The notes under the pieces were generated by a model, which saw only the letters and a list, made by a program, of their open reading frames with translations, was not told the origin of the DNA and searched no databases. From positions 27,043 to 91,042 of the forward strand of contig JAGYJL010000003.1 of NCBI GenBank assembly GCA_018402015.1: 64,000 nucleotides of DNA. The letters run 5' to 3'. The DNA is from Flavobacteriales bacterium (GTDB lineage Bacteria > Bacteroidota > Bacteroidia > UBA10329). The translations under genes and the position numbers were made by a program. Below are positions 1 through 64,000 of this stretch, in pieces (positions within the stretch are counted from its first letter, which is position 1; every line of letters starts with the position of its first letter).

Positions 1-1280
1 GCAGTTCTCCACTGGGTGCCACCAGATGTAACGCCCGTTCCATCCCATTCGTTGTTCGTTGCGTCATCATACCAATTAATACCCTCTCCAGCAGCACCCA
101 ATCTGCTCCAAGTGAGGCCACCATCAAGAGATATGTCAACATAACCTTCATCACAGCAGTTCTCCGTGTCGAAAATGTGAGCAAATCTGAAAACGGGGTC
201 AACAGTTAATGATGAGAAGTTAAAGCACGGAGATTCGACATAAGACATCTCGCTTGTAGCGTAATCTCCGTCCAGGTTAGTTACCCAAGCATTTGAACCA
301 TTATTGGCTTCGCTGATCAAAGCACCTGCTGGTGTACCTAATTCCCAAGTGCTAGCAGTACCTCCAGTAGCCCATCCACCTGCTCCAGTTTCAAAGCCTT
401 CACTATACGGTAGGGTAGATATTTCCGGTATGCTTACAACAGAAAAAGTAATGGTGTCATTAACTGCATTGTTGTCCTGATCCATGGAAACCCAGGCAGT
501 AAAATCGTATGTTCCTGGTATAGACAGATCTGCTGGTACAGAGAAAAACAAGGTATCGGTCTGTCCAGAAGCAATTTCAACCGTAAATGTTTCAGTCTCA
601 ACCTGTCCGTCAAGTTCGTAAGAAGCGTTAATGGTAAGAATGTCGTCTAGTCCATTATTGTATACCGCAACCGCAACAATTTCTGATCCCAGCCCGCAAT
701 TTCCGACAGGCGAAACAGCTTCCACTAATTCTGCATCGTCAGATTCTGGTGTAAAGATGTTTACGTTATCAAGTCCAATTGAGTACCCGTAATCAATCCA
801 TCCACTGAATCTCACTTTTACAGTGGCGCTTTCTGAGATGAAATCTCCAAGTAAATATTCGAGTTCAACATAATCTTGAACGTCTCCGGTCAAACTGTCT
901 ATCAATACCCAAGTAACACCATCATCTTCGGACGCATAAACCGATAGGGTATTCTGGTCTCCGATCCAGTTAGGTTGAATGTGCGCAAAGCTCAATCGGT
1001 ATCCTCCCGAACTCAGATCCAACGAAGGAGAAGTGAGCGTGGTGATGTTGCCTGAATAAGCTCCTTCGTAGAAAAAGGCAGATGAATCCCCGTCAAATAC
1101 TCCTGGACCAGGGCCTAGGTTAACATTTGCTGGGTCCGATTGCCAGTCAATGTTGCCCACAAGATATTCTTGTGTGAATTGAGCGGTGATCCCATTTTCA
1201 AAATCCTCATAAAAAACGCTCTGAGCGTTTGCTCCTAACCCTAGGACGGTAGCGATCAATAAAGTGTAGACGTGTTTCAT
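1..1280 (-). CDS. Secreted protein, MAM/choice-of-anchor-J-like jelly-roll repeats (3' end runs off the window)
   Basis: Minus-strand frame opens at ATG 1280 and reads to the window edge: MKHVYTLLIATVLGLGANAQSVFYEDFENG...; two FEDFENG/GFETGAGGW-type modules; signal peptide. Confidence 0.75.
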   Translation of the reverse strand, partial: MKHVYTLLIATVLGLGANAQSVFYEDFENGITAQFTQEYLVGNIDWQSDPANVNLGPGPGVFDGDSSAFFYEGAYSGNITTLTSPSLDLSSGGYRLSFAHIQPNWIGDQNTLSVYASEDDGVTWVLIDSLTGDVQDYVELEYLLGDFISESATVKVRFSGWIDYGYSIGLDNVNIFTPESDDAELVEAVSPVGNCGLGSEIVAVAVYNNGLDDILTINASYELDGQVETETFTVEIASGQTDTLFFSVPADLSIPGTYDFTAWVSMDQDNNAVNDTITFSVVSIPEISTLPYSEGFETGAGGWATGGTASTWELGTPAGALISEANNGSNAWVTNLDGDYATSEMSYVESPCFNFSSLTVDPVFRFAHIFDTENCCDEGYVDISLDGGLTWSRLGAAGEGINWYDDATNNEWDGTGVTSGGTQWRT

Positions 1281-1375
1281 TGTGTAGTTTAATAGATGTT
1301 GCAAAGGTACAGTTAAGATGGTGCGAGAATCGCGTAGAACCAAAGTGTTATCAACGTTTTGGTCGTAAACAAGAC

Positions 1376-2230
1376 CTATTCTCGATCGGCTTGCTTGTTT
1401 ATCTTCTTCGACTTCTTCTTCCGTTCTTTCTTTACCAGTGGTTGTGAGTTGAAGAAATACCGGATATCGAAGGTCAAATAACTTCCGTTCAAGTATAGTT
1501 GCTGAACTCTGTTTTCGAAAGGCGCAGGATTTACATTATCCGTATACTCGAATTTACTGCGGTAAATATCAGCAAATGGCACATGATAAGTGCCGCCCAA
1601 GTAAAGGTAACCTGAATTCTTTGTTCGGTATTCCATTCCCAGATTAATGATTCCTCCTCCATGAATAACGCCATCGTTGCCAGGCTTGCCATCGAAACCT
1701 AGCCGAACGGAAGAATGACGAAAAAACTGCCCTGTGTTGGTGTTCTCTTCATTAGTGGTAAAAATATCTGACGGAAAAAATGTGAGTTGAAGACCTGCTG
1801 CAGCATTTAGGAAAACGCGATCGGAAACCTGAACAAAAAACAACAACTTGATCGGGTGTTCGTACCCGATTATGGTAAAATCGGTGTTGGAATTGAAGGC
1901 CGGGCTTCCTTCAATTATTCCAGCCGGTGGAACAGAATCCCGTTGAATATTGAGGTCGAAATTCCGTTGCACAAAGTTGATTCCGGTCTCTAGAGCGAAT
2001 CTCTTGTGAAAACCATAGCGAATTGTCATTCCAGCTGAGAATCCGAATTTGGGAGAAACGTTGATCGAGTAAGAATCGTTTTGAACCGTTTGAGAACCCG
2101 TATTTAGGAATGCAGCAGGAAAAATAGGGCGGAATTCTGCCCCAGCCGTAAGCGTTTGCACAGTTTCGTCTTCCTGACCGAACGATGTCAACCATACAAA
2201 GGAAAGAACGAGAGTTAAGGTTCTTCGCAT
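1376..2230 (-). CDS. Outer-membrane beta-barrel protein, porin-like
   Basis: ORF 1376..2260; likely start MRRTLTLVLSFVWLTSFGQ at 2230; alternating beta-strand pattern. Confidence 0.65.
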   Translation of the reverse strand: MRRTLTLVLSFVWLTSFGQEDETVQTLTAGAEFRPIFPAAFLNTGSQTVQNDSYSINVSPKFGFSAGMTIRYGFHKRFALETGINFVQRNFDLNIQRDSVPPAGIIEGSPAFNSNTDFTIIGYEHPIKLLFFVQVSDRVFLNAAAGLQLTFFPSDIFTTNEENTNTGQFFRHSSVRLGFDGKPGNDGVIHGGGIINLGMEYRTKNSGYLYLGGTYHVPFADIYRSKFEYTDNVNPAPFENRVQQLYLNGSYLTFDIRYFFNSQPLVKKERKKKSKKINKQADRE

Positions 2231-2329
2231 GCCCAAAAGTAGTACGTCAGTTCCACACATTTATTATCCATTGTTTTTCAAGTGATGGACATCACTGTTT
2301 CATTCGCTTCGTTTTTTGACTTTTGCCGC

Positions 2330-2488
2330 ATGAAATGGCTCATTTTCGGAGTAGTTGTGGTTTTGCTTTCTTGGCTTTCAGCAAGTTACCATAAGCGTAA
2401 CGGTTATTTCTTCTGGAGAACATTCATAATGGCCATTCTTGGATTTACCGGATTGCTCCTACTAGTTTGGAAACTGTTCTTCTTGTAG
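2330..2488 (+). CDS. Small membrane protein (about 52 aa, two hydrophobic segments)
   Basis: MKWLIFGVVVVLLSWLSASYHKRNGYFFWRTFIMAILGFTGLLLLVWKLFFL; followed by a terminator hairpin. Confidence 0.45.
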   Translation: MKWLIFGVVVVLLSWLSASYHKRNGYFFWRTFIMAILGFTGLLLLVWKLFFL

Positions 2489-2547
2489 TTTTGTGTGGGA
2501 CTAATATTGTTCTTCGGAATAGCAGAAAGTGCTAAAGAATACGCTGC

Positions 2548-2577
2548 AAAAGCCCCTTTACTCAAGGGGCTTTTTTG
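2548..2577 (+). terminator. Rho-independent terminator
   Basis: AAAAGCCCCTTTACTCAAGGGGCTTTTTT. Confidence 0.8.
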
Positions 2578-2623
2578 TGCTTGAGAAAATTTGCGTATTT
2601 CGTATCGTTAACGATCAACCCCT

Positions 2624-5600
2624 ATGAGATTTTTTCTAGTTGCATTTTTTACTGCCCTTTCAACATCATTTGTGTTTTCGCAATCAGCTGAATTCAAATG
2701 GAAAAGTTCCCTCAACAATAGCCGTGTTTTTCTAGAGAACAAAGGCCAGTTCGACCATTTTATAGGAGACGAAGTACTATACGCCATTGATGGCGGGCAG
2801 TGCATGGTTTTCTTCACCGAAGAAGGCTACACCATCAAACTTACGCGAAAGATCAAGAATGAGAATCGTGTCCGTTTCGATCACTCAAAGCCCAAATACA
2901 TTCAGCAGGCAGAAACTGTATCTGTCAAGTTTTCAAATGCAAATGATGATTCAGAGGTCATTGCGCTTCGAAAAGTGGGGCACACTTCTACTTACGCAAT
3001 GCTTAACGCAGATCATTCCGAAAGCCATATTGAAGGTGTGGTAGGGTTTGAGGAATTGCTCTATCGTAACATTTACCCGAACATCGATATCCGATTCACT
3101 ATTCATCCTGAAAGTGGATTCAAGTATGATCTGATTCTTCATCCTGGAGCAAACGCTTCAGATGTTCAGTTTCTGTATCCGTCTGCATACACGCCTTATC
3201 TTGATGTAGATGGTAATTTGGTGGTGTCAACCACCTTTGGAGATATCGTAGATCATGCTCCAAGTTCTTTTGAAAAGAGCTCAAACCGCACAATTGCATC
3301 GTCTTTCAAGCTCAACGGCAATACGGTTGGATTTGATCTTTCAGAATATGATGTCAACCAAGAAGTGATCATTGATCCTTGGGTTTCAACCCCAGCTTTT
3401 CCGAACTCTGGCGGAATTTGGGACATAGACACAGATGATCTTGGAAACGTGTACATCTACGGTGGAGATACACCAATGAAACTTCAGAAATACGATGCAG
3501 CAGGAGCCCTGCAATGGACCTACAACACTCCTTGGGATTCTGCCAACTACTGGATAGGAACCATGATTACCGAACCAACATCTGGAGACTGCTTTATCAC
3601 TGCGGGTACCGATCCGCGTATACAGCGAATCAGCACTACGGGCTCATTGGTTTGGAATGCAAATGGAGGTGCGTTTGATGAGTATTGGAAGCTCAGTTTC
3701 AACTGCGATAACACGAGGTTGTTCCTTGGTGGTACCAGACTCACCTTGGGTGGAGCATTGATTGAAGGTTACGGTTACGTTTTTGAGATAGACATGAACA
3801 ATGGTTCTCAACTGAACGATGTGGAGGTTGCAAGCGTATCGCCTGGGCCTCTTGGCCTGGTGAATAACCCCAACGAAGTGCGTGCCATGTGTCCATCGCC
3901 AAACGGTAATTACTACTACATGACATTAGATACCATTGGTCGGTTTGACGAAAACCTCACGCTAGGATATCAGGATAATCATGGATATGGTTTTTCATAT
4001 CAAGTAGCTGGTTACGGTGTCACCAATCAGAGTATCAACGCCATGGCCGCCACAACCGATCATATCTATACGTTGGATGGTTCAACACTCGACAAACGGA
4101 ATATTGTTGATGGGTCTATCATCATTTCGGTTCCTATCCCGAATGGACAGACAACCAACGAACTTGGGTTCAATTCCGTGGAGAACGGTGGACTTGAATT
4201 GGACAGTTGCGGAAATGTATATGTTGGTTCAACCACAGGCGTTTATAAGTTCGATGCCGATCTTAATCAATTGGGTTTCCAGTCAACTCCTGGCCGTGTT
4301 TATGATGTGGCCGTGAACAGTGCAGGTGAAGTAGTGGCCTGCGGTCAAGGTTTTGTTGCTTCATTGAATCTGGCACCTTGCGCCCCACCTAAAGCTGTTT
4401 GCCTGAATTGTTTGGAGCTGATGCCTGCTGGTCCGTTTTGTCCGGAAGATGATGCGGTTACACTTGTTGCCGATCCGGGAAACGGAATTTGGTCTGGACC
4501 GGGAATTGTTGACGAAGTGCTTGGCATTTTCGATCCTGCGGTGGCAGATACAGGAACCCATGTCATCTACTTTGCTCCAGAGATTCCACTTGTTTGCGGA
4601 ATTGATTCGTTGATCATTGAGGTTAATTACTGCGTGAATCTTCAAGCATGCATCGATTCGCTCGGAAATATTGCAGTACCTAACGGAATTCCACCATACA
4701 CATGGTCTCAGACCATCGACACACTTGATTGCAGTACTTGTTTTCCTGGGCTTCCTCCCTTTATTCAACCGTGTAGTACTCCTCCTGGTTGCGCAGTGCC
4801 AACAACAGTCGTTCAAGTTTTCTCTACTGCAGAAACGGTAGCTCCAACAGGCAACTGGCCCATCTTCGTAGAAGATTCGGAAGGAAACACGCTAGAGATC
4901 ACTTCATTGGCATCGTTGCCAGCATGTTCTCAAGGTTGTTTCATTGTAGCCAACCTACCCGATACGGCCATTGCCTGCTTGGGAGATAGCGCTCAGGCCA
5001 CAGTGCTTGTAACGGGCGGTATCGGTAACGTTTCGTATTCGTGGAGCACAACGCCAGAACAGACCACGGCAACTGCCATAGATCTTGCTCCGGGTAACTA
5101 TTACTACGTAACCGTAACGGATGACAGTTCGTGTGTGGCCATAGATTCTGTTTATGTGGTAGAACAGGAATGTATCGGACCAATTGTTTGCGCTACACCA
5201 TTTGGCGATATGCAGGCAGACGGCATCGGACCGTTCACGTGGTACGAATACACAGAGTCTACAGATTGTAGCGGTTGTGCCGAATTCCCTGGATTTCCAC
5301 CGTGTTCGTTCCCTCCAGGATGTGCCGTTACTGTTCAAGAGTATTCGGAATTTGCAATTGGCGATATGGTAACGCCTACTGGAAATTGGCCCGTTGCAGT
5401 TGTCGATGCTGCCGGAGACACGCTATTCATCAACTCTTTTGCAGAACTGCCCATTTGTACGCAGACCTGCTACATTCAGGTAGAAATACCTGAAAACGCA
5501 TTTACCTGTTTCGGTCAATCTGATGCGGAAGTATCAGCAGTTGTTACCGGTGCTTTCGGAGTAGTTGGTTATTCGTGGAATTCAAACCCGGTTCAGACCA

Positions 5601-6898
5601 CGCAAACGGCAACAGGGTTAGGTGCTGGCGAGTACGTGGTGACCGTAGTTGATGAAAACATGTGTGAAGCCACAGACACTGTAACTGTTGTGCAGAATCC
5701 GGAAATAACCATTCAGGTTTCCGGAACCGATTCTCTTTGCCTTGGAATTACCGTTGGAAGCGCAACGGCATCAGCCACTGGTGGTGCAGGCAATTTCTCC
5801 TATTCGTGGGCTACGAATCCAGCTCAAACAACACCAACTGCAAATAATTTGTCGGTGGGAACATACAACGTTACCGTTACAGATGATGTCGGTTGTACGC
5901 AGCAAGCCTCTTGGACCATCGCGGAGCGGCCATCCGTTACCGTGGAGCTTACCGGTGGAGGTGACATTTGTCCGGAAAGCACGGACGGAACGGCCAGCGC
6001 ATTGGCGTCAAATGGCTCGGCACCGTACACCTATAGTTGGAATACCATTCCAGCACAGTCTGGCACAGATGCCTCCGGATTGGCACCTGGCGATTATCAG
6101 GTCACTGCCACTGATCAGGATGGTTGTCAGGGAATTGCTTCGGTAATTATAGGAGCGCTTCCTACGGTTGAAGCCGAAGCGGGAACATACACCACCATCT
6201 GTTCAGGTCAATCTGCCACATTAGTAGCCAGCGGAGGTGTAGATTATCAGTGGAGTAGTGGGCAATCTGGGGAGTCAGTGCTTGTTTCTCCAGAAGAGAC
6301 AACACTTTACTCGGTTACGGTAACGGACGCGAACAATTGTACCGCTTCGGATACGGTTACTGTATTCGTAGTGTCGATTCCACAGGTAACCATCGAAGAA
6401 CTTGATTCGGTTATCTGTGATGTGGAGCCGCCATTCATGATTGTTGGTATTCCTCCAGGCGGAACATTTACTGGTCCGGGAGTAAGCTCCAATGGATTCT
6501 TTGAGCCTTTGGTTGCTGGCGGAGGGGAACATACCATCACTTATGCATTCGGATCTATTGATAACTGCGAAGTGGATACTTCCGTGGTCATTGTGGTGGA
6601 CGAGGAACTCTGCGATGTTTCGGCTCCGAGTATCTTCAACCCGAATAGCGATTTTGAGGGGAACGTGGACTTCTGCGGAAATCAACCTCAGAATAACGTG
6701 TTCTCACTTCCTTGTTTGGAGTGGTATCCTGGTAACCGTGTTCTCATTTATGATAGATGGGGACGCAAGTGCTACGAACAGGAAGATTATCACCTCAAAC
6801 CATGGGATGGCGGGAACCAGAGCACTGGCGTGTATTATTACATCGTTGAGGTTCCTAATGAGGAAGTTGTTAAAGGCTTCTTCCATTTGGTGAGGTAG
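2624..6898 (+). CDS. Large secreted protein with SprB-type repeats and gliding-motility-associated C-terminal domain (T9SS substrate)
   Basis: 1424 aa; N-terminal FLENKGQF...YAIDGG module; repeated SYSWSTTPEQTTATA..LAPGNYYVTVTD units; C-terminus NRVLIYDRWGRKCYE...GVYYYIVEVPNEEVVKGFFHLVR. Confidence 0.85.
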   Translation: MRFFLVAFFTALSTSFVFSQSAEFKWKSSLNNSRVFLENKGQFDHFIGDEVLYAIDGGQCMVFFTEEGYTIKLTRKIKNENRVRFDHSKPKYIQQAETVSVKFSNANDDSEVIALRKVGHTSTYAMLNADHSESHIEGVVGFEELLYRNIYPNIDIRFTIHPESGFKYDLILHPGANASDVQFLYPSAYTPYLDVDGNLVVSTTFGDIVDHAPSSFEKSSNRTIASSFKLNGNTVGFDLSEYDVNQEVIIDPWVSTPAFPNSGGIWDIDTDDLGNVYIYGGDTPMKLQKYDAAGALQWTYNTPWDSANYWIGTMITEPTSGDCFITAGTDPRIQRISTTGSLVWNANGGAFDEYWKLSFNCDNTRLFLGGTRLTLGGALIEGYGYVFEIDMNNGSQLNDVEVASVSPGPLGLVNNPNEVRAMCPSPNGNYYYMTLDTIGRFDENLTLGYQDNHGYGFSYQVAGYGVTNQSINAMAATTDHIYTLDGSTLDKRNIVDGSIIISVPIPNGQTTNELGFNSVENGGLELDSCGNVYVGSTTGVYKFDADLNQLGFQSTPGRVYDVAVNSAGEVVACGQGFVASLNLAPCAPPKAVCLNCLELMPAGPFCPEDDAVTLVADPGNGIWSGPGIVDEVLGIFDPAVADTGTHVIYFAPEIPLVCGIDSLIIEVNYCVNLQACIDSLGNIAVPNGIPPYTWSQTIDTLDCSTCFPGLPPFIQPCSTPPGCAVPTTVVQVFSTAETVAPTGNWPIFVEDSEGNTLEITSLASLPACSQGCFIVANLPDTAIACLGDSAQATVLVTGGIGNVSYSWSTTPEQTTATAIDLAPGNYYYVTVTDDSSCVAIDSVYVVEQECIGPIVCATPFGDMQADGIGPFTWYEYTESTDCSGCAEFPGFPPCSFPPGCAVTVQEYSEFAIGDMVTPTGNWPVAVVDAAGDTLFINSFAELPICTQTCYIQVEIPENAFTCFGQSDAEVSAVVTGAFGVVGYSWNSNPVQTTQTATGLGAGEYVVTVVDENMCEATDTVTVVQNPEITIQVSGTDSLCLGITVGSATASATGGAGNFSYSWATNPAQTTPTANNLSVGTYNVTVTDDVGCTQQASWTIAERPSVTVELTGGGDICPESTDGTASALASNGSAPYTYSWNTIPAQSGTDASGLAPGDYQVTATDQDGCQGIASVIIGALPTVEAEAGTYTTICSGQSATLVASGGVDYQWSSGQSGESVLVSPEETTLYSVTVTDANNCTASDTVTVFVVSIPQVTIEELDSVICDVEPPFMIVGIPPGGTFTGPGVSSNGFFEPLVAGGGEHTITYAFGSIDNCEVDTSVVIVVDEELCDVSAPSIFNPNSDFEGNVDFCGNQPQNNVFSLPCLEWYPGNRVLIYDRWGRKCYEQEDYHLKPWDGGNQSTGVYYYIVEVPNEEVVKGFFHLVR

Positions 6899-7100
6899 AC
6901 ATAATAGAATTAGAGTGAGTAATAATTCTGTTAAATTTTCCAACGTCTTTTTCTAAGTGGGACTATTTGTTTGAGCTAATATTGTTCTGCGGATCAATAT
7001 TTTTTTGAGCTTTCAAAGCGTAAGAAATCGGGGTTTTGAGATTTTTGGATGGGTATGACATTCTGATGTTTGTGGCGGTCATTAACTAAAACAAAAGATC

Positions 7101-8066
7101 ATGAAAACACTACCGAAAATTACTGCAGGAGTACTCATTGCAGCTATCCAATTGACTGCATGTACAAAGACAGATGTAGATCCCGATACAACAAATGGCA
7201 TGTCTCCGTCATCTTACTTCGCGCAAAACCAAACTTCAGCTAAACAAATCTTTAGTATCAACCCAGCGCAATACAATCAAATTACTGGAAATCAGGGTAC
7301 TGAGGTCGTTATTTATGCTGGCTCGTTTGTGGATGCACAGTCCAATCCTATAACCGGAAACGTTGACTTTGAACTGATCGAAATTTTCAGCCGAGGAGAT
7401 ATGTTCAAGATGAATCGTGCGACCATGGCAAACCACTGGTCTGGAGATAAAAGGTTGTTGGTTTCTGGTGGAGAGTATTACATCAACGCTACCCAAAACG
7501 GTCAGCAAGTATTCTTGGCTCAGGATGTAAGGGTTCGTGTGCCTTACGCAAACGGAGGTGGATTCAGCGAACTAATGAGAAATTTCGAAGGCCAGGTTCA
7601 AGCTGACGGTGATATCCTTTGGAATATGGCCGGAGACAGCGTGATTCCGGTTGATTCGCTGAATAACGACTCGATCTTTCTTGGCGCTGGATACGATATT
7701 CTCGAAGGAGAATGGGGCTGGACAAATGTTGACAGATGGTACAACGACCCGAGAGAGAAGACTACAATATACATTGATGCTCCAGAAGGACTTAACCTTT
7801 CCAATTGCGAAGTTTTCTTAACATACGATGGAGAACCATTAGCATTGGCGCAGCTTGATACTTGGGAGAATGATATGTTTTCCGAGCATTACGGTCTTAT
7901 TCCAATCGGATTGGAGTGCCATGTAATTTTGGTGACTGAGATTGACGGTGTATTGAATTATGCCATCCAAGGGTTCTCGGTAACCGAGAATCACATTGAG
8001 GTGATCTCAAGTCTGCAACCAACCACGCAATCTGAGTTGGCAGATTTGATCAATGCGCTTCCATAA
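7101..8066 (+). CDS. Secreted lipoprotein, function unknown
   Basis: MKTLPKITAGVLIAAIQLTACTKTD lipobox; 321 aa. Confidence 0.65.
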   Translation: MKTLPKITAGVLIAAIQLTACTKTDVDPDTTNGMSPSSYFAQNQTSAKQIFSINPAQYNQITGNQGTEVVIYAGSFVDAQSNPITGNVDFELIEIFSRGDMFKMNRATMANHWSGDKRLLVSGGEYYINATQNGQQVFLAQDVRVRVPYANGGGFSELMRNFEGQVQADGDILWNMAGDSVIPVDSLNNDSIFLGAGYDILEGEWGWTNVDRWYNDPREKTTIYIDAPEGLNLSNCEVFLTYDGEPLALAQLDTWENDMFSEHYGLIPIGLECHVILVTEIDGVLNYAIQGFSVTENHIEVISSLQPTTQSELADLINALP

Positions 8067-8087
8067 TGCAATTGGTGCTAAAAGTTA

Positions 8088-8121
8088 AAGCCCTGTCTCA
8101 ATTTTGAGACAGGGCTTTTTT
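8088..8121 (+). terminator. Rho-independent terminator
   Basis: AAGCCCTGTCTCAATTTTGAGACAGGGCTTTTTT. Confidence 0.85.
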
Positions 8122-8125
8122 GTAA

Positions 8126-8160
8126 TAAAGCCCCGCCATTTCAGGCGGGGCTCGGTTTTC
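8126..8160. terminator. Second hairpin, convergent intergenic
   Basis: AAAGCCCCGCCATTTCAGGCGGGGCTCGGTTTT. Confidence 0.6.
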
Positions 8161-8166
8161 CCAGCC

Positions 8167-9429
8167 TCAACTTGGCGGGTTTGAGGCCTCGGGCCGACTA
8201 ATAAGATATATCAATGCTTGATTTTCACTCTGTCTTACTTCAGATTGAAGTTTTGTTAGTGTTGAAACAACTCCAACGATCGGAACATGCTCAAAATGGT
8301 ATTGAACCCACGTTCTTTCTTCTCCTCTCAACTCATAAGAACCATTTATTTGAATGGGAAATGTTGAGCTAACAGCTTGGCGCAGTTCTGGAGGGTAGAT
8401 GCTTAAATGTTCGGATTTAAACGTATCAAGTCGTTTTACGAGTTCAGAATGCGAGAATTGGTTTTCTCCAGAATTGAACATGATGTGCGTAGTGATGTCA
8501 AAATTTGACTGTTTGGAAATGTCAAACAGAGACATGCTTGCAGCTTCCTCAAGCGAAACGCCTTCGGTTTCAGCAATCAATTTGGTTTTCAGTTGTTGCA
8601 AATAAGCAACCGTTTCATCTGCTGATTTTTTTAGCTGAGAAGCAAAAGGAGAGCTCGATGCCATTGCATACAATGCAGCATTGTTTTCGCTGGTCTGTAT
8701 GGTCTCGCGTAGCTCGTTATCAATCATGGTAATGCCACGGTTAAAATTGGAACTCTGATTAAAACGAGTAAGCGCAAATACAAGAATTAAGCAGGTCATG
8801 GCAACCAAGGATGCTGATAAGGTTATTGGCTTGTTGGCCGATGTTTGGTACCGCTTGTAGAAATAGATGGGTACATATAGAAACGCTAGTGTTCCCAGTC
8901 CCACCATTAGCATAACAGAGGCACCTGGCCAATGCAAGATTTTAAAAAGCGTCCCCAACGTTGTGAAGGCCAATCCAACAAATCCGGAGATGTGAAGAAC
9001 GGCTTCGTTGTTTGGCGATTCTTTCAGCTTGTGTGCTAGAATCAACGGTAAATAAATGAGCGCCAAAATCATTGCGCCCAACATAAACATGATGTTGGCC
9101 CCAGGCCAATGCATGAGTTTGAAAATCGTCCCCGCCAAGAGAAGAAATGTAGAAGTCAGCCCGAAACCAAATGTTACTTTTTTCATCGTTGCATTCATTT
9201 CGGTTAATAATTCAAATGTTTCGTTTTGAACCTGTTTTAAACCTCCAGGTCCGAAGAGGTTGAGTGTATATTGAAAGGCTTCCTCGAACGATTTGCCTTG
9301 TTGTAGTTGTGTTTCAATGCTGGTGCAGAGATGATCCAGGAGGTCTTCCTGCAATTTATTCTGTGCAACACCATTTTTCTTGATGTATGCATCGATCAAT
9401 TCTATCTGAAGTTCTGTTAGCTCAACCAT
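8167..9429 (-). CDS. Membrane protein with N-terminal HAAS-like helical segment and two GldL-like FKxxHWPGA transmembrane hairpins
   Basis: 420 aa; GTIFKLMHWPGANIMFMLG and GTLFKILHWPGASVMLMVG; overlaps the PadR gene. Confidence 0.6.
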   Translation of the reverse strand: MVELTELQIELIDAYIKKNGVAQNKLQEDLLDHLCTSIETQLQQGKSFEEAFQYTLNLFGPGGLKQVQNETFELLTEMNATMKKVTFGFGLTSTFLLLAGTIFKLMHWPGANIMFMLGAMILALIYLPLILAHKLKESPNNEAVLHISGFVGLAFTTLGTLFKILHWPGASVMLMVGLGTLAFLYVPIYFYKRYQTSANKPITLSASLVAMTCLILVFALTRFNQSSNFNRGITMIDNELRETIQTSENNAALYAMASSSPFASQLKKSADETVAYLQQLKTKLIAETEGVSLEEAASMSLFDISKQSNFDITTHIMFNSGENQFSHSELVKRLDTFKSEHLSIYPPELRQAVSSTFPIQINGSYELRGEERTWVQYHFEHVPIVGVVSTLTKLQSEVRQSENQALIYLISRPEASNPPS

Positions 9430-9773
9430 TGCAGTTTGGGATTTGGATTGAAGCTATTCAGTAGGTCATTCATCGTTTCGGAGAATCTCCTGAACTCGAT
9501 TACCTTATCGTTTGCCTGTTTATTTCCGTTCTCCGTTAACCGGTAATATTTCCGCACGCGCTTTCCAATACTGACCTTTTCGGTAGTAAGAAAACCATCT
9601 GCTTCTAATTTATGTAGCGTGGGGTAGAGGGCGCCTTCGGTGAGTTGGATCTCGCCAGCGGTCTTGTCCTTAACGTGTTGTGTTATCTCGTAACCGTACA
9701 TTCTTTCGTTCTCGGCCAATAGGCTCAGAACAATGGTCTGCAGGGTTCCTTTCAATAGCTCTTGTGAATACAT
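9417..9773 (-). CDS. PadR-family transcriptional regulator
   Basis: MYSQELLKGTLQTIVLSLLAENERMYGYEITQHVKDKTAGEIQLTEGALYPTLHKLEADGFL. Confidence 0.9.
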   Translation of the reverse strand: MYSQELLKGTLQTIVLSLLAENERMYGYEITQHVKDKTAGEIQLTEGALYPTLHKLEADGFLTTEKVSIGKRVRKYYRLTENGNKQANDKVIEFRRFSETMNDLLNSFNPNPKLQWLS

Positions 9774-9965
9774 AGGACAATGATACATAATATTCTTAGG
9801 TATAAGCATCTTAGGTATTAACTTTTTACATTTTGATTTATTGTATGAGGCTGGAATTAGAGTAATTAGCGAATAAGAGGAATGTGCAAATCAGAAAGAT
9901 CAATCCGTTAATGACTTGCATGCTTTCATCACTCTCATTGCACAATTTGTATCATCTTTGGAGTC

Positions 9966-10541
9966 ATGAAAAACCTAACATTCCTTTTTGCATTTCTCGT
10001 TTTACCTTTTTCCATTCTCGCCCAAGGCAACATTATGCTAATGCCGTTTGAAGCATTAATGAATGCCGAATGGAAAGCCGAAGGAAAATGGAAGGATGGA
10101 AAGCCGTTCAAGCAAGAAGTGAGCTTCAGTTGGTCTACCGATCAAGAGTCTGTTACTACAGTGACCCATAGTTATCTCGATACCACATTCAGCTCATTCG
10201 GAAAGTTTTCAGACGGTGTTATTACTTGGGACACGATCACTAATTCCATCAAGTTTGAGGTAAAGGATATCTACGGGAACGTGATTGATGGATCTGTTCG
10301 CACAAAGGTGAAAACCATTATGTACGAATATGCAATAGAGAATGAACTAGGCATGAAAACCTACATGACCGATGCACTCATCTGGATAAAACCAGACAAG
10401 TACATGTTCAAGGTGGGCACCATGAAAGATGATGAATGGGTGGAAGTTTATCTGGAAACGTACTTCTTAAGAAATCAAGGATTAATCAGATTTTTGATTC
10501 AAATTTTTAAAGAGGTGCCGTCTTCTATTTCCATTCAGTAA
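9966..10541 (+). CDS. Secreted protein of unknown function
   Basis: MKNLTFLFAFLVLPFSILAQ signal peptide; 3' end enters the indel-rich zone so the stop is uncertain. Confidence 0.5.
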   Translation: MKNLTFLFAFLVLPFSILAQGNIMLMPFEALMNAEWKAEGKWKDGKPFKQEVSFSWSTDQESVTTVTHSYLDTTFSSFGKFSDGVITWDTITNSIKFEVKDIYGNVIDGSVRTKVKTIMYEYAIENELGMKTYMTDALIWIKPDKYMFKVGTMKDDEWVEVYLETYFLRNQGLIRFLIQIFKEVPSSISIQ

Positions 10542-11333
10542 GCCCATTTGCATTGTCCCAAAACGAGGCAGGCTGCTGCTGAAGGACTGCTGAATACATA
10601 ATCCTCTTGAAGGAATAATCGTCCGTCTTTGTTTACTACGGAAGAGGAATTTACAATTCGATTCTTTCTCCGATCATCAATGCTTTTGGTGATTGAAGGA
10701 ACTGTTGAATTGGCAATTTCAGAACCTTCGAAAACTACGAATCTCATCAGGATGTTGGCTCTCCGCTTGCATACTTCTGGGCGCCTTGATGTGAAACGCG
10801 CCTTTTGATTTCTTCCCGACTGGGGTTTCTTTGTCTCTGAAACTTTATGACCCAGGGTGTTCACCAGGATTTTAACGTTACTAATGAACCTCCATCTCCG
10901 AAGTATCTGATTCTGATATAGATGATTGAGTTGGAATTGTATTGTTGTCAATTTGATATCGATTGACTTTCGTGGCAAATTAAAGGAAGTCGGTTTTCGC
11001 ATACTTTACGTGCGCCTTATTCAAATTTTCGTCTTTACTAACGAAGACGATTGCTTCATTCCAAAATTCTTTTTGAGTGAGGTGTTGTCCGGAGCCGCTT
11101 TAAAACAGTCTCAGCTTCTCCAATGTAAACCTTATCCAAACCGGATTCATCCTTGCCGAAAAGAAGGTATATACCGGTGCATAAGAAGCATCAGGACGGT
11201 CGGAACATTCTTTAATCTTTTAATGCGAGGAATTCTTGTAAGCTTTTCCTGTCCAGTTTGATAGTTCGCATGTCATCCGGCCATTCGGTTCTCCGTCAAT
11301 CAAGAAGAGCTTTATCGTTTTTCCAAATCCCAT
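10525..11333 (-). pseudogene. GIY-YIG nuclease family protein with C-terminal DUF4357 (frame broken)
   Basis: Stitched frames: MGFGKTIKLFLIDGEPNGRMTCELSNWTGKAYK...; [28 protein letters not shown]..; ..EDYVFSSPSAAACLVLG..NANGLTEWK*. Confidence 0.7.
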
Positions 11334-11360
11334 TGAATTAAAATAGTTGTTCGGTTAAAA

Positions 11361-12099
11361 CTACGCAATCTCAATTCCAACTGGGCAACGACCGAGCCTT
11401 CCACTTCATTCAGAATGAAGGCGTCTTCACGCGCGGTAATCGCTTTTCGATACTAAGAAATAATCAACCTCCAGCCTACGTTTTTCTTTCTTGCTCCAGC
11501 GCGATAGCTCCACCAACTGTATTTCTCGGTTTCGGGGTATAGATGTCGGAAAGTGTCCACCAATCCTGAATTGATGTAATTGTCAATCCCATCGATCTTT
11601 CCCTGCATATAACCTGCGCTTTTATGCTATTGTAGTTGGCCTTGTCGTTCTTCTCAGGTCGATGCCGCGGGATGTGCCACGTTCAGATCCCCACAGAAAC
11701 CACGGGCTTTTTCTCCTCCAGTCCCTTTATATAGGAAAGTAGGTGAAACCCAGGTTTGACGATAAGGCAGCCGCGCCAATTCGCTGCCTGAGTTGGGCAC
11801 ATACACATTCAGAAAATAAAAGTCCTCAAATTCGCGTAATGGCGCGGCCTTGCGTATCATGCTCAGGAATGCCAATTCCGGAATGCTACGCTCAAGGGTT
11901 CAGGTCGACGGCCGTTCCGGAGTAACCCAGCCGGCCGAATGGGCGTAAACGTGATGACTGAGCCTGAATAGTACTTCTCGAACTCGATCTTCGGTAGCTT
12001 TTGTTTCGAAACCCATAACATCCGGGTTCATTATCACGTTTTCAGCAGGTCTTTTTGCTGCTGCCCGAATTCCGTTTACGTTGAATGAGACAATTTCAT
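11361..12099 (-). pseudogene. xth: Exodeoxyribonuclease III (frame broken, probably sequencing indels)
   Basis: Stitched: IVSFNVNGIRAAAKR..NPDVMGF.ETKAT..; FYFLNVYVPNSGSELARLPYR; CGDLNVAHPA; GWRLDYFLVS; C-terminus CPVGIEIA*. Confidence 0.8.
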
Positions 12100-12599
12100 G
12101 AACTTGTTTCCAGTTTGGTCGTGTTCTGTGCTCTTGTTTTGAGAGAACGATCAAACGCACTTCGCTGTCTAAAACCCAAATGAAGGTCATTTTTACTAAC
12201 GCTCGATTCGATACATCGATCTGTTGAGCAAAATCAGAATACAATTTATTCAAGACGTTCTGGTAGTTACTGTAAGTATTTCTTTCAGTACAATGAAGCA
12301 TTCAAAACAGGGAAATAGTCTGCAACTGTTATGTGGCTTACGAAACATAGTCTCATAAATCATGCGATCAAAATTGAAACCTAATGGAAATGGCGCCTTT
12401 TTCTATTCATCTGGCTGTTATCAACATTATTTAGATCGGTTGTACAAAGTATTAACCGTGTTTTTGAAAAAGGGCTTGAGCCATTGGGGAAAACTTTAGC
12501 CCACGAAATTTTCATAGGAACCAATATGCTCAATTGTTGTAAGCCAACTAAATGGTAAATTTATCCGGTTACCCGCATCCCATGCTATCCGAAGATACT

Positions 12600-15500
12600 T
12601 TTGCGGCAAATTGCCCATTGAGGCTCCACCAAACGATTTAACTACTACCCTGATGATTTCAAATTCAGGAACCGTATCTCCACAGATTGAGAGACATACC
12701 GTCTCAAAGCTGTTCGCTTGCGTTTGGCTGTGGTCTTACGTGCTACTGACGGTTTCTTCATCGTTGGCAATAGACCACCGTAATCAATTTTGATGCGGCA
12801 GGTTCATGGACAGCAGGTTCAGGAGGCATCACGAGCTACCAGACTGACCACGTTTATTCGGTCCAACTGACATTCACAGGTAATTCGCCCTTAGAATACG
12901 ACAGCACTAACTGATGGAGTTGCAGGTGCCCTAGGCACTTACTCATGGAGGCTGCGAGATGTAGCCAATGATTGGCGCGGAACCTATAACACGTCCGGAA
13001 CCATTGCTGCATTCGGTTTCTCGTTCAGAAGGTGGGATAGCAGCCCAGCCATCAACTACGTTGTTCTGTACTCAACCACCTGGGCAGTAGTTGACAAGCG
13101 CGGGAACACTTACGGCCAGTGCTTCTACTTCTGGCAGACCTTCAGCCACACGCTGGCAATAGCGGCCACGGTCACATCAGGTCAGTTCATCGTAAGAGTG
13201 GTCAGAACCGGTGGTGAAACGCCTGACGATCGATAATTTCTCATTCACACTTCAGCTACCACTCCCACCGTTACAACACCAACAGCCACTTCCATCACCA
13301 ACACCACTGCTGTACTGGGTGCGAATGTGACCACGACGGAGGCGCGGCCATCACCGCACGGGGAACGGTATGGCACATCTGCCAACTCACTGGCAATGTG
13401 CTGGCAGAAGGTGGAACCACAACAGGCGTTTTCTGCGTACCCACTCACGCACCTTCACTTGTCCCCAACACCCTATTACTATCGCGGTTATGCCACCAAC
13501 AGTCAGGGAATCCCTTTATTCGGCTGATGGAACCTTCACCACGCTTCACAACGCTCCTAACATTGGTGCGTGCCTGGGACAGACAACATCATCTTTGCAG
13601 GCCAACCGGCCGCCCCAAGCGGTACTGTCGGCAGCGCAACCTTCACGTATGAAGTTCACTCATCGAATGATGCGTTCCCATGACACCTGTGTTGGCCACC
13701 CAATCGGGCATTGCTTCAGGAACTAACCAACCATACTTTCACCGGACTCAATCCATCAACCACTCATTTCTATCACGTTCGCGCCAACAAATGCGGGGGG
13801 CCCTTCTGCATGGTCGTCCGTATCAGCAGGATGCACCACCGATGCTTCAGCCACACCCACGCATCGACCACTGCGCTCACCGCTTTCGGAAACGGTGTGG
13901 GAGGGACGGCACATATACCCGAACTCATTCACGATCAACCAGTTCCTGACCACTGTGGATGTAACGGTTGCGGCACTTTCAGGCTTTGAGTATGCCACCA
14001 GTTCGGGGGCCTTACAGCAGTTCTTTGACACTTTCCCAATCGGGCGGAACCTATTCGCAGACTATCTATGTTCGGTTCATTCCAACGGCAGCCGCAAATT
14101 ATAGTGGCAATATCGTGGTGGGCGGTGGCGGTGCCTCCACGATAATGCAGCCGCCAGCGGCACCGGCCTTCAACTACAACACCCTGACCGTAAGCATCGC
14201 CACTTCCGGTGCCAACCCCACATGTAGTGGCAACTTCCGGTCACCTTCACGGCCACCCCGGCCAACACGGGCGGCATCGGTCGCCTATCAATGGAAGAAC
14301 AATACGGTGAACATTTCAGCCAGACAAGTAAGTAGTACTTATATCAGCAGTTCTCTTTCAAACGGCAACAGCATCACGTGCATCACCGTGACGGGCGCGT
14401 GTGTCACATCCTCAACCGCACTTTCAAACGCCATCAGCATGACTGTGAACAGCATCCCTGCCGTTCCGGTTGCCACCGGGAACGTTACGCCTCAGGTCAC
14501 CATGGTGAATCGGATTTCACCGCCAACCGGAACAGCGTGAGCGGTGCCACAGGCTATGCCTTGATGTGTACTCATTCAGGACACAGACCGTTTTTGAAGA
14601 GGATTTCACTGGGATTCACGGAGGAGGATTCACTTCATTCCAAGCGGCACACAGCTTGACTCCGACAACTGGAAAGTAACAGGCATGAGCGATGGCGATG
14701 GGGGCCTTCGGTGGAACGTGCATACTTCTGGTGACTTTGCGCGTGGTGCAAGTGCAGGTGGCGTAAGCACTGAGGGACATACGGATTTGACGTGGGCGGA
14801 GGGAACCGTGCCCTCGGATTCTCAACCGGCCGGGTCGGATTCACACCCGGAACAGTGGTACTGTGTACAGAATACCACTGGCAGCACCATCACCTCGCTC
14901 GATGTGTCCTATACCATCTGGGTGCTGAACAATGAGGGTCGTGCAACTCGTTCAACTCGCTGCACATTCAAGTACGGATGGAAGTTACACGGTCGTTCCA
15001 GCATTGAACTACACTTCAACAGCAGCGCAGACGGTTCGCCTGCCTGGACATCTGTGCTGCCTGACTTCACTTACGGGACTTAGTACTGCCAATGGTGCCT
15101 ACTATTATCTGCGCTGGGAAAGTGATGATGGTGGTGGTTCTGGCAGTCGTGATGAGCTGGCACTGGATGATGTAGTTGTAACTACTACAGGCAATCAGTT
15201 CGTAGCGGGATACGAAGACTCAACCGCTTGGGAACAACCCAAGTGGTTTCGCGCTAACAGCAGGAGAGACCTACACCTACCGAGTGTGCCATTCACGGCT
15301 GGAGCAAGCGCAAACTCCAACGAAGTGGAAGTGACGACCGCGTGCTCTGCACCGACCACATGCTTAGCGTTTCGGTCTTCCGTTGCAGGAACAACGGCAA
15401 CAGTTTCATTCAACGGCAATACCAGACGAATCGTTGTTCTTCGTGAAGGAAGCAGCGTAATGCCATCCTCTGGATAACGCGACCTACACAGGCAACACGG

Positions 15501-17320
15501 TCTTCGGTTCTGGGAGTCAAATAGGCACTGGCAACTTTGTGGTTTACAGTGGAACGGTTCCACAGTAAACATCACAGGCTGACCTCTGGAACACATTATT
15601 TCGCTGAGGTGTTTGAATACGATTGTAGTGTTGGTGGCGAGCGGTACTACACGACTGGTACGCCCGGAAACATCGACTTTGTAACTATTCCCAATGTGCC
15701 GACCGCGTTTACGGACGTGTGCGTTTCCACCACTGCCGGAACTTCGTGCAAAGCCGTGCACCGACAGTGGGCAATGTGGATGGTTATCTGCTAGTACCGC
15801 GAAAATACAGGTCACAGCGTCAATGCGCTGGAATCCGGACCACACAGACACTGACCTTGACTATTCCACAGCACTGACCTTCTCGGTAGTACCACACCAT
15901 ACTCACGGGTGCTGTACAATGGTTCAGGTACAACCGCATCGGTCACAGGTCTCACTCCCGGAAACTCATATACATTCCGTGTATGCCTACCCACCATCGG
16001 GCAGCGATTACGAGTATTCCACCAGCACGTCACTGACGCGCACAGCGCAATTGAGTTAAATGTGACACTTGCCAATGCCGTTGGCAACGACCAATCGGAA
16101 AATTTCGTGACTCACCAATCCAAATGCCATTTGTTTTGATGAGGTGCTGGTGGTGGCCAACGAAAACGCTGGCCGATTCAGTCCTTCGGGCGATGGGTCG
16201 GCCTATTCGCCAAATTCCGTATCTTGCTCCAGATCAGGTGGTTTATCTGGCCGATTTTCAACACCAATAATACCATAGATGTAAGTGGACTCACAAACGG
16301 AACCACTTACTACTTCGAGCATCTTCGTGAGAAATGGAACAGATTGGAGCTCATGTGGAGGTTTCCGCCATTCTGAACGACACACCAACTTCGGTGCTGG
16401 CGATATGGCTATTGTGGCGGTGGAACACGCAGTACCTTGAAGCGGCAGTGACGATGAGGCATGCTCTTCCTGTTCAAGCCTATTACTGTCGGGGCTTCCA
16501 TTGAATTCAATGATAATGGATTTGAACGCATTTCTAGCTCATGGGGTGATACGAAGGCGCATCTCAACACACTGGACATCAGGGAGGAACTATTCCAGCT
16601 GGTACTCACGCTGTGCCTGCAGGGGGTGCAGTAACTCAGCTTCCGACTTCTCGGTCATTAATTGTGGCTCTAACGATGACGTGAACTGGAGCATCACTTC
16701 GCTTAACGGAAACCTGTCTGATTCGATCTCAATCAGAACGACCAGATATGGCTTTTCCAGAACGGGTGTACGCCCAATCCATCAGGTAGCCACAATGCCA
16801 ACTACACGGGCGATGTGGTCTGGGGGCTGACGGCCACCGGTTGGGAATCGGCTCCAGGCTATGCTAGCACCGCAGGTTCTACCAGGCTGGGAGGGCGAAT
16901 GGAGTGCTTCACCATTGATTTGATGGCATCTCCTACAACGACAAGGTGAAATATACCTCGGTTCCATGGCATCCACAAGTCAGATAGGTTGGATACGCAT
17001 CAACGACCCCGCTAATTGACGGGCTACAGCACCACAACCATAACAGCGGTGGTCAGAATTATTCGGGCAGTTGCGTCACATTTCGTTCACCACCACCGGT
17101 TTTCAGGCCGGACTATGGGATGGGGTAAGAACAACGGGATTGGCATGACTGTACAACTGGACGATCTAAGACACCTGTTACAGATACTGATGTCACGGTT
17201 CCTAACTCCCAACAATCCGCGGATATATGCCGGAAGAACAGGGAATGCAACACCATCAGTATTCAAATCAGATAATGGAGCACATAATTCAGATCGAGAA
17301 TACGGGCAAGCTAGAGGTTA
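12600..17320 (+). pseudogene. Large secreted surface protein with proprotein-convertase P-like N-terminal region and FN3 domains (frame broken)
   Basis: Stitched: FDAAGSWTAGSGGITSYQTDHVYSVQLTFTG; LYYYRGYATNSQGI.YSADGTFTT; TVDVTVAALSGFEYATSSG; SGNIVVGGGGAST; VGASIEFNDNGFERIS. Confidence 0.6.
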
Positions 17321-17327
17321 ACCAACC

Positions 17328-17950
17328 TTAGTCTATAGAAAACCGAGTCGGCTCATCCCTTCGTAGCCATCCTGTAATGCTTAATCGAGTCTATTGGTTG
17401 GTAGAACTACGTGTTCTATCAGGTCGCTTCTGAAACACACCACCTACCATTTCCGGATTGATATCGGAATAATCGGTCTCGTTGTACACCCTCAATTGAC
17501 CACCATCGGTCTGCATCCAATTGGGATTGAGGTACAGAATGACCGAGAGCATCCGGTTGTTCGTTTCTCGGAACTGACCCAAATGATTTATATAAAGCGC
17601 CGATAGGGTAAGCTGCTAAATGGCACTCCTGCCAAGGTAAAGCAATGTGAAGTAGGAGGAAAGGTGGTTCCTGCAATTCGTTGAGAAAGTTGAAATACTC
17701 CGTTTGAGCTCTCCGTCAGGCTTTTCAACTAACCAAAATGCATCTTTTATCGCCTCTAACTTCCGATACGCGCTGCTCGGTTACACCTTCTCTCACTGCA
17801 AAGCTGATGAAATTCGCCTTCGCCCAAGGCCTATTTCGTTTCTGATAAAAGCTGTAGGAGCAACCTGCGAAAGGAAGTTGTCAATTATCGCAATAGCGGC
17901 CGACTGCTGTTCGGCAATCAGCGCAACTTTGTTGTTCACGCAAACAGAAA
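17328..17950 (-). pseudogene. 2OG-Fe(II) oxygenase (prolyl-hydroxylase-like), frame broken
   Basis: AAYPIGALYK.., QFRETNNRMLSVILYLNPNWMQTDGGQLRVYNETDYSDINPEMG..CFRSDLIEHVVL..RLSITGWLRRDEPTRFSID*. Confidence 0.75.
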
Positions 17951-18020
17951 AATGAATGGGATAAATGTAGTGCCGGTTTTTATCAAATAGCACTTATTTA
18001 CACGCTTCTAAAACGATCAA

Positions 18021-18430
18021 ATGAAAACGATTCTTAAACTGTCTCTTATTCTTCTTCTCTCTTTACGCTAAACCTATGTGATTCTGATGATGATGGAGAT
18101 GTGTTTGACTTGATGACCTCTTCCGTGCACTTACGTAGGCGCCATGAACGGGTCTTTCGAAAACCTGCATACAGTTACTGTAACCAAACTGACGGCCACG
18201 TCCGTGGAAAAATCACCTGTCAACCGAGATGTAACCGAATGGACTGCCACACTTACCAATATTCTTGGTGTTTATACTGCATTGGATGTAACCAACAGCC
18301 AGATAACGTTTACCAGCCTGAGCAATGGGGTGAAACTTGTTTACAACCACAACGGCAATGCTGAGCAATATGCTGGTAGAGCAGTAGGGGCGCATGGCAC
18401 CTTTATTGAAATACTGGCAAAGGGCAACCT
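18021..18430 (+). pseudogene. Small secreted protein of unknown function, frame broken
   Basis: MKTILKLSLILLLSL..; GSFENLHTVTVTKLTATSVEKSPVNRDVTEWTATLTNILG. Confidence 0.35.
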
Positions 18431-20351
18431 ACGCCCCCACAATCACATATTCCTTCCTATATCGCCCGCCCACTTCAAACAGTGCATCGGTAATTTGTCC
18501 GAGCGAGCAATGCTTGGTGGCTTCCATCAGTTCTACAAACATGTTGTCATTTTGAATGGCCGTCTGCTGTAGTTTTTGAGAGCCGTTTTGCTCAGTTCTT
18601 CCTTGCCTTTGTGGAGGTTCTCCAGCACGCGACTCCGATACTGCTTTTCCTCTTCCGTAGCACGGATAACTTCCATTGGCAATACTGTTGGCGAACCTCG
18701 TTACTTTTAGGAAGGTGTTCACGCCAATAATCGGGAATTCGCCTGTGTGCTTCAGGGTCTCGTAGTACAGACTTTCCTCTGGAATCTTGCTTCGCTGGTA
18801 CATGGTTTCCATCGCACCCAAAACACCACCGCGCTCGGTGAGACGGTCGGAATTCCATGAGTACCGCTGCCTCCACAAGGTCGGTCAGTTCTTCGATGAT
18901 GAAAGCCTGACCGGATTCTCGTTCTTGGCTGTGACCAAGCTTCTTTATTGATGATAGCCGAATGGCCATCGCCTGCGCACGCTTTCTCAGGCGTGGTAAT
19001 GGCCTACTGATATGCATTGGTGTGCAACGAATTGCAGCGTTGTCGTAAATGGCGTAAAGCGCTTGTAGCGTGGTTCGGATGTCGCGAAATCGATCTCTGT
19101 GCGTGCAAACTGCGACCACTTGTTTGAATGTGATACTTACATTGCGCCCAGGCATCGGCACCATACTTCTGCTTTTCATGGCTCTACCAAATTCTTTCGT
19201 GCCACCCGGCCAATGACCGCATATTCTGGGTCGATGCCGTTGCTGAAGAAGCAGCTCAGATTCATCTGAATTCGTTCACATCCATGCTGGGCGACTCAGG
19301 TAGTATTCCACAAAGGTGAAACCGTTGGCAAGTGTGAAAGCGAGTTGTGAAATTGATTGGCGCCTGCTTCGGCAATGTGGTATCCCGAAATTGAAACGGA
19401 GAAGTTCCGCACATTCTTGTCAATGAAGTACTGCCGCACATCGCCCATCAATCGCAATGCGAATTCGGTGCTGAAAATGCAGGTATTCTGCGCTTGGTCT
19501 TCTTCAGAATGTCCGCTTGAACCGTACCACGTACCTTGCTTAATGCATCGGCTTTGATTTTCGCGTAAACATCCGCAGGAAGCACCCCATCGCCTGTCAC
19601 GCCAAGCAACATCAAACCAGACCATTATTTCCTTCTGGTAGCTCCGCCTTGATATGCTGGTCTTCAATACCTGCTTATCAAACTTGTCTCTTTTTATCTT
19701 TTCAACTTTACCTCAACTAGCCTTCTACTCGGATGTATTCACATTCTCGATCGATACAGGCATTCATAAAGAACCCAAGCAACATCGGTGCAGCGACCGT
19801 TGATGGTCATCGAAACCGATGTCATCGGATTGGTAAGACGGAAGCGAATACAGCTTTTGGCATCATCCAAACAGCAAATGCTTACGCCCGAATTACCCAC
19901 CTTTCCGTAGATGTCCGGGCGATGACCTGGGTCGTTTCCAGGTAGAGCGTCACACTATCGAAAGCCGTGCTCAGTCGCTTAGCTGGCAATCCCATCGAGC
20001 GTAGGAAACGTCTGTTAGTCCGTCGGGGCCGCCTTCTCCCGCAAACATCCGTGCAGGGTCTGCCTCGCGCTTGAAAGGATAAATACCAGCGGTGTAAGGA
20101 ATTCCGCCAGACATTCTCCCTGTAGTATCCATCTCAAAAGATTGCCCCAGTTCCTGTATTCGGAGTGGCAACCTTCGACGAAGGTGGTCAGACTCCCCCG
20201 TGTGCGTTTGACCTTGATCTCTTTATCGCGCACTTTAAAAATGTAGAACCTATCCTTAGCAAAGCCTGTTCTCAGCCAGCCTTCAATAATTAGCCAGTTG
20301 CGCGGGTCGATCGAGTTTGGTCTGGATTGGAACTTTGAATGAGTTCTCTGA

Positions 20352-20456
20352 CACTCCCTGACCCCTCCTTTCTAGGGAGGGGAACTGACACCCGATCAGA
20401 CGTTTGCTCTGAAGCCTGAACTCCCTCCTTTGAAAGGAGGGGATGGGGAGGTCATT
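20352..20456. repeat. Flanking repeat copy A of the DUF559 insertion
   Basis: CCCCTCCTTTCTAGGGAGGGGAACTGAC...CCCTCCTTTGAAAGGAGGGGATGGGGAGGTCATT; two internal hairpins. Confidence 0.75.
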
Positions 20457-20803
20457 AAACCAACCAAATTCCCTCCGAAATAGCTCCCAAAAATGAGTCA
20501 AGCTGTTCGAAACCAGTTTATTTTCAAAGCGAAGCACTTTAACCTGAACTCGTTCAGGAACAAAGTTCTCTGTAATCGTATTCAGCTATTTGAGGAGAAT
20601 TATGCACATCTCCATCCAATTCAATCGCCAGCTTCTCAGAAGGACAATAGGAAATCAAGAATATAATTCTAACGCTGTGCTGCTTTCGGAACTTTCTGTC
20701 CTTCGAGTTTCTTCTCTTTCAGGGTTCTCCCAAGCTGTGCTTCAGCAGGTGTCATATTCGACCTCAACTGCTGCCTGAAGGTTTTCAGTTGCGGCAAATT
20801 CAT
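20457..20803 (-). pseudogene. DUF559-type endonuclease-like ORF inserted in icmF (frame broken)
   Basis: MNLPQLKTFRQQLRSNMTPAEAQLGRTLKEKKLEGQK..; YILDFYCPSEKLAIELDGDVHNS; VLRFENKLV. Confidence 0.7.
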
Positions 20804-20860
20804 CACCGAATTCTGCTTGTAGGGTTGGTTGCATTCCTGATCTGCCATCTTCGACCATTC

Positions 20861-20997
20861 CCAACCCCCTCCTTTCCAGAGGGAACTAACCCCCGGCTCA
20901 GGCCACCCCCTTTTCAGGGGGAGAGCTGGCACAGCCGATCCAGCGTTTGCCCGAGTTTTCGGGCCCTCCTTCGAGTGAGGGGGCTGGGGAGGTCATT
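20861..20997. repeat. Flanking repeat copy B of the DUF559 insertion, same orientation as copy A
   Basis: CCCCCTCCTTTCCAGAGGGAACTAAC...CCCTCCTTCGAGTGAGGGGGCTGGGGAGGTCATT. Confidence 0.75.
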
Positions 20998-22649
20998 ATT
21001 CTGCGGGCTGGGGGAGGTCAGCTTGATCTTGCCCACCAAACAACTTGATAGCCTCATTCAGCCTAAACAATTTCTCAGCAGTCTCCGCCTGTTCCTTCGC
21101 CCATTTATCGTAGGCGCGGTTGTTCTCTGCAATCTCAGATAGGTAGCGCGTTCTGTTCGGTGGAATGACGAACACCTTCTCGCTCATCTCGTCCGTAATC
21201 TGAAAGCTGAGTTCAGATCAGCGCCTGTTTTCTTCACCATCATCCATGATCGCCTTGTAAAGCGAATTCGTCTCCGGGGTCGTTGAACTGACTGGCGATG
21301 GTTCCGCAAACAGGAACATCCTCGTCCTTCATATCCCACAACTGACGGTTGCGCTTGTACTGCTTCTTTACATCTCGGATAGCATCCAACGCACCGCGCT
21401 TGTCAAACTTTGTTGGATGGCCACCACATCGGCAAAATCGAGCATGTCAATCTTCTCTCCAATTGCGTGGCAGCGCCAAACTCTGGCGTCATCACATACA
21501 ACGAAACATCGCTGTGCAATTCATGATCTCCGTATCGCTTTGTCCAATGCCCAGGTTTGAACATCAGGTCGTAATGTGCGGCTTTCAGAATACTCAACCG
21601 CTCTCTGCACGCTTGCTAATGCCAAATTGCTCTGGCGCGTAGCCAACGAACGCATGTAAACACGTGGGTTACGAATAGAATTCATTCGAATTCGAATGCC
21701 CAAAAGCGCACCGCCCGTTTTCCGTTTCGATGGACGCACAGATACGACGCGCATCGTCTTCTCAGGAAATCAACCAGAAACCTGCGCACCAGTTCATCCA
21801 CCATCGATGACTTTCCAGCGCCACCAGTCCCTGTAATTCCTAGCACGGGCGTGGTCGATTTTCTCCGCAGCTGCATCTCACTCGCAAACACATCCTTGCT
21901 GCCGTCCACTATTCCCAGCAGCATCAGCTTCGCAATGTCAGCCAATTTGTTTGTCCAACCGACCTGCCTCGCCATTCAAATCCATGCCCGTTGGGAAATC
22001 GCACCGCTCGATCATAATACATCATGCCCTGCAAACTCCATCTCGCGGCCGTCATCCACCATAAAGTCGCGTAATGCCGTAGCCAGGCAATTCCTCCATT
22101 TCCGAAGGAAGAATAGTGCCGCCACCGCCACCGAATATCTTGATATGACCCGCGCCTTCTTCTCCTTCAGTGCAGGTCGAACATGTACTTGAAATACTCA
22201 AGCTGTGCCCACCTTGGTAGCCTGTCATCGCAATGGCCTGTGTATCCTCCTTGAATGGCACACCACCACTTCCCTCCACGCTGCGGTCATGACCCAAATG
22301 CATCACCTCAACCCCGCTGTGGTCTGGAATGATCCTCCGCATAATGTTGATGGCCGCATCGTGCCCGTCAAACAGACTGGCTGCGGTCACAATTCGATCT
22401 TATTCTTCGGTTTATATGGCGCTATTCTGCATCTTCACCCTTATTCCGCGAATTTACGATTTAGGCGTTGGGGTTATCTTGCCCTGAGTTCTGTTTGCGC
22501 TGAGCTTGTGGAAGTATCGAAGAGGTTGGGCGTTACCCCGCGTGCCGTAGATTGAGGCTCTCGAAATCTAGGAAAGGTTCGCGCTGTACCCTTCGAGTGA
22601 CTCCGGTACGCCTTCGCGCAGTACGTTACCGAAGGACAGCGAAGCCTAC

Positions 22650-22782
22650 CAAGCGCGGGGTCGGCTTCGCTGTATCTTTTCAGAACGGACGCTGAGGTGT
22701 CATCCTGAGTGCCGCGCGATAAGCGTGGTGTATCGAAGGACGAAGCGTGAGTGAATGAAAGGATGCCGCTGCAAACTGACCG
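22650..22782. repeat. Dispersed intergenic element, second copy at 37447-37532
   Basis: Shared words GGGGTCGG..TTCGCT(G/A)TATCTTTT ... AAAGGATGCCGCT..GCAAACTGACCG. Confidence 0.55.
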
Positions 22783-22934
22783 AAGGGAGCCTTCACGAAC
22801 TTGTTCGTAATCCTCAACGCGCGCCACCTGCAACCGTCAATATTCGAAAACAGAAACTAAAGTGGTAATCTTATCCCTATTTTCAAGGCCAACAATCTCT
22901 GTAGAATAAGACACGGCACTAAAAGTAAATTCTC

Positions 22935-23680
22935 ATGAAGGAATTAGACTTAGATGTAATCAGAAAATATGTTGAGGAGAACATTGGCGATTTTCATACT
23001 AAACGGTTGAGAGATTAGACAACTTGGGTTAAAACCATTTTAGCTAAGAAGAACCAGTATTTGTTCAGAAACATATTGATCGCCCAAGAGTTGGTTCAGG
23101 CAATTGTTGATGCGTACATGCCTTCCAGCGAAGAAGCCAAAGCTTCTTGGTAATTGGCTCGGGAAGGTTTGGCGATATATGAATCAGAAAAAGTCAGATG
23201 GTGGTAAAAATCAGGAGTATCTGGGGTTGATTTGGAGCTCTGAGAAAGATAAGGTCAGGTATATCGTGTCCATCACCCGGAAGCAGCTTGGGTAATGATA
23301 GTCAGATAAAGAAGATGGTGGACAATTTTAACACTGCTAGAAAAGTACTGGACTTCTGGTTCAAATGTTAATGTTCAAGCTGTAAACGGGTGTTGCTACG
23401 GGAAAACCACCTGGAAAAACAACTACAAGGAGAAAGGTGATTATTACAAATTCTTGCGGTCAGGTTTTTTGGGAGTTTATCTCAGGTAATTCTGAACTCT
23501 ACAAAGAGATAATTGAACCGCTTGGGCATCTTACCCAGGAGAAAATGATGAGTATTTGAAAACCTATGCTCAGAAAGTAAATCTCTTCACAAAAGAACTG
23601 GCCAATGAGTTTTCAAAGAAAACGGAGAAATAGACTGGAACAAATTGTTAAATTCACCCAGTGGTACGATCACAGAATAG
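22935..23680 (+). pseudogene. PmeII-family type II restriction endonuclease (frame broken)
   Basis: MKELDLDVIRKYVEENIGDFHTKRL; LVQAIVDAY..SSEE; SGSNVNVQAVNGCCYGK; NEDEYLKTYAQKVNLFTKELANEF-like tail; ENGEIDWNKLL; next to a convergent C5-MTase. Confidence 0.65.
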
Positions 23681-23689
23681 TTCTGAAAA

Positions 23690-23730
23690 GTAAAAACTAG
23701 GCTTCAACTAGCTGAGCCTCGTGTTTTTTG
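23690..23730. terminator. Convergent terminator between REase and MTase
   Basis: AGGCT-TCAACTAGCTG-AGCCT followed by a T-rich tract. Confidence 0.4.
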
Positions 23731-23732
23731 AA

Positions 23733-24999
23733 TTAATCGTCTGAAATCCTGCTTCCATTCGGCATCGGTGGTATTGTTGTATCGGGAATACTAAAGCCTT
23801 CAAAATCTTTGATTTTCCTCTCCATTCATCAGTTTCAACAAATGTTTGCCAATTGCATAACCAAGACCTACAGGTACAGCGTTTCCGATTTGCTTTGTAC
23901 TTGTCCAAAAGACCCCTTCCAATTTCCCAATCAGCAGGAACTCTTGAATTCGTTTGTACCCTGCAACACTTAACGGGCGATTTTCAGACGGGTGAGCTAG
24001 GTCGGTCGCTGGCATGGCGGGGTGTGTAACCAAAGTGGGGCTTTAAGGAATTCCAATCCAATCTCTCTCAGGAACTTGTTTTCCGCCCCTGAGTAGAATG
24101 ATTTTCCCATGGCTTCTTTTTGTATTTCAACTGGAAGTAAAGTTTCCAATTCTGGGCCTGCTTCAAGCATCCGATAGTACTTCAACTCTTCTCGGGGAAC
24201 TTGATAAATTCCTGTTCATCCGTATTTATTCCCTTAACGGCTTGTTTGAATGTGACCCATTTTGGCAGGCCAAAACTGCCGTCTTCAGAATGGGTGGGCT
24301 CTCTAGGTATGCAATTTTTAACGCCATCCTTCGAACAGATTTATCACAACACGCTCTCTTTTTTGTGGAGTGCCAAATTGGCAGCGTTGTAGAGATTGAA
24401 TGAGACACCATAACCAGCATTTTCCAGCTTAGGAACAATTTCACATAGTGCGCCACCAGGAAGCTTCACCTATAGTAAGCGGTTCATTGTCATCACCTCG
24501 TAAGTTGTGGGGTCTGCGTTTGAGAGGTGCAGAAAGCAAACCCTCGTACATTTTCTATCACCGCATATTTGGGAGCGAGTTCACTATGTCTATAAAACGA
24601 CAGAAATACATTTCCTCGATCGTCTTCAAACCCCTTCTTTACCAGCGGTACTGAATGCCTGACAAGGAGGCCTCCAACCACCGTGATCACTCTTCATCTT
24701 CGCCTCAGTCCAGCAATTTCTCTTACCGCTGTTGGCTGAACTCTCTCATGCCACCAACCAAGGCGATTTTGGTTTGTTCTTGGCAATGGTCTTACGACAA
24801 GCGTTGTCAATTTCACTATGAACAATGTCTGAAATCCTGCTTGTTCTAGGGCCTGTATCCATCCCCATTGCTCCACTGAAAAACTTAGTGCAATAGGTTT
24901 ATCTTCCCTTTTACTTCGCCCAAACCGTAAAAGCTGATCCTCGGTAACCTAGCACTTGTGGTACTGCAATAGTTGGTAACTGCTCTCAGAAATGTCCAT
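23733..24999 (-). pseudogene. DNA (cytosine-5-)-methyltransferase (frame broken)
   Basis: Stitched: MDISESSYQLLQ..; ALEQAGFQTLFIV; KYAVIENVRG; SENRPLSVA.YKRIQEF; QIGNAVPVGLGYAIGKHLLKLMNGEE. Confidence 0.85.
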
Positions 25000-25220
25000 G
25001 TTCGGCCTACTTTTCGGCTGAGATTTTTCCTGTCTCTACAAAGGTTCCTGACTTGTTGAGGGGTTAGGTTTAACTTGGAAGCGGTTTACTTATATCTTTA
25101 GTATGGTACCTTTGAATATTTCGGTAACGAAAATAATAGAAGTACCCTATTTAATGTCGATTGTTAATAATCAATTACTCAGCAAGTCGGTGCGCACTTG
25201 AAACACGTGTTCATCCCCCC

Positions 25221-25440
25221 TCATTTCCTATCATAAAGCCCTCGTATCGGCTCATATTTCATTCGTGTGAGGTCATATTTGGTTCGTGTCAGCAATACTT
25301 ATCACCTCGTGTCAACCAATACGTGGCTCTGGTCTTCTAATATTTTGCTCGTGTCAGGCAATATTTCCCTCGTGTCAGGTCATACGTCCTTCGTGTCGGG
25401 ATCAATACACGGTCTGTGTCCACCTTCATACGCTGTCGTG
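25221..25440. repeat. Array of about 10 degenerate repeats with about 21-bp period (left of transposase)
   Basis: TCATA/CAATA-type cores at 25231, 25252, 25273, 25293, 25317, 25338, 25359, 25380, 25402, 25426; unit near CTCGTGTCAGGTCATATTTCC. Confidence 0.8.
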
Positions 25441-25542
25441 GCAAACTGGTCTTTTCCTTCAAGTTCATGTAAGTTCGAGTCTGTTCAATAAACCAGGCTG
25501 CTGTCATAGAGATAGATATTTGATAACTGATAGACACAGAAA

Positions 25543-26723
25543 ATGGAAGAACAAGAGAATGACAAATTTGACTATGCCAACTTTGAGAAGGAGGCCATAG
25601 AGAAGCTGGAAGAACGGTAAAGAACTGGGCGGCAAGGACGGAGTTCTGTATCCTGCTCAAGCGATTGCTTGAAGCAGCCATGGAAGGCGAGCTAGATGCC
25701 CACCCGAAGGATACGGACACCCCAACAGGCGCAACGGCAAGATGGGCAAGCAGCTTAAGACGCTTTCGGTAGATAGAAGTGAACACGCCCAGGAGACCGT
25801 AATAGCAGCTTTGAACCGCAGATACCCCAAGCGACAGACCACCTTGGGCGCATCAGCCGGACCATAAAGTGTTAAGCCTTACGGCATTGGCATGAGCTAC
25901 TGCGGACATCTGCGCCTCACTTGAGGAACTCTATGGGGTTACCACCTCCGGCCACACCTGAGTGCGATCACCGACCGCGTTATAGATGAGGTGAAGGCCT
26001 GGCAAGGCTGCCCTTGAGAGCGTCTACCCGTTCGTATGGCTTGGCGATACACCAAGCAAGGTGAAGGAGAACGGAGGTATCCGCAGCAAGGCGGTGTACT
26101 GCATGCTGGGCGTGAACCGTGAGGGCATCAAGGAACTGTTGGGTATGTGGAGAGAACGAAGGAGTACGGTTCTGGCTCAGCGTCATCTCCGATCTGGTAG
26201 AACCGTGGTGTGAAGGACATCATCATAGCCAGTAATGACAACCTCAAGGGACTGTCCAATGCCATCAAAAGCGTGTTTCCTGATACCGAAGTACAGCTCT
26301 GCATCGTCCATCAGATACGCAACTCCATGAGATACGCTACAAGAACAAGGCTAATGTCAAAGACCTCAAACAGGTCTATCATACCATCACATCAGCAGAG
26401 GTTGCTCTGGCCAATCTCAGAGAATTGGGCAAAGCAATACCCTGCGATGGTCAACAGCTGGCTCAACAACTGGGAAGAACTCAGTAATTACTTCAAGTAC
26501 CCAGAGGACATCCGTAGAAGGATATACACCACCAACCCCATAGAGAGCTTTCACAGTCAGCTGCGAAAGGTGACCAAGACCAAGCGCTCTTTTCCTTCGA
26601 CAGCTACTCCTACCTGCTGCTTTTACCTCGTTCAGGAAAATGTCAGGAAAGAACTGGACAAGACCACTTAATGGATGGAATCTTACAATGTCACTGATGA
26701 CGCATCATATCGAAAACGCTTGA
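25543..26723 (+). mobile_element. IS256/Mutator-family transposase, frame broken
   Basis: MEEQENDKFDYANFEKEAIEKL; DTDTPNRRNGKMGKQLKT (stitched); GVKDIIIASNDNLKGLSNAIKSVFPDTEVQLCIVHQIRNSMRY; NWEELSNYFKYPEDIRRRIYTTNPIESFHSQLRKVTKTK. Confidence 0.9.
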
Positions 26724-26727
26724 TACA

Positions 26728-26761
26728 ACCCCTGAAGGTTGGCCGCGCCAACCTTCAGGGT
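26728..26761. terminator. Long perfect hairpin downstream of the transposase
   Basis: CCCTGAAGGTTGGCCGCGCCAACCTTCAGGG. Confidence 0.6.
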
Positions 26762-26785
26762 TATGCTCCGTTGAACAGACCCGTA

Positions 26786-26990
26786 AGTTCAGTTCTGGCC
26801 GTCATAAAGTCTTCTGGCCCTGCCATAAGTTCCTTCTGTCTTTCCATATTTGGTTTCTAAGCATGCCATGTTGTTTCTGCCTTCTCATAAGTTCTTTCTG
26901 TCTTCCTACTAAGTAAGTTGCTTCTGCCTCCTCATAACTCTTCTGCCTACCAATATCTGATTTCTGCTCGTGGTCATATCTGTCTCGCAA
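26786..26990. repeat. Array of about 9 degenerate repeats with about 21-bp period (right of transposase)
   Basis: TCATA/CCATA/CAATA-type cores at 26802, 26823, 26844, 26866, 26885, ~26908, 26932, 26951, 26974; unit near TTCTGCCTNCTCATAAGTTC. Confidence 0.75.
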
Positions 26991-27226
26991 TGGCCTAGGG
27001 GTTCTAACAAGTACCCCACTGCGCGAAGGCCGTCAGAACGGGGCGCAGAAGCTTGCTCTGAGCGCAGCCTTAGCTGACCACAGCGTAAACGGCTTGGCCA
27101 GTTCAGGCCGCAGAGCAGTGAAGGGTCGAAATGAGAATTCCCAGCCTGACCTTTTTCGTTCTTTGGGTCAAGCCAAAAGGGACATCTAAACCTTACTGGC
27201 AAATAACGTTTGTTAGCCTAAGGCCT

Positions 27227-27285
27227 GTCACCTGAACTTGTTTCAGGTCTATCCAATTCAGATGCTGAAACAAGTTCAGCATGAC
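27227..27285. repeat. REP/BIME-like double-palindrome element
   Basis: GTCACCTGAACTTGTTTCAGGTCTATC...GATGCTGAAACAAGTTCAGCATGAC; reverse-complement arrangement of 63856-63915. Confidence 0.7.
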
Positions 27286-27289
27286 GTAG

Positions 27290-28578
27290 CTATCGGAACA
27301 GACCTTCCAACATCCCATTCATAAACCTCCCATTCGCATCCATTTCCTCACGAAGCTTCAAGAAATCATCCCATTTTGGGTAAATTGAGCGGAGGTAATC
27401 CTACCCACATTGAATTCCTTGCCCCAATGCGGGCGGCCATTGTACTTAATGCCGATGTGTTCTTCAAAATCGGCAAGCAGCCTGTTCCAACCACGATTGT
27501 CGGCATTGTGTTAACTCTTACGTACACACTCATTGCGGCTGTAACACGGGTTTAACGCAAAGTCATCGCCTTCTTCACCAAAGCGTATCTCTTGGATGAA
27601 GTGATGTAATGACTTTCTTCTAACCATGTCGTGTATTCACGAAGTAGAGCGCAGGGGTGTGTTGGCTATCAGCCACCCATCCTGTTTCGCGATGGATGGG
27701 CGGCTCAGGTACATTGGAAAACCTTGTAGCCGCGTTCAATCCGATCAACATCGGGCAACATGCCGTTAACGATCTGCTGGTTCATCCATTTTCTACGAAT
27801 TGGCTTGCGGTTGTCTCCCACCAAAGCATCATGCGGTAGAAATAGACCGACACCCACTCATCCATGAATTTCTGACGGAACCACGTATCATTCACAGGTT
27901 CTGTGGTTCGGCTAAATTGATAAACCATCATTTTATCGGTATGCGCGAAACCACCACATTTTTTGATGTGGTCGTGCCCTTCACCCAATCAAGGATGTTG
28001 TCGCAGACTTCTTCAAAATCCATAAGGCCCGATTGCTCGTGCAATTGGAATTTAGGCACCACGTTGATGGTCATTTCGGTGATGATGCCGAGTGAACCGA
28101 GTGAGATAAGAGACAAATGATAAAGTTGCGGGTCTTCGTTTCGGTTGACTTCCAGAAGTTCACCATTAGCCTTCACCAATTTGAAGCTTTCCACCATCGA
28201 ACCCAGAATTTGGAAGTTGATGCCTGAACCATGTGTGGCGGTGGAAATAGCGCCTGCCAAGCTTTGCCGCGCAATGGAACCTAGATTTCCGAAGGCATAA
28301 CCCTCTTCCCAAAGCTGAATATTCAACTGTTCCAGTTTGGCGCCTGCCTGAATGGTAGCCTGATTTTTCTCTCGGTCAATCGAAAGGATCTTGTTCAAAG
28401 CATCGGTTGCCATCAGAATATCATCCGTGGGTGCCAGTTCGCTCCACGAATGTCCTGTCCCGATGCAGCGGATTCTTCTTCCTGATTTGACGAGTGCAAC
28501 CACTTCTTCGGTGGAGGTCGGTCTTGCGATCTCGTTCGGTTTAAAACGGATATTGCCCGCCCAATTCTGCCATTCCAT
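27290..28578 (-). pseudogene. FAD-binding D-arabinono-1,4-lactone oxidase-like protein (3' half frame broken)
   Basis: MEWQNWAGNIRFKPNEIARPTSTEEVVALVKSGRRIRCIGTGHSWSELAPTDDILM...; C-terminus MDANGRFMNGMLEGLFR*. Confidence 0.75.
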
Positions 28579-28599
28579 TGGAGGAAATTAGAAAAGTAT

Positions 28600-29397
28600 T
28601 TGTCAGAAGTGCCATCTTTACCCAATATGCTGCTGTCCATCCAATTTCTAATAAGGCGAACCGAATTTCTGCTGTATCCGTTCACGTGGGTGCTTCTTCT
28701 GTTGTTATTGGCGCTTTTGACCTATGATCGGAAACGGAGAAAACGCTTGTTGGCGTGGAGTTTCGGAATGTTGTTGTTCTTCTCCAATTCATTTATTGTG
28801 GATGAGTTTGTTCGATTCTGGGAAGCGGATGTAACCCTCATAGCTGACATAGCACCAGAGATCAGAACAGCTATTGTGTTGGGCGGTGGTGTTTTTTACG
28901 ATGCTGAGACCGACATGGTAAAGTATGGTGGAAATGCCGATCGGTATCTTGGAGTTCTTCGGCCATATCGCGAGGGTAAAGTGAAGAAGATCTTAGTTTC
29001 TGGCGGTGCGGCAAATTACTTGGAACCTGATACCCGAGAAGGAGAAATGCTGGAAAGGTTGTACCTCCTGTGCGGTATCAATGCAGATGATATTCTGTTG
29101 GAGGATAGGAGTTTGAATACCTACGAGAACGCATTGTATGCAAAGCCGATCTTAGAAGCAACGGGCGAGAACAAATTTTTACTTATTACTTCGGCAGCAC
29201 ACATTCGAAGAGCTGTTGCCTGTTTCGAGAAGCAAGGAATTGAAGTACAACCTTTTGCCGTAATGAACAGTGTAGGTAACCGAAGATTCGAACTCGATTA
29301 TCTATTTGTGCCTCATGTTGCCAACTTCCATAAATGGCACAGCCTTATCCACGAATGGATCGGTTTCCTCACCTACAAAGTTCGAGGTTACGTTTGA
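28600..29397 (+). CDS. YdcF family (DUF218) membrane protein
   Basis: RTAIVLGGGVFYDAE.....RYLGVLRPYREGKVKKILVSGG..; DRSLNTYENALYAKPIL; FLLITSAAHIRRAVACFEKQG. Confidence 0.85.
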   Translation: MSEVPSLPNMLLSIQFLIRRTEFLLYPFTWVLLLLLLALLTYDRKRRKRLLAWSFGMLLFFSNSFIVDEFVRFWEADVTLIADIAPEIRTAIVLGGGVFYDAETDMVKYGGNADRYLGVLRPYREGKVKKILVSGGAANYLEPDTREGEMLERLYLLCGINADDILLEDRSLNTYENALYAKPILEATGENKFLLITSAAHIRRAVACFEKQGIEVQPFAVMNSVGNRRFELDYLFVPHVANFHKWHSLIHEWIGFLTYKVRGYV

Positions 29398-29413
29398 GTT
29401 CGGCTCAATCAGA

Positions 29414-29481
29414 GTCACCCTGAATTTATTTCAGGGTCTATTTACTAAGCCGATTGGATTCTGAAACGAGTACTGAATGAC
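29414..29481. repeat. Degenerate copy of the REP/BIME-like element
   Basis: GTCACCCTGAATTTATTTCAGGGTCTATTTAC...TTCTGAAACGAGTACTGAATGAC. Confidence 0.6.
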
Positions 29482-29487
29482 AGAATG

Positions 29488-32109
29488 CTATGCCATAGCA
29501 GCTATCTGCTCTTCCAATGCTTTGATCTTTGCCAATGCATCAGCCTGCTTGTTCTTTTCAATGGTGATGACCTGCTCTGGAGCACCACTAACGAAACGTT
29601 CGTTACTCAGTTTCTTCTCCACCGATACTAAGAAGCCTTTTGTGTATTCGAGTTCCTTCTGAAGTTTTTCCTTCTCCTCATCAGCATCAACCAATCCTTC
29701 TAGTAATACAAAGAACTCAACACCTTTTACCACAAACCCTGATGCGGATGCAGGCGCTTCCGTTACGGATTCTATCGTTTCGAGATTGGCCAATTTCTCA
29801 ATTACAGGATTGAACATGGCGTCCCAGTTACCTTTTACTTGTAACTGAAGTTTTTCCTTCAACGCGATCTGCTTCTCATTTCGAATTCTTCGTATTTCCA
29901 TGATCGCCTTTTCAGCCGACTCAAACCCAACGAGCAGATCTTCGTTCGAAACACCTGGTTGTGGCCATGGTGCAATGATCATTCGGTCTTCCTTGGTGCG
30001 CTCTCCCATGTTGTCCCAAATTTCTTCGGTGATGAATGGTGTGAATGGATGCAGGATTTTCAAGAGTTTCTCTAGAATTTGAACCGTTGCATCCAAAGTT
30101 GCACGATCAATGGGCTGTTGGTACGCAGGTTTTACCATCTCTAAATACCACGAACAGAAGTCGTTCCACACTAATTTATAGGTGGTCATCAACGCATCAC
30201 TCAAACGGAATTTGGAGTAGTGATCATCGAGAATTTCCAATTCTTTGTTGAATCTGGAATGGAACCAGTCAATGGCAATTTTCGCTTCGGCCGGTTGCGG
30301 AATGTTTTCGTCAATTTCCCAACCCTGTATCAATCGGAACGAATTCCAGATCTTGTTGCTGAAGTTTCTTCCTTGCAAGCAAAGCGCTTCATCAAACAAA
30401 AGATCGTTGCCAGCAGGCGAAGAAAGCAACATACCTACACGAACACCATCAGCACCAAACTCTTCAATCAGGTCGAGAGGGTCGGGAGAATTACCCAACG
30501 ACTTACTCATCTTTCTGCGCTGCTTATCTCGAACAATTCCTGTGAGATATACATTCTTGAAAGGAAGTTCTCCTCTGTATTCGTACCCGGCCATGATCAT
30601 TCTGGCCACCCAGAAAAACAGAATCTCTGGTGCGGTTACAAGATCGTTTGTTGGGTAATAATAGTTGATGTCTTTGTTGTCGGGGTCTTTGAAACCGTTG
30701 AAAACCGAAATTGGCCACAGCCATGAGGAGAACCATGTGTCGACCACGTCTTCATCTTGCTTTAAATCTGATATCTGATATCTGATATCTGAATTCTTGG
30801 CATTGAACTTCTCAACGGCTTCTTCAATTGATTTCGCTACCACATATTCCCCGTTTGGAGCATAGTACACAGGAATGCGCTGTCCCCACCATAATTGGCG
30901 GCTAATGCACCAATCGCGTACGTTCTCCATCCAATGTTTGTAGGTGTTCACAAACTTGGGCGGATGGAATTGAACGTTTCCATTCACAACATTTTCCAAT
31001 GCAGGTTCGGCAAGTTTTTTCATGCTCACGAACCATTGCTCTGATAAGCGTGGTTCAATAACAGCATCGGTTCTTTCAGAATAACCGACTTTGTTCATGT
31101 AGTCCTCAACCTTAACAAGATTTCCAGCAGCCTCAAGGTCTTTTGCAATCTTTTTTCGAACCACAAAACGATCTTCTCCAACGTAGAATTGAGCGGCTTC
31201 GCTTAACGTTCCGTTCGGGTTCAGTATGTCAATGGTTTCAAGGTTGTGCTTCTTGCCCAGATTATAGTCATTCTCATCGTGAGCTGGCGTTACTTTTAAA
31301 CAACCCGTTCCGAATTCCATATCTACATATTCATCCTGAATGATTGGAATACTGCGCTTCACCATTGGAACAATGGCGCGCTTGCCGTGCAAATGCTTAA
31401 AACGTTCATCGTTCGGGTTGATGCAAATGGCTGTATCGCCCAAAATCGTCTCCGGTCTTGTTGTGGCAATGGTCAGCCATTCGTCCGTTCCTTCAACCTG
31501 ATACTTCACATAGTAAAGTTTCGATTGAACTTCTTTGTGGTTCACTTCCTCATCAGAGACTGCCGTCAACGCGCTTGGATCCCAGTTCACCATGCGATGA
31601 CCTTTGTAGATCAGCCCTTTGTTGTAGAGATCTATAAAAACATCGATAACGGCATCACTCAGGTCATCTTCCATTGTGAAACGGGTACGTTCCCAATCGC
31701 AAGAAGCACCGAGTTTCTTCAATTGCTCAAGGATGATTCCGCCATGTTTGTGCGTCCATTCCCACGCATGTTCCAAGAATTCATCGCGTGAAAGATCCCA
31801 CTTGTTGATGCCTTGGTCTTTCAACTTCCGGACAACTTTGGCTTCTGTGGCAATAGATGCATGGTCGGTTCCAGGAACCCAGCACGCATTTTTTCCTTGC
31901 ATTCGGGCCCTACGCACCAGTACATCCTGAATGGTGTTGTTGAGCATGTGCCCCATGTGCAGCACACCCGTCACATTAGGTGGTGGAATAACAATGGTGT
32001 ACGGCTCGCGCTCGTCTGGCTCCGAATGGAAATATCCATTATCCATCCAGTAGCTATACCACTTATCTTCGGTTTTGCTTGGGTCGTACTTAGCTGCAAT
32101 CTCGCTCAT
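29488..32109 (-). CDS. valS: Valine--tRNA ligase
   Basis: 873 aa intact; [62 protein letters not shown]. Confidence 0.97.
30766..30792. repeat. Heptanucleotide tandem repeat inside valS
   Basis: ATCTGAT x3 plus ATCTGA. Confidence 0.9.
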
Positions 32110-32226
32110 CAGGTCTTTTTCTTGAAGAGCGCAAAATTAGGAAATGTGCTTACGTGCCGAATTCAATTCGGCAGAACATTCGATACAAAAAAAGAGGGTG
32201 AAAAGGAATAAGCTACAACTCAGAGG

Positions 32227-32589
32227 TCAATCCTTGTCATCGTCCTCTTCATCTGCTTCATCTTCTGGGGCGTCATCAACTTCATCCACTTCATCTTCCT
32301 CGTCTAGACGATCTTCGATTTCCTCGCGGGCCTCATCGGTAAGATTACCATCCTCATCGTAGTCATCATCATCTTCAATAATGGCCTGTGCTTCTTCCAC
32401 CGTCATTCTCACCAAATAATACTTATCAGCAGTCTCGAATGGAAGCGCTGAGACGCGTTTCCCTTCTGCATTGGTGAATGTTACTAGATTATCCTCAAAT
32501 CCATATGGGTATTCAAGTTTTATCTGCTCCTGAATGGAAACGTCCAACTTATCGTAATCCTTTACTACACGTGGTTTGCCGGTGCTCAT
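32227..32589 (-). CDS. Conserved hypothetical protein with acidic C-terminal tail
   Basis: 120 aa; C-terminus EEDEVDEVDDAPEDEADEEDDDKD. Confidence 0.6.
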   Translation of the reverse strand: MSTGKPRVVKDYDKLDVSIQEQIKLEYPYGFEDNLVTFTNAEGKRVSALPFETADKYYLVRMTVEEAQAIIEDDDDYDEDGNLTDEAREEIEDRLDEEDEVDEVDDAPEDEADEEDDDKD

Positions 32590-32815
32590 TTTCTAATGAT
32601 GGGTTATTGCAATGAATTTTCAGGCGTTAATGCTATGAAATTGATTTGTTCTTTCTATCCAATCGATGAAAAAAAGTTACAGGAAATTTTAAAGGTTGCA
32701 GTTTTGGCTCTTTTCGGTGATCGATATGATCCGAACTATGGCTCCTTTCGTGGTCATTATTCCTATTCATTTCCATGCTTCGTCTTGTTACCTTTGCGCC
32801 CCAATTTCTACAAAC

Positions 32816-34482
32816 ATGTCAGACGATAAGAAGGTCATTTTTTCAATGGTCGGATTGAGCAAGACGTTTCAATCCAATAATAAGAAGGTACTCAACAACA
32901 TTTATCTCTCGTTCTTCTACGGAGCAAAGATCGGCATCATCGGTCTCAACGGTTCGGGAAAGTCAACGCTTCTCAAGATCATTGCAGGCGTTGAGAAGAG
33001 CTTTCAGGGTGATGTCGTGTTCTCTCCCGGATACACGGTTGGTTATCTGGAACAGGAACCAAACCTCGACCCGAACAAAACAGTGAAGGAAGTGGTGATG
33101 GAAGCCGTTGCCGAACTAGCTGGCATCATGAAAGAATATGATGAGGTGAACCTGAAGTTCGGGGAACCGATGAGCGATGATGAGATGAACAAGCTCATCG
33201 AGCGTCAAGGTGTTTTGGCGGAGAAGATTGAAACGATGGGCGGTTGGGAACTCGACCACAAACTCGAACGCGCAATGGACGCGCTTCGTTGCCCGCCCGA
33301 TGATCAATTGGTAAGCACGCTTTCGGGAGGAGAAAAGCGTAGAGTGGCACTTTGCCGTCTCTTGCTTCAAGAACCAGATATCTTGCTTTTGGATGAGCCG
33401 ACCAACCACTTGGATGCCGAGAGTATCGATTGGTTGGAGCAGCATTTGCAGCAATACAAAGGAACCGTCATTGCCATTACCCACGATAGATATTTCTTGG
33501 ATAACGTGGCAGGATGGATCCTTGAATTGGATCGTGGCGAAGGCATTCCATGGGAAGGAAACTACAGTTCTTGGTTGGATCAGAAAAGCAAGCGACTGAA
33601 GCAAGAAGAGAAATCGGAAAGCAAGCGTAGAAAGACCTTGGAGCGCGAGTTGGAATGGGTGAGAATGAGCCCCAAGGCGCGACAAGCAAAGAGCAAAGCG
33701 CGTTTGAGTGCTTACGACAAACTCTTGAACGAAGACTCAAAACAGAAAGAGGAAAAACTAGAGATCTTCATTCCGAACGGACCACGTTTAGGAACGAATG
33801 TGATTGAAGCGATTGATGTGTCGAAAGCGTTTGGAGACAAGTTGCTTTATGAGCACTTGAATTTCAGTTTGCCACCGAACGGAATTGTCGGGATCATTGG
33901 TCCGAACGGTGCGGGTAAGACCACACTTTTCCGCATGATCATGGGATTGGAGAAACCTGATAGTGGAGAATTCAAAGTAGGTGATACAGTAAAAGTGGCC
34001 TATGTCGATCAGCAACATCAGGACATCGACCCGAAGAAAACCGTTTGGGAAACCATTTCGGATGGACTGGAAGAGATGGAATTGGGCGGACGTAGATTGA
34101 ATTCACGTGCTTACGTTTCGCGCTTCAACTTTGGTGGTGGTGACCAAGGCAAGAAAGTGGAAATGCTTTCTGGTGGGGAACGAAATCGATTGCACTTGGC
34201 CATGACCTTGAAGCAGGAAGCGAACGTCCTACTGCTGGATGAGCCAACCAACGATATCGATGTGAACACGCTTCGAGCTTTGGAAGGTCTAGAAAGCTTT
34301 GCTGGTTATTGCTGTGATTATCTCTCACGACCGTTGGTTCTTAGATAGAATCTGCATTTTAGCTTTCGAAGGCGATTCGCAAGTGTATTACTTCGAAGGC
34401 AGCTACACCGATTACGAAGAACCACAAGAAACGCGGAAACAACGGTCAGAAACGAATCAGATACCGCAAGTTGGTGGGCTAA
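32816..34482 (+). pseudogene. ettA: Energy-dependent translational throttle protein EttA (ABC-F), frame break near 34295-34420
   Basis: MSDDKKVIFSMVGLSKTFQSNNKKVLNNIYLSFFYGAKIGIIGLNGSGKST; two ABC domains; tail [43 protein letters not shown]. Confidence 0.9.
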
Positions 34483-34486
34483 AGCC

Positions 34487-34514
34487 GTTCAAAGTTCCGA
34501 GTTCAAGGTTCAAA
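34487..34514. repeat. Heptanucleotide tandem repeat between ettA and hisS
   Basis: GTTCAAA GTTCCGA GTTCAAG GTTCAAA. Confidence 0.8.
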
Positions 34515-34552
34515 GTAGAGCCACATTGAACTTTGAACGCGCAGTGAACTCA

Positions 34553-35915
34553 ATGAAACTCAATACTCCAAAGGAACACGCGATTTTCTCCTGCCGAAAT
34601 GGTGAGGCGGAACTACATTTTGATACGATAAAAAGCGTTTTCAAGAGTATGGTTACCAGCCCTTAGAAACGCTGTGGAGAATTCCGAAACCCTGATGGGT
34701 AAGTATGGCGATGAAGGTGATGATTTGATTTCGAATTTTGAATTCGGGAGATTTTCTTGGAAAGATGCCTTCTGATTTGTTGGATGGTGGCCAATCGCAA
34801 ATCGTTAATCGTCAATCGTCAATCGTTAATCAGTATCGGAAAGGCTCTCCTACGATCTCACCGTTCCCTTGCCCGTTACGTAGTTCCAGCACAGAAACGA
34901 AATCACGTTTCCGTTCAAGCGGTATCAGGTGCAACCCGTTTGGCGTGCTGATCGTCCGCAGAAAGGCCGTTATCGCGAGTTCTATCAATGCGATATTGAT
35001 GTGATCGGTAGCGATTCACTTTTGAACAGGAAATGGTACAAGTGGTCGATGAGGTGTTTGGGAAGTTGAATGTTCCGGTTGCTGTGAATCGACAACCGAA
35101 AACTGCTAGCCGCCACCATTGCCGAGGTTATCAGTGCACCGTACGTTTGTTGACATTACGGTTGCCTTGGATAAACTCGACAAGATAGGAGAGGAGAAGG
35201 TGATGCGTTGAACTGAAGACGCGGCATTTCAGATGTTTCCACCGAAAAACTGTTGCCGCTGATGCGTTTTACCGAAACACAACCGAAGTTGGAATTCCTC
35301 AAAACGTATTTGTCAATCAGCGAAATCGGACAGAAAGGAATTGCAGAAGTTTCGGAAGTATTGGAAACCGCGCAGAAACTCATCTCCAACAAAACGGTTC
35401 TTGAACTTGATTTGACTCTCGCTCGTGGTTTGAACTACTACACAGGCGCCATTTTCGAAGTGCGTTCCAATATTGAAGGAACGCTTTCAAGTAGCATTTC
35501 GGGCGGAGGTCGTTACGATGATCTTACAGGCATTTTCGGAATGAAAGACGTTTCGGGCGTTGGAATTTCCTTTGGTGCCGATCGAATTTACGATGTGCTT
35601 CAAGAGGCGAATCTGTTTCCTGAATTCACATCAGACAGCACACAGGTTTTCTTCGTCAATTTTGGCACAGAAGAAGCGAATTACTGCCTGAGCTTGGTTA
35701 AGCAGCTTCGCGAAGCCGGCATCAATACCGAACTCTATCCTGATAAGGCTAAAATGCAGAAGCAGATGACCTACGCCAACAACAATTCCATTCCGTTTGT
35801 GGCCATGGTCGGCACGCAGGAAATGGAAAGCGGGAAGATCGGAGTGAAGAACATGGTAACAGGAGAGCAATCGTCTCTTTCAGTTTCCGAACTAATTGCA
35901 CTTGTAAACGGTTAA
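34553..35915 (+). pseudogene. hisS: Histidine--tRNA ligase, 5' half frame broken
   Basis: ATG 34553 MKLNTPK..; GEAE... stitched; ARYVV, NEITFPF, WRADRPQ; intact 3' ORF LELDLTLARGLNYYTGAIFEV. Confidence 0.9.
34793..34832. repeat. Heptanucleotide tandem repeat inside hisS
   Basis: AATCGCA AATCGTT AATCGTC AATCGTC AATCGTT AATCA. Confidence 0.9.
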
Positions 35916-35933
35916 GAACCAAAAGAAAATACT

Positions 35934-36683
35934 GTGAGTTCAATAATCGAGAATAAGGCAGAGTCAGTAAAACCTTACAGCCAAGAAGGTTCGAAGACCC
36001 AACAGATTGCAACGATGTTCGATAATATCGCGCATCGCTACGATTTCCTCAATCGTTCGCTTTCTATGGGAATCGACATCATTTGGAGAAAGAAAGCCAT
36101 CGCACAGCTCAAGGATCTGAAGCCGAAAACCATTCTTGATGTAGCAACTGGCACAGGCGATTTCGCGCTCGAAGCAATGAGTTTGAATCCAGATAAGATC
36201 ACGGGAGTAGATATTTCTGTTGGAATGCTTGAACTTGGAAAAGTGAAGATTGCCAAGAAAAAGCTTTCCAACAAGATTGAAATGGTGGTGGGCGATTCAG
36301 AAAATCTTCCATTCAAAGACAATACTTACGATGCGGCCACCGTTGCTTTTGGCGTGCGGAATTTTGAGAACCTTCAAAAAGGACTGACGGACATTAATCG
36401 TGTGCTTCGGCCAGGCGGAAAACTGGTTGTATTGGAACTTTCAACACCAAAGAAGTTTCCGGTCAAGCAATTGTTCGGATTCTACTTCAATAATATTCTT
36501 CCGTTGTTCGGGAAAATGCTCTCGAAAGACGATTCGGCCTACACCTATTTGCCCGAATCGGTAAATGCCTTTCCAGATGGTGAAGATTTTAAAAAAGTAA
36601 TGGCTGCAGCTGGATTTGAACACAACACTTCCAAGTCGCTAACGCTTGGAATTTGCAGTTTATATACTGGCATCAAAGCCTGA
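35934..36683 (+). CDS. ubiE: Ubiquinone/menaquinone biosynthesis methyltransferase
   Basis: MFDNIAHRYDFLNRSLSMGIDIIWRKKAI; ILDVATGTGDFALEA; KGLTDINRVLRPGGKLVVLELSTP. Confidence 0.95.
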   Translation: MSSIIENKAESVKPYSQEGSKTQQIATMFDNIAHRYDFLNRSLSMGIDIIWRKKAIAQLKDLKPKTILDVATGTGDFALEAMSLNPDKITGVDISVGMLELGKVKIAKKKLSNKIEMVVGDSENLPFKDNTYDAATVAFGVRNFENLQKGLTDINRVLRPGGKLVVLELSTPKKFPVKQLFGFYFNNILPLFGKMLSKDDSAYTYLPESVNAFPDGEDFKKVMAAAGFEHNTSKSLTLGICSLYTGIKA

Positions 36684-37425
36684 TTTGCAGCTGAGTCGAA
36701 AACATATCGTTCATGTATCGGTCTTTTTTTCAGTGCTTTTGGCGCTGAGTTCAAGCAGCTACGCACAGTTTCCACTCAAATTCAAGGAGAAGAAGCAACT
36801 CAATCTTACCAAGTACGATCGAAGAATGTTCCACTTTGGCTTTTCGCTAGGAATGAACTATTCAGACATCGCGGTAAAACTGAAGGACAACATTCAAGCG
36901 CTCGATTCTTTGTACGTGGTTGAACCAAAGGGAGCCGTGGGTTTCAACTTGGGCATTGTGTCCGATATGCGTTTAGGAGAGCACTTCAACATGCGTTTCA
37001 TACCTGGAATATCCTTTGTTGGTCGTTCCATGGAATACACATTGTACGAACGCGACACCGTGCCAGTGGTTTACGATAAAGTGGTCAACTCCGTCTATCT
37101 GGAGGTTCCGCTGTACTTCAAGTTTCGCTCTCGCAGAATCAACAACTGGCGCGTTTACATCCTAGGAGGTGGAAAATTCCTCTACGATATGGCCACCAAA
37201 GAAGACGTTCAAACAGACGAGGTCATTCTTAAAATGAAGCGAGAGGACTACACATGGGATCTCGGTGTTGGAGTCGATTTCTATCTCGAATACTTCAAAC
37301 TTTCTACCGAGCTAAGGATGTCCTTTGGAATCAACAATCTCCTAGTAGAAGATCAAACGGTTTTTACCAATTCAATCGAATCGCTCAAGTCGAAAACGTT
37401 CCTGTTCTCGATCTACTTTGAATAA
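36646..37425 (+). CDS. porT: PorT-family outer-membrane protein (T9SS-associated)
   Basis: Overlaps the 3' end of ubiE; beta-barrel pattern, FHFGFSLGMNYSDI..YLEVPLYFKFRSRRINNWRVYILGGGKF; start codon uncertain. Confidence 0.7.
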   Translation: MEFAVYILASKPDLQLSRKHIVHVSVFFSVLLALSSSSYAQFPLKFKEKKQLNLTKYDRRMFHFGFSLGMNYSDIAVKLKDNIQALDSLYVVEPKGAVGFNLGIVSDMRLGEHFNMRFIPGISFVGRSMEYTLYERDTVPVVYDKVVNSVYLEVPLYFKFRSRRINNWRVYILGGGKFLYDMATKEDVQTDEVILKMKREDYTWDLGVGVDFYLEYFKLSTELRMSFGINNLLVEDQTVFTNSIESLKSKTFLFSIYFE

Positions 37426-37446
37426 AATTTGGGCATTTCCCCAAGC

Positions 37447-37532
37447 TTCGCAAGGGGTCGGGTTTTCCGCTATATCTTTTTTGCCTGCAGACAAAAAAGG
37501 ATGCCGCTTCAACCCCTAATGCAAACTGACCG
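37447..37532. repeat. Dispersed intergenic element (second copy of 22650-22782)
   Basis: GCAAGGGGTCGGGTTTTCCGCTATATCTTTTTTGCCTGCAGACAAAAAAGGATGCCGCTTCAACCCCTAATGCAAACTGACC; internal TTTTTTGCCTGCAGACAAAAAA stem. Confidence 0.65.
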
Positions 37533-37595
37533 GAACCGTTTTTCCACTCCTAACTTATTTCAGAATCTCTCAAACAAAACTTCTAAACCCGTTCT

Positions 37596-39155
37596 TTGCA
37601 CTTCGCAATGAAAGACATCAACATCATCGTATCCGCACAGGATTACGGCAACGAAGAACTTGTTCAGCAGGCAGTTTCGCGAGCGGCAGGGATTCCAGTT
37701 TCTGAAATGGCGGGTTTTCAAGAGTTGAAAAGAAGCATTGACGCTCGCAACAGAAACATCAAGTTCAATCTTCGGGTTCGCGTTTACGCCAAAGATGAAA
37801 AGCCCGAAGAACATCATCCCAAATTCGAGCGAAGAGAATTTCAAGATATTTCCAAAGCAGAGCATGTGGTAATTGTTGGGGCTGGCCCAGCTGGGCTCTT
37901 TGCAGCACTACAATTGATTGAGCAAGGCATCAAACCCATCATTATTGAACGCGGAAAGAATGTTCGAGATAGAAGACGCGATCTGGCTGCTATCAATAAA
38001 GAACACATCGTCAATCCAGAAAGCAACTACTGCTTTGGCGAAGGCGGTGCGGGAACCTATTCTGACGGAAAACTTTACACCCGTTCAACTAAGCGTGGCG
38101 ATGTTGATCGTATTCTCAGCACCTTCATTCAGTTTGGTGCCGATGACGATATTCTGGTCAACAATCACCCGCATATCGGAACCAATAAACTGCCACAGAT
38201 CATCACGGCCATTCGCGAGCAGATCGTTGCTTGTGGTGGTGAAGTACGTTTCAATTCCAAACTCACCGATATTCATTTGAATGGAAACGAGATTGCTGGC
38301 GTGGTCATCAATCAAGAGGAGAAACTTTCAACCAAAAAACTCATTCTCGCCACGGGTCATTCGGCTCGAGATATTTATGAATTGCTTCACAAGAAAGGAA
38401 TTGAAATTGAGGCCAAGCAATTTGCCATGGGTGTTCGTGTAGAACATCCGCAAGCGCTCATCAATTCTATTCAATATCACGGTGTGAGCTGCGAAACCCT
38501 GCCGCCAGCAGCGTACGCATTGGTCAACCAGGTTAAAGACCGTGGTGTATACTCATTCTGTATGTGTCCGGGTGGAATAATTGCACCATGCGCCACTGCA
38601 CCGGGCGAAATTGTGACCAATGGCTGGAGCCCAAGCAAACGGAACAATCCTTTTGCCAATTCAGGAATCGTTGTTCCTGTGGAACCAGAAGATTACAAGC
38701 AGTTTGCGTCTGCAGGTCCGTTGGCTGGTTTACGCTATCAGCAGTATGTGGAACAGATGGTTTGCAAAATGGCAGGCGGCACGCAAACAGCCCCAGCGCA
38801 GCGTTTGTCCGATTTCGTTAACGGAAAACTCAGTTCCGATCTTCCTGTCAATTCCTACAAACCAGGAACGGTTTCTATGCAGCTTTCGGAGGTGCTTCCC
38901 AAAGCTATTCATCAGCGCTTGCGCGGAGGTTTTCAGGAATTTGGGAAGAAAATGCGCGGCTATCTTACAAATGAAGCAGTGGCGGTGGCGGTAGAAAGTA
39001 GAACATCATCGCCTGTTAGAATTCCTCGAAACGATAACGGAGAGCATCCACAGATAAAAGGACTTTACCCTTGCGGGGAAGGTGGTGGATACGCTGGCGG
39101 AATTGTATCTGCAGCAATTGATGGCGAAAAAATTGCCGGTCATTTGATTTCGTAA
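37596..39155 (+). CDS. NAD(P)/FAD-dependent oxidoreductase
   Basis: 519 aa; VVIVGAGPAGLFAALQLIEQGIKPIIIERG; NYCFGEGGAGTYSDGKLYTR; YPCGEGGGYAGGIVSAAIDG. Confidence 0.9.
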   Translation: MHFAMKDINIIVSAQDYGNEELVQQAVSRAAGIPVSEMAGFQELKRSIDARNRNIKFNLRVRVYAKDEKPEEHHPKFERREFQDISKAEHVVIVGAGPAGLFAALQLIEQGIKPIIIERGKNVRDRRRDLAAINKEHIVNPESNYCFGEGGAGTYSDGKLYTRSTKRGDVDRILSTFIQFGADDDILVNNHPHIGTNKLPQIITAIREQIVACGGEVRFNSKLTDIHLNGNEIAGVVINQEEKLSTKKLILATGHSARDIYELLHKKGIEIEAKQFAMGVRVEHPQALINSIQYHGVSCETLPPAAYALVNQVKDRGVYSFCMCPGGIIAPCATAPGEIVTNGWSPSKRNNPFANSGIVVPVEPEDYKQFASAGPLAGLRYQQYVEQMVCKMAGGTQTAPAQRLSDFVNGKLSSDLPVNSYKPGTVSMQLSEVLPKAIHQRLRGGFQEFGKKMRGYLTNEAVAVAVESRTSSPVRIPRNDNGEHPQIKGLYPCGEGGGYAGGIVSAAIDGEKIAGHLIS

Positions 39156-39185
39156 AATACTGTATGTCAGTATTTTGATTTTAAT

Positions 39186-39215
39186 TGTTTAAGAAAAACA
39201 ATAAAAGATTAAACA
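39186..39215. promoter_or_regulatory. TGTTTAA-N16-TTAAACA motif (operator or ECF-type promoter)
   Basis: TGTTTAA 39186-39192, 16 nt, TTAAACA 39209-39215; 50 nt before the DUF4397 start. Confidence 0.6.
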
Positions 39216-39264
39216 AAATAAGTGTTGTTGATGTTTGACCATTAAATCATAAAATCACAACACA

Positions 39265-41698
39265 ATGAAAAATCAAAACTCTTCTCGCAGCACTGCTTGC
39301 TGGCATATCAGCAGCACTGTTGCACAGGCTCAAAACCGCTAGGTTAGAGTAAATTCACACCCGCTGATGCCCTTGCGTCTGTGGTTGACGTGTACGTGAA
39401 TGGCGGAGCAACCCGTTCATTGACGATTTCGCATTCAGAACCAGTACAGGATTCATCGATGTTCCTGCGGGAGTGAATTTGAACATTGGAATTGCGCCTT
39501 CCACTAGTACTGGTCCAGGCGATATTCTATTTACACTCCCAGCAATAAACCTAACTGCCGGTGAAACTTACCTTGCAATTGCCAATGGAATCGTATCTCC
39601 AACTGGATATATGCCGAATTCAACCATGGCTCCTTTCGGTTTGGATATTTTCCTCAACGCAAGAGAAGTTGCTGCAGGAGGTGCTGGAACCAATGATGTT
39701 CTTGTTTATCATGGTGCTACAGATGCTCCAATGGTAGATGTAGACGAATTGAACGTTGTAAGCGGTCAGGCTGTGAATGACCTGTCTTATTCTGAATTCC
39801 AAGGTTATTTGACTCTTGGTGTTGAAGATTACATGCTTCAGGTTCAAGCGGCTGCAAATGGTGCAGCTGTAGCAGCATTTGATGCTCCTTTGGCTACTTT
39901 GGGTGTTGATGGTGCAGCACTTACTATTCTTGCCTCAGGTTTTCTTAATCCTGCCAACAACAATAACGGCCCAGCTTTCGGACTATTTGTATCCACTGGC
40001 GCTGCAGGTCCATTGTTGGCTCTACCAACACCAGAAGCACGTGTGGAGATCATTCATAACTCTGCAGATGCTGCAGCCGCTGTAGTAGATGTATTTGTAA
40101 ATGGAGAAGAGGCAGTTCCGAATTTTGCATTCAGAACATCAACTGGTTTTATTACTCTTCCAGCAGGTATGCCACTTTCTATTGAAGTAGCGCCTGACGG
40201 AGCTGGATTGGGAGGCGCATTGCCTGCAATTGATATTCCATTCCTTGCATCAGGCGAAACGTACATAGCCATTGCGAACGGAATCGTAAGCGGTTCGGGT
40301 TATTCGCCAGCGCCAGCATTTGCTTTAGACATTTATGCTGGTGCACGTGAAGTTGCTTCAGGAGGTGCTGGAACAAATGATGTTCTTGTTTACCATGGTG
40401 CTACAGATGCTCCAATGGTAGATGTAGACGAATTGAATGTTGTAAGCGGTCAGGCTGTTAACGACCTGTCTTATTCTGAATTCCAAGGATATTTGACTCT
40501 TGGTGTTGAAGATTACATGCTTCAAGTACAAGCAGCTGCAAGTGGAACAGCCGTTGCAGCTTTTGATGCTCCATTGGCAGGTCTTGCAATTGACGGTGCT
40601 GCATTGACTATTCTAGCGTCTGGTTTCTTGGACCCATCTGCTAACAACAACGGACCAGCTTTCGGACTGTACGTTTCTTCAGGAGTTGCAGGTCCGTTGA
40701 CAATGCTTCCAATGTCTATGGCCCGTCTAGAGGTGATCCATAACTCAGCTGATGCTGCCGCTGCGGTAGTAGATGTGTTCGTAAATGGAACTGAGTTGAT
40801 TCCAGATTTTGCTTTCAGAACAACCACCGGTTTTATTGATGTACCAGCAGGTATGCCACTTTCTATTGAAGTAGCACCTGACGGAGCTGGATTGGGAGGC
40901 GCGCTTCCTGCTATCAACATCCCGTTCCTTGGCTCTGGAAAAACATATATCGCCATTGCAAACGGAATCGTTTCTGCAACCGGGTACAACCCAAGTGCGA
41001 TGGATGCTCCATTCGGTTTACATATTTACGATGAGGCTCGCGAAGCGGCAACATCAGGCGCAACGAACACAGATATTCTGGTTTACCATGGAGCTACTGA
41101 TGCGCCAACTGTTGATGTTGTAGAAACAGGTTTAGGAGCAGGACTAATTGTAAACGACATTGCTTACAGTGAGTTCAATGCTGACGGGTACTTGGAGTTA
41201 CCAACACAGAACTATCAGTTGGCTATACAAGATGAAACAGGCTCTGTAACTGTGGCAACTTTTGATGCTCCTTTGGAGACCCTTATGACAGAAGGTGCTG
41301 CATTGACCGTTCTTGCTTCTGGTTTCTTAACGCCAGCGGATAACAGCAACGGTGCTGGTTTCGGATTATGGGCATCTCTTGGATCAGGTGGAGCTTTGAT
41401 TCCGCTATCTAATGTTACAGGAATTCAAGATGTAGAATCTATCAGTAACGCAGCATTGTTCCCGAATCCTACAAACGATAATGCAACCATGTTCTTTGAC
41501 CTGGTTGAGGATGAGAACATCAATCTAGAAGTGGTGAACACAATGGGACAGCGTGTTTTTGTAAGAAGCTTTGGTGAGATGCTATCAGGAAATCACAGAG
41601 TTGAGCTTCCTGCCAGCGAAATGGCTCCAGGTTTCTATTTCGTAAACCTTCGCACCAACAATGGTGTTGTATCTACTAAGCTGCAAGTAGTTCGATAA
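39265..41698 (+). pseudogene. DUF4397-repeat secreted protein with T9SS sorting domain; 5' end contains a probable indel patch
   Basis: ARVEIIHNSADAAAAVVDVFVNG units; C-terminus ISNAALFPNPTNDNATMFFDL...GFYFVNLRTNNGVVSTKLQVVR; ORF 39473..41698 is intact. Confidence 0.85.
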
Positions 41699-41711
41699 TT
41701 TCCCGCAGTGA

Positions 41712-41748
41712 CTGGCGTCCCGTTCCGCGAGGGGCGGGGCGCCTTTTT
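41712..41748 (+). terminator. Rho-independent terminator
   Basis: GGCGTCCCGTTCCGCGAGGGGCGGGGCGCCTTTTT. Confidence 0.75.
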
Positions 41749-41759
41749 ATACTCAAATA

Positions 41760-42665
41760 ATGGCAAAGGTTCTCATAACAGGCGGTTCAGGTTCAATAGG
41801 TAGGAGACTTATTCCTAAACTAAAGTCCAAGGGTCACGAGGTTGTAGTTATTGGTCGTTCTCAACATGGCGATTTGGATGTGCCAAGTTTTACATGGGAC
41901 CTTAACAACGGAACCATGGATGAACGAGCATTGAAAGATGTAACGCATATCATTCATTTGGCAGGAGCAGGTATTGCCGATAAGGCTTGGTCTCCAAAAC
42001 GGAAGCAGGAAATAATTGAAAGTCGGGTAAAACCACTTCAATTGCTTGCCGAGGTGTTGAAGAAGCGTAATCAACGAATCGATGCTATCATTTCGTCATC
42101 GGCAGTTGGTTATTATGGAGCTATCACTTCAGAAAAAATCTTCAGCGAAGAAGACGCACCGGCTCAGGATTTTTTAGGTAGCACATGCCAAATGTGGGAA
42201 GAGGCGGTCATGTTGTTCAGATCTGTAGCCGATCGAGAAGTAAGAATTCGCACAGGAATTGTTCTACTGAAAGAAGATGGTGCATTGCAAAAGTTGGCTG
42301 CACCGGTCAAACTCGGATTTGGAGCTGCAATTGGTTCAGGAAAACAATGGATGCCATGGATTCATATAGATGATATGGTAGCAGTTTATTTACAGGCCGT
42401 TGAGGATACAAACCTGAATGGACCTTACAATGCAGCAGCACCAGAACACAACAACCAAACGAATTTTATTAAAAAAACAGGAAAAGCACTCAGACGACCC
42501 GTGTTTCTTCCGCCAGTTCCGGGCTTCCTTATAAAAGCACTTATGGGTGATATGTCCAAGGTGGTCACAGAAGGCTCACGTGTTTCTTCACAGAAAATCA
42601 TCGATGCCGGATTCGAATTCAAATATCCTCAACTGCAAGAAGCACTTAACCACCTATTTCAATGA
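41760..42665 (+). CDS. TIGR01777-family NAD-dependent epimerase/oxidoreductase
   Basis: VLITGGSGSIGRRLIPKLKSKGHEV; SSSAVGYYG; GSGKQWMPWIHIDDMV. Confidence 0.9.
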   Translation: MAKVLITGGSGSIGRRLIPKLKSKGHEVVVIGRSQHGDLDVPSFTWDLNNGTMDERALKDVTHIIHLAGAGIADKAWSPKRKQEIIESRVKPLQLLAEVLKKRNQRIDAIISSSAVGYYGAITSEKIFSEEDAPAQDFLGSTCQMWEEAVMLFRSVADREVRIRTGIVLLKEDGALQKLAAPVKLGFGAAIGSGKQWMPWIHIDDMVAVYLQAVEDTNLNGPYNAAAPEHNNQTNFIKKTGKALRRPVFLPPVPGFLIKALMGDMSKVVTEGSRVSSQKIIDAGFEFKYPQLQEALNHLFQ

Positions 42666-43147
42666 AACTTCACGAACAACGATACACACAATTTTTACCC
42701 ATCTCGCTCGATGAAGCGTGGGATTTCTTCTCGGCACCTCAAAACCTGAACGAGATAACACCAGACGAGATGAAGTTTGAAATTCTTACCAAGGAAATTC
42801 CAAGAATGTACCCAGGTCAGATCATTCAGTATAACGTTACGCCATTTCCGTTTTTTAAAACCGGTTGGGTCACAGAGATCACACATGTATTGGATAAACG
42901 TTATTTCGTTGACGAGCAGCGCTTTGGCCCATACGCCATGTGGCATCATCAACATCATTTCGAAGAGCAGAAAGGGGGAGTACTTATGACCGATATCTTA
43001 CACTACCGTGTTCCACTTGGTATTGTTGGTAAGTTGGTCAATGCGCTTTTCATACAACGCAAGGTTAAAGGCATATTTGAGTACCGTTTTAAGTTACTTG
43101 AGAACAAGTTTGGTAATACTGCGTTAACAGTTAACGAACGAGAATAA
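42662..43147 (+). CDS. SRPBCC-family (ligand-binding SRPBCC) protein
   Basis: LDEAWDFFSAPQNLNEITPDEMKFEIL; overlaps both neighbours (operon). Confidence 0.85.
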   Translation: MKLHEQRYTQFLPISLDEAWDFFSAPQNLNEITPDEMKFEILTKEIPRMYPGQIIQYNVTPFPFFKTGWVTEITHVLDKRYFVDEQRFGPYAMWHHQHHFEEQKGGVLMTDILHYRVPLGIVGKLVNALFIQRKVKGIFEYRFKLLENKFGNTALTVNERE

Positions 43148-44028
43148 TGGGCAAGTACAGCATCAAAGATCTAGAGACGCTATCTGGCGTTAAGGCTCAT
43201 ACAATTAGAATTTGGGAAAAACGATACGGAGTGATAACTCCTGATCGTACTGATACCAATATCCGAACATATTGCGATAGTGATCTGAAAAAGCTTCTGA
43301 ATATTGCGTTGTTGAACAACCATGGTCTCAAGATCTCCAAAATTTCTAAGCTAAAGTATGAAGACCTCTGTCAAGAGGTAGAGAAGCTTGCCATTACAGA
43401 AACATCCTATGATACCTATATCGATAGGTTGATCGTTGCAATGGTAGATCTTGATAGACCAAAGTTTGAGATGTTGATCAGAGAAGCCACAGAAAAAATG
43501 GGTTTCGAAGGAACCTGTATCAACATTCTATATCCATTTCTTCAGAAAATCGGAGTGATGTGGATGGCCAACTCGATCAATCCGGCTCAAGAGCACTTCA
43601 TAAGTAGTTTGATCATTCAGAAAATGTATGTTGCCACGGATCAACTCTATTCTCCTGATGCTAAGGAGAAAAAGGCGATTTTCTTTTTGAGAGAAGGTGA
43701 ATTGCACGAAATGGGTCTCTTGTTCTACCGTTACCTTATGAAGAAACGTGATGTTGAGGTAATTTATCTTGGTCAGTCTGTTCCGATGGTTGATCTGAAA
43801 CAGACAGTTGAAGCCCACAAACCCGATTTTTTGGTAACAGCCCTTGTTGCCACATTGGATGAAGATGCGCTGGATGCTTATCTGAAATCTTTGGCTGAGA
43901 GTTTTCCTAAACAGAAGATCATCGTTTCAGGATATCAGGTAAGTCAATTCAAAAGGCCTGTTGCCAAGAATATTATCAAGGTTGATGATGTGCACCAATA
44001 CATCGATTATATCGACAACAAGATTTAA
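43147..44028 (+). CDS. MerR-family regulator with C-terminal B12-binding domain (CarH/LitR-like)
   Basis: MGKYSIKDLETLSGVKAHTIRIWEKRYG HTH; W-x9-EH (WMANSINPAQEH) and GELHEMG. Confidence 0.88.
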   Translation: MGKYSIKDLETLSGVKAHTIRIWEKRYGVITPDRTDTNIRTYCDSDLKKLLNIALLNNHGLKISKISKLKYEDLCQEVEKLAITETSYDTYIDRLIVAMVDLDRPKFEMLIREATEKMGFEGTCINILYPFLQKIGVMWMANSINPAQEHFISSLIIQKMYVATDQLYSPDAKEKKAIFFLREGELHEMGLLFYRYLMKKRDVEVIYLGQSVPMVDLKQTVEAHKPDFLVTALVATLDEDALDAYLKSLAESFPKQKIIVSGYQVSQFKRPVAKNIIKVDDVHQYIDYIDNKI

Positions 44029-44049
44029 GTAGCTTTTTAGTTTTCTTAA

Positions 44050-44093
44050 CAAAACGCTGAAACCCTTGCTAGTCAAGGGTTTCAGCGTTTTTG
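44050..44093 (+). terminator. Strong rho-independent terminator
   Basis: AAAACGCTGAAACCCTTGCTAGTCAAGGGTTTCAGCGTTTTT. Confidence 0.9.
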
Positions 44094-44101
44094 TTGAAAA
44101 A

Positions 44102-44131
44102 TGTTTAACTTTTTTTAAAAATAGTTAGACA
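44102..44131. promoter_or_regulatory. TGTTTAA-N16-TTAGACA motif
   Basis: TGTTTAA 44102-44108, TTAGACA 44125-44131; upstream of the ECF sigma gene. Confidence 0.6.
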
Positions 44132-44165
44132 ATAATTTGTGTGTTTAAACATTGATACATAGATT

Positions 44166-44195
44166 TGTTCAACAATTAGAAACAACACTTAAACA
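44166..44195. promoter_or_regulatory. TGTTCAA-N16-TTAAACA motif
   Basis: TGTTCAA 44166-44172, TTAAACA 44189-44195; overlaps a degenerate third copy 44142-44171 (TGTTTAA-N16-TTGTTCA). Confidence 0.55.
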
Positions 44196-44204
44196 AAATA
44201 TATC

Positions 44205-44711
44205 ATGTCAGCACTAACATTCAACGACAGACTTCTTAAAATGAGCGATGTGCTAGAGTACTTCGCTCTTAGTCTAACCAAAAACAAAGAAGATGCTCAG
44301 GATCTTCTTCAGGAAACAATGGTAAAGGCCATCACTTACCAAGATAAGTACACGCCAAATACCAATATGAAAGCATGGTTGCACACGATCATGAAAAACA
44401 CCTTTATCAATCAGTATCGTAAGATGAAGCGTGCGAACACGGTCATTACTACCAAGGATGATGTAGACGTGTTGGATTTTGTTCCAGCAGCTTCAGAATA
44501 CACTCCAGAAAGTGTGAGAGCGACAAAGGAAATCACAAAGGTGATCGATGCGTTGGACGACAACACACGAATTCCGTTTACAATGCACCTCAAAGGTTTC
44601 AAGTACAAAGAAATTGCAGAGCACTTGGATATTCCTATTGGAACGGTAAAAAGCCGAATCTACTTTGCCAAGCAATCTTTGATGAAAGATTTGAAGGATT
44701 ACAGAAACTGA
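44205..44711 (+). CDS. ECF-type RNA polymerase sigma factor
   Basis: DAQDLLQETMVKAITYQDKYTPNTNMKAWLHTIMKNTFINQYRK; YKEIAEHLDIPIGTVKSRIYFAKQSL. Confidence 0.95.
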   Translation: MSALTFNDRLLKMSDVLEYFALSLTKNKEDAQDLLQETMVKAITYQDKYTPNTNMKAWLHTIMKNTFINQYRKMKRANTVITTKDDVDVLDFVPAASEYTPESVRATKEITKVIDALDDNTRIPFTMHLKGFKYKEIAEHLDIPIGTVKSRIYFAKQSLMKDLKDYRN

Positions 44712-44740
44712 TTCCGAACTGACCAAATGAAAAGTCGGAG

Positions 44741-44771
44741 GTCGTCAGCTCAAAGTTGACGACCTTTGTTT
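44741..44771 (+). terminator. Hairpin terminator between ECF sigma and idi
   Basis: AGGTCGTCAGCTCAAAGTTGACGACCTTTGTTTT. Confidence 0.65.
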
Positions 44772-44778
44772 TATCTGA

Positions 44779-45330
44779 ATGAAAGTAGAACAGGTGATAT
44801 TAGTGAACGAAATGGACGAGGAACTCGGCCTCATGGAAAAGTTGGAAGCACACCAAAAAGGTGCGTTGCATCGGGCTGTCTCTGTGTTCATATTCAATAG
44901 ACAAGGCGAGTTATTGATGCAAAAACGCGCTTCCACCAAATATCATGGTGCTGGTCTTTGGACAAATACGTGTTGTACACATCCACGCGTGGGAGAAACC
45001 AATCTGGAATGTGCACATCGCAGATTGAAAGAGGAAATGGGCTTCGATACTGAGTTAGAAGAGCGCTTCTCATTTATTTATAACAGCGAAGTTGAAAACG
45101 GTTTGATCGAGAATGAATTCGACCACGTTTTCTTCGGAGTATATGAAGGTGATTTCAAACTGAACAAGGAAGAGGTAGAAGATTGTACCTTTACATCGTT
45201 AGGCAATGTATCCAAAGACGCGGATCAACATCCAGAACGATTTTCAATCTGGTTCCGCATTATCCTAGAGAAGTTTAAGGAACACCTATCAGGAATGGAA
45301 CACACGCTACAAAAGGCGGTGGGAGTATAA
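44779..45330 (+). CDS. idi: Isopentenyl-diphosphate delta-isomerase (type 1)
   Basis: NEMDEELGLMEKLEAHQKGALHRAVSVFIFN; WTNTCCTHPRVGE; RLKEEMGF. Confidence 0.95.
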   Translation: MKVEQVILVNEMDEELGLMEKLEAHQKGALHRAVSVFIFNRQGELLMQKRASTKYHGAGLWTNTCCTHPRVGETNLECAHRRLKEEMGFDTELEERFSFIYNSEVENGLIENEFDHVFFGVYEGDFKLNKEEVEDCTFTSLGNVSKDADQHPERFSIWFRIILEKFKEHLSGMEHTLQKAVGV

Positions 45331-45737
45331 TGAAGGTAACAGTTAGCAGAAAGGCGCAGTTCAATGCTGCCCATCGGTTGTATAACCCCAATTGGTCGTT
45401 CGAGAAGAACGATGAGGTGTTCGGCAAGTGCAATAACCCCAACTATCATGGTCACAATTACCAGTTAATTGTCTCGGTAAAAGGAACAATTGACCCCGAA
45501 ACGGGTTACGTAATCGATATGAAGGATTTGAAAGCCTTGATCAAAGAGCATGTAGAAGATGTCTTTGATCATCGCAATTTAAATCTCGACACAGAAGATT
45601 TTAAAGAGTTAAATCCAACGGCAGAAAATATTGCTGTAGTTATTTGGAACAAGCTTCGTCCGCACTTGAAAAGTGAATTGGAGCTAAAAGTGGTTTTATA
45701 TGAAACAGAACGGAATTTTGTTGAATTTGAAGGATAA
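45330..45737 (+). CDS. queD: 6-carboxy/6-pyruvoyl-tetrahydropterin synthase family protein
   Basis: FNAAHRLYN...GKCNNPNYHGHNYQLIVSVKG; DHRNLN; PTAENIAVVIW. Confidence 0.85.
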   Translation: MKVTVSRKAQFNAAHRLYNPNWSFEKNDEVFGKCNNPNYHGHNYQLIVSVKGTIDPETGYVIDMKDLKALIKEHVEDVFDHRNLNLDTEDFKELNPTAENIAVVIWNKLRPHLKSELELKVVLYETERNFVEFEG

Positions 45738-46410
45738 GGATTTCGAAGTGATAGAAGAAGTGGGCGACAACCACGTTGGAACTTCTCTAGAAACACCGAT
45801 GAAGCCGAATGCACACGCCATTTCCGACAAGGAAAAGATGGAGAAGATTGCAGCACATTTCGCTGAGATCATGGACACACTTGGCCTAGACCTAACGGAC
45901 GATAGCCTTAGCGGAACGCCAATGCGTGTAGCTAAAATGTACGTGGAAGAAGTCTTTTCTGGATTGAACCCAAAGAGCAAACCAGATGTGAAGCTCTTTG
46001 AGAACAAGTATAAGTACAAAGAAATGTTGGTGGAGAAAGACATCAAGGTTCATTCTTTCTGCGAGCATCATTTTGTACCGATTATTGGAGTGGCTCATGT
46101 TGCCTACATCAATAAAGGCAAAGTGGTTGGCCTTTCTAAGTTGAACCGTGTGGTGGATTATTTTGCCAAGCGACCACAAGTACAAGAACGATTAACGGTG
46201 CAAATTGCCAACGAACTGAAAGAAGCTTTAGGAACAGACGATGTTGCAGTTCTGATTGACGCAAAGCACATGTGTGTTTCTTTACGAGGAGTTGAGGATA
46301 CAACAAGTAGTACTGTTACTGCTAGTTATGGTGGTTCGTTCCAAAACGAAGAGACAAAAAAGGAGTTCTTACAGTACGTCTATTTCGAGATAATGAAAAA
46401 TGAAGAATGA
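45700..46410 (+). CDS. folE: GTP cyclohydrolase I
   Basis: TPMRVAKMYVEEVFSGL; HSFCEHHFVPIIGVAHVAYI; KHMCVSLRGVEDTTSSTVTASYGG. Confidence 0.95.
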   Translation: MKQNGILLNLKDKDFEVIEEVGDNHVGTSLETPMKPNAHAISDKEKMEKIAAHFAEIMDTLGLDLTDDSLSGTPMRVAKMYVEEVFSGLNPKSKPDVKLFENKYKYKEMLVEKDIKVHSFCEHHFVPIIGVAHVAYINKGKVVGLSKLNRVVDYFAKRPQVQERLTVQIANELKEALGTDDVAVLIDAKHMCVSLRGVEDTTSSTVTASYGGSFQNEETKKEFLQYVYFEIMKNEE

Positions 46411-46469
46411 AAATGTAAAATGACCAAGGTCTACTGACGTTTTCCCTTTTCGTTTTCCCGTTTTTCTTC

Positions 46470-47755
46470 ATGATTAAAAGAAGTTTCCATTTTTTTTGGT
46501 TTAGGCGCGATGGCGCTTGGATGACAATGCAGCATTGTATCACGCGCTGCATTCAGGAAAACCAGTACTTCCTATTTTCATTTTCGATGAAGATTCTCTC
46601 AAAACTGGAAACAAGCGATAAAAGGGTTGATTTCATTCACAGAACCTTGACAGAACTTAAATCGGAACTCAAAAAGTTGGGTTCTGATGTGGTTTTTTCA
46701 TGGAACTCCCTTTTCGGGTTTACAGCTGATTTCAATAGAAGTCAAATCGTTTTACGAATCATGATTATGAGCCGTACGCACAAGAACGAGATGCTGAAAT
46801 TGTTGCACTGCTTGAATGATAAAGGTGCTTCATTTCAAACGTTCAAAGACCAGTGCATTTTTGAGAAAGACGAAGTGCTTAAGGATGATGGCAAACCATA
46901 CACTGTTTACACACCTTATTCGAATGGAAGGCTAAGCTGAACGCGTTTTATCTCAAGTCTTATCCTACAGAAAAGTACTTCAGTAACTTTCTGAAGTTCC
47001 AAGCCGACAGTTTTCCAAGCTTAGAAGAAATGGGTTTTGAGAAAACAGATGTTTCTATTCCTTCTGCGGATTTTGAACTCAGCATTATCAAGAATTACCA
47101 CAAGACGCGAGACATCCCAAGTCTTTCGGGAACATCTCGCTTGAGTGTTCATCTCCGGTTCGGTACAATTAGCATTCGAAAACTGGCGAAGTTGGCGTTG
47201 GAAACGAACGAAAAGTTCTTGAACGAACTCATTTGGCGCGATTTCTACATGATGATTCTATGGCATTTCCCACATGTGGTTGAAGGTGCTTTCAGGCCAG
47301 CGTACGATAAAATAGAGTGGGAGCATAACGAACAACATTTTGAAGCCTGGTGCAAAGGCGAAACTGGCTATGCGATAATTGATGCTGGCATGCGCGAACT
47401 GAATGAAACAGGTTTCATGCACAACCGTGTTCGGATGATCGTAGCTAGTTTTCTTACTAAACATCTATTGCTAGACTGGCGTTGGGGAGAAGCCTATTTT
47501 GCTGAAAAACTGCTTGATTTTGAACTTTCGAGCAACAATGGTGGATGGCAATGGGCTTCTGGTTCGGGTTGCGATGCTGCTCCGTATTTCCGCGTGTTCA
47601 ATCCGTACTTGCAAACCGAGAAATTCGACCCACAGTTGAGATACGTTCAAAAATGGGTTCCTGAGTTTCAAGAGCTCACTTATCCGCAGCCAATAGTAGA
47701 TCATAAGTTTGCCAGGCAGCGCGCCATTGATAGGTACCAGAAGGCGTTGAAATAA
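46470..47755 (+). pseudogene. Cryptochrome/deoxyribodipyrimidine photolyase family protein; frame breaks near 46510-46950
   Basis: FHFFWFRRD; ELIWRDFYMMILWHFPHVV; GMRELNETGFMHNRVRMIVASFLTKHLLLDWRWGE; NNGGWQWASGSGCDAAPYFRVFNP. Confidence 0.9.
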
Positions 47756-47787
47756 AAAAGCCCAACCAAATTTGGTCGGGCTTTTCT
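47755..47787. terminator. Terminator (convergent)
   Basis: AAAAAAGCCCAACCAAATTTGGTCGGGCTTTTC. Confidence 0.8.
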
Positions 47788-47806
47788 TTATTGTTTTTGC
47801 TTGGAA

Positions 47807-48137
47807 TTATTCCACAACAAAGGAACTTTTACTGGCGTACTCGCCATTTTCGCGTACCACAGCAACGTAATCTCCTTTAGGTAGGGCTTGAACATCAATC
47901 TTGTTCACACCTAAACCTAATGTGGTTTCTAAAACTATTTCGCCAAGAGAGCTGAACACAGATACAGTTACTGATGCACCAGAAAGTTCATCGTCCACAT
48001 CAATGCTCAAATAATTATTCTCAACGCGTGGCGAAATCTCAACTTTGTTCTCTGAAGTTGGGTCGTTGTCAGAGGTATTGGCCTTTCCTCCTAAACTTAG
48101 TGCAGAGAGCAAAAAAAGGCTTAATAGGTACTTCATA
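47807..48137 (-). CDS. Small secreted protein with T9SS-like C-terminal fold
   Basis: MKYLLSLFLLSALSLGGKAN signal; VTVSVFSSLGEIVLETTLGLGVNKIDVQALPKGDYVAVVRENGEYASKSSFVVE. Confidence 0.65.
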
Positions 48138-48217
48138 AAATGTGTTTTTGAAGGGGTTCGATTCATGCCGCGAATGTATACTTCACACTACTTTGGACTT
48201 TCAAATTTGTATCATCT

Positions 48218-48248
48218 TTTTCAACAATCACATGTTCATTGTTGAAAA
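48218..48248. promoter_or_regulatory. Perfect 11-bp-arm inverted repeat
   Basis: TTTTCAACAAT-CACATGTTC-ATTGTTGAAAA. Confidence 0.55.
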
Positions 48249-48270
48249 TGACTGTTAGTTGTTACGTGAA

Positions 48271-48654
48271 TCACGCAACTTTGGCCAATAATGAGGTTTC
48301 GTACTCTAATTCTACCACAATAGCAGTTGGCGGTAAATACTTTTCTTTCACCACTTCAGCAATGGTTATTCGGTAAATACTGCCGGTAGATTGAAGTTGC
48401 GCAATACGTTTTGCCATTTGACTATTAAGGATTCCCAATCGGTAAGAACCGTAGTTCACTCCGAACATAATATGGCGGTTGTCTGCACCCGTAATTGAAT
48501 GAATTGCTAGAACACAACCTTTACGTAAATGATGATATACAAATGGTACATCACTTCTGTCAATTCCGCCTAAAAAACCATTAATAGAAACGGTGTTTGC
48601 GTGTTGAATGTGCTCGTGCGAGATGTTCAAGTGATTTGATCTATTATACTGCAT
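48271..48654 (-). CDS. Hypothetical protein (possibly HIRAN-like)
   Basis: 127 aa; start overlaps the upstream gene's stop. Confidence 0.45.
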   Translation of the reverse strand: MQYNRSNHLNISHEHIQHANTVSINGFLGGIDRSDVPFVYHHLRKGCVLAIHSITGADNRHIMFGVNYGSYRLGILNSQMAKRIAQLQSTGSIYRITIAEVVKEKYLPPTAIVVELEYETSLLAKVA

Positions 48655-49108
48655 GTCGGTATTTTTTAGCGCTGTTTACAATAGTGTTAAGCTCGGTGGT
48701 AGGTTCAGAAAGTTTTCGAAGCCATGATCTCAATCCTTCTATCTGCTCTGTATCATCTCCAGAAAGGTTTCTTGTAGCATCAGCAAGCGATTCTTGAATA
48801 AGTGGTCTGATGTCGGCATGGATGAACACAGGTTTCAGATTCAGCCATTCGTTGGTCTGTTCGTGCCAAACCTGTTTTTTAAGTAGTCCTTCGTTACTAG
48901 TGAATTCAGTGAATGATTTCCAGAAAGCCCGTTTGGTGAAGAACACATTGAAATCGCCATTCTCGGTTATGGGGCGAGAGAAATCGATAAGATCGGATTC
49001 CTCCAGAAATAGCGTGCTCCCATTTCCGATGTTCTGACGGAAGATCAATCTTCTGAATCCGTCCTTAACCACTTCCAGTACTAATTCTCTTTCTTCTGTG
49101 TTTTTCAT
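48644..49108 (-). CDS. Hypothetical protein
   Basis: 154 aa, translationally coupled to 48271..48654. Confidence 0.5.
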   Translation of the reverse strand: MKNTEERELVLEVVKDGFRRLIFRQNIGNGSTLFLEESDLIDFSRPITENGDFNVFFTKRAFWKSFTEFTSNEGLLKKQVWHEQTNEWLNLKPVFIHADIRPLIQESLADATRNLSGDDTEQIEGLRSWLRKLSEPTTELNTIVNSAKKYRHAV

Positions 49109-49149
49109 GGTGCTGTGTTTTAATTATATCAGCAAACCAATACCAAGAG

Positions 49150-49168
49150 ACCGTAAACTATTTACGGT
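49150..49168. promoter_or_regulatory. 19-bp palindrome upstream of fadD
   Basis: ACCGTAAACTATTTACGGT. Confidence 0.5.
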
Positions 49169-49284
49169 GTGATTTTTATTTCAAAAAAATGTTTGTAGCG
49201 TAGAGTAGCGTTTGTGCTATTCGTGCAGGAAACCACCACAAACGTTAGATTTGTTAAACGTAGAACCTACCTAAACATTAAAGA

Positions 49285-50958
49285 ATGGCAGATTATTTAT
49301 GGCATCAGCATTATGGAGCAGGAGTTCCAAAAGAAATAAATCCCGATAGTTATCCATCTATTGTGGCGGCTTTTGAAGAAAGCTGTATCAAGTTTGGAGA
49401 TAAGGTTGCTTTCGAGAATATGGGTGTGCCCATGACTTTCAATCAACTGAAGGAGCGCTCAGAGAATTTTGCAGCTTGGATTCAGAATAATACCGATCTG
49501 GTTCCTGGAGATAAGATCGCCATTCAAATGCCAAACCTGCTTCAATATCCCATCTGTATATACGGAGCGCTTTTGGCAGGAATGGTTGTGGTGAACGTGA
49601 ATCCGTTGTACACATCGCGAGAGATGGAACATCAATTCAACGATTCTGGAGCAAAGGCCGTTGTGATTGTGGCAAATTTCTGTGCCGAATTAGAAGAATG
49701 CCTATCGAAAACAGGGTTGAAATATGTTATCGTAACTCAGATTCCTGACTTGTTTCCACAGCCTAAACAGTTCATTGTGAACTTGGTGTTGAAATATGTG
49801 AAGAAGATGGTTCCGGCTTATAATCTACCGAAGACCATCGATTTCAAAGATGTGGTCAAATCGCAAGGCAAGAAACCAAAGCCGGTTAAAATTAAGAACA
49901 CCGACACTGCGTTTCTTCAATATACCGGTGGAACAACTGGTGTTTCGAAAGGCGCGGTACTTACGCACAGAAATGTTATTGCCAACATGGAGCAGATGCG
50001 CGGACTGATGGGCGATATAATCAAAGAAGGGCAGGAGGTTATCGTTACGCCATTGCCCATGTATCACATCTTCTCGCTTACGGTAAACTGTTTGGCGTTC
50101 ATTTGCATGGGAGGTAAGAACGTATTGATCACAAACCCGCGTGATATACCTGCTTTTGTAAAGGAACTTCGGAAGCATAAATGGACCGTACTTACAGGTG
50201 TCAATACCTTATTCAATGGACTTTTGAATAATGAGGAGTTCAAGAAACTGGATTTCAGTTCTGTAAAACTGGTAATCGGTGGAGCAATGGCTATTCAGAA
50301 AGTGGTAGCCGAAAAATGGAGAGACGTTACGGGCAATTTGCTTGTAGAGGGTTATGGACTTACTGAGAGTTCTCCTGTTGCATCGGCAAATCCAATCGAT
50401 GGTCGTGCGAGAATCGGTACCATCGGAATACCAGTTGCATCTACCAACATGAAGTTGTGCGATGAGAATGGGAACGAAGTAGCGATTGGCGAACGTGGCG
50501 AGATCAACATACAAGGGCCACAGGTAATGCAGGGCTATTATAACCGACCCGAGGAAACTGCCAATGTTTTGAAAGATGGATGGCTAAGAACCGGAGATGT
50601 GGCTGTAATGAGCGAGGATGGTTTCTTTACCATTGTTGACCGTATCAAGGACATGATCATTGTTTCCGGATTCAATGTTTATCCGAACGAAGTGGAGGAT
50701 GTCATAGCATCTCATCCAAAGGTTCTTGAAGTTGCGGCCATTGGTGTTCCTGATGCAAAATCTACAGAGGCAGTGAAGGTGTTCATTGTGAAAAAAGACC
50801 CAAGTCTTACGGAGCAGGAGATTCGCGATTTCTGCGAAGAGAACATGACCGGTTACAAAAAGCCGAAGCACATTGCGTTCAGAGATGAATTGCCAAAGAC
50901 CAATGTTGGCAAGATCCTTAGAAGAGCATTGCGTGAGGAGGAGGAAGCCAAAGCCTGA
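49285..50958 (+). CDS. fadD: Long-chain-fatty-acid--CoA ligase
   Basis: FLQYTGGTTGVSKGAVLTHRNV; GYGLTESSPV; DGWLRTGDVAVMSEDGFFTIVDRIKDMIIVSGFNVYPNEVE. Confidence 0.95.
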   Translation: MADYLWHQHYGAGVPKEINPDSYPSIVAAFEESCIKFGDKVAFENMGVPMTFNQLKERSENFAAWIQNNTDLVPGDKIAIQMPNLLQYPICIYGALLAGMVVVNVNPLYTSREMEHQFNDSGAKAVVIVANFCAELEECLSKTGLKYVIVTQIPDLFPQPKQFIVNLVLKYVKKMVPAYNLPKTIDFKDVVKSQGKKPKPVKIKNTDTAFLQYTGGTTGVSKGAVLTHRNVIANMEQMRGLMGDIIKEGQEVIVTPLPMYHIFSLTVNCLAFICMGGKNVLITNPRDIPAFVKELRKHKWTVLTGVNTLFNGLLNNEEFKKLDFSSVKLVIGGAMAIQKVVAEKWRDVTGNLLVEGYGLTESSPVASANPIDGRARIGTIGIPVASTNMKLCDENGNEVAIGERGEINIQGPQVMQGYYNRPEETANVLKDGWLRTGDVAVMSEDGFFTIVDRIKDMIIVSGFNVYPNEVEDVIASHPKVLEVAAIGVPDAKSTEAVKVFIVKKDPSLTEQEIRDFCEENMTGYKKPKHIAFRDELPKTNVGKILRRALREEEEAKA

Positions 50959-50974
50959 TTCTCAAATGCATTGA

Positions 50975-51012
50975 AAAAGAAAGGGCGGTTCCATTGGAGC
51001 CGCCCTTTTCAT
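50975..51012. terminator. Terminator
   Basis: AAAGGGCGGTTCCATTGGAGCCGCCCTTTT. Confidence 0.8.
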
Positions 51013-51030
51013 TTTATACGCTTCTTTAAA

Positions 51031-51480
51031 TCATCTTACAACCTTCACCTTTGCAGCTTCTGGACCTTTCATTCCGGGCTGTACTTCAAACGTTACTTTA
51101 TTGCCTTCGTTGATGTCTTCCGTTACGTTATTGATGTGAACGAAAATACTTTCTTGATTATCAGTGTCTTTGATGAAACCGTATCCTTTATCGTGGTTGA
51201 AGAATGACACGATGCCATTTCTAACCGGGTCAAAATCAGAATCATCCTTTTTCGGTATACCGAGCTCAATATCCTCAGCCTTGATAACTTCTTTTTTCTT
51301 TGTTGGATCCGGTGGCGTGTCAACGATCATACCGTTTTCATCCACATAAGCAATCATATCATCAAAGCTGCTTTTGCCCTCTTCTTTTCTGGCCATTTTG
51401 GCCTCTTCCTTCTCCTTGCGTTTTTTCGCTTTCTTCTTTTCTCGTTCTTTTTTACCGAATGTTTCCTGAGATCTACCCAT
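51031..51480 (-). CDS. Cold-shock-domain protein with long basic N-terminal region
   Basis: GIVSFFNHDKGYGFIKDTDNQESIFVHINNVTEDINEGNKVTFEVQPGMKGPEAAKVKVVR. Confidence 0.9.
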   Translation of the reverse strand: MGRSQETFGKKEREKKKAKKRKEKEEAKMARKEEGKSSFDDMIAYVDENGMIVDTPPDPTKKKEVIKAEDIELGIPKKDDSDFDPVRNGIVSFFNHDKGYGFIKDTDNQESIFVHINNVTEDINEGNKVTFEVQPGMKGPEAAKVKVVR

Positions 51481-51648
51481 TTATACCGTAGTGCACTTTT
51501 ATTGTATTTGGTCTTGTACGAACCGAGGGATTACAACGCGTTCTGAAAGATTGTCAGAAAGTGCAATTTCGATGACCTTGGAAACCAAATTTACCCAAGG
51601 TTCTTTGCGCAAAGATAGCAAACCGTTATTTGCCTTTGGAAAATGATT

Positions 51649-52626
51649 TCAGTCCAAGCTAATATCCACAGGCTCAATGACTTTTACCCCAGTTCCAAAA
51701 GATCGAATGGTGGCTTTCAATTCGTAGCTCGGAATAACCTTCAGTTCTACCGTCAGTCCATCCGCACTTTCATTGATGATCTTTTGCGTTGGATGCAAAG
51801 GTTGGGCTTTTACGTAGCGACCTTCTTGCGAAGCAAATTTCAGCACAATTTTCTCCGGTTTTCCGCCAGCCGTAATGCCAAAACTGTATTTGAATAAGGT
51901 TTCAGGATCAAAGCTTTTATCCACGGTAAAATAATTTTCTCGGATGGAGAGATCGGAGATGCGGTCGAGGCCAAAGGTTTTTACTTTCCCCGCATCGGCA
52001 TCTTTACCGATAACATACCAACGGTTACGGTATTCTTTCAGTAAATAGGGATGCAGCACGCGTTCGCTTTCACTTTCATCCAAAAACGAAATATATCTGA
52101 AACGCAATTCGCGGGTTTCTTTGATCGCTTGTAGCAAGATCGGAAGTAGATCGGTTCCTTTTGCCATAGGTGTGTTCTCAAACTGCACGAAGCGATCGAT
52201 GGCATCGTCTTGAATTTCGGGCGAAATGCTCAATCGGTCCATGATCTTCTGAATGGCGGATCCGAATTGGTCGAAGATGGCCAGATCCTTGAACTGGAAA
52301 AGCGTGGTGGCAGCAAAACGAATGGCTTCTTTGTCCTCTTCGCTCAAACTGATCTCCTTAATGGTATACTCCGGATCTTCGTAGAAATAGCCTTTTTCGA
52401 GCTTTGAATATGCAATAGGGGCGTAATACCCCAATTCACCTTCATTCTTCATTGCCCACATGTCCTTTTCGATGGTGCTGATGGAAATCCGCTCGTCCGA
52501 ACTTCCGTAAAGCGCTTGTTCGCAGGCATATTTCAGGTCTTCCTTTGTCGGGAATTTCCGGCCTTTGTTGGTCAGGCAATCGTCAATAATGCGGTAGCGG
52601 AGTAAAGCGTATTTGTTGGCTGGCAT
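51649..52626 (-). CDS. WYL-domain transcriptional regulator
   Basis: ALLRYRIIDDCLTNKGRKFPTKEDLKYAC; LRFRYISF..RVLHPYLLKEYRNRWYVIGKD. Confidence 0.88.
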   Translation of the reverse strand: MPANKYALLRYRIIDDCLTNKGRKFPTKEDLKYACEQALYGSSDERISISTIEKDMWAMKNEGELGYYAPIAYSKLEKGYFYEDPEYTIKEISLSEEDKEAIRFAATTLFQFKDLAIFDQFGSAIQKIMDRLSISPEIQDDAIDRFVQFENTPMAKGTDLLPILLQAIKETRELRFRYISFLDESESERVLHPYLLKEYRNRWYVIGKDADAGKVKTFGLDRISDLSIRENYFTVDKSFDPETLFKYSFGITAGGKPEKIVLKFASQEGRYVKAQPLHPTQKIINESADGLTVELKVIPSYELKATIRSFGTGVKVIEPVDISLD

Positions 52627-52649
52627 GGGGTAAAGTTAACTTCAACTAG

Positions 52650-52681
52650 GCATAAAAAAAGCCGGACAAGCCGGCTTCTTT
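52650..52681. terminator. Terminator
   Basis: AAAAAAAGCCGGACAAGCCGGCTTCTTTTC. Confidence 0.75.
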
Positions 52682-52695
52682 TCAATTCAATTATC

Positions 52696-53592
52696 TCACC
52701 AAAGTGGGCTAGGATATTTTCCTTCATCCACCAGTTTTTGGAAGGCTTCAACTACTACAGGGCGGTCTTCGATGTAAGTAACGCCATACCAGCGGTCGTT
52801 GCTCGTCAACACTGGGAATTTGGCTTTGCCCGCATTGATCAAAGTGTCTGCTACCAAAGGAATGAAGAATTCTGCCTTTGGGTTTTCGCGATTCTCCTTC
52901 ACGAAATCGATGAACATCTTTCTACTCACTTCAAAGATTTTCGGATGAAATCCCCAGAAGTTCATGGAAACAACACTATCTGGATTTACTTCAAACGTTG
53001 CATCTCCTTCGTGGTATACCACTTTTTCTCCTTCCCAATGGATTTTCGTACGCTCATCAACTTTTGCCAAGTTATTGTCTGCATCGGCCACACAAACACC
53101 GCGACTTACCTGTCCGTGTTCGCTCAGTGTATTTCTAAGCACGTATCCTACCATAGTGTAGGTGTCTTCTGTGCATCGGTTCTTTAGAAAGTCAGCTACT
53201 TGATGGAAACCGTCTGAACCGTAGAAATCATCCGCATTGATCACGGCAAATGGCTCGTTGATCACATTATGGGCAACCAGAACGGCATGCATTGTCCCCC
53301 AAGGCTTTTCGCGATGCGGTAGGTCGGTTACGCCTTCAACAGGAGTATTCACATCTTGGTATGCATAGGCTATCTCAATTTTATCATCGAATTTTCCAGT
53401 GAACCGCGCCTTGAAATCATCGGCAAAACTTTCGCGGATAACGAATACCACTTTCCCGAATCCGGCTTGAATGGCATCGTAGATAGAATATTCAATGATG
53501 GTTTCTCCATTTGGACCAAGCGGGTCGATCTGCTTCAATCCTCCATAGCGACTGCCCATTCCAGCAGCAAGTATCAATAGTGTCGGTTTCAT
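52696..53592 (-). CDS. Sugar-phosphate nucleotidyltransferase family protein
   Basis: MKPTLLILAAGMGSRYGGLKQIDPLGPNGETIIEYSIYDAIQAGF. Confidence 0.9.
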   Translation of the reverse strand: MKPTLLILAAGMGSRYGGLKQIDPLGPNGETIIEYSIYDAIQAGFGKVVFVIRESFADDFKARFTGKFDDKIEIAYAYQDVNTPVEGVTDLPHREKPWGTMHAVLVAHNVINEPFAVINADDFYGSDGFHQVADFLKNRCTEDTYTMVGYVLRNTLSEHGQVSRGVCVADADNNLAKVDERTKIHWEGEKVVYHEGDATFEVNPDSVVSMNFWGFHPKIFEVSRKMFIDFVKENRENPKAEFFIPLVADTLINAGKAKFPVLTSNDRWYGVTYIEDRPVVVEAFQKLVDEGKYPSPLW

Positions 53593-53729
53593 TCGAATTG
53601 GTTATTTCCGCGAATATAGAAACACCAATTCAAGTGCTGTTTGTTGACCTTTGTAAGCATTAACCATCGGGTGTTAATAGTTCGTTACGATCAAGTGATG
53701 GTAAGTTTGCGAAGCGAGTAATTTCCATC

Positions 53730-55469
53730 ATGCAACTAACTACACTCGATTGGTCCATAATTGCGGCCTTTTTCATCATCTCCTTGGTTATTGGAATTGT
53801 TGTTTCTCGCAAGGCGGGAAGCAGTTCGGCTGAGTTTTTCCTTTCCGGTAGGAATATGCCGTGGTGGCTGTTGGGTATCTCCATGGTAGCCACAACATTC
53901 TCTGCAGATACGCCCAATTTGGTGACTGACATTGTTCGTAAGAACGGGGTTTCTGGCAACTGGGTCTGGTGGGCTTTTTTGCTTACTGGTATGCTAACCG
54001 TCTTTGTTTACTCCAAACTATGGAGACGCTCGGGCGTACTTACCGATCTGGAGTTTTACGAGATCAGATATGGAGGAAAAAGTGCTGCCTTTCTACGCGG
54101 GTTCCGTGCCTTATACCTAGGCGTTTTCTTTAATGTAATGATCATGGCCACGGTGTGTCTTGCGGCCATTAAGATCGGAGGCGTCATGCTAGGTCTTTCA
54201 GAGTATGAGACCTTACTTATTGCCAGCGTGGTGACGGTTCTCTACAGTTCTTTAGGTGGTTTGCGTGGGGTGCTGATCACCGATTTCTTCCAGTTTATAC
54301 TTGCCATGGTAGGTACCATTTGGGCGGCCAACGTTTTGCTTGATTTACCGCAGGTTGGAGGATTGCAAAATCTTTTGGCAAACCAAGAAGTTGCTAAACT
54401 CACCAATTTTCTACCTGATTTCTCCGATACCGAAAGCCTGATTCCATTGTTGATCATTCCGTTGGCGGTACAATGGTGGAGTGTGTGGTATCCGGGTGCC
54501 GAGCCTGGCGGTGGTGGTTACATTGCGCAACGAATGCTTGCTGCAAAAGATGAGCAGAATGCCATGGGCGCAACCTTGCTGTTCAACATTTCCCATTACG
54601 CATTGCGTCCATGGCCTTGGATCATTATCGCACTTTGTTCGGTGATCGTGTTTCCGAATTTGGATAGCATTCAAGCTGCATTTCCGCATATCGATGCAGC
54701 TATGATCAATGACGACCTTGCTTATCCGGCCATGCTCACGTTTCTTCCCGCTGGATTGTTGGGATTGGTCATTGCTTCGCTCGTAGCGGCATTCATGAGT
54801 ACGATTTCCACACACTTAAATTGGGGTAGTTCATATGTGGTGAACGATTTCTACCAACGGTTTGTAAAGCCAGATGCTACAGAAAAGGAACTGGTTATGG
54901 TTGGTAGAGTATCTACCGTGTTGTTGATGCTTTTTGCTGCCATGTTCGCATTGGCTTTGAGTAATGCGCTACAGGCTTTCGGTATTCTGCTGCAGATCGG
55001 TGCTGGCACTGGACTCATTTTCATATTGCGCTGGTTCTGGTGGCGGATAAATGCGTGGACGGAGATAAGCGGAATGGTCATCTCGTTTATAGTGGCCATT
55101 GTACTCGAAGTAATTGCACCGGAACTGGTTCCTTCTAACTACAAACTTTTGGTTGGAGTAGGAATTGCCACCATGGGTTGGCTTACGGTTACATTCCTGA
55201 CCCAACCGGAAACAGAAGATACGCTGAGAGGTTTTGCCAAGCATGTCAACCCAACTATTGGCTGGAAGAATTACCGTTCAGCAGATACTGCTGTGATTGG
55301 TAACCTGCCACTTCAGATACTTGGAATGTTTCTCGGTTGCGTGGTGGTTTACACTGCGCTTTTCGCAACGGGTTCGTTCGTGTACGGAAATACCACATTG
55401 GCTGTAATTCTCACGGCTGTTTCTGTCACTTCAATTGGCGCACTGGTTTCTCTGTGGAAACGGTTTTAA
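53730..55469 (+). CDS. Sodium:solute symporter family protein
   Basis: 579 aa, many TMs; SAEFFLSGRNMPWWLLGISMVATTFSADTPNLVTDIVR. Confidence 0.92.
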   Translation: MQLTTLDWSIIAAFFIISLVIGIVVSRKAGSSSAEFFLSGRNMPWWLLGISMVATTFSADTPNLVTDIVRKNGVSGNWVWWAFLLTGMLTVFVYSKLWRRSGVLTDLEFYEIRYGGKSAAFLRGFRALYLGVFFNVMIMATVCLAAIKIGGVMLGLSEYETLLIASVVTVLYSSLGGLRGVLITDFFQFILAMVGTIWAANVLLDLPQVGGLQNLLANQEVAKLTNFLPDFSDTESLIPLLIIPLAVQWWSVWYPGAEPGGGGYIAQRMLAAKDEQNAMGATLLFNISHYALRPWPWIIIALCSVIVFPNLDSIQAAFPHIDAAMINDDLAYPAMLTFLPAGLLGLVIASLVAAFMSTISTHLNWGSSYVVNDFYQRFVKPDATEKELVMVGRVSTVLLMLFAAMFALALSNALQAFGILLQIGAGTGLIFILRWFWWRINAWTEISGMVISFIVAIVLEVIAPELVPSNYKLLVGVGIATMGWLTVTFLTQPETEDTLRGFAKHVNPTIGWKNYRSADTAVIGNLPLQILGMFLGCVVVYTALFATGSFVYGNTTLAVILTAVSVTSIGALVSLWKRF

Positions 55470-55485
55470 AACAAATACCCCTGCT

Positions 55486-55507
55486 CAGTCACACTGAACA
55501 GGGGCAT
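55486..55507. terminator. Terminator-like hairpin
   Basis: CCCCTGCTCAGTCACACTGAACAGGGG. Confidence 0.55.
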
Positions 55508-55527
55508 TCCAAGGTTTAAGCTTTAGT

Positions 55528-58026
55528 TTAACGCTGAACTACAACCTGGCGAACCACATTCAATTCTTGGTTGAAGAATCGTACCAAGTAGATTCCTGTT
55601 TCAGTGTCTCCAAGATCGATAATGGTATTGTTGGTAACGTTTGATCTAGAATAGATTGTCTGTCCCATCATGTTGAACACGCTTACTTCCATCGGATTCT
55701 CTGCGTTAGCTATCAGCTGGAAAATGCCCGAACTTGGATTCGGGTAGAGTAGAAGCACAGCTTCCTTCTCGGCAGCTTCATCCGAGCCTACAGTTGTGAT
55801 ATTGTAGCAAGATGAAGTGTCTGAACAACCATTCTGTGTAACAACAACCGCATAATTGCCAGAACTGCTTGCAGCAAATGTTTGATCCGTAGCATTCTGA
55901 ATAGCTGCAAAGTTGTTGTCGCAGTCAACCCACTGATAGGTTGCTCCGGCCAGAACTGCGGCCAATTGGTTTCCATTCTGAACCACGGAAGTATCAGGTA
56001 GTTCTGTTACGGTAATAAGTACAGAGTCGATATTGGCACAGAGCGTTGTATTGTCAACTCCAACAACCGTGTAGTAGGCAGATTGATCGGGCACAAATCC
56101 CACACCGTCTGTTGCATTGTTGTTCCAAGTATAAGAATCGGCTCCGCTACCTGTTAGCGTTACCACATCTCCATCGCACACATTCTGTTGATTTGCGTTG
56201 GCCACCACTGTTGGAAGTGCGTTAATAATGATGTCTGTCGTATTGGCCAGCCCTGTAGACGGAGAAGCTGTTGAAGTAACGCGTATTCTATAACCACTTC
56301 CTTGAGCCGTTGACGGAGGGAAGGTTACTGTAATAGGAGTTGCCGTACCTGATGTAACCGAACCAATTGCCAGTGGCGATGTGAAATCGCCATTTGCATC
56401 AGAAAGCTCGGCAGTAAAAACGTTTGTTGCCAAGAATCCTCCAACCGTATTGAAGGTTACTGTGGTTGATTCACCCGCACAGAATTCCAACAATGCGAGG
56501 TCTGCAGTTACGATCTCAACACAAGGATCTGGTTCCAGGGAAAGCGCTCCAACGTTATCGGTAATTGTTCCAGCAACGTTTACAACTTCACCTGCAGCCC
56601 CGTTTCCGCCTTGTACTCCAGCAGGAGTTCCAGATCCACCGATACCTACAATTCCAGCTGTTCCACCAGAGAAATTGTTTCCAGATCGGTTTACCGTAGA
56701 ATTGACTCCGTAAATGGCATAAGCAGAACCAGCAGCGCCACCGCCACCGCCACCGCTGTTACCTCCATCTCCACCATCGCCTCCGTCACCGCCATCTCCT
56801 GTTCCAGGACCGTTACCACCATTTCCACCTAGACCTCCAGGGGTTCCAGAACCACTTGCCCCGCCAGTTCCACCAATTCCGCCAGAACCTAATGTAAAAT
56901 CGCAGTCAATAATGGTACATGTGGCGTTGAACAGGAACAACCCTGCACTGTTTCCACCAGATTGTGCTCCGGTTCCTGCGGCTGGTGCCGCAATGCCACC
57001 AGAACCACCGCCACCGCCACCGGCTCCATAAGAATCAGTACCACTATCGCAGCCGCCTGAACCGCCACCGCCACCACCTCCAGTGCCGTTTTCGCCCAGT
57101 GTTCCTGAATCAGCAGTAGTTGCTAACCAAAAAGCACCTGAAAGCGTGGCAGAAGCAGTTGCGCCCGTTCCGCCCGCTCCATGTATCGTTCTGCCATCAT
57201 TTCCGTTTCCGCCATTATTACAAGTTCCACCTCCTGCACCACGGTAGCCGTAACTGTTGGTTAGAGAAACTGCCGCATCAGTACCGCTTACACCATTCGT
57301 TGCACTCAGATCAGGGGGGAAACTACAATCATCGTCCATATTTCCACCACGTCCACCGTTGCCACCGGCTGTGCTAGGAAAGCCAGCCGTTACAGCACCG
57401 CCACCACCAGCACCTTCATCACTGTCGTTACATGCAGTATTGAATTCGTCACCGTTACCACCATTGGCACCATTTGAAGCAGCTTGAGAAGCGTTGGAAC
57501 CACTTATTCCGTTATCGCCCTGAGCACCTGTGCCTCCAGTAATGGACAGATTTTGCAAGGTGAGACCAGAGCTGTTGGATACATGGATTCCGTAGGAACT
57601 TCGGCCCGGTTGGGCTGCATTGGGTGCAAGAATGTCAAAATTTGATACAACGGTTGAACTGTTTATGTTCTCCGCTTTTATCGCGTAAACCTCACCGTTG
57701 TTATCAAGACCGCCTTGAATTATCGAAGAACCCGCCAATACCCATTGATCGTCAAAGCCTCCCCACAGGCTAATTCCATCCTGTAGAACAACGATTTCCT
57801 GATAGGTTCCTTCCGTAATTCTAACATCCGAAAATCCAGCGTTGCTAGCGCGAAGAATTCCGTAATTGATGGTAGCACACGGGGCATCTTCTCCACCGCA
57901 AGCCACATGATCCGTGCCATTGGAACCATCAACATGAGTAATAAACGAACAACTCTGCTGCGCGTGAATTGGATTGAGTAGAACAATGACTGCCAGAACT
58001 AAGAGCGAATAGAATTTCTTCATCAT
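55528..58026 (-). CDS. Glycine-rich T9SS-secreted protein with right-handed beta-helix-like N-terminus
   Basis: Long GGxG tracts (GTGDGGDGGDGGDGGNSGGGGGGAAG); C-terminus LLLYPNPSSGIFQLIANAENPMEVSVFNMMGQTIYSRSNVTN..GIYLVRFFNQELNVVRQVVVQR. Confidence 0.85.
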   Translation of the reverse strand: MMKKFYSLLVLAVIVLLNPIHAQQSCSFITHVDGSNGTDHVACGGEDAPCATINYGILRASNAGFSDVRITEGTYQEIVVLQDGISLWGGFDDQWVLAGSSIIQGGLDNNGEVYAIKAENINSSTVVSNFDILAPNAAQPGRSSYGIHVSNSSGLTLQNLSITGGTGAQGDNGISGSNASQAASNGANGGNGDEFNTACNDSDEGAGGGGAVTAGFPSTAGGNGGRGGNMDDDCSFPPDLSATNGVSGTDAAVSLTNSYGYRGAGGGTCNNGGNGNDGRTIHGAGGTGATASATLSGAFWLATTADSGTLGENGTGGGGGGGSGGCDSGTDSYGAGGGGGGSGGIAAPAAGTGAQSGGNSAGLFLFNATCTIIDCDFTLGSGGIGGTGGASGSGTPGGLGGNGGNGPGTGDGGDGGDGGDGGNSGGGGGGAAGSAYAIYGVNSTVNRSGNNFSGGTAGIVGIGGSGTPAGVQGGNGAAGEVVNVAGTITDNVGALSLEPDPCVEIVTADLALLEFCAGESTTVTFNTVGGFLATNVFTAELSDANGDFTSPLAIGSVTSGTATPITVTFPPSTAQGSGYRIRVTSTASPSTGLANTTDIIINALPTVVANANQQNVCDGDVVTLTGSGADSYTWNNNATDGVGFVPDQSAYYTVVGVDNTTLCANIDSVLITVTELPDTSVVQNGNQLAAVLAGATYQWVDCDNNFAAIQNATDQTFAASSSGNYAVVVTQNGCSDTSSCYNITTVGSDEAAEKEAVLLLYPNPSSGIFQLIANAENPMEVSVFNMMGQTIYSRSNVTNNTIIDLGDTETGIYLVRFFNQELNVVRQVVVQR

Positions 58027-58058
58027 ATGAGTTTAAGAACGTTTCAATGTTTGTTTTT

Positions 58059-60152
58059 TCAATGATATGGTTGGTCACCAGGATGATAAATACGCTCGGC
58101 AGTTGTTTCAAGTGTTTTTTTGTCGAGATGAATCTTTCGGTACTGATGGTTCGTGAACATTTCCATTTGATCATTGAAATGTGGACTATCCGGATGTGTG
58201 CTTGCGCCCAAGGCGTTGATACTTCTAATGTCTGCGCCATCTTTCGAGAATCGAACGATCTGAATGTAGCCGTCTCCACCAGTTATCTTGTAAATGCCAT
58301 TTTTCTTATCGTGCAGTCTGGCATCCGCAGCTCTAGGAACTTCAGCAAGTCCATGTGCTGGGAGACTTTTATCGCCACGTATCAATCGCTGAACATCGCC
58401 CAAAGCGACATCGAGCGTTCCGTGTGTTTTAAGCAGGAACTTCTTTGCTTTTCGAATCGCTTCCACAGCCATTTCTTCAGAAAGATCTTCCTGTCTTATC
58501 ATGATCAAGGCAAATGGTCCATCAATGGCCAAACGAAGAAAATCGTGCACTACCATGGCCAGTGCCGCATTCATGTTGTCCACGTTTCCATTGCGGTCCC
58601 ACTTGTTTAGCTTCTGTATAGCATCGGCAATATCAGGATACTTAGTCTCATCCAAATTATACATGGCCGCAAATTTGGTTTCGTAAATACCATTGGGATG
58701 AAACCTCATGTCGTACTTGATACGGTCAAGATCCTCTTCTGTAAACGGTCCTTGCTGCTGCTCCATAAGGTAGCTGAATCGTTCGCCTCGGTTATACATA
58801 AATGTTTGAAGACCAGGGAAATACTCGTTCCAGTTGCAACTATCGCCAGTACACTGAAGTGGAGTGTTGTTGGCGTTGAAAACGTAGCCACAATCTGGAT
58901 TTTCCACATGAGGCAATTTGTTGTAATCCAATATTTCTGTCCACGCGTAGTCCGATGTGTTTGCTGTTATCGGAGCAGTCCAATTCAATTTGGGATTTCG
59001 TTTTGGAACCTTTCCACCGGAATGCAGCATGATATTTCCTTCTTTATCTGCATACACGGTATTGAAAAGTGGGACGGCTTGCATTTCCATTGCCTTAGTG
59101 AATTCGCCAAAGTTCTCTGCCTTGTTCATCAGAAACCACTGCTCGGTGGCACGTATGTCTTTATAAGCAGGAAAACGGAATGCCCAAGAACCGTATTTGT
59201 TCTCAAACACAGGTCCGTAAGCACAACTTTTAACCTTTTTAGATACCGGAATCTTCATTCCAATGATCTTTACTTTCAGTTTTACCTTTCGTACATAGAA
59301 GTCACGCCATTGCCCGTCATACTTGTATTGGTTCTTATTCTTTGGGTTGAGTTCTAGTTTGTAAATGTCTCCGAATTGGTGGTAGTTGAACGTGTGTCCC
59401 CAACCGAGGTTTTCGTTGGAACCAACAAAAACGCTCGTTCCTCCTGGGAAAAGGCCGCCAACGCAGTTCCAGCCTTCTTCGCTCATTATATGTGCTTCGT
59501 ACCACGCAAATCGACCTTCTATGGGTTGGTGCGAATTTATAAGTAGATATCCGCGTCCATCGTCCATTCTTTCGGGTGCAACCGCTAAAGCGTTGGAGCC
59601 GGTTCCTGTATGGGCCTCGTTCGAACCTAAAAATTCCTCAACGCGGTTTTCGTTAACGGCTTTCAATCCCATTCCAAGCCCAGCCATTAACGACACGCTG
59701 AGTGTGGAGCTTTTTACGAGGTCTTTGCCAGAAACGGGGAAAGTTTTCTTGAGCAACACTTCTTTCGGATTTGCCGCGGCATAATCGTTCAAAGCTTGTG
59801 CGTAAGCCTCCAGAACTCCACGGAATTGTGGCGATAGATCTTGGTCATACCGAGCCTCCACCAGCGAGTCTATTTGCAGGAATTGTAGGCCGAAATCGAA
59901 CAGCACGCCATCTTTTCCTTTGTAGCTTCCCATTAATCCTTTACCGGCCATTACGGCTTCTTGCAGGTCAGAAAAATTGTCTTCGGCATGGGCATATGCT
60001 AGGCCATAAGCCGCATCAGCATCGGTTACTCCAAAAATGTGTGGCACACCAAGCGAATCGCGGATGATGGTTACGTTCTTTTGATCAATGGACTGCGATA
60101 ACGCAACGTTCCATCCAAAAATGGAAAGGCAAAACAATATTCTGAATGACAT
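58059..60152 (-). CDS. Penicillin acylase family protein
   Basis: VTIIRDSLGVPHIFGVTDADAAYGLAYAHAEDNFSDLQ; catalytic-type GTGSNALAVAPERMDDGRGYLLINSHQP. Confidence 0.92.
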   Translation of the reverse strand: MSFRILFCLSIFGWNVALSQSIDQKNVTIIRDSLGVPHIFGVTDADAAYGLAYAHAEDNFSDLQEAVMAGKGLMGSYKGKDGVLFDFGLQFLQIDSLVEARYDQDLSPQFRGVLEAYAQALNDYAAANPKEVLLKKTFPVSGKDLVKSSTLSVSLMAGLGMGLKAVNENRVEEFLGSNEAHTGTGSNALAVAPERMDDGRGYLLINSHQPIEGRFAWYEAHIMSEEGWNCVGGLFPGGTSVFVGSNENLGWGHTFNYHQFGDIYKLELNPKNKNQYKYDGQWRDFYVRKVKLKVKIIGMKIPVSKKVKSCAYGPVFENKYGSWAFRFPAYKDIRATEQWFLMNKAENFGEFTKAMEMQAVPLFNTVYADKEGNIMLHSGGKVPKRNPKLNWTAPITANTSDYAWTEILDYNKLPHVENPDCGYVFNANNTPLQCTGDSCNWNEYFPGLQTFMYNRGERFSYLMEQQQGPFTEEDLDRIKYDMRFHPNGIYETKFAAMYNLDETKYPDIADAIQKLNKWDRNGNVDNMNAALAMVVHDFLRLAIDGPFALIMIRQEDLSEEMAVEAIRKAKKFLLKTHGTLDVALGDVQRLIRGDKSLPAHGLAEVPRAADARLHDKKNGIYKITGGDGYIQIVRFSKDGADIRSINALGASTHPDSPHFNDQMEMFTNHQYRKIHLDKKTLETTAERIYHPGDQPYH

Positions 60153-60197
60153 TTTCAGTTGGGGTTGAAGATGAGGCGTGAAAATACAATCTGTTTA

Positions 60198-60887
60198 TTA
60201 GGCAACGAACTTGTAGCCCACACTCCTAACAGAAAGAAAATGTTTCGGGTCTTTTGCGTCCTTCTCAAAGTACTTTCTAAAAGCTAGAATGTAATTGTCT
60301 ATCGTTCTGGTTGATGGAAAAACGTCATAACCCCAAACTGTTTCCAAAATAGTTTCGCGAGAAAGGACTTCGTTTCTCCGTTCAACAAAAAGGCGTAGAA
60401 GTTTCATCTCGCGCTTCGATAATTGATGGCTGTTTCCTTCAATATCGCGGATTGTGAATGAATTGAAGTCGATGTGGCAATTACCGAAATCAAATGTGTC
60501 TACAGATCGGTCCAACTCCGACTCGCTTCTTTTTAAAAGTGATTGTACCCGAAGCAGGAATTCATCTAAATTGAATGGTTTGGTCAGGTAATCATCGCCA
60601 CCGATCTTGAGGCCGAAAACACGGTCTTCGGCCGAACTTTTAGCGGTAAGGAAAAGAATTGGAACCTTGGTGTTTTCCAATCGAATGGTTTGACAAATGG
60701 TGAAACCATCAACTTCTGGTAACATCACATCAAGAATGACCAGATCGAAACGTTTGCGGACAAATTCCTCTAAAGCTGTCTTTCCGTTATTCACGGCCGA
60801 TACCTCATAGCCATCCAACTCCAAGTTCAACTTGATGATGTCTTGTAGACTTTCCTCGTCCTCTACCAGAAGAATCCGTTTGTTCAT
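60198..60887 (-). CDS. OmpR-family response regulator
   Basis: ILLVEDEESLQDIIKLNLELDGYEV; DLVILDVMLPEVDG; RTIDNYILAFRKYFEKDAKDPKHFLSVRSVGYKFV. Confidence 0.95.
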   Translation of the reverse strand: MNKRILLVEDEESLQDIIKLNLELDGYEVSAVNNGKTALEEFVRKRFDLVILDVMLPEVDGFTICQTIRLENTKVPILFLTAKSSAEDRVFGLKIGGDDYLTKPFNLDEFLLRVQSLLKRSESELDRSVDTFDFGNCHIDFNSFTIRDIEGNSHQLSKREMKLLRLFVERRNEVLSRETILETVWGYDVFPSTRTIDNYILAFRKYFEKDAKDPKHFLSVRSVGYKFVA

Positions 60888-60930
60888 GGCTATCTTGCCC
60901 GCTAAAATTAACGGTATTTATCGCGTAGAC

Positions 60931-62487
60931 ATGTCCAAGCGTCCTTTCCGAAGTTCTTTACCCATTTTGGGGTATGCGTTCCTAGTGTCGGCCTTGTTCC
61001 TGTTTGTTCGTGGTTATCAGTTCAACACCGATGATCAGGCAGAACATTTGCCGCAGATCTACCAGATGCTCGATTCGGAGCTTTATCCGAACGATTACTT
61101 TGTAAATGCGAGTAATTCCATTTTCACCGTTAGGTTTTACTATGAGAAGTTGGTGCTGGCCGTTGCCAATACGGTTGGACTCGAATGGGGACTTTTCATC
61201 CTAACATTCCTGTGTATTGCCTTAATGGCGTATTCCTTCAGTAGAATTGCTGAAGAATTGTTCGGAGATAGGTGGTCGGTGCTTCTGGCCCCCATGTTGG
61301 CCATGTTTGTGTTTTACAACTTTACGGTTGGCGGAAACCACGTTATGTACGGAAGCTTCATTTCAAGCACGATAGCAAAAGGAATTTCTGCCTTTGGGAT
61401 ATTACTGTTCGTTCGTAAACATTACGGTTTAGGAGGCTTGTTTATCGGAATTGCAACGCTTTTTCAGCCGTTGGTAGGTTTACAGTTGTTCTTGATCTTA
61501 GGAGGAGTGCAATTGTTATTCAGGCAAGATCTGAAGAATGGTTTGGTGCTGGCAATTCCGTATTTGACGTTGGCTGCGTTTATTCTTGTACCCGTTTTCG
61601 GAAGGCAGTTCGGTGAAACGGTAGCCAACAACAAAGAACTTTACTTCGAGATCCTGTATCGTTTCCGAAATCATCATCATTACATACCAAGTCTGTTTCC
61701 AGTAACGCATTACATCAAGTTTTTCGGGCTTCTCGGTCTTGGCTTTTTGAGTTATTTCATTCTTAAGCCGAATGATAAAAGGTTCTTTCTCGGATTTGTA
61801 GCAATGGGATTGTTGGGAATGGTTGTGTACTGGTTTGTTCTGGAGTGTTTACACATTTGGCCGATAGGAAAAGTGCAGTGGTTTAAGGTTACTGTTTGGA
61901 TCAGTGCTTTTAGTTCCATCATGCTTGCCGGATTGCTAGGTCAGCGGCTTTCTGGTTTTATCCCGCTTGCGAGAATGAAGGGTTACCTTTTACCATTGTC
62001 GTTGGTTCTATTTGTACTCATCACAATTGCTATAACCAATTCCAAATATTTGCCCGAATCTCATCAGTACCGGTACATGGTTGGAAACAGGGTTTATTCC
62101 GATCTAGAAAAAATGCATCTGTGGATTGCAGATAGCACGGCAAAGCATGTTTCAGTTCTTGTTTCTCCAGATGATAATTCGTTCTCATGCGAGGCCAAAC
62201 GAAGCATGCCCATACATTTTCAAGCAATTGTTCACGAACCGTTTTTCATGCTGCCTTGGTATAATGACTTTACCGACATCTACGGAGTTTCGTTAAATAA
62301 CCTCGAAGGAATTGATGCGCGTGCTCAGGCTGTTAAGCTTTACAGAACTCGAAACTACACAAGAGGTGAGCCACACATCGACTATCGCTTAGATAATGAG
62401 AAGGAATGCACCTTTGGTAATGAGCTTGGAACAGTCATTCACCGCGAAGGAGATTGGGTGCTAACAGAATTCGTTCCGTCCAAATAG
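60931..62487 (+). CDS. Multi-pass membrane protein of unknown function (possibly DUF6798-like)
   Basis: MSKRPFRSSLPILGYAFLVSALFLFVRGYQFNTDDQAEHLPQIYQMLDSELYPNDYFVN. Confidence 0.7.
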   Translation: MSKRPFRSSLPILGYAFLVSALFLFVRGYQFNTDDQAEHLPQIYQMLDSELYPNDYFVNASNSIFTVRFYYEKLVLAVANTVGLEWGLFILTFLCIALMAYSFSRIAEELFGDRWSVLLAPMLAMFVFYNFTVGGNHVMYGSFISSTIAKGISAFGILLFVRKHYGLGGLFIGIATLFQPLVGLQLFLILGGVQLLFRQDLKNGLVLAIPYLTLAAFILVPVFGRQFGETVANNKELYFEILYRFRNHHHYIPSLFPVTHYIKFFGLLGLGFLSYFILKPNDKRFFLGFVAMGLLGMVVYWFVLECLHIWPIGKVQWFKVTVWISAFSSIMLAGLLGQRLSGFIPLARMKGYLLPLSLVLFVLITIAITNSKYLPESHQYRYMVGNRVYSDLEKMHLWIADSTAKHVSVLVSPDDNSFSCEAKRSMPIHFQAIVHEPFFMLPWYNDFTDIYGVSLNNLEGIDARAQAVKLYRTRNYTRGEPHIDYRLDNEKECTFGNELGTVIHREGDWVLTEFVPSK

Positions 62488-62581
62488 CGCAAATACGTAG
62501 AACTGCGTAGTTCAGTGTTTCTGTGTTTTCGGTGGTTTGTAGGGTTAATTGAAAACTACTCAACCCAAAACACTACACATT

Positions 62582-63337
62582 ATGAAAACATTGAACGAAG
62601 CATTGAAATGGGGCAGATTCCTTACGTTGGCAGCGGCTGTTTCCGTGTCAATTTCATCTTGCAACACAACAGACGAACCAGAAACGCCAACCGATCCTGC
62701 AAGCAACCCACCTACACCTACCTTCACAGAAGGATTTGGAACTTTGGCTGCTGTTAAAACGGTTACCACATTCGATCCAGGATTTGGTGTTCCTGTTCAG
62801 GAGATCGTTCTTGGCCTTGGTTCTGCTGGGTTTACAGATGGAGCAGATTACACCACTCTTATAGATGCCGGAACGGTTACATTGGAAGGTGAATCGTTAG
62901 ATAGATTCGACAATAATGCCTACGCCTATCAGCCTACGCAAACCAACCCTACTGGTATTGATTTCAGTGGAACCCCATCTTGGGAAGTAAGCGGCTCTGC
63001 AGGTGTTCCGGCATTTACGCACACCACCAACATCGGATTCCCAACTTTGGGCGCCATTACTAGCAGCACAACAATTCCAGGTACAGGAGATTACACGCTT
63101 ACCGTATCGAATGTTTCAGGTTCAGACTCAGTTTATTTTATGCTTGGAGGTGTGGTGCATATCGAAAATCCGAACGCGACATCGTCAACTTTTACCGAAG
63201 CTGAAATTGACGGGATGGGAACCGGGGCGAATTTCGCTCAAGTTGCACCTTACAAATTCGAAAGTGCAACGTATTCTAGCAAGCAATTCTACTTCGTTAC
63301 CGAGACAGTAAAAACCCAGTCCGTTACTATCGAGTAA
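62582..63337 (+). CDS. Secreted lipoprotein of unknown function
   Basis: MKTLNEALKWGRFLTLAAAVSVSISSCNTTDEPETP lipobox. Confidence 0.7.
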   Translation: MKTLNEALKWGRFLTLAAAVSVSISSCNTTDEPETPTDPASNPPTPTFTEGFGTLAAVKTVTTFDPGFGVPVQEIVLGLGSAGFTDGADYTTLIDAGTVTLEGESLDRFDNNAYAYQPTQTNPTGIDFSGTPSWEVSGSAGVPAFTHTTNIGFPTLGAITSSTTIPGTGDYTLTVSNVSGSDSVYFMLGGVVHIENPNATSSTFTEAEIDGMGTGANFAQVAPYKFESATYSSKQFYFVTETVKTQSVTIE

Positions 63338-63356
63338 TTGATTGGTATAATGTGGG

Positions 63357-63391
63357 TAGGTCGGCTCTTTCGGGAGTCGGCCTTTTTTTAT
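63357..63391. terminator. Terminator
   Basis: GGTCGGCTCTTTCGGGAGTCGGCCTTTTTTT. Confidence 0.8.
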
Positions 63392-63843
63392 GCCATCAAT
63401 TGCCTTATCCCTTCATAAACCACAATACTAACAGCATTCGCCAAATTCAGGCTGCGAATGTGTTCGCTGTGGATTGGAATCTTGTAAAGCTTATCAGAAT
63501 GAGCATTGGTGATTTCTTCAGATAATCCAACCGATTCCTTTCCGAAAACGAGGAACATATCATCCTCAAAAGGAATGTCATAAACAGATTTGTTTCCATG
63601 GCTTGAAAGAAATGCCATTTTCTTGTCCGATTGTGTGGAGAAGAACTCATCTACAGTCTCATAGATCTTCAGGTCAACATGTTGCCAGTAATCCAATCCT
63701 GCACGTTTTACACGAGAATCTGACAACTCAAAACCAAATGGTTTAACGAGATGAAGGGTTGAGCCCGAAGCCAAACTCAATCGACCAATGTTACCAGTAT
63801 TGTTCGGTATTTCAGGTTCAATCAGTACGATATTCAATCCCAT
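63388..63843 (-). CDS. trmL: tRNA (cytidine(34)-2'-O)-methyltransferase
   Basis: MGLNIVLIEPEIPNNTGNIGRLSLASGSTLHLVKPFGFELSDSRVKRAGLDYW; LVFGKESVGLSEE; RSLNLANAVSIVVYE. Confidence 0.93.
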   Translation of the reverse strand: MGLNIVLIEPEIPNNTGNIGRLSLASGSTLHLVKPFGFELSDSRVKRAGLDYWQHVDLKIYETVDEFFSTQSDKKMAFLSSHGNKSVYDIPFEDDMFLVFGKESVGLSEEITNAHSDKLYKIPIHSEHIRSLNLANAVSIVVYEGIRQLMA

Positions 63844-63855
63844 GTTTCGTTTTTT

Positions 63856-63915
63856 GTCATGCTGAACTTGTTTCAGCATCTGCTATGATAGACCCTGAAG
63901 CGAGTTCAGGGTGAC
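63856..63915. repeat. REP/BIME-like double-palindrome element
   Basis: GTCATGCTGAACTTGTTTCAGCATCTGCTATGATAGACCCTGAAGCGAGTTCAGGGTGAC. Confidence 0.75.
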
Positions 63916-64000
63916 GTTTTTCTGAGGATTTCCTCTTCGCTGGTCGCTCATCGCTTTTCGCTATTCTAATTTTCCAGCAAGGAAACCCGTTGTCCAAGCT

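Follow-up and report, generated by a model that had tools for sequence, protein, structure and literature searches.

The two-part motif TGTTTAA-N16-TTARACA in the intergenic gap between a carH gene and an ECF sigma factor gene of a Flavobacteriales bacterium very probably serves as operator for CarH, the B12-dependent photoreceptor encoded next to it, which would repress the ECF gene in the dark. The geometry of the dyad, its conservation, its linkage to CarH and its overlap with a promoter are established by comparative sequence analysis. As far as gene neighbourhoods tell, the same exactly spaced dyad marks light-related genes across many Bacteroidota, and its layout is unlike that of the CarH sites known so far.

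The window, i.e. the whole stretch of 64,000 nucleotides that was analysed, belongs to a draft genome of 3.08 Mb in 208 contigs. Two dyads lie in the carH-ECF gap (Table 1), and a sequence-only reading of this DNA had placed both at the correct coordinates, but had overlooked a perfect copy upstream of the genes leading into carH. The letters it quoted for a third copy at 44142-44171 are present; TTGTTCA, however, is no match to TTARACA, and this N16 site was dropped in favour of the palindrome TGTTTAAACA as the actual unit. A TnnACA element is present in each half-site (TAGACA at 44126, TAAACA at 44146 and 44190, plus the mirror TGTnnA). The density of the motif is well above chance, and the whole genome contains one further copy, located upstream of a DUF218 (YdcF-like) gene (G000:C176:32782-32811).

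Table 1 Features of the carH-ECF locus (window positions)
Feature	Position	Strand	Description
Perfect CarH dyad TGTTTAA-N16-TTAAACA	39186..39215	.	Putative; upstream of DUF4397-SDR-SRPBCC-carH; retained at this gene in relatives of the genus
GTT box	39233..39235	+	Putative ECF-type -10; 18 nt past dyad 39186-39215
DUF4397/T9SS-tail surface protein (start disrupted), SDR and SRPBCC genes	39473..43147	+	Leading into carH; gaps short or overlapping
CarH-type MerR/B12 photoreceptor-repressor gene	43147..44028	+	293 aa; Pfam MerR_1, B12-binding_2, B12-binding; PDB 5c8d match; ligand motifs
Strong hairpin with U-rich 3' side	44046..44097	+	After carH; likely intrinsic terminator; MFE -31.8 kcal/mol, z=-9.35
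Extra degenerate half-site TGTTGAA	44092..44098	+	10 bp upstream of dyad 1; uncertain
CarH operator dyad 1	44102..44131	.	TGTTTAA-N16-TTAGACA, in carH-ECF gap; putative
-33 element TTTG	44136..44139	+	Putative, of primary-sigma promoter; read from sequence; 20-nt spacer to -7 box
Palindrome TGTTTAAACA	44142..44151	.	Between -33 and -7 elements; extra half-sites
Primary-sigma -7 box TAGATTTG (TAnnTTTG)	44160..44167	+	Predicted transcription start near 44172
CarH operator dyad 2	44166..44195	.	TGTTCAA-N16-TTAAACA; overlaps -7 box and transcription start; putative
ECF sigma factor gene	44205..44711	+	168 aa; Pfam Sigma70_r2, Sigma70_r4_2; presumed direct target
idi (Nudix) - queD (PTPS) - folE (GTP cyclohydrolase I)	44779..46410	+	Pfam

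On the basis of its domains and ligand residues the window protein is filed as CarH, and its operator as a variant not described before. The MerR helix-turn-helix, the four-helix B12-binding_2 and the Rossmann B12-binding domains are all matched by Pfam (the last with a score of 28.7 vs. a cut-off of 32.1, E 1e-6), and the closest solved structures are those of Thermus CarH, 3whp and 5c8d (E=1.9e-18 for 5c8d). The W-x9-EH motif that caps the adenosyl group, WMANSINPAQEH in the window protein, is found in 57/57 homologues, and the lower axial histidine (ExH, here ELHEMG) in all homologues inspected except L234 (EMQ). The DNA-binding wing region reads RTDTNIRxY in the Bacteroidota proteins vs. 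RTPGGHRLY in Thermus CarH, a difference that may be tied to the different operator geometry. Downstream of carH, the hairpin that folding reveals, and that a consensus terminator scanner did not list, likely keeps the transcription units of carH and ECF apart; the ECF gene is thus expected to have its own promoter. The genes idi-queD-folE, whose order is identical in genus relatives, probably continue the ECF operon, judging by gap lengths, and DUF4397, SDR, SRPBCC and carH probably form one operon as well.

The geometry of the motif was analysed in 35 carH-ECF gaps from relatives that had been selected by protein only, ignoring the motif, with an inverted pair being defined as TGTTTAA/TTAAACA with one mismatch per half and a start-to-start register of 23 bp. 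At least one inverted pair at exactly 23 bp is present in 34 of the 35 gaps, bearing out the expected conservation upstream of orthologous ECF genes, and 56 pairs in total stand at this register, where shuffled gaps gave about 0.08 pairs for any one register. Inverted TGTnnA/TnnACA pairs likewise occur at one register (57 pairs, 24 bp from TGTnnA start to TnnACA start), and when the spacer of exact pairs was left free between 6 and 30 in ten genomes, 47 of the 75 pairs listed had a spacer of 16, the others being thinly spread. The dyads are often paired, 42-44 or 62-66 bp apart, i.e. four or six helical turns. Same-orientation pairs gave no direct-repeat signal in the gaps (5 at 11 bp, 0 at 22 and 2 at 33, with a background of 2.8), so that a search for tandem 11-bp direct repeats revealed no enrichment at any of these distances.

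In Flavobacterium, the -7 consensus TAnnTTTG is located at -12 to -5 (PMC9723704), from which the start site in the window was predicted; E. coli-type promoter matches near the gap were discarded as Bacteroidota use TTG/TAnnTTTG. The TAnnTTTG box is found in 31 of the 35 orthologous gaps vs. 7.9 in shuffles, and in most gaps it overlaps a dyad or sits close to one, mostly at -6, +4, +15 or +48 relative to it, i.e. in steps of roughly one helical turn. The dyad thus keeps a constant face relative to the promoter at variable distance, as expected for a repressor site and not for a pair of promoter elements.

We then consider the distribution of the motif among 389 Bacteroidia genomes, some of them incomplete assemblies, in which the presence of CarH and ECF was set by thresholds. 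The exact motif is present in 189 of 247 CarH+ vs. 15 of 142 CarH- genomes (Fisher 6e-39, genomes being taken as independent here and in all survey counts except the within-family test). Its copies number 378 vs. 30 for a reversed control pattern in CarH+ genomes and 17 vs. 10 in CarH- genomes, the reversed pattern staying at background in both alike. Within families having both CarH states the association holds (Mantel-Haenszel OR 14.8, p 6.5e-13). Moreover, the motif occurs in 38 of 42 CarH+ECF- genomes, with 2.6 copies each, vs. 5 of 52 CarH-ECF+ genomes, with 0.1 copies each, which is near chance. Allowing one mismatch per half, the dyad was found upstream of none of 20 ECF homologues in CarH- genomes, whereas it precedes 11 of 19 in a mixed set of CarH+ genomes, including several whose genomes do not have the exact motif; other loci of this set contain more degenerate N16 pairs by eye, e.g. 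TGTTGAG-N16-CTAAACA. The one relative in the window genus that has no CarH is devoid of both the ECF gene and the motif. The exact motif is missing from 58 CarH+ genomes, at least some of which keep degenerate dyads (several, by eye). In one genus of CarH+ genomes (L225-L232, f9) the N16 dyads in front of the ECF gene are for the most part degenerate, and exact-motif counts therefore underestimate the operators.

The sequence-only reading had left open whether the motif is a CarH operator made of inverted half-sites or an ECF-type promoter. The former is strongly supported by the co-occurrence with CarH, also within families, by the abundance of the motif in CarH+ECF- genomes and by its absence in front of ECF homologues from genomes lacking CarH. 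In the latter, the two halves would be the -35 and -10 elements through which the ECF sigma factor activates its own gene, which would agree with the location upstream of ECF genes and with a 16-nt spacer that suits the -35/-10 spacing of ECF promoters. Such a promoter, however, is expected regardless of CarH, and the motif follows CarH, being present in genomes that have no such ECF gene; in addition, the dyad symmetry is perfect, and a -7 box of primary-sigma type, overlapping the dyad, is retained in front of the ECF gene in several phased positions. We therefore reject self-activation via this motif as highly improbable, while a weaker form may hold at non-ECF targets, with the right half-site serving as ECF -35 and a GTT 17-18 nt downstream. 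Still less can be said for chance repeats in AT-rich intergenic DNA, to which we assign practically no probability: the region is indeed AT-rich, and the 10 window matches with up to two mismatches (3.0 expected), most of which are the same sites counted on both strands, were reached in 1 of 100 shuffles, but class-wide conservation at a single register, with reversed-pattern controls at background, refutes this explanation.

It is improbable, too, that the dyad is the site of another DNA-binding protein that co-occurs with CarH. The link between motif and CarH is one of co-occurrence, the motif marks carH-linked promoters and known CarH sites do not look like a 30-bp inverted repeat, all of which would be compatible with a different protein; yet no second regulator was seen to be conserved next to the dyad, carH itself is a target, the TnnACA half-site fits CarH and the association persists within families. 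Many MerR proteins act as activators, and CarH, as a member of this family, might activate from the dyads, some of which, i.e. dyad 1 of each pair, lie upstream of or distant from the promoter. Against this, in most gaps dyad 2 covers both the start site and the -7 box, a location that fits a repressor, and the characterised CarH and LitR proteins are repressors (PMC9304148, PMC9758184), so that we regard activation as having a similarly small probability as a foreign binding protein.

If the dyads are CarH operators, the genes adjoining them outline a light regulon. These comprise ECF (even when unlinked to carH), carH, crtI (phytoene-desaturase-like, recognised by eye from the N-terminal sequence), rhodopsin, blh (beta-carotene dioxygenase), photolyase and DPRP, as well as queD, folE, SRPBCC, flavin reductase, a TetR_C_23 regulator, DUF4397, fasciclin, DUF218 and DUF1295; in two genomes two dyads lie between divergent rhodopsin and blh genes. 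Secreted proteins with fasciclin domains (one called by Pfam scan, the rest by similarity or eye) recur beside the dyad in distant genomes (L187, L188, L191, L196, L202, L205, L118, L125), which suggests that they are light-controlled surface proteins. In three genomes without ECF (L194, L201, L206) the dyad stands at the TetR_C_23 regulator, which may serve there as second tier in place of ECF.

A GTT exactly 17 or 18 nt past the dyad is found at 18 of 32 non-ECF targets in ECF+ genomes vs. 3 of 34 in ECF- genomes, two of these three matches being the TGTTTAA of the next dyad. The pattern was spotted by eye first and counted afterwards, and GTT at 17-18 nt ranks first when all trinucleotides and offsets are scanned. 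These targets look like ECF-type promoters in which the AAC of the right half-site would be the -35 and GTT the -10 element. The carH operon, with its GTT box behind the dyad at 39186, may thus itself be ECF-driven and CarH-repressed, forming a feedback loop.

Binding of CarH to the dyads, its dependence on light and B12, and repression are the steps that we infer. In the dark, CarH loaded with adenosylcobalamin would occupy both inverted-repeat dyads around the primary-sigma promoter of the ECF gene and thereby block this promoter; in the light, breakage of the Co-C bond of the cofactor would release CarH and induce the ECF-idi-queD-folE operon. Via the dyad at 39186 CarH would also control the DUF4397-SDR-SRPBCC-carH operon and hence its own synthesis. 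For a second layer in ECF-containing genomes, in which the ECF sigma factor would drive the GTT targets while CarH covers their -35 element, we see about an even chance, and the same holds for its classification as a coherent feed-forward loop. The combined picture, i.e. a previously undescribed way of DNA recognition by Bacteroidota CarH with facing half-sites 23 bp apart, pairs of dyads around the promoter bridged or looped by a CarH tetramer, the ECF feed-forward loop, and fasciclin and DUF4397 proteins in the regulon, is tentative and falls slightly short of even probability as a whole.

In light-induced ECF circuits such as CarQ of M. xanthus and LitS of Streptomyces, light frees or induces an ECF sigma factor that drives further genes. 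The path from light signal to ECF sigma to further genes would be shared here, but CarH seems to act directly as repressor of the ECF gene and, in addition, of the presumed targets of ECF. Characterised CarH operators (Thermus thermophilus, Bacillus megaterium, Myxococcales) consist of three to five tandem 11-bp direct repeats nnnnTnnACAn; they resemble the dyad in regulator family, in TnnACA, which is contained in TTAAACA, in the overlap with a housekeeping-sigma promoter and in light/carotenoid targets, whereas their tandem repeats contrast with the inverted pairs at one register seen here (PMC9304148). The sites of the class II LitR proteins PplR1 and PmlR2 of Pseudomonas, TGTACA-N12-TGTACA, bracket the promoter, the first site lying at -35 and the second between start site and ATG (PMC9758184). 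They thus share two-part sites with TGT/ACA ends and the placement of two sites around a promoter, but span 24 bp overall with N12, compared to the 30 bp of TGTTTAA-N16-TTAAACA; moreover, class II LitR proteins are believed not to bind B12 (PMC9758184), whereas the window CarH retains both B12 domains and the ligand residues.

In a literature search on the motif and on CarH in Bacteroidota, largely without subscription journals, we found no description of the dyad motif and no report on light control of fasciclin and DUF4397 surface proteins, and a study of light induction in Chryseobacterium did not find a known regulator (PMC7064467). Light control of carotenoid, rhodopsin and photolyase genes in non-photosynthetic Bacteroidota is not worked out in the literature searched. 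A class-wide operator, present in about three quarters of CarH genomes, can serve as a signature when genomes are searched for the light regulon; it points to new targets (rhodopsin/blh, fasciclin, DUF4397, DUF218) and supplies simple DNA probes. Its inverted geometry puts the head-to-tail direct-repeat model in doubt as general CarH binding mode.

Several minor observations concern the genes themselves. The start of the DUF4397 gene appears to be frame-disrupted in the window (39265-39480; the ATG at 39265 runs into a stop, the N-terminus of relatives is intact), by assembly error or as a pseudogene, and a photolyase at 46470-47755 is seemingly split into ORFs 46470-46940 and 47030-47755, the second of which matches the photolyase domain; this, too, seems to be an assembly error or a broken gene. 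Some carH homologues contain internal stop codons (G116:C45, G227:C150, G143:C7, G254:C20), possibly reflecting recent loss. Within the genus, at carH-ECF loci such as L019, L050, L054 and L056, the ECF sigma factors share 90-95% identity and the CarH proteins only about 58-64%. Finally, record CAMCFW010000026.1 (L019/L053), labelled Chryseobacterium gleum, matches a genome of the window genus (G007), i.e. its label seems to be wrong.
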